64,000 bases of DNA from Utricularia gibba. Taxonomy: Eukaryota; Streptophyta; Magnoliopsida; Lamiales; Lentibulariaceae. Every line of letters starts with the position of its first letter. The first letter of the stretch is position 1. The DNA lies in assembly GCA_002189035.1 (NCBI GenBank), contig CM007992.1, positions 1,302,001 through 1,366,000 on the forward strand, read 5' to 3'. The notes under the pieces are model-generated. The model saw only the letters and a program-made list of their open reading frames with translations. It ran no database searches and was not told where the DNA came from. This document shows, piece after piece, positions 1 to 64,000 of this stretch. The position numbers and the translations under genes are program-made.

Positions 1-1787
1 ATTTCGGTCTTATTGGTAAGGCTAAAGGGGGAGAGCTTCTTCTAAAACTGGGGTTTCAGATCATGGAGAAGGATGGAGGATTCGAGATTTTCCGGCAGGC
101 GCAGGGGGAGAAACCGGCAGACAGAACTGCTCGGAGTCAATCCAAGACATCCTTCAGTGTTCCGAGTCCCAAGCTGTCTGGTCGCGCAGGACCTTGGAGT
201 CCTCGCAGTCCACAGAGAGCTTCTTCTGCCGCCGAGCTTCAAGAGATTGATGATCTAAATCTTGATGAACCTGCTCCCGCTCCTCCTCATCCTCCACAAA
301 CCTCAAATACCAAGAACCTGGAGGAAAAAGCAGAGGAGAATGATTTCCCTGATTTCGATGTAGTTGACAAGGGTGTGGAGATTGAGGTCAAAGAGAAAGA
401 CCGTGGAGAGGAAGAAGATGAGGAGCACTCGGACAACTTTTCTGACAAGGGAACAGTTTCGAGTGAAGTTGTTAAGGAAGTTGTCCAGGATCCTTACCAC
501 GTCAATCGGCTGTCAGAGCTCGACTCCATTGCTCTGCAGATCAAGGCTCTGGAATCTATGATGGGAGAGGATATGGTTGAAGCTGAAAAGAATGACGAAG
601 AAGAAGCTCCAGCGCAGTTGCTGGATGCGGATGAAGATAAAGTGACGAGGGAGTTTCTTCAGCTACTTGAAGATGATGTTCAAGACTTCGAATTCAAGAG
701 CCTGAATCCCGGTGATGGTCTTGCTCTTAAATTGTCAGGGAGCAACGAAGAGGGGGAAACTGAGGCTTTCCTGAGTGATTTGGGGAAAGGATTGGGATCC
801 ATTGTTCAGACCGGAAACCGAGGATTCTTGGCAGCCATGAATCCACTGGACACTCCGGTAGCTAGAAAAGATACACCGAAGCTTGCCATGCAGTTATCCA
901 AGCCAATGGTGATTCGATCAGAGAAAGTTTCTGGTTTTGAGTTGTTCCAGAAAATTGCTGCAGTGGGGCTGCAAGAACTCACCTCTGGGATTCTCTCAGT
1001 GATGCCTATGGATGAGCTCATGGGGAAAACGGCAGAGCAGATTGCATTTGAAGGTATTGCATCGGCGATCATTCTCGGCAGAAATAAAGAAGGAGCAAGT
1101 TCCAGTGCTGCACGCACCGTCGGCGCCCTGAAGTCCATGGCGAATGCGATGAACGTCGGTCGTAAAGATCGGATTTCCTCCGGAATATGGAATGTGGGCG
1201 AGGATCCTTTAACTGTGGACGAGATTCTACCGTTTTCCATCCAAAAAATCGAGAGCATGGCCATGGAAGCGCTGAAAATCCAAGCAGACGCCACCGAAGA
1301 AGAAGCTCCCTTCGACGTTTCACCCGGAAAAGCTTCCGATAATATGTTCACCTCCGCAGTTCCAGTCGACGACTGGGCGAAGGAGAACAAAAACAAGGCG
1401 GCAGAGGCGATCACGGTCGCCGTAGTCATCCAACTGCGTGATCCCCTGAGGCAATACGAGGCCGTCGGCGGCCCGATGCTTGCGCTTATCCAAGTCAGCG
1501 CCGCCGTGGGAGAGAAAGCCGAGGAAGCGAACAAGTATAAAGTTGGGAGCCTTCAAGTGGGTGGAGTGAAGGTGAGAAATCCAGGGAAAAGCAACTCTTG
1601 GGACGGAGAGAAACAAGAGCTGACGGCATTGCAATGGCTTGTGGCGCACGGGCTCGCGAAGGCGGGTAGCAAGAAGGGGAAACGCCCGCCGGCGAAGGGA
1701 TCCGACGTCTTGTGGAGCTTGACGGCGCGTGTGATGGCGGACATGTGGCTGACACCCATCAGAAATCCGGACGTGAAGCTCACGTAG
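1..1787 (+). CDS. PMI1: PLASTID MOVEMENT IMPAIRED 1 (PMI1), 3' part of gene
   Basis: The reading frame is open from base 3, so the 5' end lies outside the window; the methionine at 63 is probably internal. About 595 residues are visible without an intron. The upstream residues GKAKGGELLLKLGFQIM look like the end of the N-terminal NT-C2 domain. An acidic linker follows, then the conserved C-terminal block with DLGKGLGSIVQTGNRGFLAA, MPMDELMGKTAEQIAFEGIA and NKEGASSSAARTVGALKSM. QIRDPLRR-like text (VIQLRDPLRQYEAVGGP) is near the end. These motifs match PMI1 rather than the PMIR relatives, as I recall the families. PMI1 is a plant-specific cytoplasmic/plasma-membrane protein needed for chloroplast and nuclear photorelocation through chloroplast actin filaments. 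The frame is intact to the TAG stop. Its neighbour INTS9 is convergent. Confidence 0.92.
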   Translation, partial: FGLIGKAKGGELLLKLGFQIMEKDGGFEIFRQAQGEKPADRTARSQSKTSFSVPSPKLSGRAGPWSPRSPQRASSAAELQEIDDLNLDEPAPAPPHPPQTSNTKNLEEKAEENDFPDFDVVDKGVEIEVKEKDRGEEEDEEHSDNFSDKGTVSSEVVKEVVQDPYHVNRLSELDSIALQIKALESMMGEDMVEAEKNDEEEAPAQLLDADEDKVTREFLQLLEDDVQDFEFKSLNPGDGLALKLSGSNEEGETEAFLSDLGKGLGSIVQTGNRGFLAAMNPLDTPVARKDTPKLAMQLSKPMVIRSEKVSGFELFQKIAAVGLQELTSGILSVMPMDELMGKTAEQIAFEGIASAIILGRNKEGASSSAARTVGALKSMANAMNVGRKDRISSGIWNVGEDPLTVDEILPFSIQKIESMAMEALKIQADATEEEAPFDVSPGKASDNMFTSAVPVDDWAKENKNKAAEAITVAVVIQLRDPLRQYEAVGGPMLALIQVSAAVGEKAEEANKYKVGSLQVGGVKVRNPGKSNSWDGEKQELTALQWLVAHGLAKAGSKKGKRPPAKGSDVLWSLTARVMADMWLTPIRNPDVKLT

Positions 1788-2621
1788 AAAGAAGCAAACG
1801 AAGGTCAAATTCTAATTGCTTTTGCAAGGAATGAAACGATGAAAGGGGTATATAAACAGCGGTGTGAAAAAATGTTTTCTTGATATTTTCAATTGAGAGT
1901 TTATGTTGACTCAATCAATTATGTTAATATATTTTATGTTTTTTATAATAAAAGTATAGAAATTAAATAATATTTAATTTAAAAATAAGAATTTGAATTA
2001 TATAAAAATAAATATATATTCATATTCTATATTTTTTATACGCTATATTTTACAAAATGAGAATGTAATAGAAAAATATACTTAGAAATGTACTAAAATA
2101 ATATTTTAGGACATGTACATGTATTGATTTTTAATTTTCATTTTCACGTAAAATTCCAAATCTATCATCTAGTTAAAAATAAATTGTTGATTTTAAAGGA
2201 TAAACATATAAATTAGTGTTCTCTAAAATTTTTAAAATCTTTTTTTATTTTTCAGAAGTAAAAATAGTTTTGTTTTAAAATAATTTTAATTATAAAATTA
2301 ATTCTATTAAAAATATTTTTAAAATTATAACTACAAAAGTTATTTTTGAAAAAAAATAATTGATTAATTCTACTCTTATTTTTACTTTTTAAAAATAATT
2401 TTAAAAAATAAAAATAGATTTCAAAAATTTTCCAAAATACTGATCAAATTTGTAATAAAAAGTAAAATAAAAAGGTAAACTTGACTCAATACTACTTAAT
2501 TGAAAAATTAGTAGTAAATAAAATGTTATTTTGTTATGATTTACTTTTTCATTCTTTTTATTAGGGGGAAGTACAAAAAAAAAAAGTAAGAATATGCCCT
2601 AAGCTTTTGACAGAAATTCAT
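1788..2621. other. AT-rich convergent intergenic region
   Basis: This is the 3' flank shared by PMI1 (+) and INTS9 (-). It is very AT-rich and has many poly-A/T runs. I found no coding exon on either strand. In particular, the C-terminal domain expected after the last INTS9 exon is not here. Confidence 0.7.
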
Positions 2622-5600
2622 TCAGTTTTGGAAATCATCGGTTACAACATTTGGCTGCACAGCTCCTTGTTTATCATTTGGTGAGGAGAGCGTGTACCTT
2701 CCTCTTTCCATGGTGAGCACTCCCTTCAGTTTCGAAACCTGCACATCATGCCCTCCGACCTTCTCAAACCGGAGTTGCTGCGCCAGTTGGACGTCAATAT
2801 CGATCACCGGAGCATCATCCTTCGTGTATGGAATGAAGACCTCCCTGCCCTCTGAGTAGTAGCTCAATGGAAGTGAAGTTTGGGAAGCCCCCAGCTTGTA
2901 CCTTAGTGCTTCAGGAAACTGAACCGAGTAGAAATCATCATTTTTTCATTGACCCCAGCTCAAGAAGATGGTATTGAAGAGAAGGTGAACAGTACCAGGA
3001 CCTGTCGTGGTTGCAATGTCTTCAGGAGATTGTGTGTTTTGTCTGGCCTGAGAAAAGGTGATTGGCAAGTTGCAAACCATCAGCACGAGAATGGATGCAT
3101 TTCCAGGTAAAAAACAATTCTTATCGAGGAACAGACTATGCTTGGAACTGTGGCGGTGCTAAAAGCTAAAGGAAACAGAAAGCTCCGGCAAGAAGAAAAG
3201 GTGAAGAATAAGAAAAATACTGTTGTTCGGAGATAAATGAGCACTTGAGAACTTGTATTTCGACCGGCTTGAAAGGTAACAAAGCAAGCTCGGCATCCAC
3301 TTCTTCCTGCTCACCAATCAAAACACGCAGAACCAATCACAATGTCTATGATGCTCTCAAAGTTGTATCCTACCAGAAGGTGAAGTGAAAGGAAATCTTG
3401 TAGGGGCATGTAGTGAAGTAAAATGACCTCCAGAACAATTAGGGAATTTTTATCTCCACACCATCTTCGCAGCAAATGAACGACAGGTCCAAGCCGTAGA
3501 CTCCAGTGTGGACAAAAGACGATGCAAGGTTCCTGCCAAGTTTTTCTATGTACTGGTGTTAGCAAGCAAGCAAACAAATGAAAAAAAAAATCGTAATAGC
3601 AATTCCCAACAAGCCAGCAACCACGTATTCCAACAATTGAACAGGTGCCTATTGTGTATAGAAAAGCCAGGTTCTCGCACAAAACATCAAGTGCATATTA
3701 AAGTGGCAGAAGGCTTTTCGCAGATAGAATGTGCAGATATTCGATAAATCTTACAAAAGCTTGACCGAATGAACAGCAGAAAATACATTAAGTCTTCCAT
3801 CTTTTAACATCTCCAGATGAGTAAACAATGGATGTCCACTGCAGAGCTATTACATTGAAAAGAAGGAAAGTGCTAAAAACGGCAAAGAGGTTTATTCCAA
3901 GGCTATGAATACGAAGCTGCAACACTTTAATGAGATGTACCTGGTTTTGCAGTTCATGGTGCAACCATTCCGGAATGATACTAGTAAATGCCATTAGTTC
4001 TTCTGCGACAGAAGAAATGAAAAAAATGGGCACCTGCAGCAAAAGGACTCGCTTAGGCAACTGCAAGAGAAAAACATTTTAAAACTTCAAATAAATGACG
4101 ACGGAAATGAGTGAATCTAAACAAAACTATTACAATCAATGTAAACTATATAATATGATTCAGAAAAGATGTTTTGGTATGTAGAATGGGATAACCAAAC
4201 AAAATTTGAAAAACATCCCTGGGAAATTAGAAATAAATCGTGTAGCTTCTGATCAACACTTGAATGAAATGCTGAACTTGAAATGAATAAATAAAATGAA
4301 ATTTTGGGGAAAAAAAGAAGGTAGGAAAACAGGTATCGTTAAGAGAATTTTTCCAGCAGTGTATGGGGTTAATTCATTTTAAAGAGTTTGAGAATAATCT
4401 TGTTCTAGTTAATTCAATATACCTGAACATCCTCTGATGCTAAGCGGCGTGATAACTGCTCCAGTAGCAGCAGAATGATCCCAACACATCCCAAAGGTAT
4501 CAAAACAGAACCACCAGCTCTTACAGAGTTGATGGAGCAGGCGCATATGAAATCTATCTTCTCCATCATCTCCATGTATTCATGAACATCTTGCAATGAG
4601 GCACTTCAAACAAGATTTAAATTCACAAACCATATCGGGTTTACTGATAATTAAACTACCAAGGAGGGGAAATGGTAGCAGGCAAGCGAGTACCTTGAAT
4701 TTGGAATGTGGGCATCAGCTGAGCTCGAAGAATCATCATCAGATCTACCTGGACAATTCAGACAATTGATGTCTGAATAGATAATGGCATCAGCTGTCTG
4801 GACAGCCATAAGGTCAAAATTCATTGCAGCAGATGATGAAAATAGAGCATTTGGAATCCAGGCAATACTTGCTTTCGGTACTGAGATAGTCCAATTACAT
4901 GAGCCTATTTCAAATCCGGAACTAAATGCTTTTATGATCAAAGTGCCATCATGGCAAAATTCCTCAGCCAGCTTAAGAGAACGAACATTCAGCATGCAGG
5001 ACTTCACATCAGCTGCGCTGGATGTAGTCCTCGTTAGATCTTATGCTAGGAATATATAATAATTAACATCAAAAGAGAGCTTAAAACGAAAGAAGAATTT
5101 GTATAAATAAAATCAGCCCGTCAGCATAGACTAATAGAGATTTAAGTAGTCATAAGAAAATAAAGCAGCATATCCAATCATATTTCACACAGAGCAATAT
5201 AAAAACCTTAAGTATTATACCTGTAGAGCGGCATCCAACCTCCAAACTTGTTCCCATTCTCACCACATATAATCCGTTTCAATTCTTGAGGGAGCAATTC
5301 AAGTTCATCCCATGCCATCCAATGAGGGTTAATCGATCCAGGTCCATAAAATTGCTTATATTCTTTATGCATGTCAACAAGATCATCCATCATTAGTTTC
5401 CCAAGTCTAGCTGCAGCCTCCGTAGCATATACCTGAGAACCACCTCACACCATAAGCAACATAATATCATATTGTTTTTTTTTAAAGGAATACGAAACCG
5501 AACGTAAGCACAACTTCACTTACCTTGGCTGAGAAATCATCAATACGGGTCAGAAATGGCAACCCAAGCATGCCTCTATGGCTTGATATCAACACAAAAT

Positions 5601-6016
5601 CAATGGATGAAACATTGAATAATTGCATACTCTTCACAGTTCTATAAAGGGGCTCGGCACAAATCAAACTGTTCACATCAAGATGCTCACTTTCATCGTT
5701 CAAGTGCAATCCTGGACTGTTTTCACCGGATAAAATTTTCTCGTTTTCATATATCCCTTTCGACTTAACAGGGATAGGAGAGAAGACAGCCAGAGGTGAA
5801 AGATCCAAGGGGCAATCCAGCAGCACCCGAAAACCACCTATATCCAAAATGTGGCAGGATGGAAAATTTGAACCACTCCCATTGCTTAAGCATGTCTGGA
5901 GTAAAAAAAAATTTACATATCAGATCAAAGGAACTACTCGGGAAGGAGAAATGTGGAAAAATCAAGAAGACAACACATAATGATCACGCACGAAGTAAGA
6001 GAAATACAATTTTCAT
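2622..6016 (-). CDS. INTS9: Integrator complex subunit 9 homologue (multi-exon)
   Basis: Homologue of INTS9, the catalytically inactive metallo-beta-lactamase/beta-CASP partner of INTS11 in the nuclear Integrator RNA-cleavage module. Exons placed by splice sites and phase: 6016-6008 (a 9-nt coding piece, MKI), 5895-5524 (TCLSNGSGSNFPSCHILDIG, LDCPLDLSPLAVFSP), 5432-5221 (MMDDLVDMHKEYKQFYGP, GGWMPLY), 5017-4694, 4603-4423 (SVRAGGSVLIPLGCVG), 4033-3941 (VPIFFISSVAEELMAF), 3545-3428 (TWQEPCIVFCPHWSLRLGP), 3306-3221 (ALLPFKP), 3047-2996 (LLKTLQP) and 2918-2622 (SLPLSYYSEG, KLKGVLTMERGRY). One exon expected between 3941 and 3545 could not be placed. The protein ends about 20 residues after the KLKGVL strand, so the C-terminal INTS11-binding domain seems absent. 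The gene may be truncated or partly decayed. Confidence 0.85.
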
Positions 6017-7600
6017 CTAAAAAGACCCACACAGAAATGGGATTCCACAACACAGGAAGCTTACAAACTCCATTAAACTCGACTGTGCAAAAAATATCCA
6101 CAAGGAAATGGGATTCCACGGCCTAGAAAGCGCAAAGAGTCAAAACGGGCAGAAGGGGCACGCTATCCTATTGGATTGAAATCCACCATCATAGCAAAAA
6201 CTCCCGACGCTAAACACGGCGGCACCCCGGCGCCCAGAGAGCGGCGAATGCAGGCGGCATAACGTTCGCTTGTGCCCCATCATCCACAACAATACAACAT
6301 CACGAAAGCGCCGGGGAAAATGTAGGAGTTTCGAAAATTGGTTTAGGGTATTTTAAATTATACCAAAACTTGTTTGCAAATTAATTTTAAATTATATTTA
6401 ATATTTTTAAAAACATTATATTTTAGTAATTAAAATTTCTCATCTGAAATTTATTTTCAAGTGCTACAACGGAGTTTAATGGTATTTTAAAATAATCTAT
6501 ATTTTTTTAAGATTGTATTTTTAAATAGTTATAATGAAGTTTATTGTATTTTTTAATATATTATTTTTAATCATCTATAACGATATTTAGTAATATTTCA
6601 AAATAAAGTATATTTTCAAAATATTATTTCTAAACAACTCAAATGAAAATTAGAAATGCATAGGAATTTATCAATATTATTATTACATTTGATGACAAAT
6701 AAAAATTTCAGATGAATGATTCATATATTATTTAACGAATTAATTTTTTTAATATTATTATATAAAGATTTCAAAATTTCATAGTACCAAAATACTGACT
6801 GGATTTTATAAATATTTTGAATAAATATGATAAAAAATGCAAAAATTGATGACTAACAAAATTAAAGAATAGGTCCTTAAAATATTGTTTTACATGCATC
6901 TAGTCTCCTCATTTGCATGGAGATCATGTTGCCATACCGCGTGGCTCGTGGCGTCCACAGGAACCAAGCCACAGAAAGAAACCAAGTTCCTGAAAAAGAT
7001 CAAATCTGGCAAATGGGATTAAATGGTTTGGGCACCAGTTTTAATGCTCAAGAAGTCATCTGCGACATCATGGTGTTTCGCCCTCATGAGACCAAAGCTC
7101 GGGAGGACACTAAACGGGTCAGATACAGAAGGATTCGTTCACCCCAAATGTATATATAAACAATGTGCAGATCGATGTTCTATTCCTAGAACGTGGTGGA
7201 AGCAGAACTGCCACAGCATACAAGCAGCATTCATTACACAGACACCATTTCATCACTTTCACGGGCATAGAAATGTGTGTAGTCGCCACACACTTCCAGA
7301 TTATCATGATCATGCTCTAGCCTAGTCACAGTCTAACCAAAATGCCATCATTCAAGGTAAATATTCTAAAAAAACCTCAAAGAATGAGCATAGAAAGCAT
7401 CTATAAATAGGCAGCAGCCTTGGTGTCCCATACTGTGATTGTCTTTGAGTTTATTTCGAATTCGCTTACTTACCTTCACAAAAACAGTGAAAGAAAGCGC
7501 CATAAATTAATGTACCATTTTTCTATAACGCAAGCAGCCAACCAGAAAAAAGCTGGCTCATGCTATGGCCAGCTTCCAATGAGCGACCCAATGTGAGTAG
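6017..7600. other. INTS9 upstream region, AT-rich spacer and PPCS 3' flank
   Basis: Bases 6017-6320 are more GC-balanced and are the likely INTS9 5' UTR and promoter. Bases 6330-6900 are strongly AT-rich with repeated short A/T motifs. Bases 6900-7600 are of mixed composition and lie beyond the stop of the ligase gene, so they are probably its 3' UTR and flank. The short open frames here have no recognisable protein family and no splice context. Confidence 0.55.
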
Positions 7601-9657
7601 CTACGTCTCTGAAAATAAATAAGCCGAATGCCTTTCCACAATGAGCTTGATAAGTGGCTCCTCAACATCAGCATCTGCTTGAGTCTTGTCCCTTGCAACA
7701 ACAATGTTACCGCTCTTCGTAACGACCGTGACTTCCTCTTTACGAGTCAGAAGCTCATTAGCAACCACCATGTGGACATTGTAGTTTTTAAGGGCAACTG
7801 CAGCCTTGTCAAGAAGAATCTGGGCATCTGTCTCCAACTACAACATTGGACAAAGACACAGCATCACAAGACTATCAACATTTTCGAGTGAACAACCTTC
7901 ATCATCAGCCTATACGTTTACATGCTAATTCATCATGTCATATGTCATAGGAAGTAATACAACATAGTTGATGCAGGTTACGCAAATGTGGCACTGATCA
8001 AGCACTTGAAAAAGGCTCCGTCACTGACAAAAAACAAGGAGAGCGCAATCTCACCTTAAAGGATATGCAAAAGGCCGATGGTGCCCAATCCGTCCTCAAT
8101 ATTGAAAGCATTTTAGGCACTTGAGCAAGTCGCATGTCGAGGGGACCAGAACTAGACTGAATTTTATGCATTGTCTGGTTAATAAAAGGATGTCAGGGCA
8201 TTGTTCACTCATATGCGAAAAGATCCAAAAAAAAAAAAAATAGAACTGCCATAAATTAGCTATACTCAGACTAAAAATCTCGGAATTATTTGTTAACCAA
8301 AATGAAACAATAATTAAAATTTAGCATATCTTGTTAAGATGAGCATGCTAGTTATTTTCGCTTCTCAAGATTTAAGATCTAGAATATGGTGTTATGAGTA
8401 GCTGATTTTTACCATTGTCTCCCAAGGAACATAAAAATCAGAAACTGCTGCAGCCAGATAAAACATAGCACGATCACCCAAATTCCTCAATGAAAGTGCT
8501 ACCAACTGCAGAATCTGCACAATATAAATCATTGAACATAATTTTCTTCAACCTCCAATGGTGGACAATAACTCCTCAAAAAGCATATAAAATACGAACG
8601 TTGAAGTTCATAAGATAGACAATCAGTGTTTTGAGAGCAAAATGACCTGAAGATACTCAAAAATCGTTGTAAAGGGAGCTTCAGTAAGGTGTCCTGAGTA
8701 ACAGCCTGTGAAAGAGTTGCATCCATGTTCAGTGTTCCTATCATATCAGCTGCTAGCATCAGAATGATGAAAAATATGATAGAAAGTGGGTGCTCACTGC
8801 ACGATGGTTACCGATGGCCCTCTTCACCGCTAACTCGTGAATTGGATCCACTAGCAAAACAAACATCAAATTTTCCTATTAGTAAAAAGGAAATCCTCTC
8901 GAGTACAGTAAGATACTACTTAGAAAATGGAGAGGGTACTTACCAGTTACAGTTGAGTTACCAGTTACTTGAAAGCATTCGACTATGGGATCTTCAGGAA
9001 GAGCCCTGCAATATGGCTGGCAAGATCCTCTGCTTGCAGTTAAAGCAAGAAAGGAGAAAGTAAAGTTTTGAGTATTTTTCCAATGCTCTGCAAATGTAAC
9101 TAGAATCACCAAGGACCCACCTGCGGTAGAGAAATATAACAGAGTATCCAGCCTTCAGAAAGTATCTGAAATCACAAAAAAACAGTTCAATGCAACTAGA
9201 AAGAAAAACTCAATTTCATTTGACCTGACGATGGACTTACTCAGTGGATGCTGCTCCTCTATGACCTGAGCTGAAATTATCTATATAACGAACACATCTT
9301 TGTTCCAAAGGAACAGTAGTCCCCCAGATGTCACACACACGACTCTGCCAGCCCTTCCATCCTCTGGAAAACAATTACAAAGCTAACGATGTTAAAAACA
9401 GAATGTAAAGTCTAGGTAGATGTCAGAACAAGACTGAAACGTAGCATTATGAGCAGTAATAGAAAGAAAACCGAATTGCACAATGGAACTATCTGTGAAT
9501 CAGTATTTAACTTGCCTCCACGTGAACAGTTTATTTCAATAAAACTTTGCAACTTTCTCTTAATATCATCACTATCTTTTAGAGAAGGAGCGTGGTCAAA
9601 GAAAGATTTGATTTCCTCATAATGTGTCATCATTGCTGAACCGTTTCTGGCGTCCAT
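7601..9657 (-). CDS. Phosphopantothenate-cysteine ligase (PPCS/CoaB type), two frameshifts
   Basis: Eukaryotic PPCS joins 4'-phosphopantothenate and cysteine in CoA synthesis. Nine exons fit GT-AG or GC-AG sites: 9657-9516, 9363-9241, 9165-9121, 9029-8944, 8850-8798, 8705-8647, 8514-8413, 8174-8055 and 7837-7601. They give about 322 residues if two bases are restored, close to plant PPCS length. Landmarks in order: [130 protein letters not shown]. Exon 2 lacks one base inside the glycine-rich motif (five G at 9321-9325). Exon 6 lacks one base at the LKLPF codon (near 8675-8680). All other exon phases agree. The cause is either two sequencing errors or a recent pseudogene. Confidence 0.88.
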
Positions 9658-11615
9658 CAAAAGAATCTGCTAGTGCTGAAAACAAGAATCGAGAATTTAA
9701 GATTGCATAGATAATCTCAAGCGTTTACTACCAACATTGTTTCCTGTATCAAATCTCTCATCATCCCATGATTTGCAAACAAAAAAAAAACAGAAGCATG
9801 CAGATCAAAGAAAAAAGCAGAAAAAGATAGTCTTCATTTCTCCAAAAAAATTATAAATAAATCTCACTTTTCAGTGAGAAGCGTGTCCTATTTTGAAAAG
9901 CAACAGAAGCTAATACCTCTCCCTCCCTACTCACAAGTATAAATAGGACATCGGGCGCGTAGATCCAGACTGAAGTCCAATTAATGTCCAAGTACATAGC
10001 CGTAACGTGCAGTACCCATGAAAGTTGATAGACGCAAAAACCCCCCACCTACACAGCAATCAAAAATCAATCACCACATTCAATCATAGCCCTACGCTCC
10101 AATACATCCTTAGCTTCAGCAAATTGTGAGCAGTTAAACTCCCCTAAATAACAATAAATGATCAAGTAGGCCAGTAGGTAGAATTTTGAGACATCTAGAA
10201 GGATCCTCATATTTACGCATGTGCTTTGGAGATGAGGAGGATTGAAAGGAACTCTGGTGTTCACTTTCGAGTGATGTTGATGGTCGCAAATCAACATCTA
10301 GAAATTTGATGGCATTTATAGGAGGAGGGTGTCATGGCAGTCAATGCTACATTAATATTTTGCTTTATCACCGATTGAAGAGAAATATAATACGGCTACT
10401 GAAGCCTACAAGGAATGAAGAATAAGTTCTTGAGAACTCTTGGCATTAAGCCAGGGGAATAAGAGTTAGTGTCCGAGAGTAAGACTGCATCCATCTCGAA
10501 AACAATGGTTCACATGCACTTGGAAAAAGATCCATACGAAGGAAAATGGATCTAATACGGTGATGAAGATGCAACCTAAAGGGATTTTTTACTTCAATTT
10601 AATAGCTATCGGATTGAAAAATTCATCCATGTCTGGAAGGGGAGAATTGAATGAGTCCCTCCTCCACACAACAAAAGGGGTGCGTGACTCAGCACCAATC
10701 TGGACGGAAAAACTGAAAAGGAGGAAAGCGCCGAGATCGGCGGCCGGTGGAGAATTATCGAAGATGGGTGGGGTTTTCAGGCAGCTGCTAGCAGTTGCCG
10801 TCTGAGGTTAGGAAACACTAGGGATTACCTATGGAACGTTAAATTTTCGAGTTGAGGGTGCGCCGGTGAGTGATTTGGTTGCTAATTCGATCGAACAAAT
10901 TATGACCGAATTCCGATTTTCAGTTTTCCGGGCCAAGATATTAAATTTCATGGGTGAAGAGTTCAATCATTCACACGATCGCGAATGTAGAACTGAAGAA
11001 CACAGTATCTTTTTTTTCAATGGCAACTGAAGAACACAGTATCGTTTCCCATTTCCTAAACCTTGGAAAACGATACGCAGTTCAAATTAAGGTTTTTTCC
11101 ACTGAATCAGTGCCAATTCTCAAGACCATGCTTGCACAACAGGGAGTATTTTGGTAGGATCTCGACAACGTTTACAACACAGAAAGGAAAGAACCAAGGC
11201 AGGAGATGCGATTTGAGTAAGAAAATCAGTCAAGTAAATACCTGCTGAATGCGAGCTCCCTCCGTTCGGAGTTGAGGGTGGTAGCGATTCCCGGCGACGA
11301 GTGTGGTGCCCTCTACAGTCGAGCCAGCCAATTTGTCTCTCTATCTCCGTCTAAACATTCTAATCTACTATTTTTTTTATAATTAAAATTACATTTCTAA
11401 ATTTTAAAAATTAAAAAAAACAAACAAAACAAAACAAAATAAGCACTAACTAACTTGATCCTTTTCCTACGTGTCAGTCGTGCAAATTTACCTTAAAAAA
11501 TCTGCCTGCGTTAATGCAACTCGTACGGATCTGAATGAATCGCCGGCGCTACAAGGAAAAAGGATTAAACACGGGAGACGTGGTGGTGGCAGCCGCAGCC
11601 CACGTCACCTTCCGA
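9658..11615. other. PPCS upstream region and RCC1-gene 3' flank
   Basis: I found no protein-coding exon I can support. A GC-richer stretch at about 10640-10880 could be a 5' leader or promoter of the ligase gene. The rest is of mixed to AT-rich composition, with A-rich tracts near 11370-11440. Small open frames here have no family signature. Confidence 0.45.
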
Positions 11616-14600
11616 TCATTGCTTCCTTGGCCTGCCTCTCCGGCCAGATCCCGATCCGCCTCCACCACTTTTAACGCTCTTGTCCGACGAAGCGCGGCCT
11701 CCGCCTCGGCCACGCCCACGCCCACGCCCACGGCCTCTTTTCGCAGGCGAAGAGCGGCCGGAGGTTTTGCCTCTTCCTCTACCCCTACCGGATTTCGCGG
11801 AGCCGTTGAGCAACTCATCCTCGCTATCATCGTAGTCGCTCATCTCCTCCTCCTCTTCCTCACCCGATGAACTATCATCATCTTTCCTTCTCTTCTTTGA
11901 GCTTTGAGGTCTTTTCTCCGAGGTCTCTTCCGCCGCCGGAGGCTCATCGTGCGGCCCTTGGGCTGCTGCTGTTGCACAAGAATTAAATTTTCAAAGAGGA
12001 AAAGCTTACGAGACACACGATGCATTCGCTATACCTTCGTGGGCAGCTTTTCCGTCGACTACTTCAAGCTGGAAAGACACCACGCAAAGAGTTAAAACCA
12101 CAGACCGGCAACCACTTCCACAGGCACGGAGGAGCGTTGAGGAAATGTACCTTTTCAAGTTGATCGGCAGCCTTGTTTCTGTCAACAACGATGACGGAGA
12201 ACGCAGTCCCACAGGCGACACTGCCGGAGGAGCGGCAAAGTTTTCATCTAAAAGCAAACAATGGACTGAAGAAACTGTTAGCACGATGATGCTAACCTGA
12301 TGACATGCATCCCCTCCAACGCGTCCACCTTCTTGGGGATTGCAGATGACCTGCATGTAATGCAAACTGAAGTCAGGAGCACGATCTGAGGAGATGAATC
12401 CAGAGGTTCGTGTAAACAAGCATATACTTTTGTGCAGTTGGGCCATATCCAAGTTCTCCAGACTGTGCATGGCCCCAACTTATGCATGAAGAATCTGCAC
12501 CAACAAAGTGGTGCATGTTGCCGGAATCCATGCAGCGCAGATGCCACCCGCTGTAGGAAACCCCGGTTCATGGAAGGAAGAAAGGAAACAAAAGATATAC
12601 AACAACCATTATGGAAATAAACAACCAGTGGATGAATGCAGCACCTCAAGTCCAAAAGGGGCTTGGGGTACATCCAGTCATCTCCACTGTTCTTTATCTT
12701 GCCCCACATGTAAAGCTGACCACCTCCTGTAGTCCCCAAAATGGCATACAGTATTGGTTTATCAGAACTATCTCATACATGGGCAATAATGCATCCCCTT
12801 GCAGGATTAGAAACACTAAGATTGCCAAAAGAATTGGCATACCAGCTGTACACGAAGAATTTGCAGCGCCTGCAGAAACAACAGCATCAGGAGGTAGAAT
12901 GTTACTCCTTGTGAAGACATCGACGAGACGGGGAACCCATTCATCCTTTTGTTCTCGATGCCCAAGCCTATGAGATAAGCAGGGGATGAGGGCAGGTTTA
13001 CAAAGAAAAAATAAGCAGAAAGAGTATGACCTCAGAAAAACAAATATTACCTCCCATAACCACCAAAACCCCACCTATATAGCAATGATACAAGGAGTAA
13101 AAGAGATCAACAATTAATTGCAATGATCAACAATCAAGAAGGCATTTTCATTATGATTCAAAAACTTGTATAAACAACTTACGTGTAGACATATCCGTTC
13201 TGGTTGACAGCCACTACAAATAGAAAACATGGAAAAAGTTGTGGTTAAGATGATAACCACATAAAAACAGGATTGTTTACTGATGACGAGAGTTGTGGGG
13301 TTTGCATGAAAACAGTGAGAGAAGCATGGAATTTGAGGAAAACCAATCATCATTAGATGAAACAAAAAAATAAGCACTATATATATGGAAATTGTGAATC
13401 AACATTTGAAACCTGTATGGTTAGTTCCGCATGCAACCTTCACAATCGTCTCTCCAGAAAGAGAAGCTATAGCCCTCGGTCGGGGCTGAGGTTCATATGC
13501 AAGTTTCACAGAACTGTCTTTGGTGTTGTACTGTCAGTTGAAAGGAGTTTCAGGGAGAGTATACAATCATGTTTGAATTTCCAGAAATATATGGAATCTT
13601 TTTGCAGTACCTCATTATTAGTACCATGGCCAAGCTGACCATACTGCGGGAGACCAGCCGTTCTGGTGAATAAGAGCAGATAAGGAAATAAGAGTATGTT
13701 TGTTAAAGGACAATCCAGGAAATTAATGCATAACAGAAATCATACAGTATGGATGATCCTTCAACAGAAGTTAACCACACAGTGAAATCGCCACCACAAA
13801 TGGCAGTCTTGACATCTACAGCTTGACAGCGGACTGGAGATGGTTCGATTTCTGAAAGAGAAAAGCAAAATTTGGAGCCACCATCTCCCAACAATTTCAA
13901 ACAAATGCAGAAAACCCGAAACCATATCATAGACAAGGTAAGAGAATCCATTTGTTTCCCAAAATCTAGAAGTGCAGAATACAATGCTAAAGTGACAGGT
14001 TTGGTAGTATCCACAGAATAACAAGTAAAATGAGAACTACATACCTCAGGTCCACTATACCCTTTCCGCATTATAAGTGAGTCTCCTGAAATACTCTACA
14101 AATGGCTAGGCTTACTTACCGTTTTTAATGGAGCTAGATCCAAGTTGGCCATGTTTATTCCAACCGAAAGCAAAAGATGTCCCCTCTGCAGTAACCACCA
14201 CTGAGTGGCATCTACCAGCCCCAGCTTTGACAACTTTATGCCTGGAATCAATGATATGCCTTACAACTGTTCAATACAAAAGCAATACACCAGAAATGAT
14301 ATTGCCTTGTTCTTTGAAGAAGCTTTTTAGATTTTGATATGCTTTATCTCTATACATTAACTTAACCCAGGAAGTCACAAACGGTGCATCTATAAAAAAA
14401 GGCTGCTCTTGTGATCAATAAGCTCAAGCATCATATTAAATATCCCACTTTGAATCCAAATCCAAAATATTAAGTTCAAAATCTTCTTTAAGTTAAATAA
14501 CTGTCACCAAAAGAAGTACATTGTCTATGCACGAAAACCGGAAAAGTTATAAACATAAGAAGCCATACTTGGAGAGTCCTGAAACAATAGTTGGTCTATC

Positions 14601-15039
14601 TCGTTGTAATTTATCCCCATGGCCGAGTTGTCCCTTCTGTGCATCATCAAAACATAGAAGAGAAATGTAAAATCGCATATGATTATTTCATCAAAGGTAA
14701 CAACACAGCATGCCTCATTTCGCCCCCAGGTGTAGCAGCGCCCTTCAATATCCAATGCCACACAGTGACAAGACACTACAATATTTTGCAATGAAAAGTG
14801 AGATCTGGAATACAGAAGAACCAAAAAATTCAAAAAAAAGGTACAAATGCCTTACCACAACCAGCAGCAACGGACCGAATGTTTACACCCATAAGCGGAC
14901 GCAACCTCGTTGGAGAAGCCAAATTCTCCTGTGGAGCAGTTCTCCGCCGGCCCATTGCATCCCACGAAGTTGTCCCACAGAAAAGCAACTCTCCACCGGC
15001 GACCTCCTCCATGGCGTTCTTCTCTTCCACCGTTTCCAT
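11616..15039 (-). CDS. RCC1-repeat protein (RCC2/TD-60-like) with RG-rich C-terminal tail
   Basis: About 14 exons encode a seven-bladed RCC1 propeller. It starts at ATG 15039 with GGELLFCGTTSWDAMGRR and SPTRLRPLMGVNIRSVAAGC. Then come CHCVALDIEGRCYTWGRNE, KGQLGHGDKLQRDRPT, FAFGWNKHGQLG, CGGDFTVWLTSVEGSSIL, AGLPQYGQLGHGTNNE, KVACGTNHT, LGHREQKDEWVPRLVDVF and GGQLYMWGKIKNSGDDWMYP. The last propeller part is VDALEGMHVIR with VACGTAFSVIVVDRNKAADQ. The final exon (11616 to about 11970) encodes an acidic stretch (GEEEEEMSDYDDSEDE) and then repeated RGRGRG with Ser/Gly, ending GRRGRPRKQ, like an AT-hook. Human RCC2 binds Rac1/Ral and chromosomes; the plant role is not settled. All exons I checked are in phase, so the gene looks functional. 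One donor appears to be GC (after GRNE). Confidence 0.9.
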
Positions 15040-16650
15040 ATCCCGCCAATTTGGCTCAACCGCCCGAAATGAAATTCAAATCTTAAGATCCAAAATCCAC
15101 ACTGCCCAATGCCAGATCAGACAAACCCAGGACGAGACAACCTGAAATTAAACAACAACAAAAAACTAGCCCCTTTAACCGCTACCCAGAGGAAAATGAG
15201 GCCAAATGCGGGAGCTCAACAATTGGAAGCTGCACGCTCAAACCCTACAGCCACCACTACGGAGGTAAGCAATAAAATTAATAATAGCAGCAGTAATGGA
15301 AAAGCGAAAAGGCAGATAATTTATGGGCTTTCTCTTCTTTTGGGTTCTCCGTGAAGACAACGACCAATTACCTTTATCGACAAGGAAACATCATTATTAA
15401 GCATTCTTCAACGTTCCGCTTCGAACAGCAACAGAAATTCAATATTTCCCGAAGTATGAACTACCCATTGCAATGAGGCATTTTGTTCACTGGGCATTCC
15501 ACCTACCTCTGAATCTGATGATCGTACCGATCAAAATACACGTACCTGCATAGATCCCAATACACTTATATCAAGCCCACTTGACAGTATTCAATGTTAG
15601 AGTGGCAGATACAAAGAAAAAGCAACTAAATTGATTGTAGGAACTTCGGTCATTGTAATGTTATATCAATGAGAAGAGGCTGCTGCCCATCTCCGGAATC
15701 TGAATTCCGGTTCCGGGCTGTGAGTTGCTAAGCTCGAGTTGGAGTGGTAATTCAAAAGACAAGAGTAGAAAAGATTGTAAATTCATTAAACACGCATTGA
15801 GAAACTTTCTAAGGAAACTAAGGAACCTGTCCCATGTTCAATGTCGCAATAAAGAGGTTGTGCATCTTCCTCTTGCTTTTCAAGGAACCATTCAACATTG
15901 TGCCAAGACAACATGCTCCAAAGACTAGGGAAATTCAACTATTCGATGTAAAGGAAGTGCCTTTAAGCACAATTTTTAGAGGAGAGCTACTACTTTCATT
16001 ACTGTACATTATGTGTTCAAAAAGCAGCAGGCAGCAAGCAATTAACGGTTGAATGTAATAGACTGTGTCCAAATTATCTAGGAAGATGACCCTGTGGCAT
16101 CTCTGTGCTTTGCCTGGCGCACTGTAGCTTGAATCGGGGCTGACCGCTAATTGAGCGTGGTTTTTAGAATATTTCATTATACATGTAGATTACACACTGG
16201 TATCGGAATTTCACCAGTCCGGAAAACGATGCAACTATAGAGGGCCTTTCACTATAAATAAGGAGAATCGTTTGTTATCACTTGCTAATGCTTTTTAAAT
16301 AGTTTCCAGGTGCAACAAGCAAACTCTACTCGGCATAAATCATCCCACATATCAATTAGCTAGACACAAAGCGGGACAGAAAATCCCAGTATTTCCAGAT
16401 ATCTATCAAAATGAGGTATTCAAACCAGTAGCAAATGCCAACACCGGTCAGTATCTTCAATTTGCACAAGGCATGTTGACACTGGGCATGGTCAGTATTT
16501 GCATCAGTTAATCCTACTGGCTCACGATCAACCGGAACATCATCTGCATTGTGTACATCAGTGTATCCTAACGTTGGTGGGAGGACTAAAAAGTTCAAAA
16601 CATCCAGAATATGCAGTGCAGAAGATTACCCCAAGACCATGTTCACCAAT
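15040..16650. other. Intergenic: RCC1-gene promoter and 3' flank of TMEM42-like gene
   Basis: Bases 15040-15360 are moderately GC-rich and are the likely promoter/5' UTR of the RCC1 gene. Bases 15360-16650 have no conserved coding exon. The part next to 16650 is probably the 3' UTR of the small membrane-protein gene. Confidence 0.45.
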
Positions 16651-17397
16651 CTAACTTGAATGTGTTTTCTTCTCAATGCTCGATTTGCTCAGGACTACAA
16701 CCCCAACTACGATAAGAGAAGCACCTGCAAACCACTGCACCATAGTGCTTGCATTAGGTATATACAACTTCGAATTGTTTTTCTCTACATGAGATAGAAT
16801 GCATCTCCCAATTTCAACAAAAGAAACACCATGACCATCAATCACATTTTCGTGAATGAAAGTTTACAAATTTACCTTGACAGGCAGTGCCTCCTCGAAG
16901 AGGAAGAACCCAGCCAAACCAGAGGACAAGAAGTTGGTAGCAAAATTTGTCACTGTAGCTTGCAAAGATGAGAGAGACTTCATGCTATTCACATAGCATC
17001 CCCACATCACCACATTGAACAATGCAACCAAAATATATTTCAACTGCAAAATTCAGGATCACATATAAAAGAAATCAACAGATTGCATATCAATACAGAA
17101 GATAGGGATAGAAACATTCACTTGTAAAGCTCATACGATATTTTTCCGGGAAACCCGCAAATTAAAAAGTTCAATCAGGAACGCATACAATACAATTTCA
17201 ACTTAAACAAATCAGGACATGAACAGCAAGGAAAAAATAAGCGACGAACCCGCACCTTCACAAATGCCCAGAATCGCAAAACAAAGAGACATTAACGTCA
17301 CCTGGGATTCAAAAAGCTTGGCAGATATCGCGGCCAGAGCTGCGTTCACTCCAGCCGAAACAGACCACAAATATCCTTTCCTGTTCTCACTTCCCAT
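16651..17397 (-). CDS. Small TMEM42/EamA-like transmembrane protein
   Basis: Three exons (17397-17302, 17043-16876, 16734-16651) join in phase to a 115-residue protein. It starts MGSENRKGYLWSVSAGVNAA. Exon 2 carries YILVALFNVVMWGCYVNSMK and SLQATVTNFATNFLSSGLAG with FFLFEEALPVK. Exon 3 begins WFAGASLIVVGVVVLSKSS. There are four hydrophobic segments. The layout resembles half of an EamA/DMT transporter, as in the TMEM42 family conserved from plants to animals. Substrate and location are unknown. The ATG was chosen because it is the first in the open exon and matches the usual MGS start. The lysine-rich C-terminus (IEKKTHSS) could be an ER-retention-type tail, which is inference. Confidence 0.85.
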
Positions 17398-18423
17398 ATC
17401 AATTCCTAATCATGCGGCTGCGTCGGAAATGTCAAGATCTTAGTCAATGACACCCGCACGTTTGTCCTGACGAAGAAAACGAGATTCAGAAATCCACCAT
17501 CTAACGCTCTAGTCTGAGATCCACTCCCCAACGTTTTGCTAACGTTTACAATAAGTATGAAATATTATATTTATATATAAAAACAATTATGTCCTAATTA
17601 TTTTTTAATGTGAATAAAAAATAATATAAAATATACACTGAAAGACATGTCTTAAAATTTAAATATATTAAATTCTAATTTTAATTTTCGTAAATCTTAT
17701 CTTATTTAACAAATATAAGATTTTGATATGTTTATTAATATTTCTTATTATCATACACCACCACACCGAGTACATACCTCATCGAAGAGAAAGTATGATT
17801 TCGACGTAATGTCACATGAGTAATATATAAAATAAAATATTATTTCTCCTTATTTTCAATAAACTTGTGCATGACATTTAAAAATATCTAAAATTAATTT
17901 AAAATTACACTATCCGATTAAAATAAACGTTCGTATCAAATACCTATATTAAATAAAACATGTTTTAAAATATACACAATATTTTTAAAATTGACACAAT
18001 TTGTTTTCAATATTTAATGAAAATAACATAATTAATCACCATTGATATATTTAGTTCCCAAATTTTAGAGAATCATATACATTTAATATTCAGATTTTGA
18101 TATACCAAACATATTTAGTTTCCAATCGTATTTACTTAAATCATTTTTAGTCTATATTATTTAAATATCAATTATAATTGATTCTCAATATTTAAAAATC
18201 GAATATATTTGATATTCATTATTTCATAATTTGATAAAGTTAATTCATATTTTGTTTCGACCTACCTTCCATGTCATTGAAGGTTAATCGATAATAATAA
18301 AATTGAATTAGGAAAAAATTAAAGTTTGAAATTGAAGATTAAATAGTGGTGATTGATTTTATCCAGTTTTGAGGCAATAGTGATCATTCATGAATGATTC
18401 GTAAACTAAAACATTGTTTATAA
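17398..18423. other. AT-rich upstream region of TMEM42-like gene
   Basis: After a short GC-balanced promoter/5' UTR (to about 17540) the sequence is strongly AT-rich. I saw no coding exon or defined element. Confidence 0.5.
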
Positions 18424-18628
18424 AGTGTGTTTGGTAGAAAATATAAAAGATTATAATTAAATAAAAAAAATAAAAACATGATATTTGATAAATGAGATAA
18501 ATTATATTTTTATGAATATGAGATAAAATAATAAAATAAAGAATTTAAATAAAATTATGATGTCACATACATGCTCTCTATATATCCCTTTTATTTCAGA
18601 TATAATTTATATATGTATCAAACACACT
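18424..18628. mobile_element. MITE with AGTGTGTTTGRTA terminal inverted repeats
   Basis: The left end AGTGTGTTTGGTA matches the reverse complement of the right end (AGTGTGTTTGATA) with one mismatch. TATAA flanks both sides (18419-18423 and 18629-18633) as a likely target duplication. The element is 205 bp, AT-rich and non-coding. TIR sequence and size suggest a miniature inverted-repeat element; the superfamily is uncertain. Confidence 0.65.
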
Positions 18629-18937
18629 TATAAGGATTAATAATGCAGTCTTATTCAAGTTAACCTGGGAGTGTAAAGAATGAGATGTTGAGTAATTTTT
18701 GCGAGATAGAGCGATCTCCTTTTGCCCCATTTCATCAGATGGTGGAATCCCAGAGAAGCAAAGCATACAGAAGACTTCGATTTCAAATGCCAAGCAGAGC
18801 ATAGTATTCGCTGGCACTTTTAAATAAGCTGGGAGAGCAGTTTGCGGCTGCTAGTGATCACCACTAGTCATATTTACACAAGTCTAGAGGCTTTTTAGCA
18901 AGCATTCTAGCTAATGGCATGGCATGGGATGCCCAGC

Positions 18938-20490
<1,553 letters not shown>

Positions 20491-21803
20491 GGAAGGGGCA
20501 AAGAGAGCAACGAGATATTTCGCCTTTTTTTCTTCCTCTCGTTAGGTATCTACAGCGACTTTAAAGAGAGGAGATAGGGGAAGGCCCAATAATCTATCGC
20601 CACGTTGCTGCATTTAAATGGGCGAAATGAGCTTCACGCCACTTCATGGATGACGGCATGTTCTTTGGGTGGCTTGTGGCTTCACGCAACACCTTCGGCC
20701 CAATGAATAGGGCCCATTAATAAATTTAAAGCCCATGAAACCTAAAACATTTTTTAAATTAAATTAGAATATCTAAAATTAGAAATATAATGCAAATTCA
20801 TAAGCTCAGAAATATATTAAATTGAAAATTAATATTGTGACTCTTGTAAATAGGTACAATCTATTTTCATGGCACCTATTTTAAAAAATATGATAAAATG
20901 TGAAAGAAAACTTAAATTATAATATTATTGCACATTAATGTGGCACAAATTATAAATTTTTCGAAATAAAATAATACACTCATTAATTGAAGTGCGCATT
21001 CAAATTATTTTTTAAAATTTAAATAGTTTTAATTTTATAATTTAAGTTTAATCTAACCAAAATTTAAGCTAAATAATACATGATATATATATATATATAT
21101 ACACACATGCATGTATATCACATATAAGTTGATTGTTAAATTAAAGATTCAATAGATTGAATGAATATATATAAAAGCTTAAATGTATAAAAAATATGTC
21201 TCATATTAAAAAAAATAATTTTAATAAATTAATAGTAATTTATAATTTTTTCATATTAGTAATCATTTCAATTTAATCCCTTGATTGGAAATTGATTGTT
21301 CTAATATTTGCTCACAAATCGAACTTGTTTTTATTTAGGTTAAGACTTATTTTTTTGTGATTATGAGTATTGGTCTAATGGAAGTCTAATGTATTTTATT
21401 GTTTTTTTTAACCTAAAATCAGACCAATATGAATTCCCACCCAGACAGATTTAGTATTGTATGTTATTATCAAGATTGTGAAACCGGTTGGGTTACACGT
21501 TCGAGCGGAGGGTGGATCCGATCCGACCCGACCCGAGAAAAACACAGTGTTGGGGTTTGCGAAAAGTGGTGTTGTTTTGTTTCTGGTAAAGCAGGGGCAT
21601 GGGCAGGAGCAGCACAAATGTTGAGGATGAGCAGAGACATGAAATGAAACCTCAATCACAAACAAGCAGCAGCACCCTCACGCTCACGCATCTACCTGCG
21701 TGTACCTTAAGAGAGGAGAGAAGAGTAGTTAATTGGCATTGAATACAGGTTAAAAAGAAAGAAAGAAAGAAAGAAAGAAATGCACGTAGTCAAGTCATTC
21801 ATT

Positions 21804-21834
<31 letters not shown>

Positions 21835-23388
21835 TGTGCTGTGCGCTTCCCTTTGTCATGTCGCCATTGAATTTTGCAGCGAGCGAGCGAGCGAAACAAA
21901 TGAATACGATAAATGTCGAGGAGCGGGCAGCAGGAAAACCCAGATTCCTCAGCAGCAGCAACTTTAATCACCACGTGGGACCATGGCGACCACCCCTCCC
22001 ACAACACAACCCCAACCCCAACCCCGCCTGCCTCCTCCTCCTGCTCCTGCTTCTGCTCCTGCTGCGCTCCCTGTCCCCACGGTCAAACCCAAATCATGAG
22101 CTCCCGCCCTACACTTCCACTTCCTCGCCTCTCCACCACACCCTTTTTCTGCTTTTCAAATAATACTAATACAATACCAGCCAGCGGGTTTGGAATTTGG
22201 AAATGGAGGCGAGGAGTGGGAGTCCAGTGGGCGTCTGCGGATGGCTTTTTGGGTGTCCCCGAAAAATGCAACAGGGGGCATTAAAGCCACCCGAGAAAGG
22301 TTGATGATGAGGATGATGATGATGATGAAGAACCCTGCGTCGCAGAGGGCGGAAGGAAAGAGAGAGGGGACCAGTCCAGCCCAGTCGCACCCACGCCCTT
22401 TGCACCATTTTCAACTCCTTCACAGAAGAAATCTGCAGGGGCCTGTTGCTGTAGATATCCTCTAGCTTATCGCGTACCTTTCAACCGCCTGACAATATTT
22501 TCTAGCCTCCCTCCTACTCCTACACTTCACAAAAACCAAATCTATATTAATATTGTAAACCCAGGAATCGGAATCTTTGCCTTTTTCCCTTCAAAAATTA
22601 ATAAAAAACCAAATATCAACATCTAACTCCTATACTATATTATCTATTTTCATTAATTAATTTTCAAAAGCTTATGTTTTTCTCTTTGTAATATATTGTT
22701 TGTTTTGAGAATTATGATTTTATATCTTTTTTATTTAGATAAAATACTTCATACAATATTAGGATGATTCGTATATTTAAACATATTTAATCTCCTATCG
22801 GTAACTAATGTGATATACTGTTATAAGTTCTCTGAATATATATTCTCTTTTTAAAAAAAATATCATATAGATTATGATACCACTTTATTTAAATATATTC
22901 ACTTAATTATTCATAACTAATTTGTAATATCGATATCTTATTTAATTCAAAATATCATGATCCATGTTTTTATTATATAATACTATCAATTTTAGAAATT
23001 CAATTTTTACACTTTCCAGAAATAATTTAATTAAGCGCATTTTTTTTCGTATCTAACCAATCCTTTGGATGGGGTCTTATATTAAATTTGTTTGAAACAT
23101 TTTTCTATTTAAAAATAAATATTTTATATTTAAAAATAAAAAAGTATTCATTACTTTTAATAAAATATAAATTTTTAATTACTATTTTATTAGAAATAGT
23201 TTTCAACAAATATAACCAATAAAATAAAGAACGAATTTTGAGGATAAATAAAATGAATTGAAATGAAGTGGATTTTAGGGCATCATGTGTTGTATTAAAG
23301 GGATCGCTCAAAAGTATCTGCAATTCCCAATGCTCATTTCAAAGCTTTCTTCTTCCTTCGGAGTTTCGTTTGCAGATCAAGGGCAGCC
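20491..23388. other. Divergent intergenic region with simple repeats
   Basis: This 2.9-kb stretch lies between the protease gene (-) and the BEL1-like gene (+). It holds AT-rich DNA (20740-21400), an (AT)n tract near 21083-21100, an (AAAG)n run at 21753-21780, a (TGTGCC)n/TGTGC run at 21804-21844 and a GC-rich, CT/CCA-rich block (21960-22460). A second AT-rich block runs 22500-23260. Open frames over the GC-rich block are low-complexity on all frames and not genes. Promoters of both flanking genes must lie here. Confidence 0.6.
21753..21844. repeat. Microsatellites (AAAG)n and (TGTGCC)n
   Basis: About seven AAAG units occupy 21753-21780. About four TGTGCC units followed by TGTGC repeats occupy 21804-21844. 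Both are simple tandem repeats and could be length-variable. Confidence 0.9.
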
Positions 23389-24925
23389 ATGGTTTCCGAA
23401 GATTCCACGAATTCCAACTCAAATATGCTGCACCACTTCTTCATCACCAACTCCATCCAAACCCAGAACCACTTTGGAGGAGATCATCACCATTTCAATG
23501 CGTATGGAGCTTCTGCGAACTCCAATGCCGCTGCAGGCCACTACGCGCATCCTTTGCATTCATCCATTCTTGCCGACAGGATTGCGAGATCCGTCGACCT
23601 CGGACACGCTCCCCAAATGTCTGAAGAATCGAATATGACTTCTGTTCACGATACCCGGTTAATGGATCTTCTTGGAACTTCCACCGAAGCAACTGGCCCT
23701 GCGAGGATGCTTTCCCTGTCCTTGGGCTCTGTTTCGTGCAGGCAGAGACCGGCTATGAATCAAGCGTTTGTTGATCATGGGTGCTTTGACTCCTTTTACG
23801 CTCCAGCGTCGAATCAATGCTGCTCCACTTCGTCCTATGGAACTGAATCGTTTACGGCCGCCATTGGGAACTCCAAGTACTTGAAGCCTGCCCAGGCGCT
23901 GCTTGAGGAAATGGTTAGTGTTGCGGGGAAGGAGATTGATGAGGGGAACCAGAAGTTCGTGGAGGAGCTCTCGAACAATGCCGTGAAGGGGATTTATACT
24001 CTGTCTTCGGAGCTTCGGGCGGAGCTCTCCCATGGCGAATTGGTCGACGAGCAGGGAACTTATCTCAATCTTCTTAAGCTACTTTCCCTTCTGGAGGAGG
24101 TAAGTACAGGAAATGCAATCATCCATTCCCAATAGTGTTCTGCTTCTGCTTCTTCTTCTTGGTTTGAGTAGAAGGATGGAATTTGCAGGTGGAACGACGA
24201 TACGATGAGTACCACCGGAAATTGGACGGCGTCGTTTCTTCGTTCGAGATAATCGCCGGTCTGGGCGCCGGGAAATCGTACACTGCTCTAGCCCTACAAG
24301 CCATGTCGAAGCACTTTGCTGCGCTAAAAAAAGCGATTGTGTCTCAGATTCGAGCTGCGAAGCACAAGATTGAGAAGGAAATGCCTAAAATCAGCTCACG
24401 GCTGTCGCAACTTTCCTTGTTCGACCAGGAAACCAGACACAATCACAATCACAACCGCGTGTCTCTCCAACAACTTGGGCTTCTCCAGAACTCCCGTCAG
24501 GCTTTCCGGCCAATCAGAGGCCTCCCCGAGAACTCCGTCGCCATTCTTCGTGCCTGGCTCTTCGAACACTTTCTTCATCCGTACGCGTTTCCTTGGAAAA
24601 TGCCCCTTGTTTGATTGTTACCTTCATTATTTGTGCTTGATCTGAAGCCATGTTTGTTTTCCCAGTTATCCCAACGACTCGGAGAAGCTGATGCTGGCGT
24701 CGCAGACCGGATTATCCAAGAACCAGGTGGGCATCTTCTTCTTCCATGGATAGATCACAGGCACATTCATTCACTCACACGCTTGGTGACTTAAACCGCG
24801 TGGGCCTGCGTCTGTTGCAGGTTTCGAACTGGTTCATAAATGCTAGAGTGAGGCTGTGGAAGCCGATGATCGAGGAGATGTACAAGGATGAGTTCGGAGA
24901 GTTCTCAACAGAGTCTGATCAGTAA
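23389..24925 (+). CDS. BEL1-like TALE homeodomain transcription factor
   Basis: Four exons (23389-24099, 24189-24580, 24666-24726, 24821-24925) join in phase to 422 residues. The SKY box is [20 protein letters not shown] (about residue 164). The BELL domain spans the first intron: [13 protein letters not shown] then [20 protein letters not shown] and [19 protein letters not shown]. The TALE homeodomain carries [20 protein letters not shown], the three-residue loop HPYPNDSEK, then [20 protein letters not shown]. It ends EFSTESDQ shortly after the homeodomain, with no C-terminal ZIBEL motif visible. BEL1-like factors pair with KNOX proteins in nuclei and control meristem and organ development. 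The exact subclade is not assigned. The first in-frame ATG was chosen; the exon is open from there. Confidence 0.93.
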
Positions 24926-26449
24926 GACGGGCGCCCCTTCCCCTTCCTCTGTCGTGTTTCTGGGGGTTCCCCCTTCTCTGTTTTTCCTTCATCTTCATCG
25001 GAAAATTGAAACTAAAGAATCCTTCTCATAATTCACCATCACCATCGCGCCTGCTTCCTCTCGTCTCCTCCCTCTCTCTGCCAAAACAATAAACAACAAT
25101 ATGCTCTGAGGCACTTATCACAGACATCTCAGGACTCGAACCAATGTGCCTTCCGGGCATTCTTGCAATTGTTTCAGACTGTATCTACCGATGGAGACCA
25201 GTCGTCTCATTGTCGCATTCACCTCGGAGGCCTTCACATGGGGTTTAGCAAGAAAATGATACTACGATCTGAAACAAGACACCGATGGAAACAGGCTGCA
25301 ATGGAGTGCGCGGCGGGAAAGCAATGCCGACAGCAGCACCATACCTGCAACAAAGTGCGAAGAGAGAGAGACCCTGATAAATAAAGCAGCTCCTTTCGTC
25401 TGTCCATGGATACAACAACTCCATAGCCTACGAGATGATGCACAGTTGAAGAAAGCATTGAGTTAGTGAAGTGGGGTGTGGATTGATAGCCATTGGGGCA
25501 ACCTGAAAGGCAGTTGATGGTTACTTGCATCTTTTTAGGCAACTGGTGACTTGATATTTGGGCATCTGTCCTTGCGAATCATCTCCTTTGTCGTCGCTGT
25601 CCTTGCCTTGTTTCTGCTACTGGAAGAGGACAGACATGACGCCCCTTCCACCAACTGCTCCGAGCATCTACAAAAAGGAAGAGATGATTATTATTGAATA
25701 ATAATATTATAGATATATTAATTTATTTTTCCTGTCTAAACTTATTTTGGGCAAACATATGTGATACATTTTTTATTTTAACTTAGTTGGAATGATTTCT
25801 AGTTCGTGTGGACAAGCTAGATTTATCATAGTTTCGATACTATTAGTGATGTAATATATCGTTGGTTACAAAAAGTGGAAAAATGTTGTTTTTCCCACTT
25901 TATACTACACGTAACCCGATAGTAGTATTAGAGCAATAATTCACATGGGCGTTGACATCTGAACTTTTCTTCATATCTGCACCAAATAGCCTCCTTTGTA
26001 GCTTCTGAAAGTGCTATATATTCAGCTTATGTGGTGGAATTTACAGTCATTTCTTGTTTGGAAGTTTTACAATCAACTGCTTCACCATTTACAGGAAAAA
26101 TTAAGTTGAGAAAGAATCCATTTGATTTTCTTTTTCATAAAAAAATATTGGATACGTGTACATGAATTCATGTGTGTATGCGTGAATTCATGTATCCAAT
26201 ACGTAAATTTGTATAAAACGGGAGAATTCATGGGTCATAGTATTAAAGTTGAAATTAGACCTAACTCAAAAAAAATTGTTTGGGCCTATTTGAATGTAGG
26301 CCCAATAAGATGTGGCCCGTATTGAATTTGTTTATTTATTAATTTAATTTTTTTCTGTCATTGGCTTGGGAAGAAAGAAAAACAGCCCTCATTTTTGTTC
26401 GAGAGATTCAGAGTTTGTTCAATTTCTGCTTTGCTGAAGACATTGGAAG
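24926..26449. other. Intergenic: BEL1-like 3' flank, Copia scrap, proteasome promoter
   Basis: Bases 24926-25700 are the likely 3' UTR and flank of the homeodomain gene. Bases 25700-26330 are AT-rich and include a Copia RNase H scrap and an imperfect palindrome, both listed separately. Bases 26330-26449 are the promoter/5' UTR of the proteasome gene. Confidence 0.5.
25970..26080 (-). mobile_element. Copia retrotransposon RNase H fragment (relic)
   Basis: On the minus strand the translation reads CKTSKQEMTVNSTT, a stop, then AEYIALSEATKEAIWCRYE. This matches the Ty1/Copia RNase H signature (SKQ..V..STTEAEY.A...A.KEA.W). An in-frame stop replaces the residue before AEYIA. No other element parts are recognisable nearby, so it is a short dead fragment. 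Confidence 0.75.
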
Positions 26450-27853
26450 ATGTTCAGAAATCAGTACGACACCGATGTCACGACGTGGTCTCCGGCGGGG
26501 CGTTTATTCCAGGTGGAGTACGCAATGGAGGCAGTGAAGCAGGGATCGGCGGCGATAGGGCTGCGATCCAAAACCCATGTGGTCCTCGCGTGTGTCAACA
26601 AGGCAAGCTCTGAGCTTTCTTCCCACCAGAAGAAGATCTTCAAGGTTGATAACCACATCGGCGTCGCCATTGCTGGGCTCACTGCCGACGGCCGTGTGCT
26701 ATCCAGATATATGCGAAACGAGTGCATCAATTACTCTTACAGTTACGAGTCTCCGCTTCCCGTCGGTCGTCTCGTTGTCCAGCTAGCGGACAAGGCTCAG
26801 GTACGAGTCTTCTTGTTATTTCTCGTGCTTGCTGTGTAATTTTCGAGAAAGCCCTCAAACAGCTTGAACAGTTATGGTTGCGATTTCTTAGTTATCACAC
26901 TTCATGCCATGTGGTTATTTCACTGCTTAATGCTGTTGAAATTGATACCTTTTCTTAACGATTCGCCTGGAGGAATGATGCAGTTTTGTTTTCGTTTTGA
27001 GACAAACGCGCGATGAGAATTTAGTGGAACTTAACCACTTCTGTGTTTTCCTGGTTATTAGCATCCCAATACTTTCTGCTTCTTTCTCAGTGTACTGCTC
27101 ATTGATTTGAAGTAAAATTTCGTTTTTAAGTGTAATGGTGCGCCAATTTGTGATTTGTAAATTCATGAGGTTCGTCAGTCACTTGCACCAGCTCACTGAA
27201 TTCACAATTATGCGGTCATTCTCTGGAACTGGATGTTAGTTTTTAAGGGAGTTCTGGTACTCTCTGTTGAACATTGTTACCTTGGCTATTTTCTGCTGCA
27301 ACCGAGGCTGTTCTACTAGCTATCAACTGGATACGAACTTTTCACTTTTTATCTTTTTCCAATGTAGGTCTGCACACAGCGCTCATGGAAACGTCCATAT
27401 GGCGTTGGGCTTCTTGTGGGTGGTCTGGATGAGTCTGGGGCTCACCTCTATTATAACTGTCCAAGTGGAAACTACTTTGAATATCAAGCATTTGCTATTG
27501 GCTCCCGGTCACAGGCTGCAAAGACATACTTAGAACGAAAATTTGAAGGTTTCACTTCATCAACCCGGGAAGACCTGATCAAGGATGCACTCTTTGCACT
27601 GAATGAGACCTTGCAGGGTGAGAAATTGACAAGCTCAATCTGCACAATCGCTGTACTAGGAGTAGGGGAGGCGTTCCACATTTTGGATCCCGAAACCGTT
27701 CAAGGGCTAATCAATAAATCTGATATTGTTCAAGAAGAGCCCAAGGAGGAAGCTGCTCCTGATCAACCGATTGATGCTGATCCGCGACCAAGTACTGCTG
27801 ATGAAGGAACTTCCTCTGATCAAGGTGTTGCCCCCAGCCCAATGGATATCTGA
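26450..27853 (+). CDS. PAF1: 20S proteasome subunit alpha type-1
   Basis: Two exons (26450-26800, 27368-27853) join in phase to 278 residues, typical of plant PAF1/PAF2. The N-terminus [20 protein letters not shown] has the proteasome alpha signature with [19 protein letters not shown]. Further conserved parts are [40 protein letters not shown] and YLERKFEGF. The tail is acidic and Pro/Ser-rich ([20 protein letters not shown]), as is usual for this subunit. It is a non-catalytic subunit of the outer alpha ring of the 20S core in cytosol and nucleus. The only intron (567 bp) separates the two halves. No defect seen. Confidence 0.96.
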
Positions 27854-28174
27854 TTGCTACCCGAAAGTGATCAAATGCTGAATCCTCTTGCCGGCTCTTC
27901 AACAGGTTATCTGATACTGTTAGCTATATTTGACAAACAATGGTATCCTTGAGTCTTGTTTTGTGCTTTTGCATTAGAATCCATTGATGAAATCATGTTG
28001 CTAAGACTGGTTTGTGATTCCTCGTCGACAATATGTGTGGCACAGACATAACTAAGATTACATCGGGCTTCTATTTTCATAGCATGAATTTCTGAATGAA
28101 GTCTTTCCAGTTCAGATAAAAAACATACATTTAGTTCTTGAGCAGCCAATGTCAGGCAGATGATTTATTCATCA

Positions 28175-28430
28175 ACTAGCATGCATCTCTTTTTTATGGG
28201 TTCTTAGCAAGTTTGATGATGTAGCTGATGAATGCCATCGATCTATGAGCTTCCTCAGAAACTTGGCTGGGTTTCCTGCCCATATCTGCACAACATGCCT
28301 AGCCAAAAGGGATTCTTGTGTCCTGTCTAACAAGAGATCCGGCACCAACAATCGAATGCCCTTCCCTTCCACAATGACACCATCAAGAAGCGTAGTTCCC
28401 GTTCCCCCAAGGCGTCATCCTCGTCCTCAG
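28175..28430 (-). pseudogene. Gamma-carbonic anhydrase (complex I gamma-CA) pseudogene fragment
   Basis: Three minus-strand frames carry pieces of a gamma-CA C-terminal half in the right order: TTLLDGVIVEG, then IVGAGSLVRQDTRIP in another frame, then IWAGNPAKFLRKLID, then AFIS. In mitochondrial complex I gamma-CAs these follow each other as LLDGV.VE, V.AGSLVRQ.TRIP, VW.GNPAKFLRKLTDEEIAFIS. At least two frameshifts separate them and there is no upstream half of the domain. It is a dead fragment just downstream of the proteasome gene. Confidence 0.8.
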
Positions 28431-28525
28431 CGGGTGAGACCATGGGGAGCTACACTGTGAACCTGCAGCTCAAATATGTAGTGCCAGATGAAACCCGAAC
28501 ATGTTAACTAACTATGATGCACAAG

Positions 28526-28993
28526 TAGAGCTGGGTACGCGTCCGGGTCAACCCGTCCGACCCGCGGGTTGACTCGTAACGAGTCAATCCGTGAATCGTA
28601 CCCGTCACTAGACGGGTACGGTGCGAGTCGAGATAGACGGGTATGGGTTAACGGGCCGTACCAGTGTACCCACTTACTTCTCCTTGATTGTCCATCGTGT
28701 GACATCCATTGTTGGGTGGAAATCATTGCATTGTACTGGTGGTAACCCAAGAGGAGAAGGCTGGGTCCCTCTATGCCACCAACATAAATATTATCCAGTA
28801 AGCAACCTAGGGGGCTGTTGGGCTCATGTGGGAGTTAAGTGAAGTATCGACGAGCCCAAGGACACTTCAACCCGGGTACGAGTCGAGTCAAGCACTTTAC
28901 CCGCACGAGTTTAACCCGCCGAGTCAGCCACTTAATTTTTGATCCGGTGGGTCGGACTCGTACGAGTACGAGTCGGACCCGTACCCAGCTCTA
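28526..28993. mobile_element. Non-autonomous hAT-type element with 8-bp target duplication
   Basis: The 468-bp element begins TAGAGCTGGGTAC and ends GTACCCAGCTCTA, perfect 13-bp terminal inverted repeats that fit the hAT YARNG start. TGCACAAG flanks both sides (28518-28525 and 28994-29001), an exact 8-bp target duplication. The ends are rich in repeated GGGTACG/GACCCGTAC and CGAGTC motifs, possibly transposase-binding sites. There is no transposase frame, so it would need a partner element. The perfect duplication and TIRs suggest a fairly recent insertion. Confidence 0.88.
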
Positions 28994-29360
28994 TGCACAA
29001 GACCGGGTTGCTAAAGTCCGGGGATTCATAAAACTTTAATGTACTTATATTCAAAATATTTTTTTATAAAAATTATACAATAAGTAACTTAATATACAAA
29101 AATAAATTTTATATAATGTTTAATCAATGTTTCTAAAGAAAATATGTATTTGGTTTGAATGATGAGGTAAACACATTTGACCTCCTAAACCCTAGTTAAA
29201 CATGTATAGGCGCGTTTGGTTGCTCGGTTTAGGTGGGTTGCGGCATGGGTTTAGACATAAATCCACGTTTGGTACGTGAGTTTCAGGTGGGTAAAAATAA
29301 ACCCACATGTTGACCATAAATCGGACGGGAACCCGTGGAGCTGGGTTTAGCTAAACCCAA

Positions 29361-29373
29361 GGGGGGGGGGGGG
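29361..29373 (+). repeat. Homopolymer of 13 G
   Basis: A run of 13 G lies in the left subterminal region of the Harbinger element, within an AAACCCA-G13-TTGGTTT context. Its length may be assembly-sensitive. Confidence 0.9.
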
Positions 29374-29708
29374 TTGGTTTAGCTGAACCCAGCTCGGCAC
29401 TTCCACTTTTGCCCTTGTGTGAACTTCATTTGAACGCAGATCTACAACCCAGATTTGTTTGTGGTTTGCCGGTGGCGTCGCCTGTTCTTTGAGCGCAAGA
29501 GGGTGAGTCTTTCGGTAAGTATGCTTTTCTATTCTTGGTGGGTTGGCCCACGGTAGCACCGTGAGAGGCCAACCACGGCAGCACCGCATAGTGGATTTTT
29601 ATCTGTGATTTTCCAATTTCAGAATATGTGGTGTTGTGTCAATGAACTTATTTTGGTCGATTTTGGTGATTGTTGAGGGGTCATAGATTTTTTCACAGAG
29701 GGTCATGT

Positions 29709-31028
29709 CATCTTGAGTGCGGCAGCAGCAGTTTTGACTGAATACTTGGTGCAGATGAATGTGTTAGTATACTTACATTGGAAGAAATATCGTAAGGGAT
29801 ATAGGGTGCGACACCAGTATTCACTTACATACACGATTCCTAGAGAAGTTGAGTTTATTAGTAGGTTGGTGAGTGATGTGAATAGCGCATCCATTGATAA
29901 TTTGAGAATCAGCCGAGATGCGTTGGGTATTTTATATAGCCTATTAGAAAATCATTCTAACTTAAAAGGCTGGAAAATATGTAACAGTTCCGGAGATGGT
30001 TTGCATTTTTTTAGAAATATTAGGTCATCATAAAAAATTGCGGGTGCAGAAGCATGTCTACGGGAGAAGCACCGAGACTGTGCTTAGGTGCTTGCAAAAG
30101 GTGTTGCATGCGGTGCTTTGCCTCCATGAGGTTTTGTTAGAGATCCCAGTAGTTGCTGCAAAACGTGCATCCGAAGGGAAGTTTAAACACTTCCAGGTAG
30201 ACACATCTTTCATGCTTCTTTTTACGAATGTGTATCCTAAAATTGATTATGTATTTGCAGGGTTGTGTTGGAGACATAGATGGTACATACATCGGTATAC
30301 GAGTTAACAAAGGTGATGCTGCAAGGTACAAAAATCGAAAAGGGGTGATATCCACCAACGTGTTGGGTGTATGTGATGAACACATGAAATTTATATATGT
30401 GCTTGCTGGGTGGGAGGGGTCTGCTGCAGATAGTCGGGTGCTAAACGATACACTCTCACGATCCGACGGCTTCCGTGTACGCCCAAGTATTTCACTTGTT
30501 TAGCCCTTGCGCATGTGATTCCAATGATTTTATGCACCATGTATACGTGATGACACATGAACATAATACCTATATGACAATGGATACGCCAATAGGGAGG
30601 GCTTTTTGGCACCATACCGTGGGGTTCGTTACCACTTGAAGGAGTGGGGACAGGGAAATGGAGCACCCCAGAATGCGAAGGAGCTATTCAACATGTGGCA
30701 TGCATCAACCAGAAATGTGATCGAACGAGCTTGGGGCTTGATGAAGATGCGGTGGGGTATACTACGGATGGCTAGCTACTATTCCGTAGACACACAGAAC
30801 CGCATTGTATTAGCATGTGCTTTACTGCATAACCTCATTCGAAAGGAGATGGTGGTCGATCCCCTGGAGGATCAGGTCCCATTGGACTTCTAGGATGAAG
30901 CTGAGGATACGAGTGATCTAGAAGACGTCACAACATCTGCAGAAGGCAATCAGACATGGAATAGGTGGCATGACCAGCAAGCCGAGGGGATGTACACCGA
31001 GTGGCTGGCATCCCGCAGACGCCGCTAG
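29709..31028 (+). pseudogene. Harbinger DDE transposase (ALP1/PIF-like), disrupted
   Basis: The N-terminal helical part (NLRISRDALGILYSLLENH) is followed by a one-base shift near 29961-29975. The frame then continues as VTVPEMVCIFLEILGHHKK and TVLRCLQKVLHAVLCLHEV. After an intron comes the catalytic core: GCVGDIDGTYIGIRV (first Asp), RYKNRKGVISTNVLGVCDEH, YVLAGWEGSAADSRVL. A further segment has YLYDNGYANREGFLAPYRGV (second Asp), RNVIERAWGLMKMRWGILR (Glu) and ALLHNLIRKEM. A TAG at 30891-30893 interrupts the tail, which otherwise runs to EWLASRRRR and a stop at 31028. All three DDE acidic residues are visible, but the shift and stop make it a pseudogene. Related host proteins (ALP1) are domesticated transposases; this copy is inside its element. 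Confidence 0.92.
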
Positions 31029-31343
31029 TGTAGCACTGTATTAGTAATTGTCGTGTTAGTGAATTTCCTAAATTCCCATTCGGAACCTATCATGTCGTGT
31101 GTACTGTATTGCTAAGCACAACTATGTGCATTGCAAAGTCATGTCCTAAATTCCCGTTTGTACTCCAACCTTGAACTTGAAATTGTCGAGTATTTGATAG
31201 TTGCTGCACAAATTGTTGGGATTGTACCATAGTGTCATGTCTTACCATGGGTAACATGGTCAGACATGGTGGATCATTGGAGCCAACACCGCGATCTTGA
31301 GTTGAGGTGCTACAGAAGCTTGTAGGACACCAAAGTTGTTGGT

Positions 31344-31713
31344 AGCACCACGTGTTTCATCGTATCCGGTGCTGAAAAAAATTAGATATTAGATGAGTGG
31401 GAAGCTGGTGCATAGTAGGAGGGTAGTTGGCAGAACATGAATGCGCCTTTTCATCAAACACCATGATCCGTAAACTCCGATGCATCGGAACGCCTGGGCT
31501 ATGCCCCGTTTAGTGCTGCACCGCATGCTTCCTCGTATCCGATGCTGTCAAGATTTAGAAGTACATGCGTATGCAGTTGGTGCATATTAACGTGGGTGAT
31601 TGGAAGTACAATAATACTCGTTTTGATCAAACACCGCGAAAACATAATCCGGTGTTTATAAACACATGAGCTACACTACGCATTCTGCACCACCGCGAAA
31701 TGCGTATCCGGTG
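31344..31713. repeat. Cluster of CACCG...CGGTG palindromes in the Harbinger element
   Basis: Four related hairpin-like units occur here: 31344-31373 (AGCACC...GGTGCT), 31518-31545 (imperfect), 31629-31657 (8-bp arms AAACACCG/CGGTGTTT) and 31691-31713 (CACCG/CGGTG). Spacers in two of them are 13 bases and similar (CGAAAACATAATC and CGAAATGCGTATC). Further copies are at 29549-29563, 33939-33962 and 34587-34608. All known copies are inside the transposon. Confidence 0.75.
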
Positions 31714-32199
31714 TTCTAAGTTCCATAAATAAATCGGCAAAAAATATTGCAGTTATCCAGCATTAAATGAGAAGGGTGGTTGACAACCGTACAACGCTAT
31801 TAATACCCCCTGTGCACAATAAAGGCGTCTGACAATGTGCACTTTCCAAAAAAACTTCATTAATTTCGCCCATCCAACTCCACCCTTTCGGAAAACGTGC
31901 AGCAGCACCGCAAAAACCGACTCCTTGACAAATTCTCAAGAACAGCGTCGCGACGGTGAGAACCTTTGCCGTCAGCACCACGTGTTTCAAATTCTTCGTT
32001 GCCATCGTCGGCTAGCACGCCTATTGTTTTCTAGATGTTGGCGTGTGAGAAACTACATATCCGCTTCTCAATTCCCGACGGTTACACGATGTGGGATAAA
32101 CAAACGGGCGAAACGTCGGACGGCGAACCACCATCTAGAGTTGGAGCATCGGGATTTGCCATCAGCACCGAGCACTTTCAGTGTGGATTGTGACTCCCC

Positions 32200-32523
32200 C
32201 CACCCCCTTTCTTGGTGCAGATACTTGCTGCACTCCAGATCCCATTCTCCCACCTCACACCACGTTCTGCGGCGCAGGTTCTCGCATTTCTGCAGATCTG
32301 TGAAGAAGAGGACATACCCCCGGAAATGCGTGTCTTCTTTGCGGTTTCTGTTTATGTCCAACGTAAGGGGAGTCCGCACTACTCGCTTCATGGAAAACCT
32401 GGTGTGGTTCTGGTGACAGACGTGAGATTGGTGGACCAGTTTTGTATGGGTATGCCCACCCACCGCTGCAAAATGGCCAACAACGTTGACAGTGTCAGAG
32501 AATGTGGGACACCCATTAGGTAA
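32200..32523 (+). pseudogene. Open segment resembling gypsy-type gag-like domain (uncertain)
   Basis: The frame reads LQIPFSHLTPRSAAQVLAFL then QICEEEDIPPEMRVFF. Its spacing of 'P..L.P.....VLAF...CEE..I.P....FF' reminds me of the plant 'putative gypsy type transposon' domain. The resemblance is weak. The segment lies upstream of the captured phosphatase and might be its 5' exon, a fused TE piece or chance. It stops after about 100 codons. Confidence 0.3.
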
Positions 32524-32598
32524 CCATACAAAATAATTTCAGTGTTGCACACGTCTTGTGCAACAGTACTCATGTTTGTTGTTGTTTTCGTTGTAAAC

Positions 32599-33795
32599 AT
32601 AGAGGTGTTGCCAAAACGTGCGGCAAGGAGGTTTGTGAATTTGTTCTCTTGCAGAACAAAGTCCTTGGAGGACGTCTTGCCCCCCTTCGTCAATGCCCCT
32701 AGGACACACCATCTGTGGTGCGGAACCCCTCGACACCGTCGACAACGTACGAATACAAATGATGATCCTGAGGAGGTGACCCATGAAGAGGAAGAAGATG
32801 TGCAGCCAGAAATCAGGGGCAACAAAGACGAGCCAACACCAATCTGGACACACGACGACGGGTGCGATGCTGCCACTGCAAAATATATCGAAGTGGAGAG
32901 ACTGTACGCAGAGAATCTTGATCTCTGTGGTCGGCTTGCATGGTATGAAGCAAGGTGGCCATATGGTGGATTGTCTAGTGATAACACGGCCCCACCACGG
33001 AAGTTGCTAATATTTGACGTGAATGGCGTAATTGCGGATATTGTGTATTCTCGCGAAGTCAGATGGGGGGGCGCCGAAGCCGGATGCCGTCATTTACGGG
33101 CAAAACGGTAATGCGGTGTCATCGATATGCATTTAATATTTGGTGCGTCTGTCACCACTATTTCTTGTGCTTGTAGTGTATCTTCGACCAGGTGCACGTG
33201 AGTTGATACAGTTTTGCATGAAACACTTTGACGTTCCCATCTGATCTTCAAGAGGATGGTAAGACTGATCATCTTGCAGCCAAGGGGGTCCGCGTTCTTG
33301 CTGACATCTGATTTTTCTGACCACATGTGGCAGGGAACAATTGCACGATGTGGTTCAGTGATTACTAGGGCCTGCAGCAACCAGCAAGCTCGTCTTTCAA
33401 TGGGATGGATCAAGGTGTGTGGACACAGGCTATCCGGTGCACGACAACAGGAACAACATGGTTAAGCTTAAGCTTTTGAATCATGTATGGGGCGTCAACA
33501 CCAAGTTCAAGAGCAAATATCACCTTCTTAATACGCTTCTCATCGATGATGTGCCGTACAAGTCACTACACAATTCGGTGAGTTTCCGGTAGCGCTCATT
33601 CTCCACCGTCTTGCCTCTGATTATTGTTTACTTTCATTGAACAGCTCGAAAATGCCATATTCCCAACCACATTCAAGTACACCGCGGTGAATGATTGTTC
33701 GCTGGTTCGAGGGGGAGATATTAGGTCATTCCTGGAAGCCCTCATTGACAACATGGATGTACCCATGCACGTCGATCGCCGTCGGGTAGGTTAAC
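32599..33795 (+). pseudogene. Captured FCP1/NIF-type HAD phosphatase homologue inside the transposon
   Basis: The frame from about 32599 runs through an acidic stretch to RKLLIFDVNGVIADIVY near 33000. This is HAD motif I in the D-x-N-G form seen in plant FCP1-like proteins. An intron with GTAATG donor follows GQN (33109). The next exon (from about 33179) gives VYLRPGARELIQFCMKHFDV and PI, a TGA, SSR, matching RPFCDDFL.FCF..F.V.VWSSR. Later come LLGPAATSKLVFQWDGSRC, VDTGYPVHDNRNNMVKLKLL and the second Asp motif LLNTLLIDDVPYKSLHNS. A second intron (GTGAGT...TTGAACAG) leads to AIFPTTFKYTAVNDCSLVRG and GDIRSFLEALIDNMDVPMHV before the stop. Retained introns imply DNA-level capture. TGA codons at the expected Trp and Arg positions make it non-functional here. 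Confidence 0.8.
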
Positions 33796-34263
33796 GTCCA
33801 ATAGACGAGGAACACCCATTGTGGAAGCATTACAAGACTCTTGTCTAATTGACGGCGTACCTTTGCAATTGCATGGATCTTGCGTGAACTATCGTATGCT
33901 GACCTTGTTAGTTTTTAATCAATCACTGATCGCGGTGGCACCGCATGTTGTAACATCCGGTGTCATCACTGGATTTGGAACCTTGTGTCTAGACGTGGTG
34001 CTTCGTAATATGTAACACCAACGTGGTGCTAGTCCATAACTACTCGATAGCACCGCTCTGAATGTGATGGTAGTTGCAGTACCGTGTTTGTGGAAGAGTG
34101 CTCAACAACGAAACGCCGTGATTGTTCTTACGCGGTGCTTCCACGTACGAAGTCAGAACACTATCTACCCTTTGTAGTTCTCATATCAGTTTAAAGGATG
34201 ATTAGAATATGAAATACATCTAGTCCATGAGTCCAACATAAGGTGGAGCAGCACACAACAGAT

Positions 34264-35256
34264 TTAAGATCTACGTTCGGATACTAAACCACACACAATA
34301 AGCTCTCTCTCACAGTCGCTAGAGGCAAGGAAATAGCGCAACCTCGTAGGGTTGGAACTAATCGTCTCTACTATGGTAAAACATTCGATGGCAGTTAATT
34401 GCACCGGCATACCTCTAATGATCTCCCCTGCCTGACGTTGATTATCCACCAACTCCCGTGCTTGCTGCACCACTGTTAATCCCAAGTGACGTAGCTCTTC
34501 GCATGTGCGCACGTTAAGCTCCTTCATTTTTGTGATAAACTACACAGCATCATCGATTCCCCTCGGTCCCTTGCCGCTTCGTCTAGAGCACCGCGATGAG
34601 TCGGTGCTGTTGTGTGATTCGGAGTCCCTACTAAGCGTGATGTTGACATCCTCCGCGACATAACCAATTGGGTCACAAGGTGTGTCAGCATACGAGAAGT
34701 TCATATCGTGTCCAGTGCTATCCGGGTCCAAAGGGCAATCCGAAGACACTTCCAGATTCTCCCCCACATCTTCCATCAATTTCCTCTTCTTGGTCGCAGC
34801 TACATAGCTCATCGTTTTTTCTCCTGTAGTCTGATCCTTTCCAAAGATTTCCTGCCACTCCATTTAATACGGCCACGCCTTGTGTCTTAGGGCGCGCAAT
34901 CTGGGTGCATGCTGACATAATAACACGATCAGCACCGGATATAACACAGCGACAACAGGGCATACATACCTGATCAATCTCCTTCCAAACCTCATCGTCT
35001 ATGTCTACGGTGTAGGTCAGCTCACTGAAACCGGTGCATGACCGTGATAGAAAATCTATAAGGAGGTAGTAGTATTTTTTCTAGGTGTGCACCTTGCTAG
35101 ATATTTGGGGGTGTGCACGGATGTCGGTTCCAAGTTGGAGTTTCAAAAACTCTGTCTCTAACGCTCAGTGATACCCACCCCTAAAACCATTCTCAATTTT
35201 CCAGCCTTCTTTCACTATCTGCTTCAAAGCATGCAATAAGTCTTTCTCCTCATCTG
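34264..35256 (-). pseudogene. Harbinger Myb/SANT-like DNA-binding protein, disrupted
   Basis: The first exon reads EEKDLLHALKQIVKEGWKIE then NGFRGGYH, a stop, ALETEFLKLQLGTDIRAHPQ and ISSKVHT, a stop, KKYYYLLIDFLSRSCTGF. This is the Myb/SANT-like domain (DNGFR.GY...LE, HI.SK...WKK) with Trp codons turned to stops at 35167-35165 and 35083-35081. After an intron comes RLRALRHKAWPY, a stop (34866-34864), MEWQEIFGKDQTTGE. The last part has FITKMKELNVRTCEELRHLG and a C-terminal segment ending ELIVCGLVSERRS, with a stop at 34542-34540 between the two. In PIF/Harbinger elements this second protein binds element ends and brings the transposase to the nucleus. Four in-frame stops make this copy dead. 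Confidence 0.88.
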
Positions 35257-35837
35257 AATTCTAGGCACGTTTCGTTTTTTGTGAGACTCTTCCACCACAT
35301 TTGGGCTATGCATACCTGCAATCTGTGCTGGAGGAAATAAAACAGCAAGAACAAAGCACCTAAACCGAATAATTACCACAAGTAAACCGTAAAATTCACT
35401 CAAAATTCAACGGATTTCAAACAAGAAACCTTACGCAACGAAGGGAGTATACAAACTGGACTGAACCCATGGCTCTTCACTCTCAATTACTTGTGAAAAC
35501 GAGGGATCTCGTCGACAGGTAGCACCGCGACAACGGACTGTGAAAGTCGGTGGACGAAGGGGGTAATGGTAATAAAGAGGAATATGTCTGAATGGGTAAA
35601 GTGGGTGTGAAAGTAGGTGCACGAGTGTGAAAGGCTATATTGGTAAATTTCCATAAAAATTATGTATAAACCCAATTTTATACCTACCTATCAAACATAA
35701 GTTTATTTAAACCCAAATAATGTAAACCCATCAACCAAACATGATTCACAGAGATTAAACCCACAAAGTTGGATTCCCTAAACCCAAATAAACTAAACTT
35801 GGATTTAGGTCAAATCCAGCAACCAAACGCGCCCTAT

Positions 35838-37042
35838 ATGTGTGTCAATATCTTATTATTTCTAATTTAACATTTTCACCTAATTAATTGGAAAAGAAAA
35901 AGAGTTTATTAAAGGGAATAATATAATTCACTTTTAATAATGATAGATTAAATTTTGAACTCAATAATAAGGTTTCACCTAATGCTTAATAATTTAAACC
36001 CTCCTAAATATGAAGCCTCTAACCAAACAAGCTCTAGGTGAACAACCTCATACTTCTTGTCCTAACACTCCACAACAAAAATGGACTTGTGGTTGAATGC
36101 AAACATGGATACTTATTGGAGTAGCTAAAGTCTTGATGCTACAATGTAGCTATATTATTAATAAATTGTCATTTCAAGTTTTAGGATGGAAAACTCTTAT
36201 AGAAAAATTACTTCATTCAATCAATTTCTAGTTTTGTACCAAGAACTTTTAGAGTGTGTTTTTTGAGATATCTTCCAAATCCAAAGAAGTTCCAACTACT
36301 TGTATAATATTTTCTAAATATTTTTTCCTTTTTAACATACCAAACAAATTGGTTTCAATATAACTAAATGAATCAATATAATAAACAGATTAACATAAGA
36401 TCATAGAATCAAACAAGATGGTGTAAAAATAGAGAGAGGAAATTCTCTTCCCAACTCCAAAAAGTTTTCTCCAAATAATCTCTCCGCATAGCTTGTATGC
36501 AGGAATGAAGCTGTCAAGAATACATTGTAAATTTTATTTAAAACACATCTACTCCAAATCTAGAATGTCCTCTATAAATAGATATTTTTTTGAACTTTGA
36601 AAATATATTAATTACTAAATAACATTCAAATATGATATGAATATATTTGAAAATTATCATATTTAGAAAATTGTAGATATATATTCAACATACTCTCACG
36701 TAATCATCCGATACCTAGCCTTATCAATCTCTCCTACTACATGTTCATCGGATAATACTTTAGAAAAAACCTATCCTGCGTCTTATTTTAGAAACACAAG
36801 TTATTTCTAGTGTTGGTGATTTAAACACGTGTGTTTCTTGAGATCTTGATCCTAATCACTTTCTCTCCCAAAGTCCCGCTTGAAGGAGTTGCGTTCAGGT
36901 GCAGGTGCTGACCTTTGCGTTGAAGATGTTGGTTCCGAATTTCTAGAACGTCGGCTGTTTTTGATCTTTTTTATACATAGCATCTTCTGTCTGTCGTAAT
37001 GTGTTTGTGTCTGCTTCTGTATTCATTCTGGGAACGCGCATC
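35838..37042. other. AT-rich region with possible LTR remnant
   Basis: No coding exon is recognisable. Read on the minus strand, a TGTTGAATATATATC start at about 36690 follows GTGAGAGTA, like a retrotransposon LTR start after a polypurine-type tract. The sequence down to about 36200 looks LTR-like (AT-rich, with a possible leader). I could not find the other end or a second copy, so this is a low-confidence suggestion. Confidence 0.35.
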
Positions 37043-38640
37043 TCAGAGTAGTTTCCATGCCTGACCTCCGTCTGCATTGAATTGCTTCAACCTTCCGAAA
37101 AGCATCACTATCAGGAGGACTGTTTTCCCCTTGCTGCTCCATGCCCCGGCGAATCCGTACCACCGGTTCACACACTTGTCATCCTCTGCCAGTCGTCGCT
37201 CGCAGCCGTAGCCGGTGGTGAATCCCACGTTCCCGTACGCACTGTCCGCTCCCCAGATCGCCATCGTTTGCATCAGTAAGCACAACACACGCAGAGCAGA
37301 AAAGTTACCTTACTACTTCCAGTGTGATGTTCAGGACGCTGAAGTTGAGCGGATCGGTCTCCATGCTCCTCCTCTCCGTGACGCAGATGATGATGACGAA
37401 GATGGCGATGTACGATAGCTGCGAAAACACCAGGCTCTCCGCAATCCCATTTCTCTGTTTCCCCCATCTCGCACCCCTTTCCGCCTCGCCTTCGCCGTTA
37501 CCGGCCGGAAGAAACGAAGTATACGGAGGAAGATACCTGCGGCACGCACAGCCGGGTCAGTGAGGATTTCTTGGACAGAGTCAGTTGGGAGACTCACATC
37601 ATCACGATGAAGAATGCCAACACGGCTGGTGTGATTTTGGATAAATCGACGACAGTTTCGCCGCTGCGTCGGGCGTTAACGATCTCGAATAGAATGCAGA
37701 CAGCTTTCCGGCAGAGACCCAAGCCTTCTAATTCCATGGAGTTCCACTCTAAAGCTGAGAATAGCAGGAATCCGATGAGGATGAAACCGAAAACAGTGGC
37801 TGCTAAACACTGAGAATGGCGAGATGGAAGCAGATGAAGGTACTCGATTTTGCTCGTGTTCTTGAGCAGATACTCGGCTTCTTCTTTCTTATTCTTCTTG
37901 CTGTGAGACCGCAGTAAGATTCTGAGACAGAAAGGGAACAGTGTGTTCCCTAAGAGAACTTGGGGGATCAAAACCAGCAAAAGCACTGAGTTTTCACGAA
38001 AACATATCATATTCTCGTTCGTGGGCACGAACCCACAATTACTGAACGTCGAAATGACCAGGAAAACAGCAACGATCCAGGTTTTGAGGCCTTTGGATCT
38101 GAGTAAAGCAGCAGCTGAATGATTGAGAGTCAGGTAGAAGAAAACGAGAGCTACACCGACCAAATGAACTACCAGAATGTATCTCCAGACTACAGAAATC
38201 AAGTGATCTTGAGCGTCAGCCTCAAGTAAGGGATTTTGCAAACCAGATCCAAATTCAGAGTCGTCGGAATCGAATTCGAAATAATCCTCTTCTTCTGCTT
38301 GTTCAACTTCACTCCAGAGCTTCCTCGACGAAAGCCCAATCACAGAAACGAAAATTTCACCCCCACATAACATCAAGAGGGATATAACCATGAGCTGTCG
38401 GTCTGAAAACGCCTCCATCTCAACAGTGGACATGCTGGACGCGGTGGCGGCAGAGACCGCGGTGAACAACATGTCAATCTTCAGTGGACTGAAATCTGCT
38501 TTGGGTCTCAATAATTGAAGAACCAGAAAACCCAGAAGGGACAGGGCAACTAGATACCCTGCTTGCACGAAACCAGCGTTTATTTCACGATTGCAGCGAG
38601 AAGGGGGCTCTTCCCGGGGACTCCGAGGACCGTTGTTCAT
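37043..38640 (-). CDS. HKT1: Class I HKT-type sodium transporter
   Basis: Three exons (38640-37598, 37536-37309, 37241-37043) join in phase to 489 residues, normal for HKT. The first pore loop is ATASSMSTVEMEAFSD, with Ser at the filter position that is Gly in K+-permeable class II members. The other filters are STFSNCGFVPTNENM, VNARRSGETVVDLS and VVSAYGNVGFTTGYGC, all Gly. The pattern Ser-Gly-Gly-Gly predicts Na+-selective transport. An acidic cytoplasmic loop (EQAEEEDYFEFDSDDSEF) follows the first pore unit. HKT1-type proteins sit in the plasma membrane, often of xylem parenchyma, and take Na+ back from xylem sap, lowering shoot Na+. Intron positions after pore 3 and before the last pore match the two-intron plan I know for plant HKT genes. 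No defect seen. Confidence 0.95.
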
Positions 38641-41279
38641 CTCCCCGGTTGGTCAAGAAACACAAGGCCCCAAATCTAAGGAATCACCGGAGAAGAACGG
38701 AGCAAAGACAGCGCCGCGAAGTTGAGAATTATAGACTCACATTGCCGTCCGTACTGGATTGCCCTCCGATCGCAGGCAGGAAGATGATGACTAGATGATT
38801 GTTCTGGGTTAAGAAGACTCGCGTGATTATGGGACTTGCGGCCATTGTGTTAAAAACCAACGTGCGACATGTGGATGGAGTTGATTGGGTCCCTTTCTTC
38901 TTGCAAAAAAAAAAAAAAAAATTAAAATAATCGGGTAGGATAAAGATATTTTAAATTAGAAACTGTAGTTCAAAATCCGCAAGTGCCACTTGTAAGGAGG
39001 AAGCCTACAAATTGCTGGATAGAGAAATAATGAAATAGGTTCATTACAAACTAAATAAGTCGACACAATGGTTTTAATGCTATACTGAAAAGTCCCGCAA
39101 AACGATAGACAGATAAATGTCAAAGTTTGGTAGTAGCAATTATTTTGACAAATTGAAAAATAATTGAATTACATTAATGCTACAATAGTCGGTAATTATC
39201 CGACAGCATGACCACAATACGATTAACAGGTTCAAAAAATAGTCAACATCTGTAATACTTAGAATTTGATCGGATTAGGTTACTTTATAAATATAAGAAA
39301 ACATAAAGAATAAAAGTTTGAAATCTCTACATTTCAACTTGTATCTTTGTCTATTTTCATTTTCATCGATCGCACCACATTTCTCAAAACCATAATACCC
39401 AAATCGGATCCATCGCTCTCGCTTTATTCGTAACCCAAAGTCGATTGTCAACCTCATTCCGATTTCCGACCATAACAGAAACCCTTATGTTTTTATAATT
39501 TTATTGATACTTTGAAAATGTATTATATTTAATCATTTATAAAATTAAATTATATAAATAATAACTCCACTCTAATCCATTTTATCAATCAAAAAATCAT
39601 TAGGTAATATATGTTGGATTCATTTTCAAAATATGGATAATTTTTATTATTTTAATAATATTTTGGTGGGGACCATAAGACACCCTCTCACATCAAATAT
39701 TTAAAATCACTTTAACTACTCAAAAATTAAAGTGAAGATCGAGAGTAGCCATCAAATTTGATATTTAATAAATAAGATGAATTTACTACGTCGACATTCT
39801 TCAAAAAATGAAATAATTTAATAAATTGAAGCAAGGTGGGCCCCATCCTTCCATTAGAATCTCTATCAATAGCGGCCACGGGCTAACCAAGCCATGTCAT
39901 GTCATATCGTTTAAGGACATAACAAAAAATGATATTAATTAAAATGATCACATAAATTTTATGCGAAATATTTTTCTAACATAAAGGGTGTTTGATAAAA
40001 CTCCAAATTTAAATATGCTTAACTTAGAATAATATGTTAATAAGTAATTTTTTAGAAAGACAAGATAAGTATAAGAAAAACGTAAAATCGTGTTCAAGTA
40101 AAAAACGCTTAAATTTAGAGTTTCTATCAAACACACTCCATAGAAAAAATGATTCATACAAAATTTTGTAATAAGTGAATTTTTAGGAAGATAATGTGAT
40201 AATAAGTGCCATTTGGATGTTACAACTCTCGGATTTGTGGCCTTTTAAAAAAAAAGGAAAATTAGACAGCAGCATCCCTTCCGTGGTGTCTTGTCCGTGC
40301 GACACGTGGAGGCTTGACTTCCATACAACTAAAGGCTAAATATAATAGTTTTCTTTAATTAAATTAATACTGCACATGCATTTTATGTTCAATCATTCTA
40401 TTTAGAACACTCAATTATTAGATGCGGACTTTCATGGATGGTAAAAAGTTATTAAAAATATAATGAAATGCAGAAGAAGAATGTAATTTTGATTAATGAT
40501 TTATTAAATAAACATATATTATATAATTGTATTTAAAATTATATTTATTAGATTAATGTGTTTATTAAATATATATGGTTAGAATAAATAAAAAAAACTA
40601 AAACTTGCCTTATTAAAAATTTACTTAGCTTTGAAAACATAATTGTAAAAATTATTCAAGTATTTATAAATTACTAGAAATATATGACAAATAAATATAA
40701 TTATCGATTTTAAATCACAAACAAACATACCAAATATCGTTTCAGGGATAATAAGGTTATAAGTGTGTGTTTGGTACGATAGTATTATTAATAATATATT
40801 TGAGTTATTTATATTTAGATAAATATGTATTATCTATTTAAAATTAAAATTTGTTTAATATATAGATTTTGAATATATATATATCTAAAACTATATTATA
40901 TTTGATAAATATATTTAAAATATATAATTTATAAATTAGATTTTTTGAAATATATAATTCGGAGAAACTCTCTAATTGCTAAACTAGTCTATTCAACATA
41001 TATTGTTACCAAGTATTATAATGTCCGAAATAAAGTTTTATTCTCGTCGATTTTCGAGTACGATTTATGATTATCATCAATTTTTTGAATAATCTAAATA
41101 ATAATTTAATGAGTTTTCTAAATGTGTTGACCGGTGGGACCCAACCGATAGAAAGTCAATTCCGTCAATTAAAAGCACATTTTTCCTTGAAAAAATTACG
41201 AAATGAGACGCACAAAACACAGACGCAAATCAACAAGGACACTGTGGAAGCTCGGAGAGGCGGAAGTTCAGGCGAGAGT
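38641..41279. other. AT-rich intergenic region with a MITE
   Basis: HKT promoter/5' UTR occupies the first 200 bases. A run of about 17 A is near 38906. The rest to 41100 is AT-rich with no coding exon. A short inverted-repeat element at about 39985-40140 is listed separately. Confidence 0.5.
39985..40140. mobile_element. Short inverted-repeat element (MITE-like)
   Basis: The left end (AGGGTGTTTGATAAAACTC, then CAAATTTAA) resembles the reverse complement of the right end (GGAGTGTGTTTGATAGAAACTC, then TAAATTTAA). The arms differ by a few bases. It is about 155 bp, AT-rich and non-coding. The target duplication is unclear. Confidence 0.5.
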
Positions 41280-42564
41280 TCAGACAAAGCGATCAAGGTA
41301 CTCGTCGACGGTGGTGTACTTGACATCAGGGTACAGCTCCGACGCCTCGACGCCGAAAGACGGCTCGATTTGGAAGTAGGTTTGATCGCCCTTGACGAAG
41401 ACAGAGTGGCTGATGGCGAGTATGATGTTCAATGGAATGGGCGATTCTGCAAAAGCGGGGGGTTAGGGATGGGAGGAAGAGGGTAAGGAAGATCGAATTT
41501 GGGTTACCTTGGATCTGCTTCAACAGCTGCTCCTCCAAGATGTATTCCTTGTCTAGCGTCTTGCTGATCTTCTTCTCCCACAAAGCGACTAGCTCGTTGA
41601 ATGACAGGGTGTTGCTTGCTGGTCTGATGTAGAGTGTCTTGTTCAGAGTCCGGGGATCATCCGCAGCCCTGATCGTGAATTTTCCGATATCGAATTCCTC
41701 GTTGAACACAGCTGCAGGACAATTATAAACAAACAACTTTGAGATTCGGGAAGCATAGTACTGGTCGCATCAAGAAGTTAATGAGCAGGAGGGTACCTTT
41801 GACGTTTCCGTCGCCATAGATGACGACTTTATCACGGGGAATGGCGGCTGCGCCAAGTTGTGCCAGTGTCGGGAGGAAATAGCCGGCGAAATAGTTGGAA
41901 GAAACGTAGGTGTACGGTATGCCTTCTGCTTCAATCGCGCGGCGGATTTGGACTTTGATCTCGAAAATTGACTTGGCTGGCTCCACAGCCCGGATACGAT
42001 CAACATCGTTTCCGAATTCCGATGGGAAGAATCTCTGTAACACCATCAAGAAAGTGAATAACCCCAATCATAATCAAAGCACCAAATCCCACTCTGCAGT
42101 CTGTATTTTCAGTCGACAACATAACGATCCCCGGAACTATAAAGGCAAAATTGTAGAGATAGAATCTAGGGGTGAACCTTGACATTCCCAGCTTCTTTAA
42201 TGGCAGCGATGATCTTCAATTGATCAGCCAACTGCAAAGAACCCACAGCAGATATAACGACATCTACTTGCTTGATCGCTTTCACCAAACTCTCGTGATC
42301 ATCCAAATCACCCTGCGAACAAACAAACAAGAATCACAAAACCACAGGATACGCACCCAGATTCAGACGTACGGAACATACAGTGAGGATTGTAACGCCA
42401 TAGCTTTTGAAATCCTTAGCGAATTGTCCCTTGACGGGATCGTTGAGCGTGGTCTCTCTGAAGAGAGCGAAGGTGGGGTGCCCATAATGGGCGCTGGCTT
42501 GAACTATGTACTTTCCGATGTACCCGGAAGCTCCGATCACAAGAATCTTGCTCTTCTCCGCCAT
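41280..42564 (-). CDS. Phenylcoumaran benzylic ether reductase / isoflavone reductase-like
   Basis: Five exons (42564-42382, 42312-42178, 42034-41797, 41711-41508, 41446-41280) join in phase to exactly 308 residues, the standard PCBER size. The N-terminal Rossmann motif is KILVIGASGYIGKYIVQAS. Later parts are FALFRETTLNDPVKG, GDLDDHESLVKAIKQVDVV, ISAVGS, RFFPSEFGNDVDR and VQIRRAIEAEGIPYTYV. The end is VEASELYPDVKYTTVDEYLD. This is the atypical SDR (NmrA-like) family of cytosolic NADPH reductases acting on lignans/neolignans. Substrate within the PCBER/PLR/IFR group cannot be decided from sequence alone, but overall PCBER-type fits best. The usual GGTGYIG is GASGYIG here, which keeps the spaced glycines. 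Confidence 0.92.
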
Positions 42565-43606
42565 TTCTTCCGTTGGCCTCGAAATGGGAACAATTGAGGT
42601 TAAAAATCGGCTCCTTCTCCTTCTCCGCCACCAGCAACCAGTTTCCTTCACCTATATATCACACCCACAAACACCGTGAGAACACGAGAAGAATGAGGAA
42701 TCGAATTTACAGAAATACCCCTTACCTACGTTGTATGGGCTTCTAGAAGGTTGAATTAATATATATCCCTGTTTTAAACAGAAAATTAGCAAAATATACA
42801 TTTTAGAAAAAAATTATTGGCGAAATACCCAAGTATAGGAAATATTTTGTAAAATACATGTTTTGTACAAAAGCCTTGCTACTCATTCATTACTATTCCA
42901 ATACATATATTACTATAGAAAATATGTATTTTACTACCCTTTTTTATTTTAAGCATTTTGACACTACATATTTTTAAATATATATTTCATCAATCAATTC
43001 ATGTTTTAAATTTTTATTCCTGTTTTTGAAATAAATAAAAATTAAATAGAAATTATTATGACATTAATAATAAAAAATAAAAACATATTAAATTTGGATC
43101 AATATAAATAATCTAATACTTAAATTTAAAATTATAAAAAAACATTTCAAATTATCAACATCATACAACACACTTAAATAGTTTTTAAAATTTTATAGTA
43201 TTACTTTTCACATTCACGTCTGAAATTCGAAAAATCAAATATTACTCCTATTAAGATCATATCATGTTCACATCTCGTATAATACAACATGATAATGATT
43301 AATGGTAATATGATAAAAACCAATTAATTTTGATATCAAATATATAATTTCATAAATTTGAAAGCAAACTATTTATAAAAAATAATTTAAATAACCTATG
43401 ACATAATTTTGAAACATGTAAGTTAATTTTTTTATATTAAGAATAACTTGAAATGTCATGGACAAATTGTACCTAGCAAAAAAACATGAACATGAAATAT
43501 AGTGAAGCAAAATGAGGGAGATCACATTCACTTTTGTACAAAATAATCCTATTGAATATTTACTACCAAATGAATCCTGACAATTTTACATTAGAAAAAA
43601 ACCTTC
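42565..43606. other. PCBER upstream region and TFIIIC-like 3' flank
   Basis: The first 150 bases are the likely PCBER promoter/5' UTR. The rest is AT-rich with no coding exon seen. Confidence 0.5.
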
Positions 43607-44619
43607 TTACGAAGTTTGTTCCAGAAGCAATTTGAACGCAAGAATCCTATTAGCACGTGCCACGGGTGTAGCTTGTTGCTCAGCTGGTTGTTTTGAGTCT
43701 GCTCTTCGCACCCCGGAAGAAGATTTGCATCCTGATGAGCTTTCTTCGGCATGTGAAGTTGGGGTTGAACCTGCAAAACTATCCTAAGTTAATGGTCAAG
43801 AGCTAAAGCTTAGTGGTAGTAATCTGCAAAACCAATTGCTCAGGTAATGACCAGCGGCTAAAGTTTAGTGCTAGTAAAAGTTGACTGAACAGCTGCTACC
43901 AAGGCACACTGTTGCAACATGTACAATGTGGGGATTCAAAGCTTGCTTATCTTACTGGTATCTGACTTGGGTGTTACAACAAGAATGAGTATTTAATGCA
44001 TTGAAGGATGGTCCAAGCAAAAGTACATGCCTACGAGTATTTTGAATCCCTACCGGCTTTGCTCTATTGTTTGTGTGTGAGTGTTGAAAAACTACGGTAT
44101 GCTATTAGTCCCCAAAGCTCAGAGATAGTGTTACTTTACTAATCCTTTCTGAATACTGTTATAAATGAAACTTACCAGTTTTCCCAAACACAAGGCATGC
44201 ACCGATTGTCTCCTGGTACTCTCCAATCTGATATGGAATTAACACAAGTTACAACACAAAAAAATCGGAATACTTCCCCATCGTCTGTCACAAGAGCATG
44301 AAGAATACTAAAAACATACATGTTTTTTACCGTACCAGTTTAACCTTGTTATCTATCACTAAGATGGGGTTGATCGTGTCCAAGCCCTGCATCATTTGAA
44401 GGGCAAGCACAATGACTAATGTGCAATGAATCTAAGCCCTCATTGTCCACATGACTATACCAACGTAATAAAGCTATGAATTGCAATTACCGACAGTGCA
44501 AATGGTGCATTTGGCGGAATAGAGTAGTACTTGGCAACCTCATGAAGATCAAGCAATACAAACTCCGATTCTTCATCTTCTTGTTGCTCTTCGTGCACCT
44601 CTTCTGCTCGTTCTCTCAT
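43607..44619 (-). CDS. General transcription factor 3C subunit 6-like (TFIIIC tau55-type)
   Basis: Four exons (44619-44491, 44386-44336, 44227-44176, 43770-43607) join in phase to 131 residues. The conserved triple-barrel segment runs ESEFVLLDLHEVAKYYSIPP, NAPFALS, GLDTINPILVIDNKVKL, IGEYQETIGACLVFGKT. This matches the TFIIIC_sub6 domain pattern (Y.LLDL....I.PN.PY.LSGLDT..P.L.I....L.GEYEETIGT.L.F). A Ser-rich and basic tail follows, ending RILAFKLLLEQTS. The human counterpart GTF3C6 is part of TFIIIC, which recruits Pol III to tRNA genes in the nucleus. The start used is the first ATG in the exon; an upstream non-coding exon may exist, since the exon begins at a splice acceptor (44629 region). 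Confidence 0.85.
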
Positions 44620-46214
44620 ATCAATAATCCTACTAGGAAAACAAAAACATTCAGTAAAATCATAATAACGAAGAACTCAAACTGTCCAAAACATAAAAAC
44701 ATATTTGGAAGTTATTTTCCACACAAAAAACTTGAAAGTGATTTGCCTCTTCAAAAGAGTATGAAGGGCTCCTCGACTAAGTTATGTTCCCCTCTGCTTC
44801 TTTGTCAGAGTTACAACTATATCACTTACTTCAAGGATATATGCACACAATGTGAATTGATTCCCCTGAAGGTGAAAAACAGCAACCGATCGTAGATTCC
44901 CCTGATCTTTCAACTCTTCTAATCATAACATCACCAAATTAACTTAGCCCCTTGTTTTTTTTACTCAAAATCCTTTTTTCTGGCGTTGGCTGACCTTCTC
45001 AAGAACTAACAATCATGCGACATTTATGTTTTTTTTCCCTAGAAACATGCAGGTAGGGGACAGAGTCCAGTAAACGCACATCATTCCAGTTCACTTAACG
45101 AACTCCTCCATTCGAAACAAAAACAAACGCATAAATTCAAGAAATACCTGGTTTCTGTTTAAATATCAAGCAACCGAAAGTCAAATGGGACTCAACTTCT
45201 AGGAACACTAAAGTTTAGTGCTTTTTCTCTACTCTAAAGCGTACGATAATTTCCCGACACACAACCACCAGCCTATACAACTCAGCGACTACTTATCAAG
45301 AACAAGGCATCCAAAACTGAATTCGAAGCCATATCTGATAAAATCACCCAAAAAGAATCCAAAAAAGGAAATGCGAGGTTTAAAAAGTAAGAGACTGACC
45401 TTCAATTCAAAGAGAGCGATCCTTCCTACTGCAAGTGGTATGGCTGAAAAACCGCCGTAAATGGGACGGGCGGCCCGGTCATCCCGCCCGCCCGTCTATC
45501 TTGTAATTATTGGGCTTTGGTTGGGCCTATTCCCTCTACATTAGACGTAATCATTATATTAAATTTCTTTTCCACATCGACATTTCACATGTTTTTTTTT
45601 TTGTTTCGACATTATTTTTTATATTAAAATTTGGATGAATGTATTATTTTGCAAATGATTCATAATTAATATCAATGCCTTTAAGTAGAAAGCAAGTTGC
45701 CACATGAAAAAAATTAATTCAATAGATGTTCCAATTTGGTGATAAAAGAAATAGACATTTCAACAATACAAAAATATCAAAATTTTCTAGTATTTTAATA
45801 CATAGTTCCATAATGGTTCAATATCAGCACCAAACTCTCAATTGCTCATCCCTATTATTAAATATGGCTAACAAGGACCTACTTATTCAAATGAGAATGA
45901 GACACCAAATTCAAGTGCAAAACTGGCATATGGACCTAAAGCTTGGGAAGTATCAGGCATTTGAAGACAAAACTCTAGTCATTCTGTGACCTGATTGCAA
46001 CCATTTTTCATGGCCAAGATGCTACACTTTTGGTCTATTGAAATACAACTACCTCATTTTTAGTCTACAAACTGTGAGCAATGACAAGGGAATCGACGAA
46101 AAACGCCGATATGAATTTCTTTTACTGAATGCATTGAGATAGATGAAAACACAAATGGCCCCTCAAAGAAAATTCAAAGGGAGGTCATTTACCGGGAGTG
46201 TTTGAAGCCACAAG
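44620..46214. other. Intergenic: TFIIIC-like upstream and CLPR3 3' flank
   Basis: No coding exon could be supported. A GC-rich patch at 45466-45502 (GGGCGGCCCGG and CCCGCCCGCCC) stands out from AT-rich surroundings and may be a promoter patch or transposon end. The part from 45540 is AT-rich. Confidence 0.45.
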
Positions 46215-48506
46215 CTAAATTGCATCCACAGGCTTTATCCCGGAGTTCTTGTCCCACTCTTCCGGAGGTGCCACATCTGCCATTATCCTTTCTTGCCCTC
46301 GCCAGAGTATCTGCTTGCACTGGAACAGCTTAGGATGATCGAGAAAAAAAGGACATAGTGATGATGATGATGGTAATGTGGTGGGACTTGCTAACCCTAT
46401 CGATGACACCGAACTCTTTGGCTCGAGTTGAGTCCATGTAAAATGGTCGTTTCATCACATTGGCCACAGCTTCTTCGGACTGATAAAACGAACAAGGAAC
46501 AACGAAATAACCACCTTCGTTTAGTTGCTAACCGAGCACCCAACACAACAACAGTACTGAGTACAAACTTACATTTCCGGTGTGCTTTGCCAAGAGCTTG
46601 ACAAGAGTGTCCCTGTTTATGATTACCTGAATATAATTATTCCGTTGGCCACAGCTTGGTTAGATGCTAGCAATTAAGAACATTAAATATCAATATGGCC
46701 TGATGATGTTGAAAAAATACCGTACGATGAAAAGTAATTTGCCACAACGACACACAAAACCGTGAAGGATCAATGAGTCAAGTGTACCCATTTCAATTCA
46801 AAAGAGGATTTCAAAGTGCCATTGAAATATATAATGTGCCCATTTTTCTATTTTACACACAATGTGAGAAGCATAATTGGCATCACCAATGGTGTGTAGA
46901 CTTGCCTCTTTCGCACGAATAAGGACATCACTTGCTGGCATTAAACCAGATGAGGGGACACGGGGTTGTTGAATCATGGCTACAAGCAAACATTTCCACA
47001 GTAATTGCAGACAGAGCATGCCATAGATCTTTTATAAAATAATAGAACTCAAAGTCATAATGAACCTTTTGCGTGGGGCATCATAAACCTCTTCCCCTTG
47101 GTTCCTGCAGCAAGCAAGAGGCATGCCTGGCCAATGGCAGCTCCAACAGCTACCGTGTGTATCTGTGGATCCACATACGATAACACAGGTGTGAAATGAC
47201 TAGCCCTGGTAAACCAGGAATGAATGGCAGTTCCTTCGGAAAATGATCAAAATATGCTTTAAAGAGCACTCAAATGGCAGCATGATTCTGAATCCCAAGT
47301 TTTTGAGTTTACAGAAAAATTGTGGCCGGAATAATAAAAGCCAACGTAACAATTGAATCCAGAAGATATACTACATGGAAACCAAAAAACAATTCCACGA
47401 GAAGAATAAATCGAGAACCTATTAAGACTTTCCTCTAAGGTGGATCCAGCCAAAAAAAAAAAAATTCTAACCTCGTTCTTCAATTGCATCATGGCATCAT
47501 AAATAGCAAAGCCCTCCGTTTCCATTCCAACCTTACAACATACATGATATTTCCAGCATTAGATAGAGACAAGCACAAAACATTGCAGATAAATATTCAT
47601 TGCGTCAACAGAGAACTAAAAACATAATGACCACACCGTTTCACCATCATCACGTGTTGTCCCAGTAGAATTGATGTATATATAAATTGGTTCCTTTGGA
47701 TCCGCCCACTGGAGATACATCAACTCGGCTACAACAAGCTCAGTAACAGCTGGAACCAGCTGAAACTCATACACAGTGCATGAAATCAGAATAAAATCGT
47801 GTGAACCTCACAATTCGTAACAAGAGGGAAGAGGTGAGAAGTAAATACTTGTAGATGTTTGTTAATTTACAGTTGGTGCCAACTTATACGAGCAATTTTC
47901 ATGCAAAGTAACAATTTCCTCACCGTCCAACGAGCAAGGGAAACAATTATCTTACCCAAGAAACGGGTTATACCACAGGATAAACAAGGCATACATCTTT
48001 AGAAAATGTAAAGTGCTTACAGGCATTCCGATATAAACAATCCTGCCATTCAGCAACAAAGATGGCAAGTCCGGTGGAGGTCTTCTTGGCCTATGCTCGT
48101 TGTAGGAGCCTGATCTCTCAACCTGAGTATAGTATCAAGAATAGTTCTACTTATCGGGAATATGCATAAAAACGGCAAAAATCCCTTTCCTGAGCATTCG
48201 AACAGATACACAGACAACTGACACGGAGACTAGAACAACCTGCGCTGGTGCAGCCATTAGCTGAGGCGAGTCAAACAAGTCCAAATACGGTGGAGAATCG
48301 GAGTTCCTGGACTTGCTCGAGAGAGTTTCGGGTGATGACGCAGCAACGGAGGCGAGCTTCGATAGAAAGGAATCCTTAGGGTTCATAGGAGGCATCGGAA
48401 TCCTGGCGCTATTGACTACCCCACAACTCCGCCGCCTAGGCGGTGCAGTGAACGATGAAGAGCAGCAGAGCGATGAAGCCAGCGATATCCGCAAACAGTC
48501 CGCCAT
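46215..48506 (-). CDS. CLPR3: ATP-dependent Clp protease subunit-related protein CLPR3, chloroplastic
   Basis: About nine exons. The first (48506-48240) encodes a Ser/Arg-rich transit peptide (MADCLRISLASSLCCSSSF) and IPMPPMNPKDSFLSKLASVA with YLDLFDSPQLM. Later exons give YNEHRPRRPPPDLPSLLL, NGRIVYIGMP, LVPAVTELVVAELMYLQW, EPIYIYINSTGTTRDDGET, METEGFAIYDAMMQLKNE, VAVGAAIGQACLLLAAGTKG and AMIQQPRVPSSGLMPASDVL. The last exon (46310-46215) is ILWRGQERIMADV to the end. Where active ClpP has a Ser nucleophile, this has AAIGQA, so it is a non-catalytic ClpR subunit. ClpR3 sits in the R-ring of the chloroplast Clp core and is needed for stromal proteolysis. All checked pieces are intact. Confidence 0.95.
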
Positions 48507-51500
48507 TCTTGCGCACCTGTAGATGACGTATGAAGAAATTCAAAATTCCCGCAAAACTACTCACAGAAACCGGAAAGCAGTCGGTGTACCTACGGAACCG
48601 GCGACAACGGTTTCTTGAGAAAAACGAAGACGTCGGAGATAACACGACGGAGACGATAGATCCCAGAGCCCAAAACCTTCATTCAGGCTTTTGTATGGAC
48701 TGTCGAAGGCTTTCCTCGATTGGGCTTTTGGCAACTTTTGTTATCGTGAAGCCCACGTCATGTGCCTCGCAACTTAGAATCAATGAAGCTTGGAGATGAG
48801 ATTATTTTCCTTGAAATTCATTAATATTAAATAAATATTAATGCTATAATACTATATGCTTTTTCTATTTTTTAAACGTTACATGTAAACCACATCGATT
48901 ATGGAAATCCAATATTAAGATTTATATACAATCGAGTAATAGTCGAATTAAATATAGCATAAATATTGATATTTAGTACTAAGGATTAAATATCTAATTA
49001 TTATTTTATTTAAACCTCTGCTCATGGTAAAATAAAAACTCACGAATTTAGTTGATCCTGTGGTGGTAAAATACAATATTATTCTTAATGTTTTTTAAAA
49101 AATTTCTTTCAATTATGTATTAATATATATATATATATATAATTTTAAAATGTTATATTAAATACGTGATAATTAATCAGTCTTCAAATATAAATTTCTA
49201 CAAAATAATATCCATGTTTTTCAAAATCAGTTATTTTTGTATAAATTAATCCCACTTTTATTTAATATTAAATAAATTAAAAACATCCTACTAAATGAAT
49301 TGGAATAAAGAATAGGTTCGTGCGCGCACACACACGTTCTTCTTTAATTAAGAAAATTGGGTTTATAATAAAGCGAAATCAAAATAAAAATTAAAATACA
49401 TAAGCTATGCATAAGGGATACAAATCCAACCTCCAAAAGGTATATGATGATAATAGATATAGCAACCTTAGTCTATAACCACCAAATCCCAAAAATAGTT
49501 AATCAAAAGTGTGATCCAAAATATAATGCACCCATGCAATTGGATATTCGAGTGACATGACATGCAATTGGGTTAGGTAAGTCATTTAGGGTTCGTTTGA
49601 TATTAGTATGTTTAAGTATAATGTAATTGAGTATGCATACACTTAATTGTATATAACGTTTGATATGTGATAATAGAAATTTAAGTACATAAATGATAGA
49701 CATATAACTATACCCCTCTCTATTTATATGTACCATCCATATATTCAAAAAATGAGTATGTTAGTAGTATAGTCAGGTTGGCATATATATACTACTTAAT
49801 CAAACAACGATATACGTATAAATTTAGGTATAATTTTTTTATACTCTCTTATCAAACAACCTCTTAGAAATATGATCACCCTCGTTATCTCTATTTCACA
49901 CACATGAGGCTCCCCCTGTCTTAGTGGTTTTAAAAAGGCAATGCAGAAGGATTGAGGATGGTTTTGGAACCACAGCATTTCCTTTTTGTGTGTGTGTGGA
50001 TGAACATGGTATGCGACACAAAAATAATGGCGTTGTGGGGGCAGGGCGCGGGTTCAGCCCATGATCCTTACAACTTACAAGCTGTCCGAGCGCGATGCAT
50101 CATGACGTGTTGTTGTGTGTAGCCTGTAGCATTATTATTCTTCAGACAGCCGTCCTTGTAGTTGTGGTGGGCTCATCTGGTCCACTGCGCCACCACACCT
50201 ACTCATTAAAACTAACCATCTTCCTCTATTACAAAATTAAAATAATTCAACAATTATGATCCATTTGGAACCCTTTCTATAGTTTTATTATCAAATAATT
50301 ATTGGTTTAGAAAAAAAATTCATCTTCCACCTTTCGGAAATGCTTTTTAAATGGTATTATTCCATGGAATAATAGAATCATAGCTTTTTTTTACAATGGA
50401 TAGGCCCCTCCAACAAAAAATTATTCTACTAAGTGTTCTTTTAAGATAATCACAATTGTTAGAACGTTTTAAATTTCAATGAAATTTTAGGAAATTTTGG
50501 ATTTTAATTTTTTTTTCGATTTATACAAAATATCATAACTCATACTTTATTTATATGATATTATATGATTCGCATACTCAAACCTTACCATTTTAAGTTT
50601 TTAATGGAAAACGATTAACAAAAAATTAAGAAAATTTCTCTATTTAAATACATTTTTTCCTCATTCATAACTAACATTGTATAATATCGTTAAGTCTCCT
50701 AATTTTAATAATAATATATACTTTCTTTTTATGTTATTGTCTATTTCGTTTGCTCAATTCTTATGATTTACATTCTATCCTTCTATGAAAAATTACTCGT
50801 TCAAAATTAAAAGAATCAATGTTTATTCTTTCATCCTTAACTAATATGTAATATCATCACTAGTATTCTGACCTTAAAATATTTCTGTAATTTTCCACAC
50901 CAAAATGTCATAAAATTCAAATTTTTTCCGAATTTTCCTTGAAACCTACGCCAGTTGCATCTATCTATGTGTTTGAATTGTAGGGCACACGAAGTCCTCA
51001 CAAACTATATATTTTATGGCCATTAATTCAAATTTCAACCGTGTTTGTGTTTTCCTCCTCCCTCCCCAGGTCAATCCTGTCTTCATACATTACCTCATAA
51101 TAATACTGATTAATAATAATAATATTAATATTATTGTCAACCCAAAGCCTTATTTTTTTTCCTTGATGAGTCACATCAGTACCTGTACTTCCCCAAGCAG
51201 TTACAGTATCTGCTTTTATAACGACCATTTTTGAAAATAAAGATATTGTCTTTATATTTTATTTTTTTAAAAAAAAATCATACAATTTATTCATTTTGTG
51301 TGAAGGAAATGGGGTTTGTTTTAATAATATACATACATACATAATAAAAGGAATGCGATGGGGGAGGAGGTCGGGTCACAATAGTAATGATGCAAAAAAC
51401 ACACAAGATCTGGACGCAAATGGGCGTAGTGGCAGGAAAAGGGAAGGCTCCTCTAGTTAATGCACGATAAGATACAACAACACGGCGGGGGGAGGCACCG

Positions 51501-51639
51501 GCGGCAGCAGCAGGGGGGGGGCGACGGCGACAGTGAACTGTGAGGGTGAAAGGGGGCGGAATCCGAACCAATGGATTGAGGATGACGCATCATATCATTC
51601 CCTCTGCCCCCCATGTGTGGTGTTTCGCGGTTGGGTGGA
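48507..51639. other. AT-rich intergenic region with MITE-like repeats
   Basis: The first 280 bases are the CLPR3 promoter/5' UTR. Bases 48800-50000 are AT-rich, with a (TA)n run near 49121-49142 and a MITE-like inverted repeat at 49587-49866. Bases 50200-51290 are AT-rich without coding signal. Bases 51300-51639 are the GC-rich 3' UTR/flank of the ketoacyl-CoA synthase. Confidence 0.5.
49587..49866. mobile_element. Possible MITE, GGTTCGTTTGATA-type inverted repeats
   Basis: The left GGTTCGTTTGATATTAG resembles the reverse complement of the right end (GGTTGTTTGATAAGAG). Inner copies of a TTTGATA/TATCAAA-like motif suggest nesting. Arms are imperfect and no clear target duplication was found. 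Confidence 0.4.
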
Positions 51640-53172
51640 TCACGCCGCTATTTTGACGGGGTATCTGTCGATGCAGTCCTCCCAGGGGCCGTTTCTGGAG
51701 GGACTCACGCGGCGGAGCGCCACCCACACGGCGCTGTTGCACTTGAACCCGCTCCCGAACGCGATCTGCCATACCTTGTGACCCTTCCGGACGCGCCCCT
51801 TGGCTTCTATGTACGCCAGTTCGTACCAGATGGAGCTGGAGGAGGTGTTCCCGAACCGGTGAAGGGTCATCCGGGAAGCTTCCACGTGGATGGGGAGGAG
51901 GTCCAGGTTCATCTCCAATTCGTCGATCACTGCGCGCCCTCCGGCGTGGATGCAGAAGTGATGGAATGCTAGTTTGAAGTCTGGGATGTACGGTTTCAGA
52001 TTCCTGTTCACTAATTTCTTCAGCACCAGTGCCGCGAAGAAGAGGAGCTGTTCGCTGATGGGGAGAACCAGGGGACCCAATGTGGTGATGTTTGTTTTCA
52101 ACGCGCCGCCGGCGATCGCCATCAGGTCTTTCGAGAGCGAGACTCCGGTTTTCCCGGCGTCGTCTTGCTCCTGGTACACGCAACGGAAGGCTTTATCCTC
52201 CGCGCCTTTGTGGGTCCTCACCACGTGAACCAGCTTGTACTTGGATCTGCGGCGGTCGCTAGGTTTATTGGAGAGGAGCACCGCGGCGCCGCCGACGCGG
52301 AAGAGGCAGTTGGGTATAAGCATAGATTTCTTGTTACCGAAGTACCAGTTCTGGGTGATGTTCTCTGTGCTGACGACCACGGCGTATGTGTTTCTGTTGG
52401 ATTGGAGCAGATCCTTGGCTAAATCCACGGCGATTACGCCGGCGCTGCAGCCCATCCCTCCGAGATTGAAGCTCTTGATGTTTCCCCTCAACTTGTACTT
52501 GTTCACAATCATCGCAGACAAAGAAGGCGTCGGATTGAACAAACTGCAGTTGACAACCAAAATCCCGATATCCTTGGGCTTCAATTTCGTGTTCTCGAAC
52601 AACCTATCCAACGCCCCGAACATCACCTGCTCCGCCTCCTCCCTCGCCGCCTGCATCGACGGCCGCGGCGGCAGAAAATGCATCGCCTCCGGCACATAGG
52701 TCTCATCTCCGAGACCAGAGCGTTCGAGAATCTTCCTCTGAAATTCCAAGGAAGAATCATCAAAATCCCCAGTCAAGGAAGAATGCTCCATAAACCGATG
52801 AAACGGAGCCTTGAGATGCTCCGGCGCCTGGTAACACGAGTAATCCAGCAAATAAACAGAACGCGGCCGCCTCATGATGTACACCGTGGATCCGAAAACG
52901 ATAAACACGGAGCAGATTATAACAGAAGCCAAATTATACTTAAGATGCAGCCACAGCTGACGAACATCATCGGGATTCATCTCCGAAACTTGGACGAATA
53001 TGGCCACCATTAGCGGGATCAAGCAGAGGGTGAGAAGATTAGAGATCAAATAATGGTAACCCAGTTTCACATACTTCAAATTAACACTCTGCAGGAAATC
53101 CGGCAGCCTCCGGGGATGGTGAATCCGGACGCCCACCCTCGCTCCTCCTCCTCCTCCGCCGCCGCCGTCCAT
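51640..53172 (-). CDS. 3-ketoacyl-CoA synthase (KCS, FAE1-like), intronless
   Basis: A single exon of 510 residues, standard for KCS. MDGGGGG at 53172 is chosen as start; an in-frame ATG at 53280 would add 36 residues that do not look like the family. Two N-terminal membrane segments are visible ([20 protein letters not shown] and [20 protein letters not shown]). The FAE1/type III PKS-like catalytic domain has the Cys in [20 protein letters not shown], the His in [18 protein letters not shown] and the Asn in [22 protein letters not shown] is the rate-limiting condensing enzyme of very-long-chain fatty acid elongation in the ER, feeding wax, cutin or suberin. Length and start fit the KCS11/KCS4-like group, but the subclade is not assigned firmly. 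No defect. Confidence 0.94.
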
Positions 53173-56100
53173 GGCCACCAATTGAATCGACGAAAACCAA
53201 AAGGAAGAGACACAAGGAGAAGCCAAGTTGCTTAAGGGACAGCACAAGAGCGGAGAGCGAAGGGTATTAAATACTACCACTGCACTCTGAATTCATTGCC
53301 AAATTGCTCTGTCCCCCCATCGCATCTCCTTCTCTCTCCCTCTCTGCGACTTCCTTCGTCTCCGCTAACCAAATAACGTTTACCCTGCCGTAAAAGAAGA
53401 TAAAGACACAGCGGCCATAGCTTTTAAAATTCAAGGTGTTGACCGCTCTCTGTTACACTTGCCTTTTCACTGTCTGCTAATATTTTAAAATTCTGAATTT
53501 AACTGGGATATCATATTTATTTTTATAAGAAATTAAAATTTAAAATATTAAATTTATATAATTATTTTTATTTTTTTACAATATTTTTACAATAAATTTA
53601 GAAGTGTGCAGTTTTAAAAGACTGCTGTCTGCTACCTACCCTTGCCAAATCTCAACGGGTACACTCCAACATGTACTATGCAATTATTTTGAAGCTAAAT
53701 TATGATTAAATTGTGATTGAAATAGGATTCGATCGTATTTATTTTTTTATATTTTAAAACGTTGAACGATTTACATTTCAAAACATCAGTTATGTGGATC
53801 CAACATTTTGAAAAATTCAGAAATGATAACCAAATTTTGGGTAAGTTTTTGTAATTAAAAAATAATATAATTTATTTTAAGATTTAAACATAATTAATAA
53901 ATATTAATCCCACATACTCAAAATCAAATTTTGATAGAAATTTTCAATAAAAAATTTAATGTAAATTGGGAGGAGGGGTTGGGTTAAAATTCGAACTTTC
54001 GTTTTAAAATTCAATACATTTTTTCTATAAATCTATTACTTGAATTATTGGGCTAAACTTTATTTAATCTCTACTAATACTCGTTTTAAATATTCAAAAA
54101 TTTTACAACATTTGAACCTTTTCTAAATTTAATATCTATAAATGAAAAAATATTATTTAAATTCTTAATAAAACAAACAAAAATTTTATTTTCAAGGGGA
54201 CAGCCAATAGACATGAAAATGATAAAACATACCACATTTTTTCAAATTTTGCAATTCATTTCTGTATAATGTCTGAGTGGTATAATTTTTTAAGATATGT
54301 TTTTTATGACATCTACTTCTATCATCATCTCAATATACCATCTAACCATTTTGTCCTCCGTACTCAATCATTGTGCGGAAAGCCTCGACCTCTATATTTT
54401 TTTTTCCATTAGTGGATGAGCTAAAACACATGTGATTTACTTGTTTTCCAAATGGTCACATTGATCTCTTTTTTTCTTTAGATCTTTTTTTTAATTACGA
54501 CTTTGATATATTTTTATTATTTCGCAAGAACAAACGACACTTGAAAAGTCATATGTAAAATGAAAAACTCCTAAAAATGTTGAATGGTTTTGAAAGAATT
54601 TTTCCCATAAACAAGGATATTGCATTAGTCATGATAAATGATATAGACAACGTTTAGAAATCAATTATATTCTACTAAAATTAATTATATTTTTGTATAT
54701 TTGATTTTGTATTTCAAATGTGTATTATATTTTTTTACGTGAATTAATTTTTAAAAATCATTTCAATTCTATAAAAAGTATGAATAAGTGGTTTTAATAT
54801 AAAATTATTTTTTAAAAATTGATTTTCATAATAAATTTAATATTATATATATACATACATATTTGTTAATGATAAAAATTATAATGAATGTCATTTTAAA
54901 TAAATATTGATTAATTTATTTGTCTATCAAAATTTTATTCTAATTATACGAATTGGGATTCTACAAATTTTCAATTGGTAATAGAATAATCATTGATTTT
55001 AAGGAATAGAGTAAGAATTTAATACATAGAATATAATTATTAATAAGTATAGGTAAATATGTAATTTAATTATAAAAATCACTTTGTAATTTTTACTATA
55101 ATAGTCATTTTTAGAAAACACTTTTAAATATATATCAATTTTCATTTTATTAAAATATTTAAGTTATGTTAAAATCAATTTTAAAGTGATTTTTTTCAAA
55201 CTTACGTATAATCTAGTATTATGTTTCAAATCAGTCGAAAATGACTCTACTGCTAGTATTACAAATTATACAAATAAAAGGCATATATTAATAATTTTCA
55301 AATGGAAAATCATATTTCCAATTAAAAATATTAAAAATTCGCTTTAATTTAAAGGAGCTATCATTGTTGTAATATCAGATATTATAAACAATATATGATA
55401 CAGATCCGGAATTTATAAAATATTAATGATATGGTAGTTGCATTTTAAAAAGGGTTCCAAATCTACGTTTAAAATTCATATAAACTTGGATGCTTTTTTA
55501 TTATTTTTATAATATTTTCTATGATTAGTTTGAAATTTGTCAAGAAAATGAAGAAATTAGAAAATTGCCGTCCTGCACGCAATTGTATTGGTAGGAATTT
55601 AAGGCAGGTTGGACACCCACTTTTGAACATATGCGTGTATTGTAGTAAAGGAACATGGGGTGCAGAGTGGGGCCTCTTCCACCTATTCCAGAATGAGAGA
55701 AGGTTTGAAATGTAGTTAATTTGGATGGAATATTTGAAAATATATTAAAATATTTGTTTTGGTAAATTTTAATTAGAATGAAATATATTATATTTATATA
55801 AAAGATAAAAAACAAAATGAATAAAAAAGAGACGGATGATAAAAATATCAAACGAGGGGTGAGATAATTAAATCACAACAGTACATATTAGAGTTGTAAT
55901 CGGCTCGACATTCAAGATTCTGAATGTCAGCATTTTTTCATAAGCATGATTCATGTGAGCATTTGAAAAAAAGTCAGCATTTTTTGGATTGTTTCTAGAT
56001 ATGCATAAGAGATGTTATAGATACTTGAAAAAAATTATAAATATATTGTACTTCTTAGGTACTTGCAATAACTTATGCGGATCATGAAAAAAAATTTGAT

Positions 56101-57169
56101 ATTCTTATGAGTGTTTTCAAACATTCATAAAAATCGTTGTAAGTGATTGAAAATATAATTTTTATTTTAAAAATTTAAAACCGTGATTTGAATCGAAATT
56201 ATATGATTCGATTTCAGGTTTATGATTCTAATTTCGAACCAAAATCATGTGATTCAATTTCGATTTCCATTCAGCTCAGTTTAAGTTTTATGTTCCTATT
56301 TTGAATCAAAACTGAAATTGAATTTGACATCATACCCTAATTTATGAATTATCGTTTTGATGAAACAGATCGATTTGGAACCCGTCATAATACCAATATT
56401 GACTATTACAAAATCTTAATCACAATATTTCATCAATCCCATTCCATATTAAAAATGTGAAATTTTAATACGTTTATTATATTAAACATACCATAAAAGT
56501 TTTTTAAGTATAAAATTTAGATGACAATATTTTATAGGATTTGATGCAATTTTTGAAAATATTCAAAATATTAATAATTTACTAATAACAATTTAAAGTA
56601 TCAAATGTTTGTGTATTAATTATAGAAATATTAATTTTAATATTGAGATAGCAATTTAGTTTCACTGTGAATAAAAAAAATCGAATTGTGGTTCGATTAG
56701 AACATTATTTTGCATAAATTTGACTGATAAAAAATCGTATTAATCATGAAATTAAAACTCGGTGACCGGGTTTAATGACTAACGCGTTACTGGTTGGGTA
56801 AACGGTAGCTTACCAAACCCGACCACTCGATAGGGATTTCGTGTATTAATGACAATAAATCATACCCATTTTATCTGGGCGGGCCGGGTACGCTGTTTAT
56901 GTACCCGACTTGAACCGTCAAGGATTTATTGGGCCGGTTCATGACGTCATGCGAATGCATCGATGACGTGGCAACATGGTGCCGAAGTTTGCATTTGTTT
57001 TAATTTTCCCTCCCACTGGAATCGGCGGTCTGGTTTTTCTGTATTCTACCGTTTCGCATTAGCAATTTCTGTCGCCAAAAACCCTATCGCGGCGGTGAGT
57101 TTTACCGGCGTTTTCGTCTGCTGTGATTCTAGTTTTTCGATTTAGCAGCCTTTTTTTTTTCATTTCGTG
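53173..57169. other. Long AT-rich intergenic region
   Basis: The first 250 bases are the KCS promoter/5' UTR. The rest is AT-rich and non-coding, with repeated short motifs at 55880-56300 (GATTCGATTTC-like runs). A GC-richer block at 56760-56940 has CCGGGT/ACCCG motifs resembling the ends of the hAT-like element at 28.5 kb; I found no clear TIR pair there. The HMGB pseudogene leader starts near 57000. Confidence 0.5.
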
Positions 57170-58735
57170 TTTCAGATGGAGGAAGATCGAAGGGGACTCG
57201 TCGAGTAAAACGGACGGCAGGTTTGGTTGATCTCTGCGTTTTTTTTTGGGTTTTTTGTTTTGTTTAGTTAATATGTTGTTATCTTGCCTCAGAGTGTGAT
57301 ATCAATACGTCTTCATCATGCTCGTTGCAGTTTGAATGCTGTTTTTGTCCTAGGAAGTTGTCTTGATTTGCATGATTTGGAGTTGAAACGATGTCTCATT
57401 TGTGTTCATATTGACGAAGAAACTTACTAGTGTTTACCTTGTGTTCTTTTTTCTGTTGATACTCGGAATGCTTTTTGGTTGTTTTATTTTTTCCTGTTTG
57501 GCTGCATAGATTTGCTTATTTTTTTTGGCGTATTTTGCGTGGTTTTCTCTTTTTGTATCGGTTGTATGACTTACATTACTGTTTTGTGCATTTTCAGCCT
57601 AGCTGTAAAAAAGAAAACTGCGAAGGAGAAGAAACTAGAAAAGAGGCCTTCAAGTGGCTTTTTTGTTTTCATTTGCGCCACTTTCAACGTGCTTTTATTT
57701 CTGCACATGTTGAATGGTGCTAAGATCTTTTTCTTGTGCTACGTACGTATTGTGTTCTGTTGTCGACAGGGAAGACTTCAGAACGCATTATAAACAAAAG
57801 CATCCCAACAATAAATCCGTTGCAGCTCTGAGTAAACTTGTTTCATTTTCAACCGTTAACATGACCATAGTTTTTCGAGAACATGGAGAGAGCTCAAGGT
57901 TTCTGGTTCTTAATGCAGGTGGGTTATGAAGACAGATGAAGACGTATACACAAGAGGATAGTTGATGTTACTGAGGAAATGAGTGCACGTGCAGGCAAAT
58001 GCATGGAACAGAGGATCATTTCGTGAAGATATTATAGATCATGGTCAGTTACGGGATTATGTAGATGTTTTACGGTTTTGCCTTCAGAGAAATAGATATA
58101 TACATAATGTTCATTGTCATTCTGCGATGGATTGAGAAATAAGATTTATAGTGTGAATTTCCTGTTCTATCTCTTCCTCGTCTGAGTTGTTCTGGTATGG
58201 ATCATCAGAGAATACTTTGATCATTCACTTTAATCATTTACATTTTCTGTATAGGTAAACCCGCTTGCCATAAGTGAAAAGCAATGAGCAAAGAGGTGAC
58301 CTTATTTCAAATTTCATCCTACTTTGTTATTCAACATATGTCACCAAGGCAGAGTAGAGGAAGGAGGAATATGAGGCTCAAATGGAGGTGCACAACTAGA
58401 AGTTGGCGTGTTTTTTTCATTACACACGAGTTTGTTACCTCTCGAGTATTTCATTACATCTGTTGCTCACAGAAAACTCCTGCGCATTTCGGAACAGACA
58501 ACCTTTAATGCTTCCTAACTATAATCTGATGAAGAATCCGACAAGTCAAAGTCTGAGGTTGATGACATAGAAGAAGGGGATGCAGAGGTGAGCTAGTTCC
58601 TCTTTTATGATCCTTGTTCCATAGTTATCACTCTCTGCACCCAAAGGGAACCCCAACCTCATGCTTGTCCTTCATCTCCCTTGTTTAAAATGTTAGCATT
58701 CTCTAAAGGAGGAAGAGGGTGATGACTAATCCCAT
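57170..58735 (+). pseudogene. HMGB (HMG-box chromatin protein) pseudogene with decayed exons
   Basis: Exon-like blocks in normal HMGB order are still visible. A frameshifted start at 57177-57223 (SKG... with in-frame stop) ends at a donor. A block at 57600-57680 gives LAVKKKTAKEKKLEKRPSSG then FFVF. After an intron, EDFRTHYKQKHPNNKSVAA lies at 57771-57827. Near 58370 EYEAQMEVHN is followed by a stop and KLA. The acidic tail block is at 58540-58590 (EESDKSKSEVDDIEEGDAE), with a last EEEGDD block near 58712. Shifts, stops and a missing core of the box (KWKS...APY) show it is dead. HMGB proteins bend DNA in the nucleus. Retained introns mean an unprocessed duplicate rather than a retrocopy. Confidence 0.82.
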
Positions 58736-60610
58736 TGGGATTGTAAGGGCAGTAGTTGCGGTGATTTGGAGGTTTGGTATCCTGTGTGCACATCCCTTCA
58801 GGTCTTTTCCTAGGTGTTGTGGACATCTGTTCCTAGGTACTGCGCCTTAGCATTTACATGCCCCTTTGTTGATCATTTGAATTAAACTAAGTTTTTTGCT
58901 TCCTTTTTTTAGTGGTTAATTAGTCCTAACTCACGTGCTTAAGGGTGGAATTATGAAATCGTATACTTGGCTTGAATTATTGGTTAAATTATGTATAATT
59001 AACTAAATATATGATCAATTTTTAATATTGAAATAAAATTTAACCATTTAATCCATTTTTATTAAAAAAAAAAGTGTGGAATGATTAGTGTTCAGCCTTT
59101 TTTTAACTTCGAGAGGTGTTTGCAGTTATGATGTATGGATTCTTATATTTTCTATACACTTAAAAGTATTTGATGTATACATTTTTGGATACATGTACGG
59201 ATATATGCATATATATTCAATAAATGAAGATATTAATATTCATTAACTTTTTTCAATTTTCTTTAATATTAATTTTATATTCTCTTATTGGTTGTGTAGA
59301 TAAATTCTTTTTCTTTATACATTAATGATTCTCATTAGCAATTATAATTAGAATAATCATTTAGGATAGTTATATTTTTTCTAACAAAAGTTTTATATAA
59401 TATTTATTAAATATTTTGTTTATTAAAAGTTTATAGTAAATCATTATCATTAAATATTTTTTAAATATTTATTAAACATTGTGTAAAGTTTATTATTTTA
59501 TTATTTATATTCCGGTTTTAGATTTCTATATATTAATTTTTTTATTTTCTTAACAAATAACTTTATTTTAAATATTGACATATTTAAATTTCATAAAACT
59601 TTGTAATTGTATCCTTGTAGCATCTAGTCTACCCACCCACACTTGTGCATTATAACTTCACACTTCCGTCCTCTTAAGAAAAAGAAAATTACAAAAATAC
59701 CTCAAAAGTGGTACTATATTTTTAGAAGCAAAAATCAATGATAATGCATAACAAGATAATTTATGTCTATTTTATTATAAAATCATAAATTCAATAGAGA
59801 ATTGGTTCCACTTCAATCCAAGTTTATAAATGAATTATAAAACAAGTTTCATTCATTTAAACTAATTTTATTTTTAAAATATAATTAAAAAATACTAAAT
59901 TTAATTTAAACTATTATAAAACACTGAATGAATTCAATACATTTTGACACCGATCAAATGCCCTGATAGAAGCAATTTCATGCATTAGATTAGATATCTA
60001 CACTATCACAACCCTCCTACCAACCAACCTCAACTTTGGTTGGGCTGACTACTGGGGGGCATCCGTCGCTTCATATTTCTCAGGCTTCCAGAACCTTCGG
60101 TGGGTGCAACATATGCGAAGCAATCCAAGTCAACTGCATTCGACTTCTTGGCCGTGTTCACGCCCTAAGTCACCCAAACATGCAATCAACCACACCATTG
60201 CAAGTGACCGTAAGACAGCTCGGAGCCACAAGCATACTACTACAGCATGCGTATTGAGACCAGTGACCATATCGTATACACAGTGCAACTGAACATTTTT
60301 TTTATAGCAAAAGCGTCAACAAAACCAACCGCTGCATGTATATATGTTTTTTTCCATGCAACATGTTTCCCAAAACCTGTTACCTAAGCTCAGAGAGTGG
60401 GGAGAGAGAGAGAATGAGCAGTTTGTTCAACCAATTCAACTACAAAAGTCCACTAGTTCACACGGTATCTATTTCAAACATGTTTTGAAAACTCTATACG
60501 CAAATTGAAGGCTCTATAAACGTCACTAGTACTACTAGTACCAAATAGCATAGCCAACAGTTAAGAGTTTATACCCTTAGTGTGTCAACAGTGGAGTTAA
60601 GAAACGGTAC
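58736..60610. other. AT-rich intergenic region, possible FANCJ terminal exon
   Basis: Mostly AT-rich (58900-59990). Bases 60000-60300 are GC-balanced. A minus-strand frame there (about 60128-60028, ending KRRMPPSSQPNQS and a TGA) could be the last exon of the helicase gene, but the link is unproven. Bases 60300-60600 show nothing clear. Confidence 0.35.
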
Positions 60611-63600
60611 CTGATCCTCTGGAAAATAAGGTGACTTTGTTGGCGCTCCCGCATTTTTTATAACCAGAGAATCGAGGTAAAGCATTATCTGTTTGTGGGA
60701 GACAGAAAAAATGGATAGGTCAGTCGCAAATCAAGTTGTAATAGGAGAGAAGAATCCTGCTGCAAGATTGAAGGCTCAACCTTATTTTGGTAATTCAAGT
60801 TAGATGCGTCAGTGGCCACAATGTGCACACCAAGACAAGTGTCGTGGTTGTCACAGGAAGGGCAAAATATGGAGTTGTAAACGCAGCCATCTTCACTGCA
60901 CCAGACACCCTGTCCAGAATGATGGCCTTGACGAACTGAAAAGAGACGCTCATCAACTGATGACTTTTCAGCTAAAAAAACATCCACACTTGATGAATCC
61001 TTTCTTCTCAGGGATAATAAATGAACTTTTGATGTAGAAACTACAGTTCCCAAGACAGAAAATTCTTCTTCAAATCGACCTAGTGGATTTTGGCAACTTG
61101 AGCAAAAAAGTTGTGGTTCATTTACATTGGCTCCATAAGACAAGGGCCACTCCCGGAAACCAGTCTCCTTTGGGTGGTGGAAAGTTTTGGATGGAGTGAC
61201 TGGACTGGGAGAATCATCAGTTGCTGCTAATGGACTGGGCATAGAACTAAACGTTTCAGAAACTTGAACCGGAGTTCTGAATTCAGGTACGTTGGAAACT
61301 GAAGATAGGGAAGGTACTTTTCTCTTCCTGATTTTCGATTTAACACTCCACGGCGATTCTTGCTCATCAGCACCAGTGCTGCCATACTCAGATCTTATAT
61401 CATTTCCTGGTGTATCCAGTACAGAGGAAATAGCACTGTTAGGACCTTTCGTTGACGGAAGAAGAGATGCATACTGCTGAACCAGTGTCGAAACATCCTC
61501 AGGGAGGGTTTCAGGGCTCTGGAGATCCATACTGGGTGTTTCCTTGACAAAAGTAAGATCAAGATCATCCGGTGCTTCTGTCCACCTGTGTAAATATAAT
61601 CACAGAATAGAATGAAAACCGTATAGGGTCTAAACAAGAAGAGGCACATACATCTCTTGTGAGTATCATTATTCAAACGAACCAAGACTTTTCCGCTGCT
61701 AATATCCTACATTTAACTGGTTGACATGACTGAGGCATTTTGATCTATCTTTAAGTGAAGGCTGAAAGCAAAGAAAAATTAAAGCCAATGTCGTTTACCT
61801 CAAATTTTCTTGAGATTCATTCTCGAGATCAACATAGTCGGATGCTATGCTTAAAGAATCCCTATTATCCAAGTCAACATACCCCGAGGCAACACTTGCT
61901 TTAGCACTCTTTATTGTAATGAAGTTCCGCCTGATCTGAGCAGAAGTACAGTCAGATCTCACATCGGAGTTCGAAAGATTGTTCAATCCAGTAGCCTCAT
62001 CATTATTCGGTAACGTGTTTCCTTGTGCTTCCTTCTGCTGACTGCAACCATATTTTGCAACTCCAGTGTCAAATGGGGTAACGTTTTTGAAGTCTTTATG
62101 AGCCTGCTTGGAAATTATTGTCGTTCCAACAGCGTCCTGCATGATGATGCATAGTGCTCAGTTGAAAACAGTGAGAGAAACTAGATCAGGTGATGGAACA
62201 GTTACAGGTTCAAAATCCAAACGGCTAGACTGCAATCAGCCATTAATTCAAGCACGCCACAAGTAGCAGTTACCAACATTTTAAACAATGTTAAATCACC
62301 ATAAATAATTTTTGAAAAATAAAAGTTGCAGCAGCATAAAGCATAAATTGAAAAAAAAAACAAAAAATACAGACTGGTTCAAGGGATGCGTCCTTGAACT
62401 AAAATAGAATAATGATTGTTTTCTAAACACATTACCTTCACATCTCGGAAAAACGCTTTTAAACTTTTGAGGGATTCATCAAAGGAACTGTACAGCTTAA
62501 TAGACTTGCGCAGCCACTTTGATATATATGCTCTATTTCGCTCCCTATGAAAGCGCTCATCTGCAATTCAAAAGGTCCATAACACAATTACAATGTCAAT
62601 ACACCAAAGCTGTAGATCAGTTGAAAGATCAGGAATGCCAAGCCAAACTTTGTCGTTCGGGCAAATAAATGAAGAATGTCAATTGATTCAGAGTTAATCA
62701 AGGTGAAACAACATTTACTTTAATTTTGACAACTCAGAGTGTATCTGTTAACTAGTGATCTTTAGATATAAAAAAGTGATAGTTCAGGCCCACCTAGTAA
62801 GATGACAGCTCCATGATCAAATCTGTGGCGTATGCAACGACCTAAAATTTTGAGCATGAAAAGAAAAAATTACAAAGAATTCACTTGATTTTAATTACTA
62901 GACAAAAATCACAATTCAAAATTAATCCCAACATCCTAAACGTCAAGCCTTACCATATTACCAGGTTTAAGTTTTAATAATAAGCCCAACCAACACCACG
63001 GTTATACAGCAGACAAGAAAGGTGCCATGCATTTCCCGGAGCATCATGGAATATCACTTTGTATACTGTTGACAGGAAACAAAGAATTACCTATAGCTTG
63101 GTTTACAGCTCTGAATGCTTGCTGACAGTACCATTCATTCCCATTTACAAGATTTTTTGACAGCTCATGTGTATCATTGAACTTCTTTTTCTGGGCAACC
63201 TTAACTTCATGACTAGAAATAAAATGATAAAAAAAACAGATATTAATACTAACGCCAACAACACAATAGTCATGGAAGTCAAAGGAGACCAGTGATCTTA
63301 CATATTTGGAAAGGGAATACCAATCATCACCTAGTATAGTTAAAGCAAAACAGCTGACAAAGAACTCTATAGTTTTTGAATAATTTAGTAACTACAAACG
63401 CTTAAAAGCATTAAACAACATTTAAACTACTGAAGGATACAACAGCCCGTGCGTTATCATTTGAGAAATCCATTCCTTCTGATACCTGTAAAAATGGAAA
63501 GCCCTGGTGATAGAATTTTCGTTCACAAGGTCACGAGCATGGAAAACAGAATATTAAAAGCATTACCTTACCACGGCAAACAGCCAAAAATGCAGCGCCT

Positions 63601-64000
63601 TCTTTCTTAAAATCCTTAGATGATTTCACCATGGTGCCAGTTTTAATACCCAACCTTTTAGACCGTGATTTCATCCCCTTATGGACTGAATCATAATACT
63701 TCCTTAACACTTCATCAAAAGCGTCTTGACTGCTTCTTCTAGGTTCTAAATCCAAATACCCCACCCCATTAGTAAAATAAGTAGCATAAGCTACATACTG
63801 CCAAAGGATCATAGAAGAAAGGGCACATATAACTTGTCTTTGAGCAGATTTTGTGAATGAGTTGGTCTCACGATTGGTTCATCGTGAGACTAAAAAAACA
63901 AAAACTTCATGCTACGGTTCGCTGCCGTACAGGTGAGAAAGAGCAAACACCACAAGTTGCATAACGAATGATGATGATATGTGGAATGGATTCGAATAAT
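60611..64000 (-). CDS. FANCJ/BRIP1-like DEAH helicase, C-terminal part (5' end beyond window)
   Basis: The visible exons encode the end of the second helicase domain and the C-terminal region. From 5' to 3': 63745-63567 (QDAFDEVLRKYYDSVHKGMK, FKKEGAAFLAVCRGK), then VSEGMDFSNDNARAVV, VMIGIPFPN, KVAQKKKFNDTHEL, WYCQQAFRAVNQAIG and CIRHRFDHGAVILL (motif VI region, 62800-62850). Then ERNRAYISKWLRKSIKLYSS (62437-62560), a long Ser/Asp-rich part (62139-61795 and about 61588-60781) with CSSCQNPLGRFEEEF and VWCSEDGCVYNSIFCPSC, a Cys-rich motif. The last exon found is 60688-60611 (IMLYLDSLVIKNAG). FANCJ-like XPD-family helicases unwind DNA during crosslink repair and recombination. The N-terminal Walker A and Fe-S parts lie outside the window. 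The stop was not located. Confidence 0.88.

Follow-up and report, generated by a model that had tools for sequence, protein, structure and literature searches.

PIF/Harbinger elements are described as two-gene machines. The locus considered here raises the question of what a phosphatase gene is doing between the two canonical genes of such an element: whether it is a host gene enclosed by chance, a passenger, or a third gene of the transposon. The window (the whole stretch of 64,000 nucleotides that was analysed, C4:1302001-1366000 of a 100-Mb plant assembly) was searched on both strands over the element region. It had been predicted to contain a Harbinger transposon whose matching terminal repeats enclose a DDE transposase, a Myb/SANT-like gene and, between them, a captured FCP1-like phosphatase homologue.

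The element spans 29208-35834 (Table 1) and was assigned to PIF/Harbinger on the basis of a DDE_Tnp_4-type transposase, a Myb/SANT-like ORF1, and terminal inverted repeats (TIRs) with a 3-bp TWA-type target site duplication (TSD). Its TIR reads AGGCGCGTTTGGTTG... and it is flanked by TAT/TAT; the TIR pair (29209-29230 / 35812-35833, 22 bp) is complementary at 20/22 positions, and the first TIR base is an A, unlike in other copies. Two exon pieces of the transposase match PF13359 (DDE_Tnp_4) in Pfam at 32.4 and 49.1 bits, and the SANT gene is 50% identical to a homologue at locus L081 that matches PF12776 (Myb_DNA-bind_3) at 43.1 bits. The predicted FCP1-like motifs were all found in the expected order, though the gene is broken. 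Beyond the original prediction, the analysis brought out a Transposase_28 domain upstream of the phosphatase, the minus-strand orientation of the SANT gene, an enrichment of AGCACCG (13 in the element against 3 in the remaining 57 kb of the window), and carriers belonging to the hAT superfamily. The window copy is dead, with an in-frame TAG in the transposase (at about 30893), stops in the SANT gene, a stop in the Transposase_28 part (near 32191), and, in the phosphatase part, a frameshift at a run of G (about 33070) and two stops (near 33242 and 33357).

Directly inside the left TIR, a 20-bp near-perfect inverted repeat (GAGCTGGGTTTAGCTAAACC / GGTTTAGCTGAACCCAGCTC, 29338-29395) with a G run between its arms is possibly a subterminal hairpin. 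The element lies in gene-rich DNA, since ordinary plant genes flank it; by eye, these are a papain-like protease (20023-20541, -), a BEL1-like homeodomain gene (23299-24135, +), an HKT-type transporter (37594-38652, -) and a 3-ketoacyl-CoA synthase (51640-53292, -).

Table 1. Features of the window element (window positions), TSDs of other copies, and diverged elements with the same gene order (assembly positions)
Feature	Position	Strand	Evidence
TSD TAT, left	29205..29207	.	sequence; TSDs in other copies
Left TIR (AGGCGCGTTTGGTTGCTCGGTTT)	29208..29230	+	TIR comparison; left end family-wide
18 dispersed GCACCG/CGGTGC motifs, 13 as AGCACCG	29556..35527	.	
DDE transposase gene, 3 exon pieces (29975-30196, 30249-30491, 30564-31025)	29975..31025	+	
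Third gene, Transposase_28 domain + linker + FCP1-like phosphatase exons	32035..33791	+	
Transposase_28 part of third gene	about 32035-32523	+	
Phosphatase exons of third gene	32989-33075, 33176-33259, 33323-33583, 33639-33791	+	
Myb/SANT-like (ORF1) gene, two exon pieces	34294..35227	-	homologue in L081
Right TIR (ends ...CCAAACGCGCCC)	35812..35834	-	TIR comparison; right end family-wide
TSD TAT, right	35835..35837	.	sequence
TSD TAA/TAA, other copies	C451; C505		
TSD TTA/TTA, other copies	C375; C460; C317		
TSD TAG/TAG, other copy	C2		
Diverged examples	C98:2910467-2915877; C505:246861-252374; C402:2414772-2419672; C1:5813028-5818950		

The left 243 bp and the right 277 bp of the window element each occur about 40 times in the assembly. 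In other copies the TIR reads GGGCGCGTTTGGTTG and is accompanied by matching 3-bp TSDs, which confirms the element boundaries (TTA or TAA in five copies and TAG in one, beside TAT in the window and TAA in a diverged family). Layouts were called by clustering, along the assembly, the tblastn matches to the transposase, the Transposase_28 part, the phosphatase and the SANT gene together with both ends. More than 20 close copies follow one order, namely left end, transposase, Transposase_28 part and phosphatase on the same strand, SANT gene on the opposite strand, and right end, some of them missing one part. The same gene order and orientations recur in diverged elements, at 54-60% identity for the transposase and 36-43% for the phosphatase. 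A whole diverged element at C1:5811727-5819655 (7929 bp), with 25-bp TIRs GGCCTCGTTTGTTAGGTGGGTTTAA (24/25) and TSD TAA/TAA, is a second PIF/Harbinger family with other ends, the same three genes and a phosphatase about 40% identical.

The window alone could not rule out that a host gene happened to lie between TIRs belonging to two separate elements. This reading was rejected because the same complete layout is repeated family-wide, the TIRs recurring as a pair with matching TSDs around the whole set at many loci, and it retains practically no probability. The concern that other family copies might lack the phosphatase did not hold either: close-family copies without it are missing the transposase or the SANT gene too, matching internal deletions, with one near-exception (C409:234250-238264) where the transposase, the Transposase_28 part and the SANT gene are kept and no phosphatase match is listed. 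What had been predicted as a possible third element gene stands for a PIF/Harbinger lineage; the picture of capture by a single element does not, the phosphatase being an apparently old component of that lineage, fused to Transposase_28 and resident in hAT elements as well. The carriers examined closely have broken frames. Derivatives of about 0.9 kb with both family ends and zero genes are non-autonomous relatives (C409:13765-14698, C408:14754-15687, C4:3597036-3597926, C413:3973557-3974511, C1:1821698-1822598); those on C408 and C409 score identically and may be a single locus assembled twice. Similarly, C41:31656-33485 and C451:3877460-3879292 have Transposase_28 matches of identical score and similar phosphatase matches, and are a recent copy or a duplicated assembly piece.

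Phosphatase loci in the assembly number 96: 27 have a transposase upstream on the same strand and a SANT gene downstream on the opposite strand, 11 have a hAT transposase upstream on the same strand, 4 have a hAT transposase downstream on the opposite strand, and 25 show none of these layouts. Among elements with both transposase and SANT gene, 37 have a nearby Transposase_28 or phosphatase match and 13, mostly more compact, have none. Because of these 13, the third gene is considered a trait of some PIF lineages only, and as unnecessary for PIF transposition as such.

In homologues, Transposase_28 and phosphatase are found within one gene. The Transposase_28 domain (PF04195) scores 27.7 bits in the window (32194-32523) and 31.5 bits in the homologue at L083, against a cut-off of 26.2. 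For the Pfam NIF domain (cut-off 21.8), the homologue at L086 is above threshold (29.1 bits) and L083 is below it (19.3), the window pieces being too broken to match; comparison of the phosphatase with PDB sequences gave no match up to E 10. Motif I reads DVNGV, i.e. DxN instead of DxD, also in the host genes L014 and L020, so that the strict DxDx(T/V) pattern is absent. Since the second Asp of the motif is an Asn, the assignment was lowered from strict FCP1 to the FCP1-like DxNG family. Across copies, the catalytic positions are largely kept (nucleophile D 23/24, N 23/24, motif II S 24/24, K 26/26, and the two residues of the DD motif 18/23 and 22/23), and the product is a FCP1-like HAD phosphatase homologue of DxNG type, predicted to be an enzyme. 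Literature searches (FCP1 or NLI-interacting factor with Harbinger; third gene or additional ORF), whose coverage leaves out most subscription papers and Repbase reports, turned up no account of the gene. Between the Transposase_28 and phosphatase exons, L086 contains AT-rich tandem repeats at 1812-2334 (ATTCAATAAAAAT-type, with a 13-bp period and multiples of it).

Selection was estimated on codon alignments of close copies with stops masked, which were built from local matches and are biased to conserved stretches, equally for all genes. Mean pairwise dN/dS was 0.31 for the phosphatase (26 copies), 0.36 for Transposase_28 (15), 0.38 for SANT (19), 0.44 for the linker (24) and 0.46 for the transposase (16). 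As a frame control, shifting the phosphatase alignment by one or two bases raised the value to 0.68 and 1.06. A one-ratio maximum likelihood codon model gave an omega of 0.58 for the phosphatase (lnL -4574.6 against -4598.4 at omega 1), 0.64 for the transposase and 0.57 for SANT, with gains over omega 1 (omega-1 likelihoods taken from a grid of kappa) of about 24, 12 and 20 log units, respectively. The likelihood values exceed the pairwise ones, probably because the tree consists mostly of terminal branches of dead copies. By both estimates the phosphatase ratio is below 1, as anticipated for a genuine component, and the phosphatase exons are under constraint no weaker than that on the transposase. 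In the close family, congruence between transposase and phosphatase trees was uninformative (Mantel r about 0, ten copies, star-like).

These values bear on the possibility that the phosphatase is passive cargo, a functionless transduplicated fragment carried along by a single successful master element and the copies made from it. Host fragments do enter PIF and hAT elements (PMC2528002, PMC8903248), the window copy is broken, and PIF elements without a phosphatase exist. A hitch-hiker fits poorly with a dN/dS at least as low, under frame controls, as that of the transposase of the same elements, and with a gene kept at about 40% identity, catalytic motifs included, in hAT elements and in a family whose TIRs differ; passive cargo is already disfavoured and we regard it as quite improbable. 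Dozens of relatives keep the gene in place, apparently under selection, and hAT elements carry it too, which makes it a probable functional accessory of selfish DNA.

The hAT carriers were recognised from the third-gene homologue at L083, which adjoins a hAT-like transposase. A genome search with this transposase and a count of layouts gave two recurrent arrangements, the third gene followed by a hAT transposase in opposite orientation (the 4 loci above, in a strict count) and the hAT transposase followed by the third gene on the same strand. An element of the first arrangement, C402:1730682-1736332 (L083 and L084), holds the third gene between the ends TAGAGGTGGGCACGG and CCGTGCCCAGCTCTA and is flanked by an 8-bp TSD matching at 7/8 positions (ATTGAATC/ATCGAATC); a second copy at C414 (L085) is 85-91% identical to it over the body. 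In the second arrangement, L086 contains the PF05699 hAT dimerisation domain (80.5 bits). The transposase piece of L083 gave no Pfam match and a tblastn match to the same hAT set. Assignment to hAT relies on the transposase with its dimerisation domain in L086 and, for L083 and L084, on short TIRs with an 8-bp TSD; a TIR search in L086 found nothing, and the end may fall outside that piece. No SANT gene was seen in the hAT layouts, and what hAT and Harbinger carriers have in common is the third gene and a palindrome.

This distribution also bears on whether the third gene aids transposition itself, e.g. by dephosphorylating the transposase or its SANT partner, rather than element expression. 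Its retention together with transposase and SANT under similar constraint would agree with such a role, which is made unlikely by compact PIF elements that do without it and by hAT carriers that combine it with an unrelated transposase.

The palindrome is built from GCACCG-type motifs, which are enriched in most carriers (in L086 in the form AGGCACC instead of GCACCG). In the diverged Harbinger and the hAT carriers these motifs make up a 34-bp palindrome, CCAGGCACCGCA-N10-TGCGGTGCCTGG. The exact half-site CCAGGCACCGCA occurs 48 times genome-wide, against 2 for the reversed control, and 33/48 sites lie within 4 kb of Transposase_28 or phosphatase sequence (1.05% of the genome; p about 2e-16, counted by clusters). 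For the palindrome core, 59 matches were obtained and the reversed control gave 0. Repeats in the same array are interdependent, which makes clusters the appropriate unit of counting: 12/23 clusters lie beside a Transposase_28/phosphatase gene, and 12/12 of these are downstream, on its 3' side. Orientation is consistent in 31/39 sites, and the exceptions come mostly from a double locus at C451. The variant AGCACCG replaces the palindrome in the window family, and a motif variant defined for that family (ATCAGCACCGCA) gave 4 sites, none useful. Clusters with no Transposase_28 or phosphatase detected within 4 kb (C402:1934627, C3:5030962-5031130, C451:5844785, C451:3399877, C413:3180365, C1:5611988) may be remnants of carriers, or the palindrome may have a further use there.

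The nearest host genes are the two chromosomal FCP1-like genes L014 and L020, which belong to the plant DxNG HAD genes. They share with the transposon phosphatases the motifs K-L-L-V-L-D-x-N-G (motif I), I-W-[ST]-S-R and DD[ST]P, and exon ends after motif II and [LS]NP; unlike the transposon genes, they show no Transposase_28 domain in the stretches read. In the tree with these host genes that the original prediction had called for, the transposon phosphatases form one clade against L014 and L020 (support 100/100), whose internal branching does not separate a single transfer from repeated captures of a fused host gene. The simplest reading of these comparisons is one fusion with later spread. 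The phosphatase half would derive from a host gene of L014/L020 type, captured as intron-containing DNA and joined once to Transposase_28; later the fusion, together with the palindrome array on its 3' side, would have passed between transposon superfamilies. A less probable alternative is repeated capture of a since lost host fusion. In its general form, a present or past host family of Transposase_28-phosphatase genes captured independently by several transposons, this alternative can point to the open branching order, to the 25/96 loci with no transposase found nearby and to host FCP1-like genes whose introns sit at the same places. We consider it rather unlikely, given that L014 and L020 show no such domain in the stretches read and that the common 3' palindrome and the fixed layouts need extra assumptions.

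The resulting element resembles other PIF-like elements in its DDE_Tnp_4 transposase, Myb/SANT ORF1, 3-bp TWA-type TSD and TIR with GTTTGGTT, and differs from them by a third, spliced gene between the two canonical ones and by a size of about 6.6-8 kb, which is not compact. Host sequence within PIF or hAT elements is already documented as Pifvine-3, Hatvine-6, Pack-PIF and Pack-hAT (PMC2528002, PMC8903248), whose fragments are varied and mostly unconserved, unlike the single homologous gene found here across both superfamilies. PF04195 is likewise known from an accessory gene of plant transposable elements, occurring in extra ORFs in 23% of Retand LTR elements (PMC6317226), a different class for which that paper mentions no phosphatase fusion. 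The closest parallel is KIU/VANC in VANDAL/KIU (Kaonashi) MULEs, where a host-derived enzyme domain, Ulp1, was captured inside one of three genes and kept by selection, carriers share short motifs dispersed in non-coding element DNA (PMC13317346), and the captured domain has turned up in a second superfamily as well (Ulp1 in both MULEs and CACTAs; PMC13317346, PMC2528002). There the enzyme is a SUMO protease; here it is a FCP1-like phosphatase with a Transposase_28 domain, carried by PIF/Harbinger and hAT elements, and anti-silencing, the role of the VANC/KIU factors, is proposed here by analogy. A looser analogy is the PMD-PP7 fusion (MAIL3) and the MAIN/MAIL1-PP7L module, where a transposon-related domain is joined to a phosphatase, by fusion or as a partner, and the pair acts in regulating genes and transposons (PMC7156037); these are host genes with a PPP-type phosphatase and no shown homology.

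Taken together, we consider it likely that the window contains a dead member of a PIF/Harbinger lineage whose full form has three genes, a DDE transposase, a Transposase_28-phosphatase fusion and an opposite-strand Myb/SANT gene, the fusion being an accessory gene shared between superfamilies, with a phosphatase half of single, host-derived origin. That its protein acts in trans on its own carriers is, taken separately, a tentative suggestion. Such an accessory would recognise the repeated palindrome or the GCACCG motifs, directly or via a partner, and would dephosphorylate a nuclear target, e.g. the Pol II CTD or a chromatin factor, which would keep the element transcribed in parallel with the VANC/KIU anti-silencing factors. 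Palindrome binding is purely inferred, and phosphatase activity, the nuclear target and anti-silencing are likewise proposed. More speculative still is a modular anti-silencing or licensing cassette, made of the Transposase_28-phosphatase gene and the 34-bp palindrome array and traded between PIF/Harbinger and hAT elements, which would recognise its own palindromes and dephosphorylate a transcription or chromatin factor.

On this account, PIF/Harbinger and hAT elements would take up host enzymes and retain them, as VANDAL MULEs have done with Ulp1. One gene together with its flanking palindrome in two superfamilies that are unrelated would, if true, speak for accessory genes spreading between transposons as modules; it would also offer a specific transposon-encoded phosphatase as a candidate for acting on transcription or silencing in plants.
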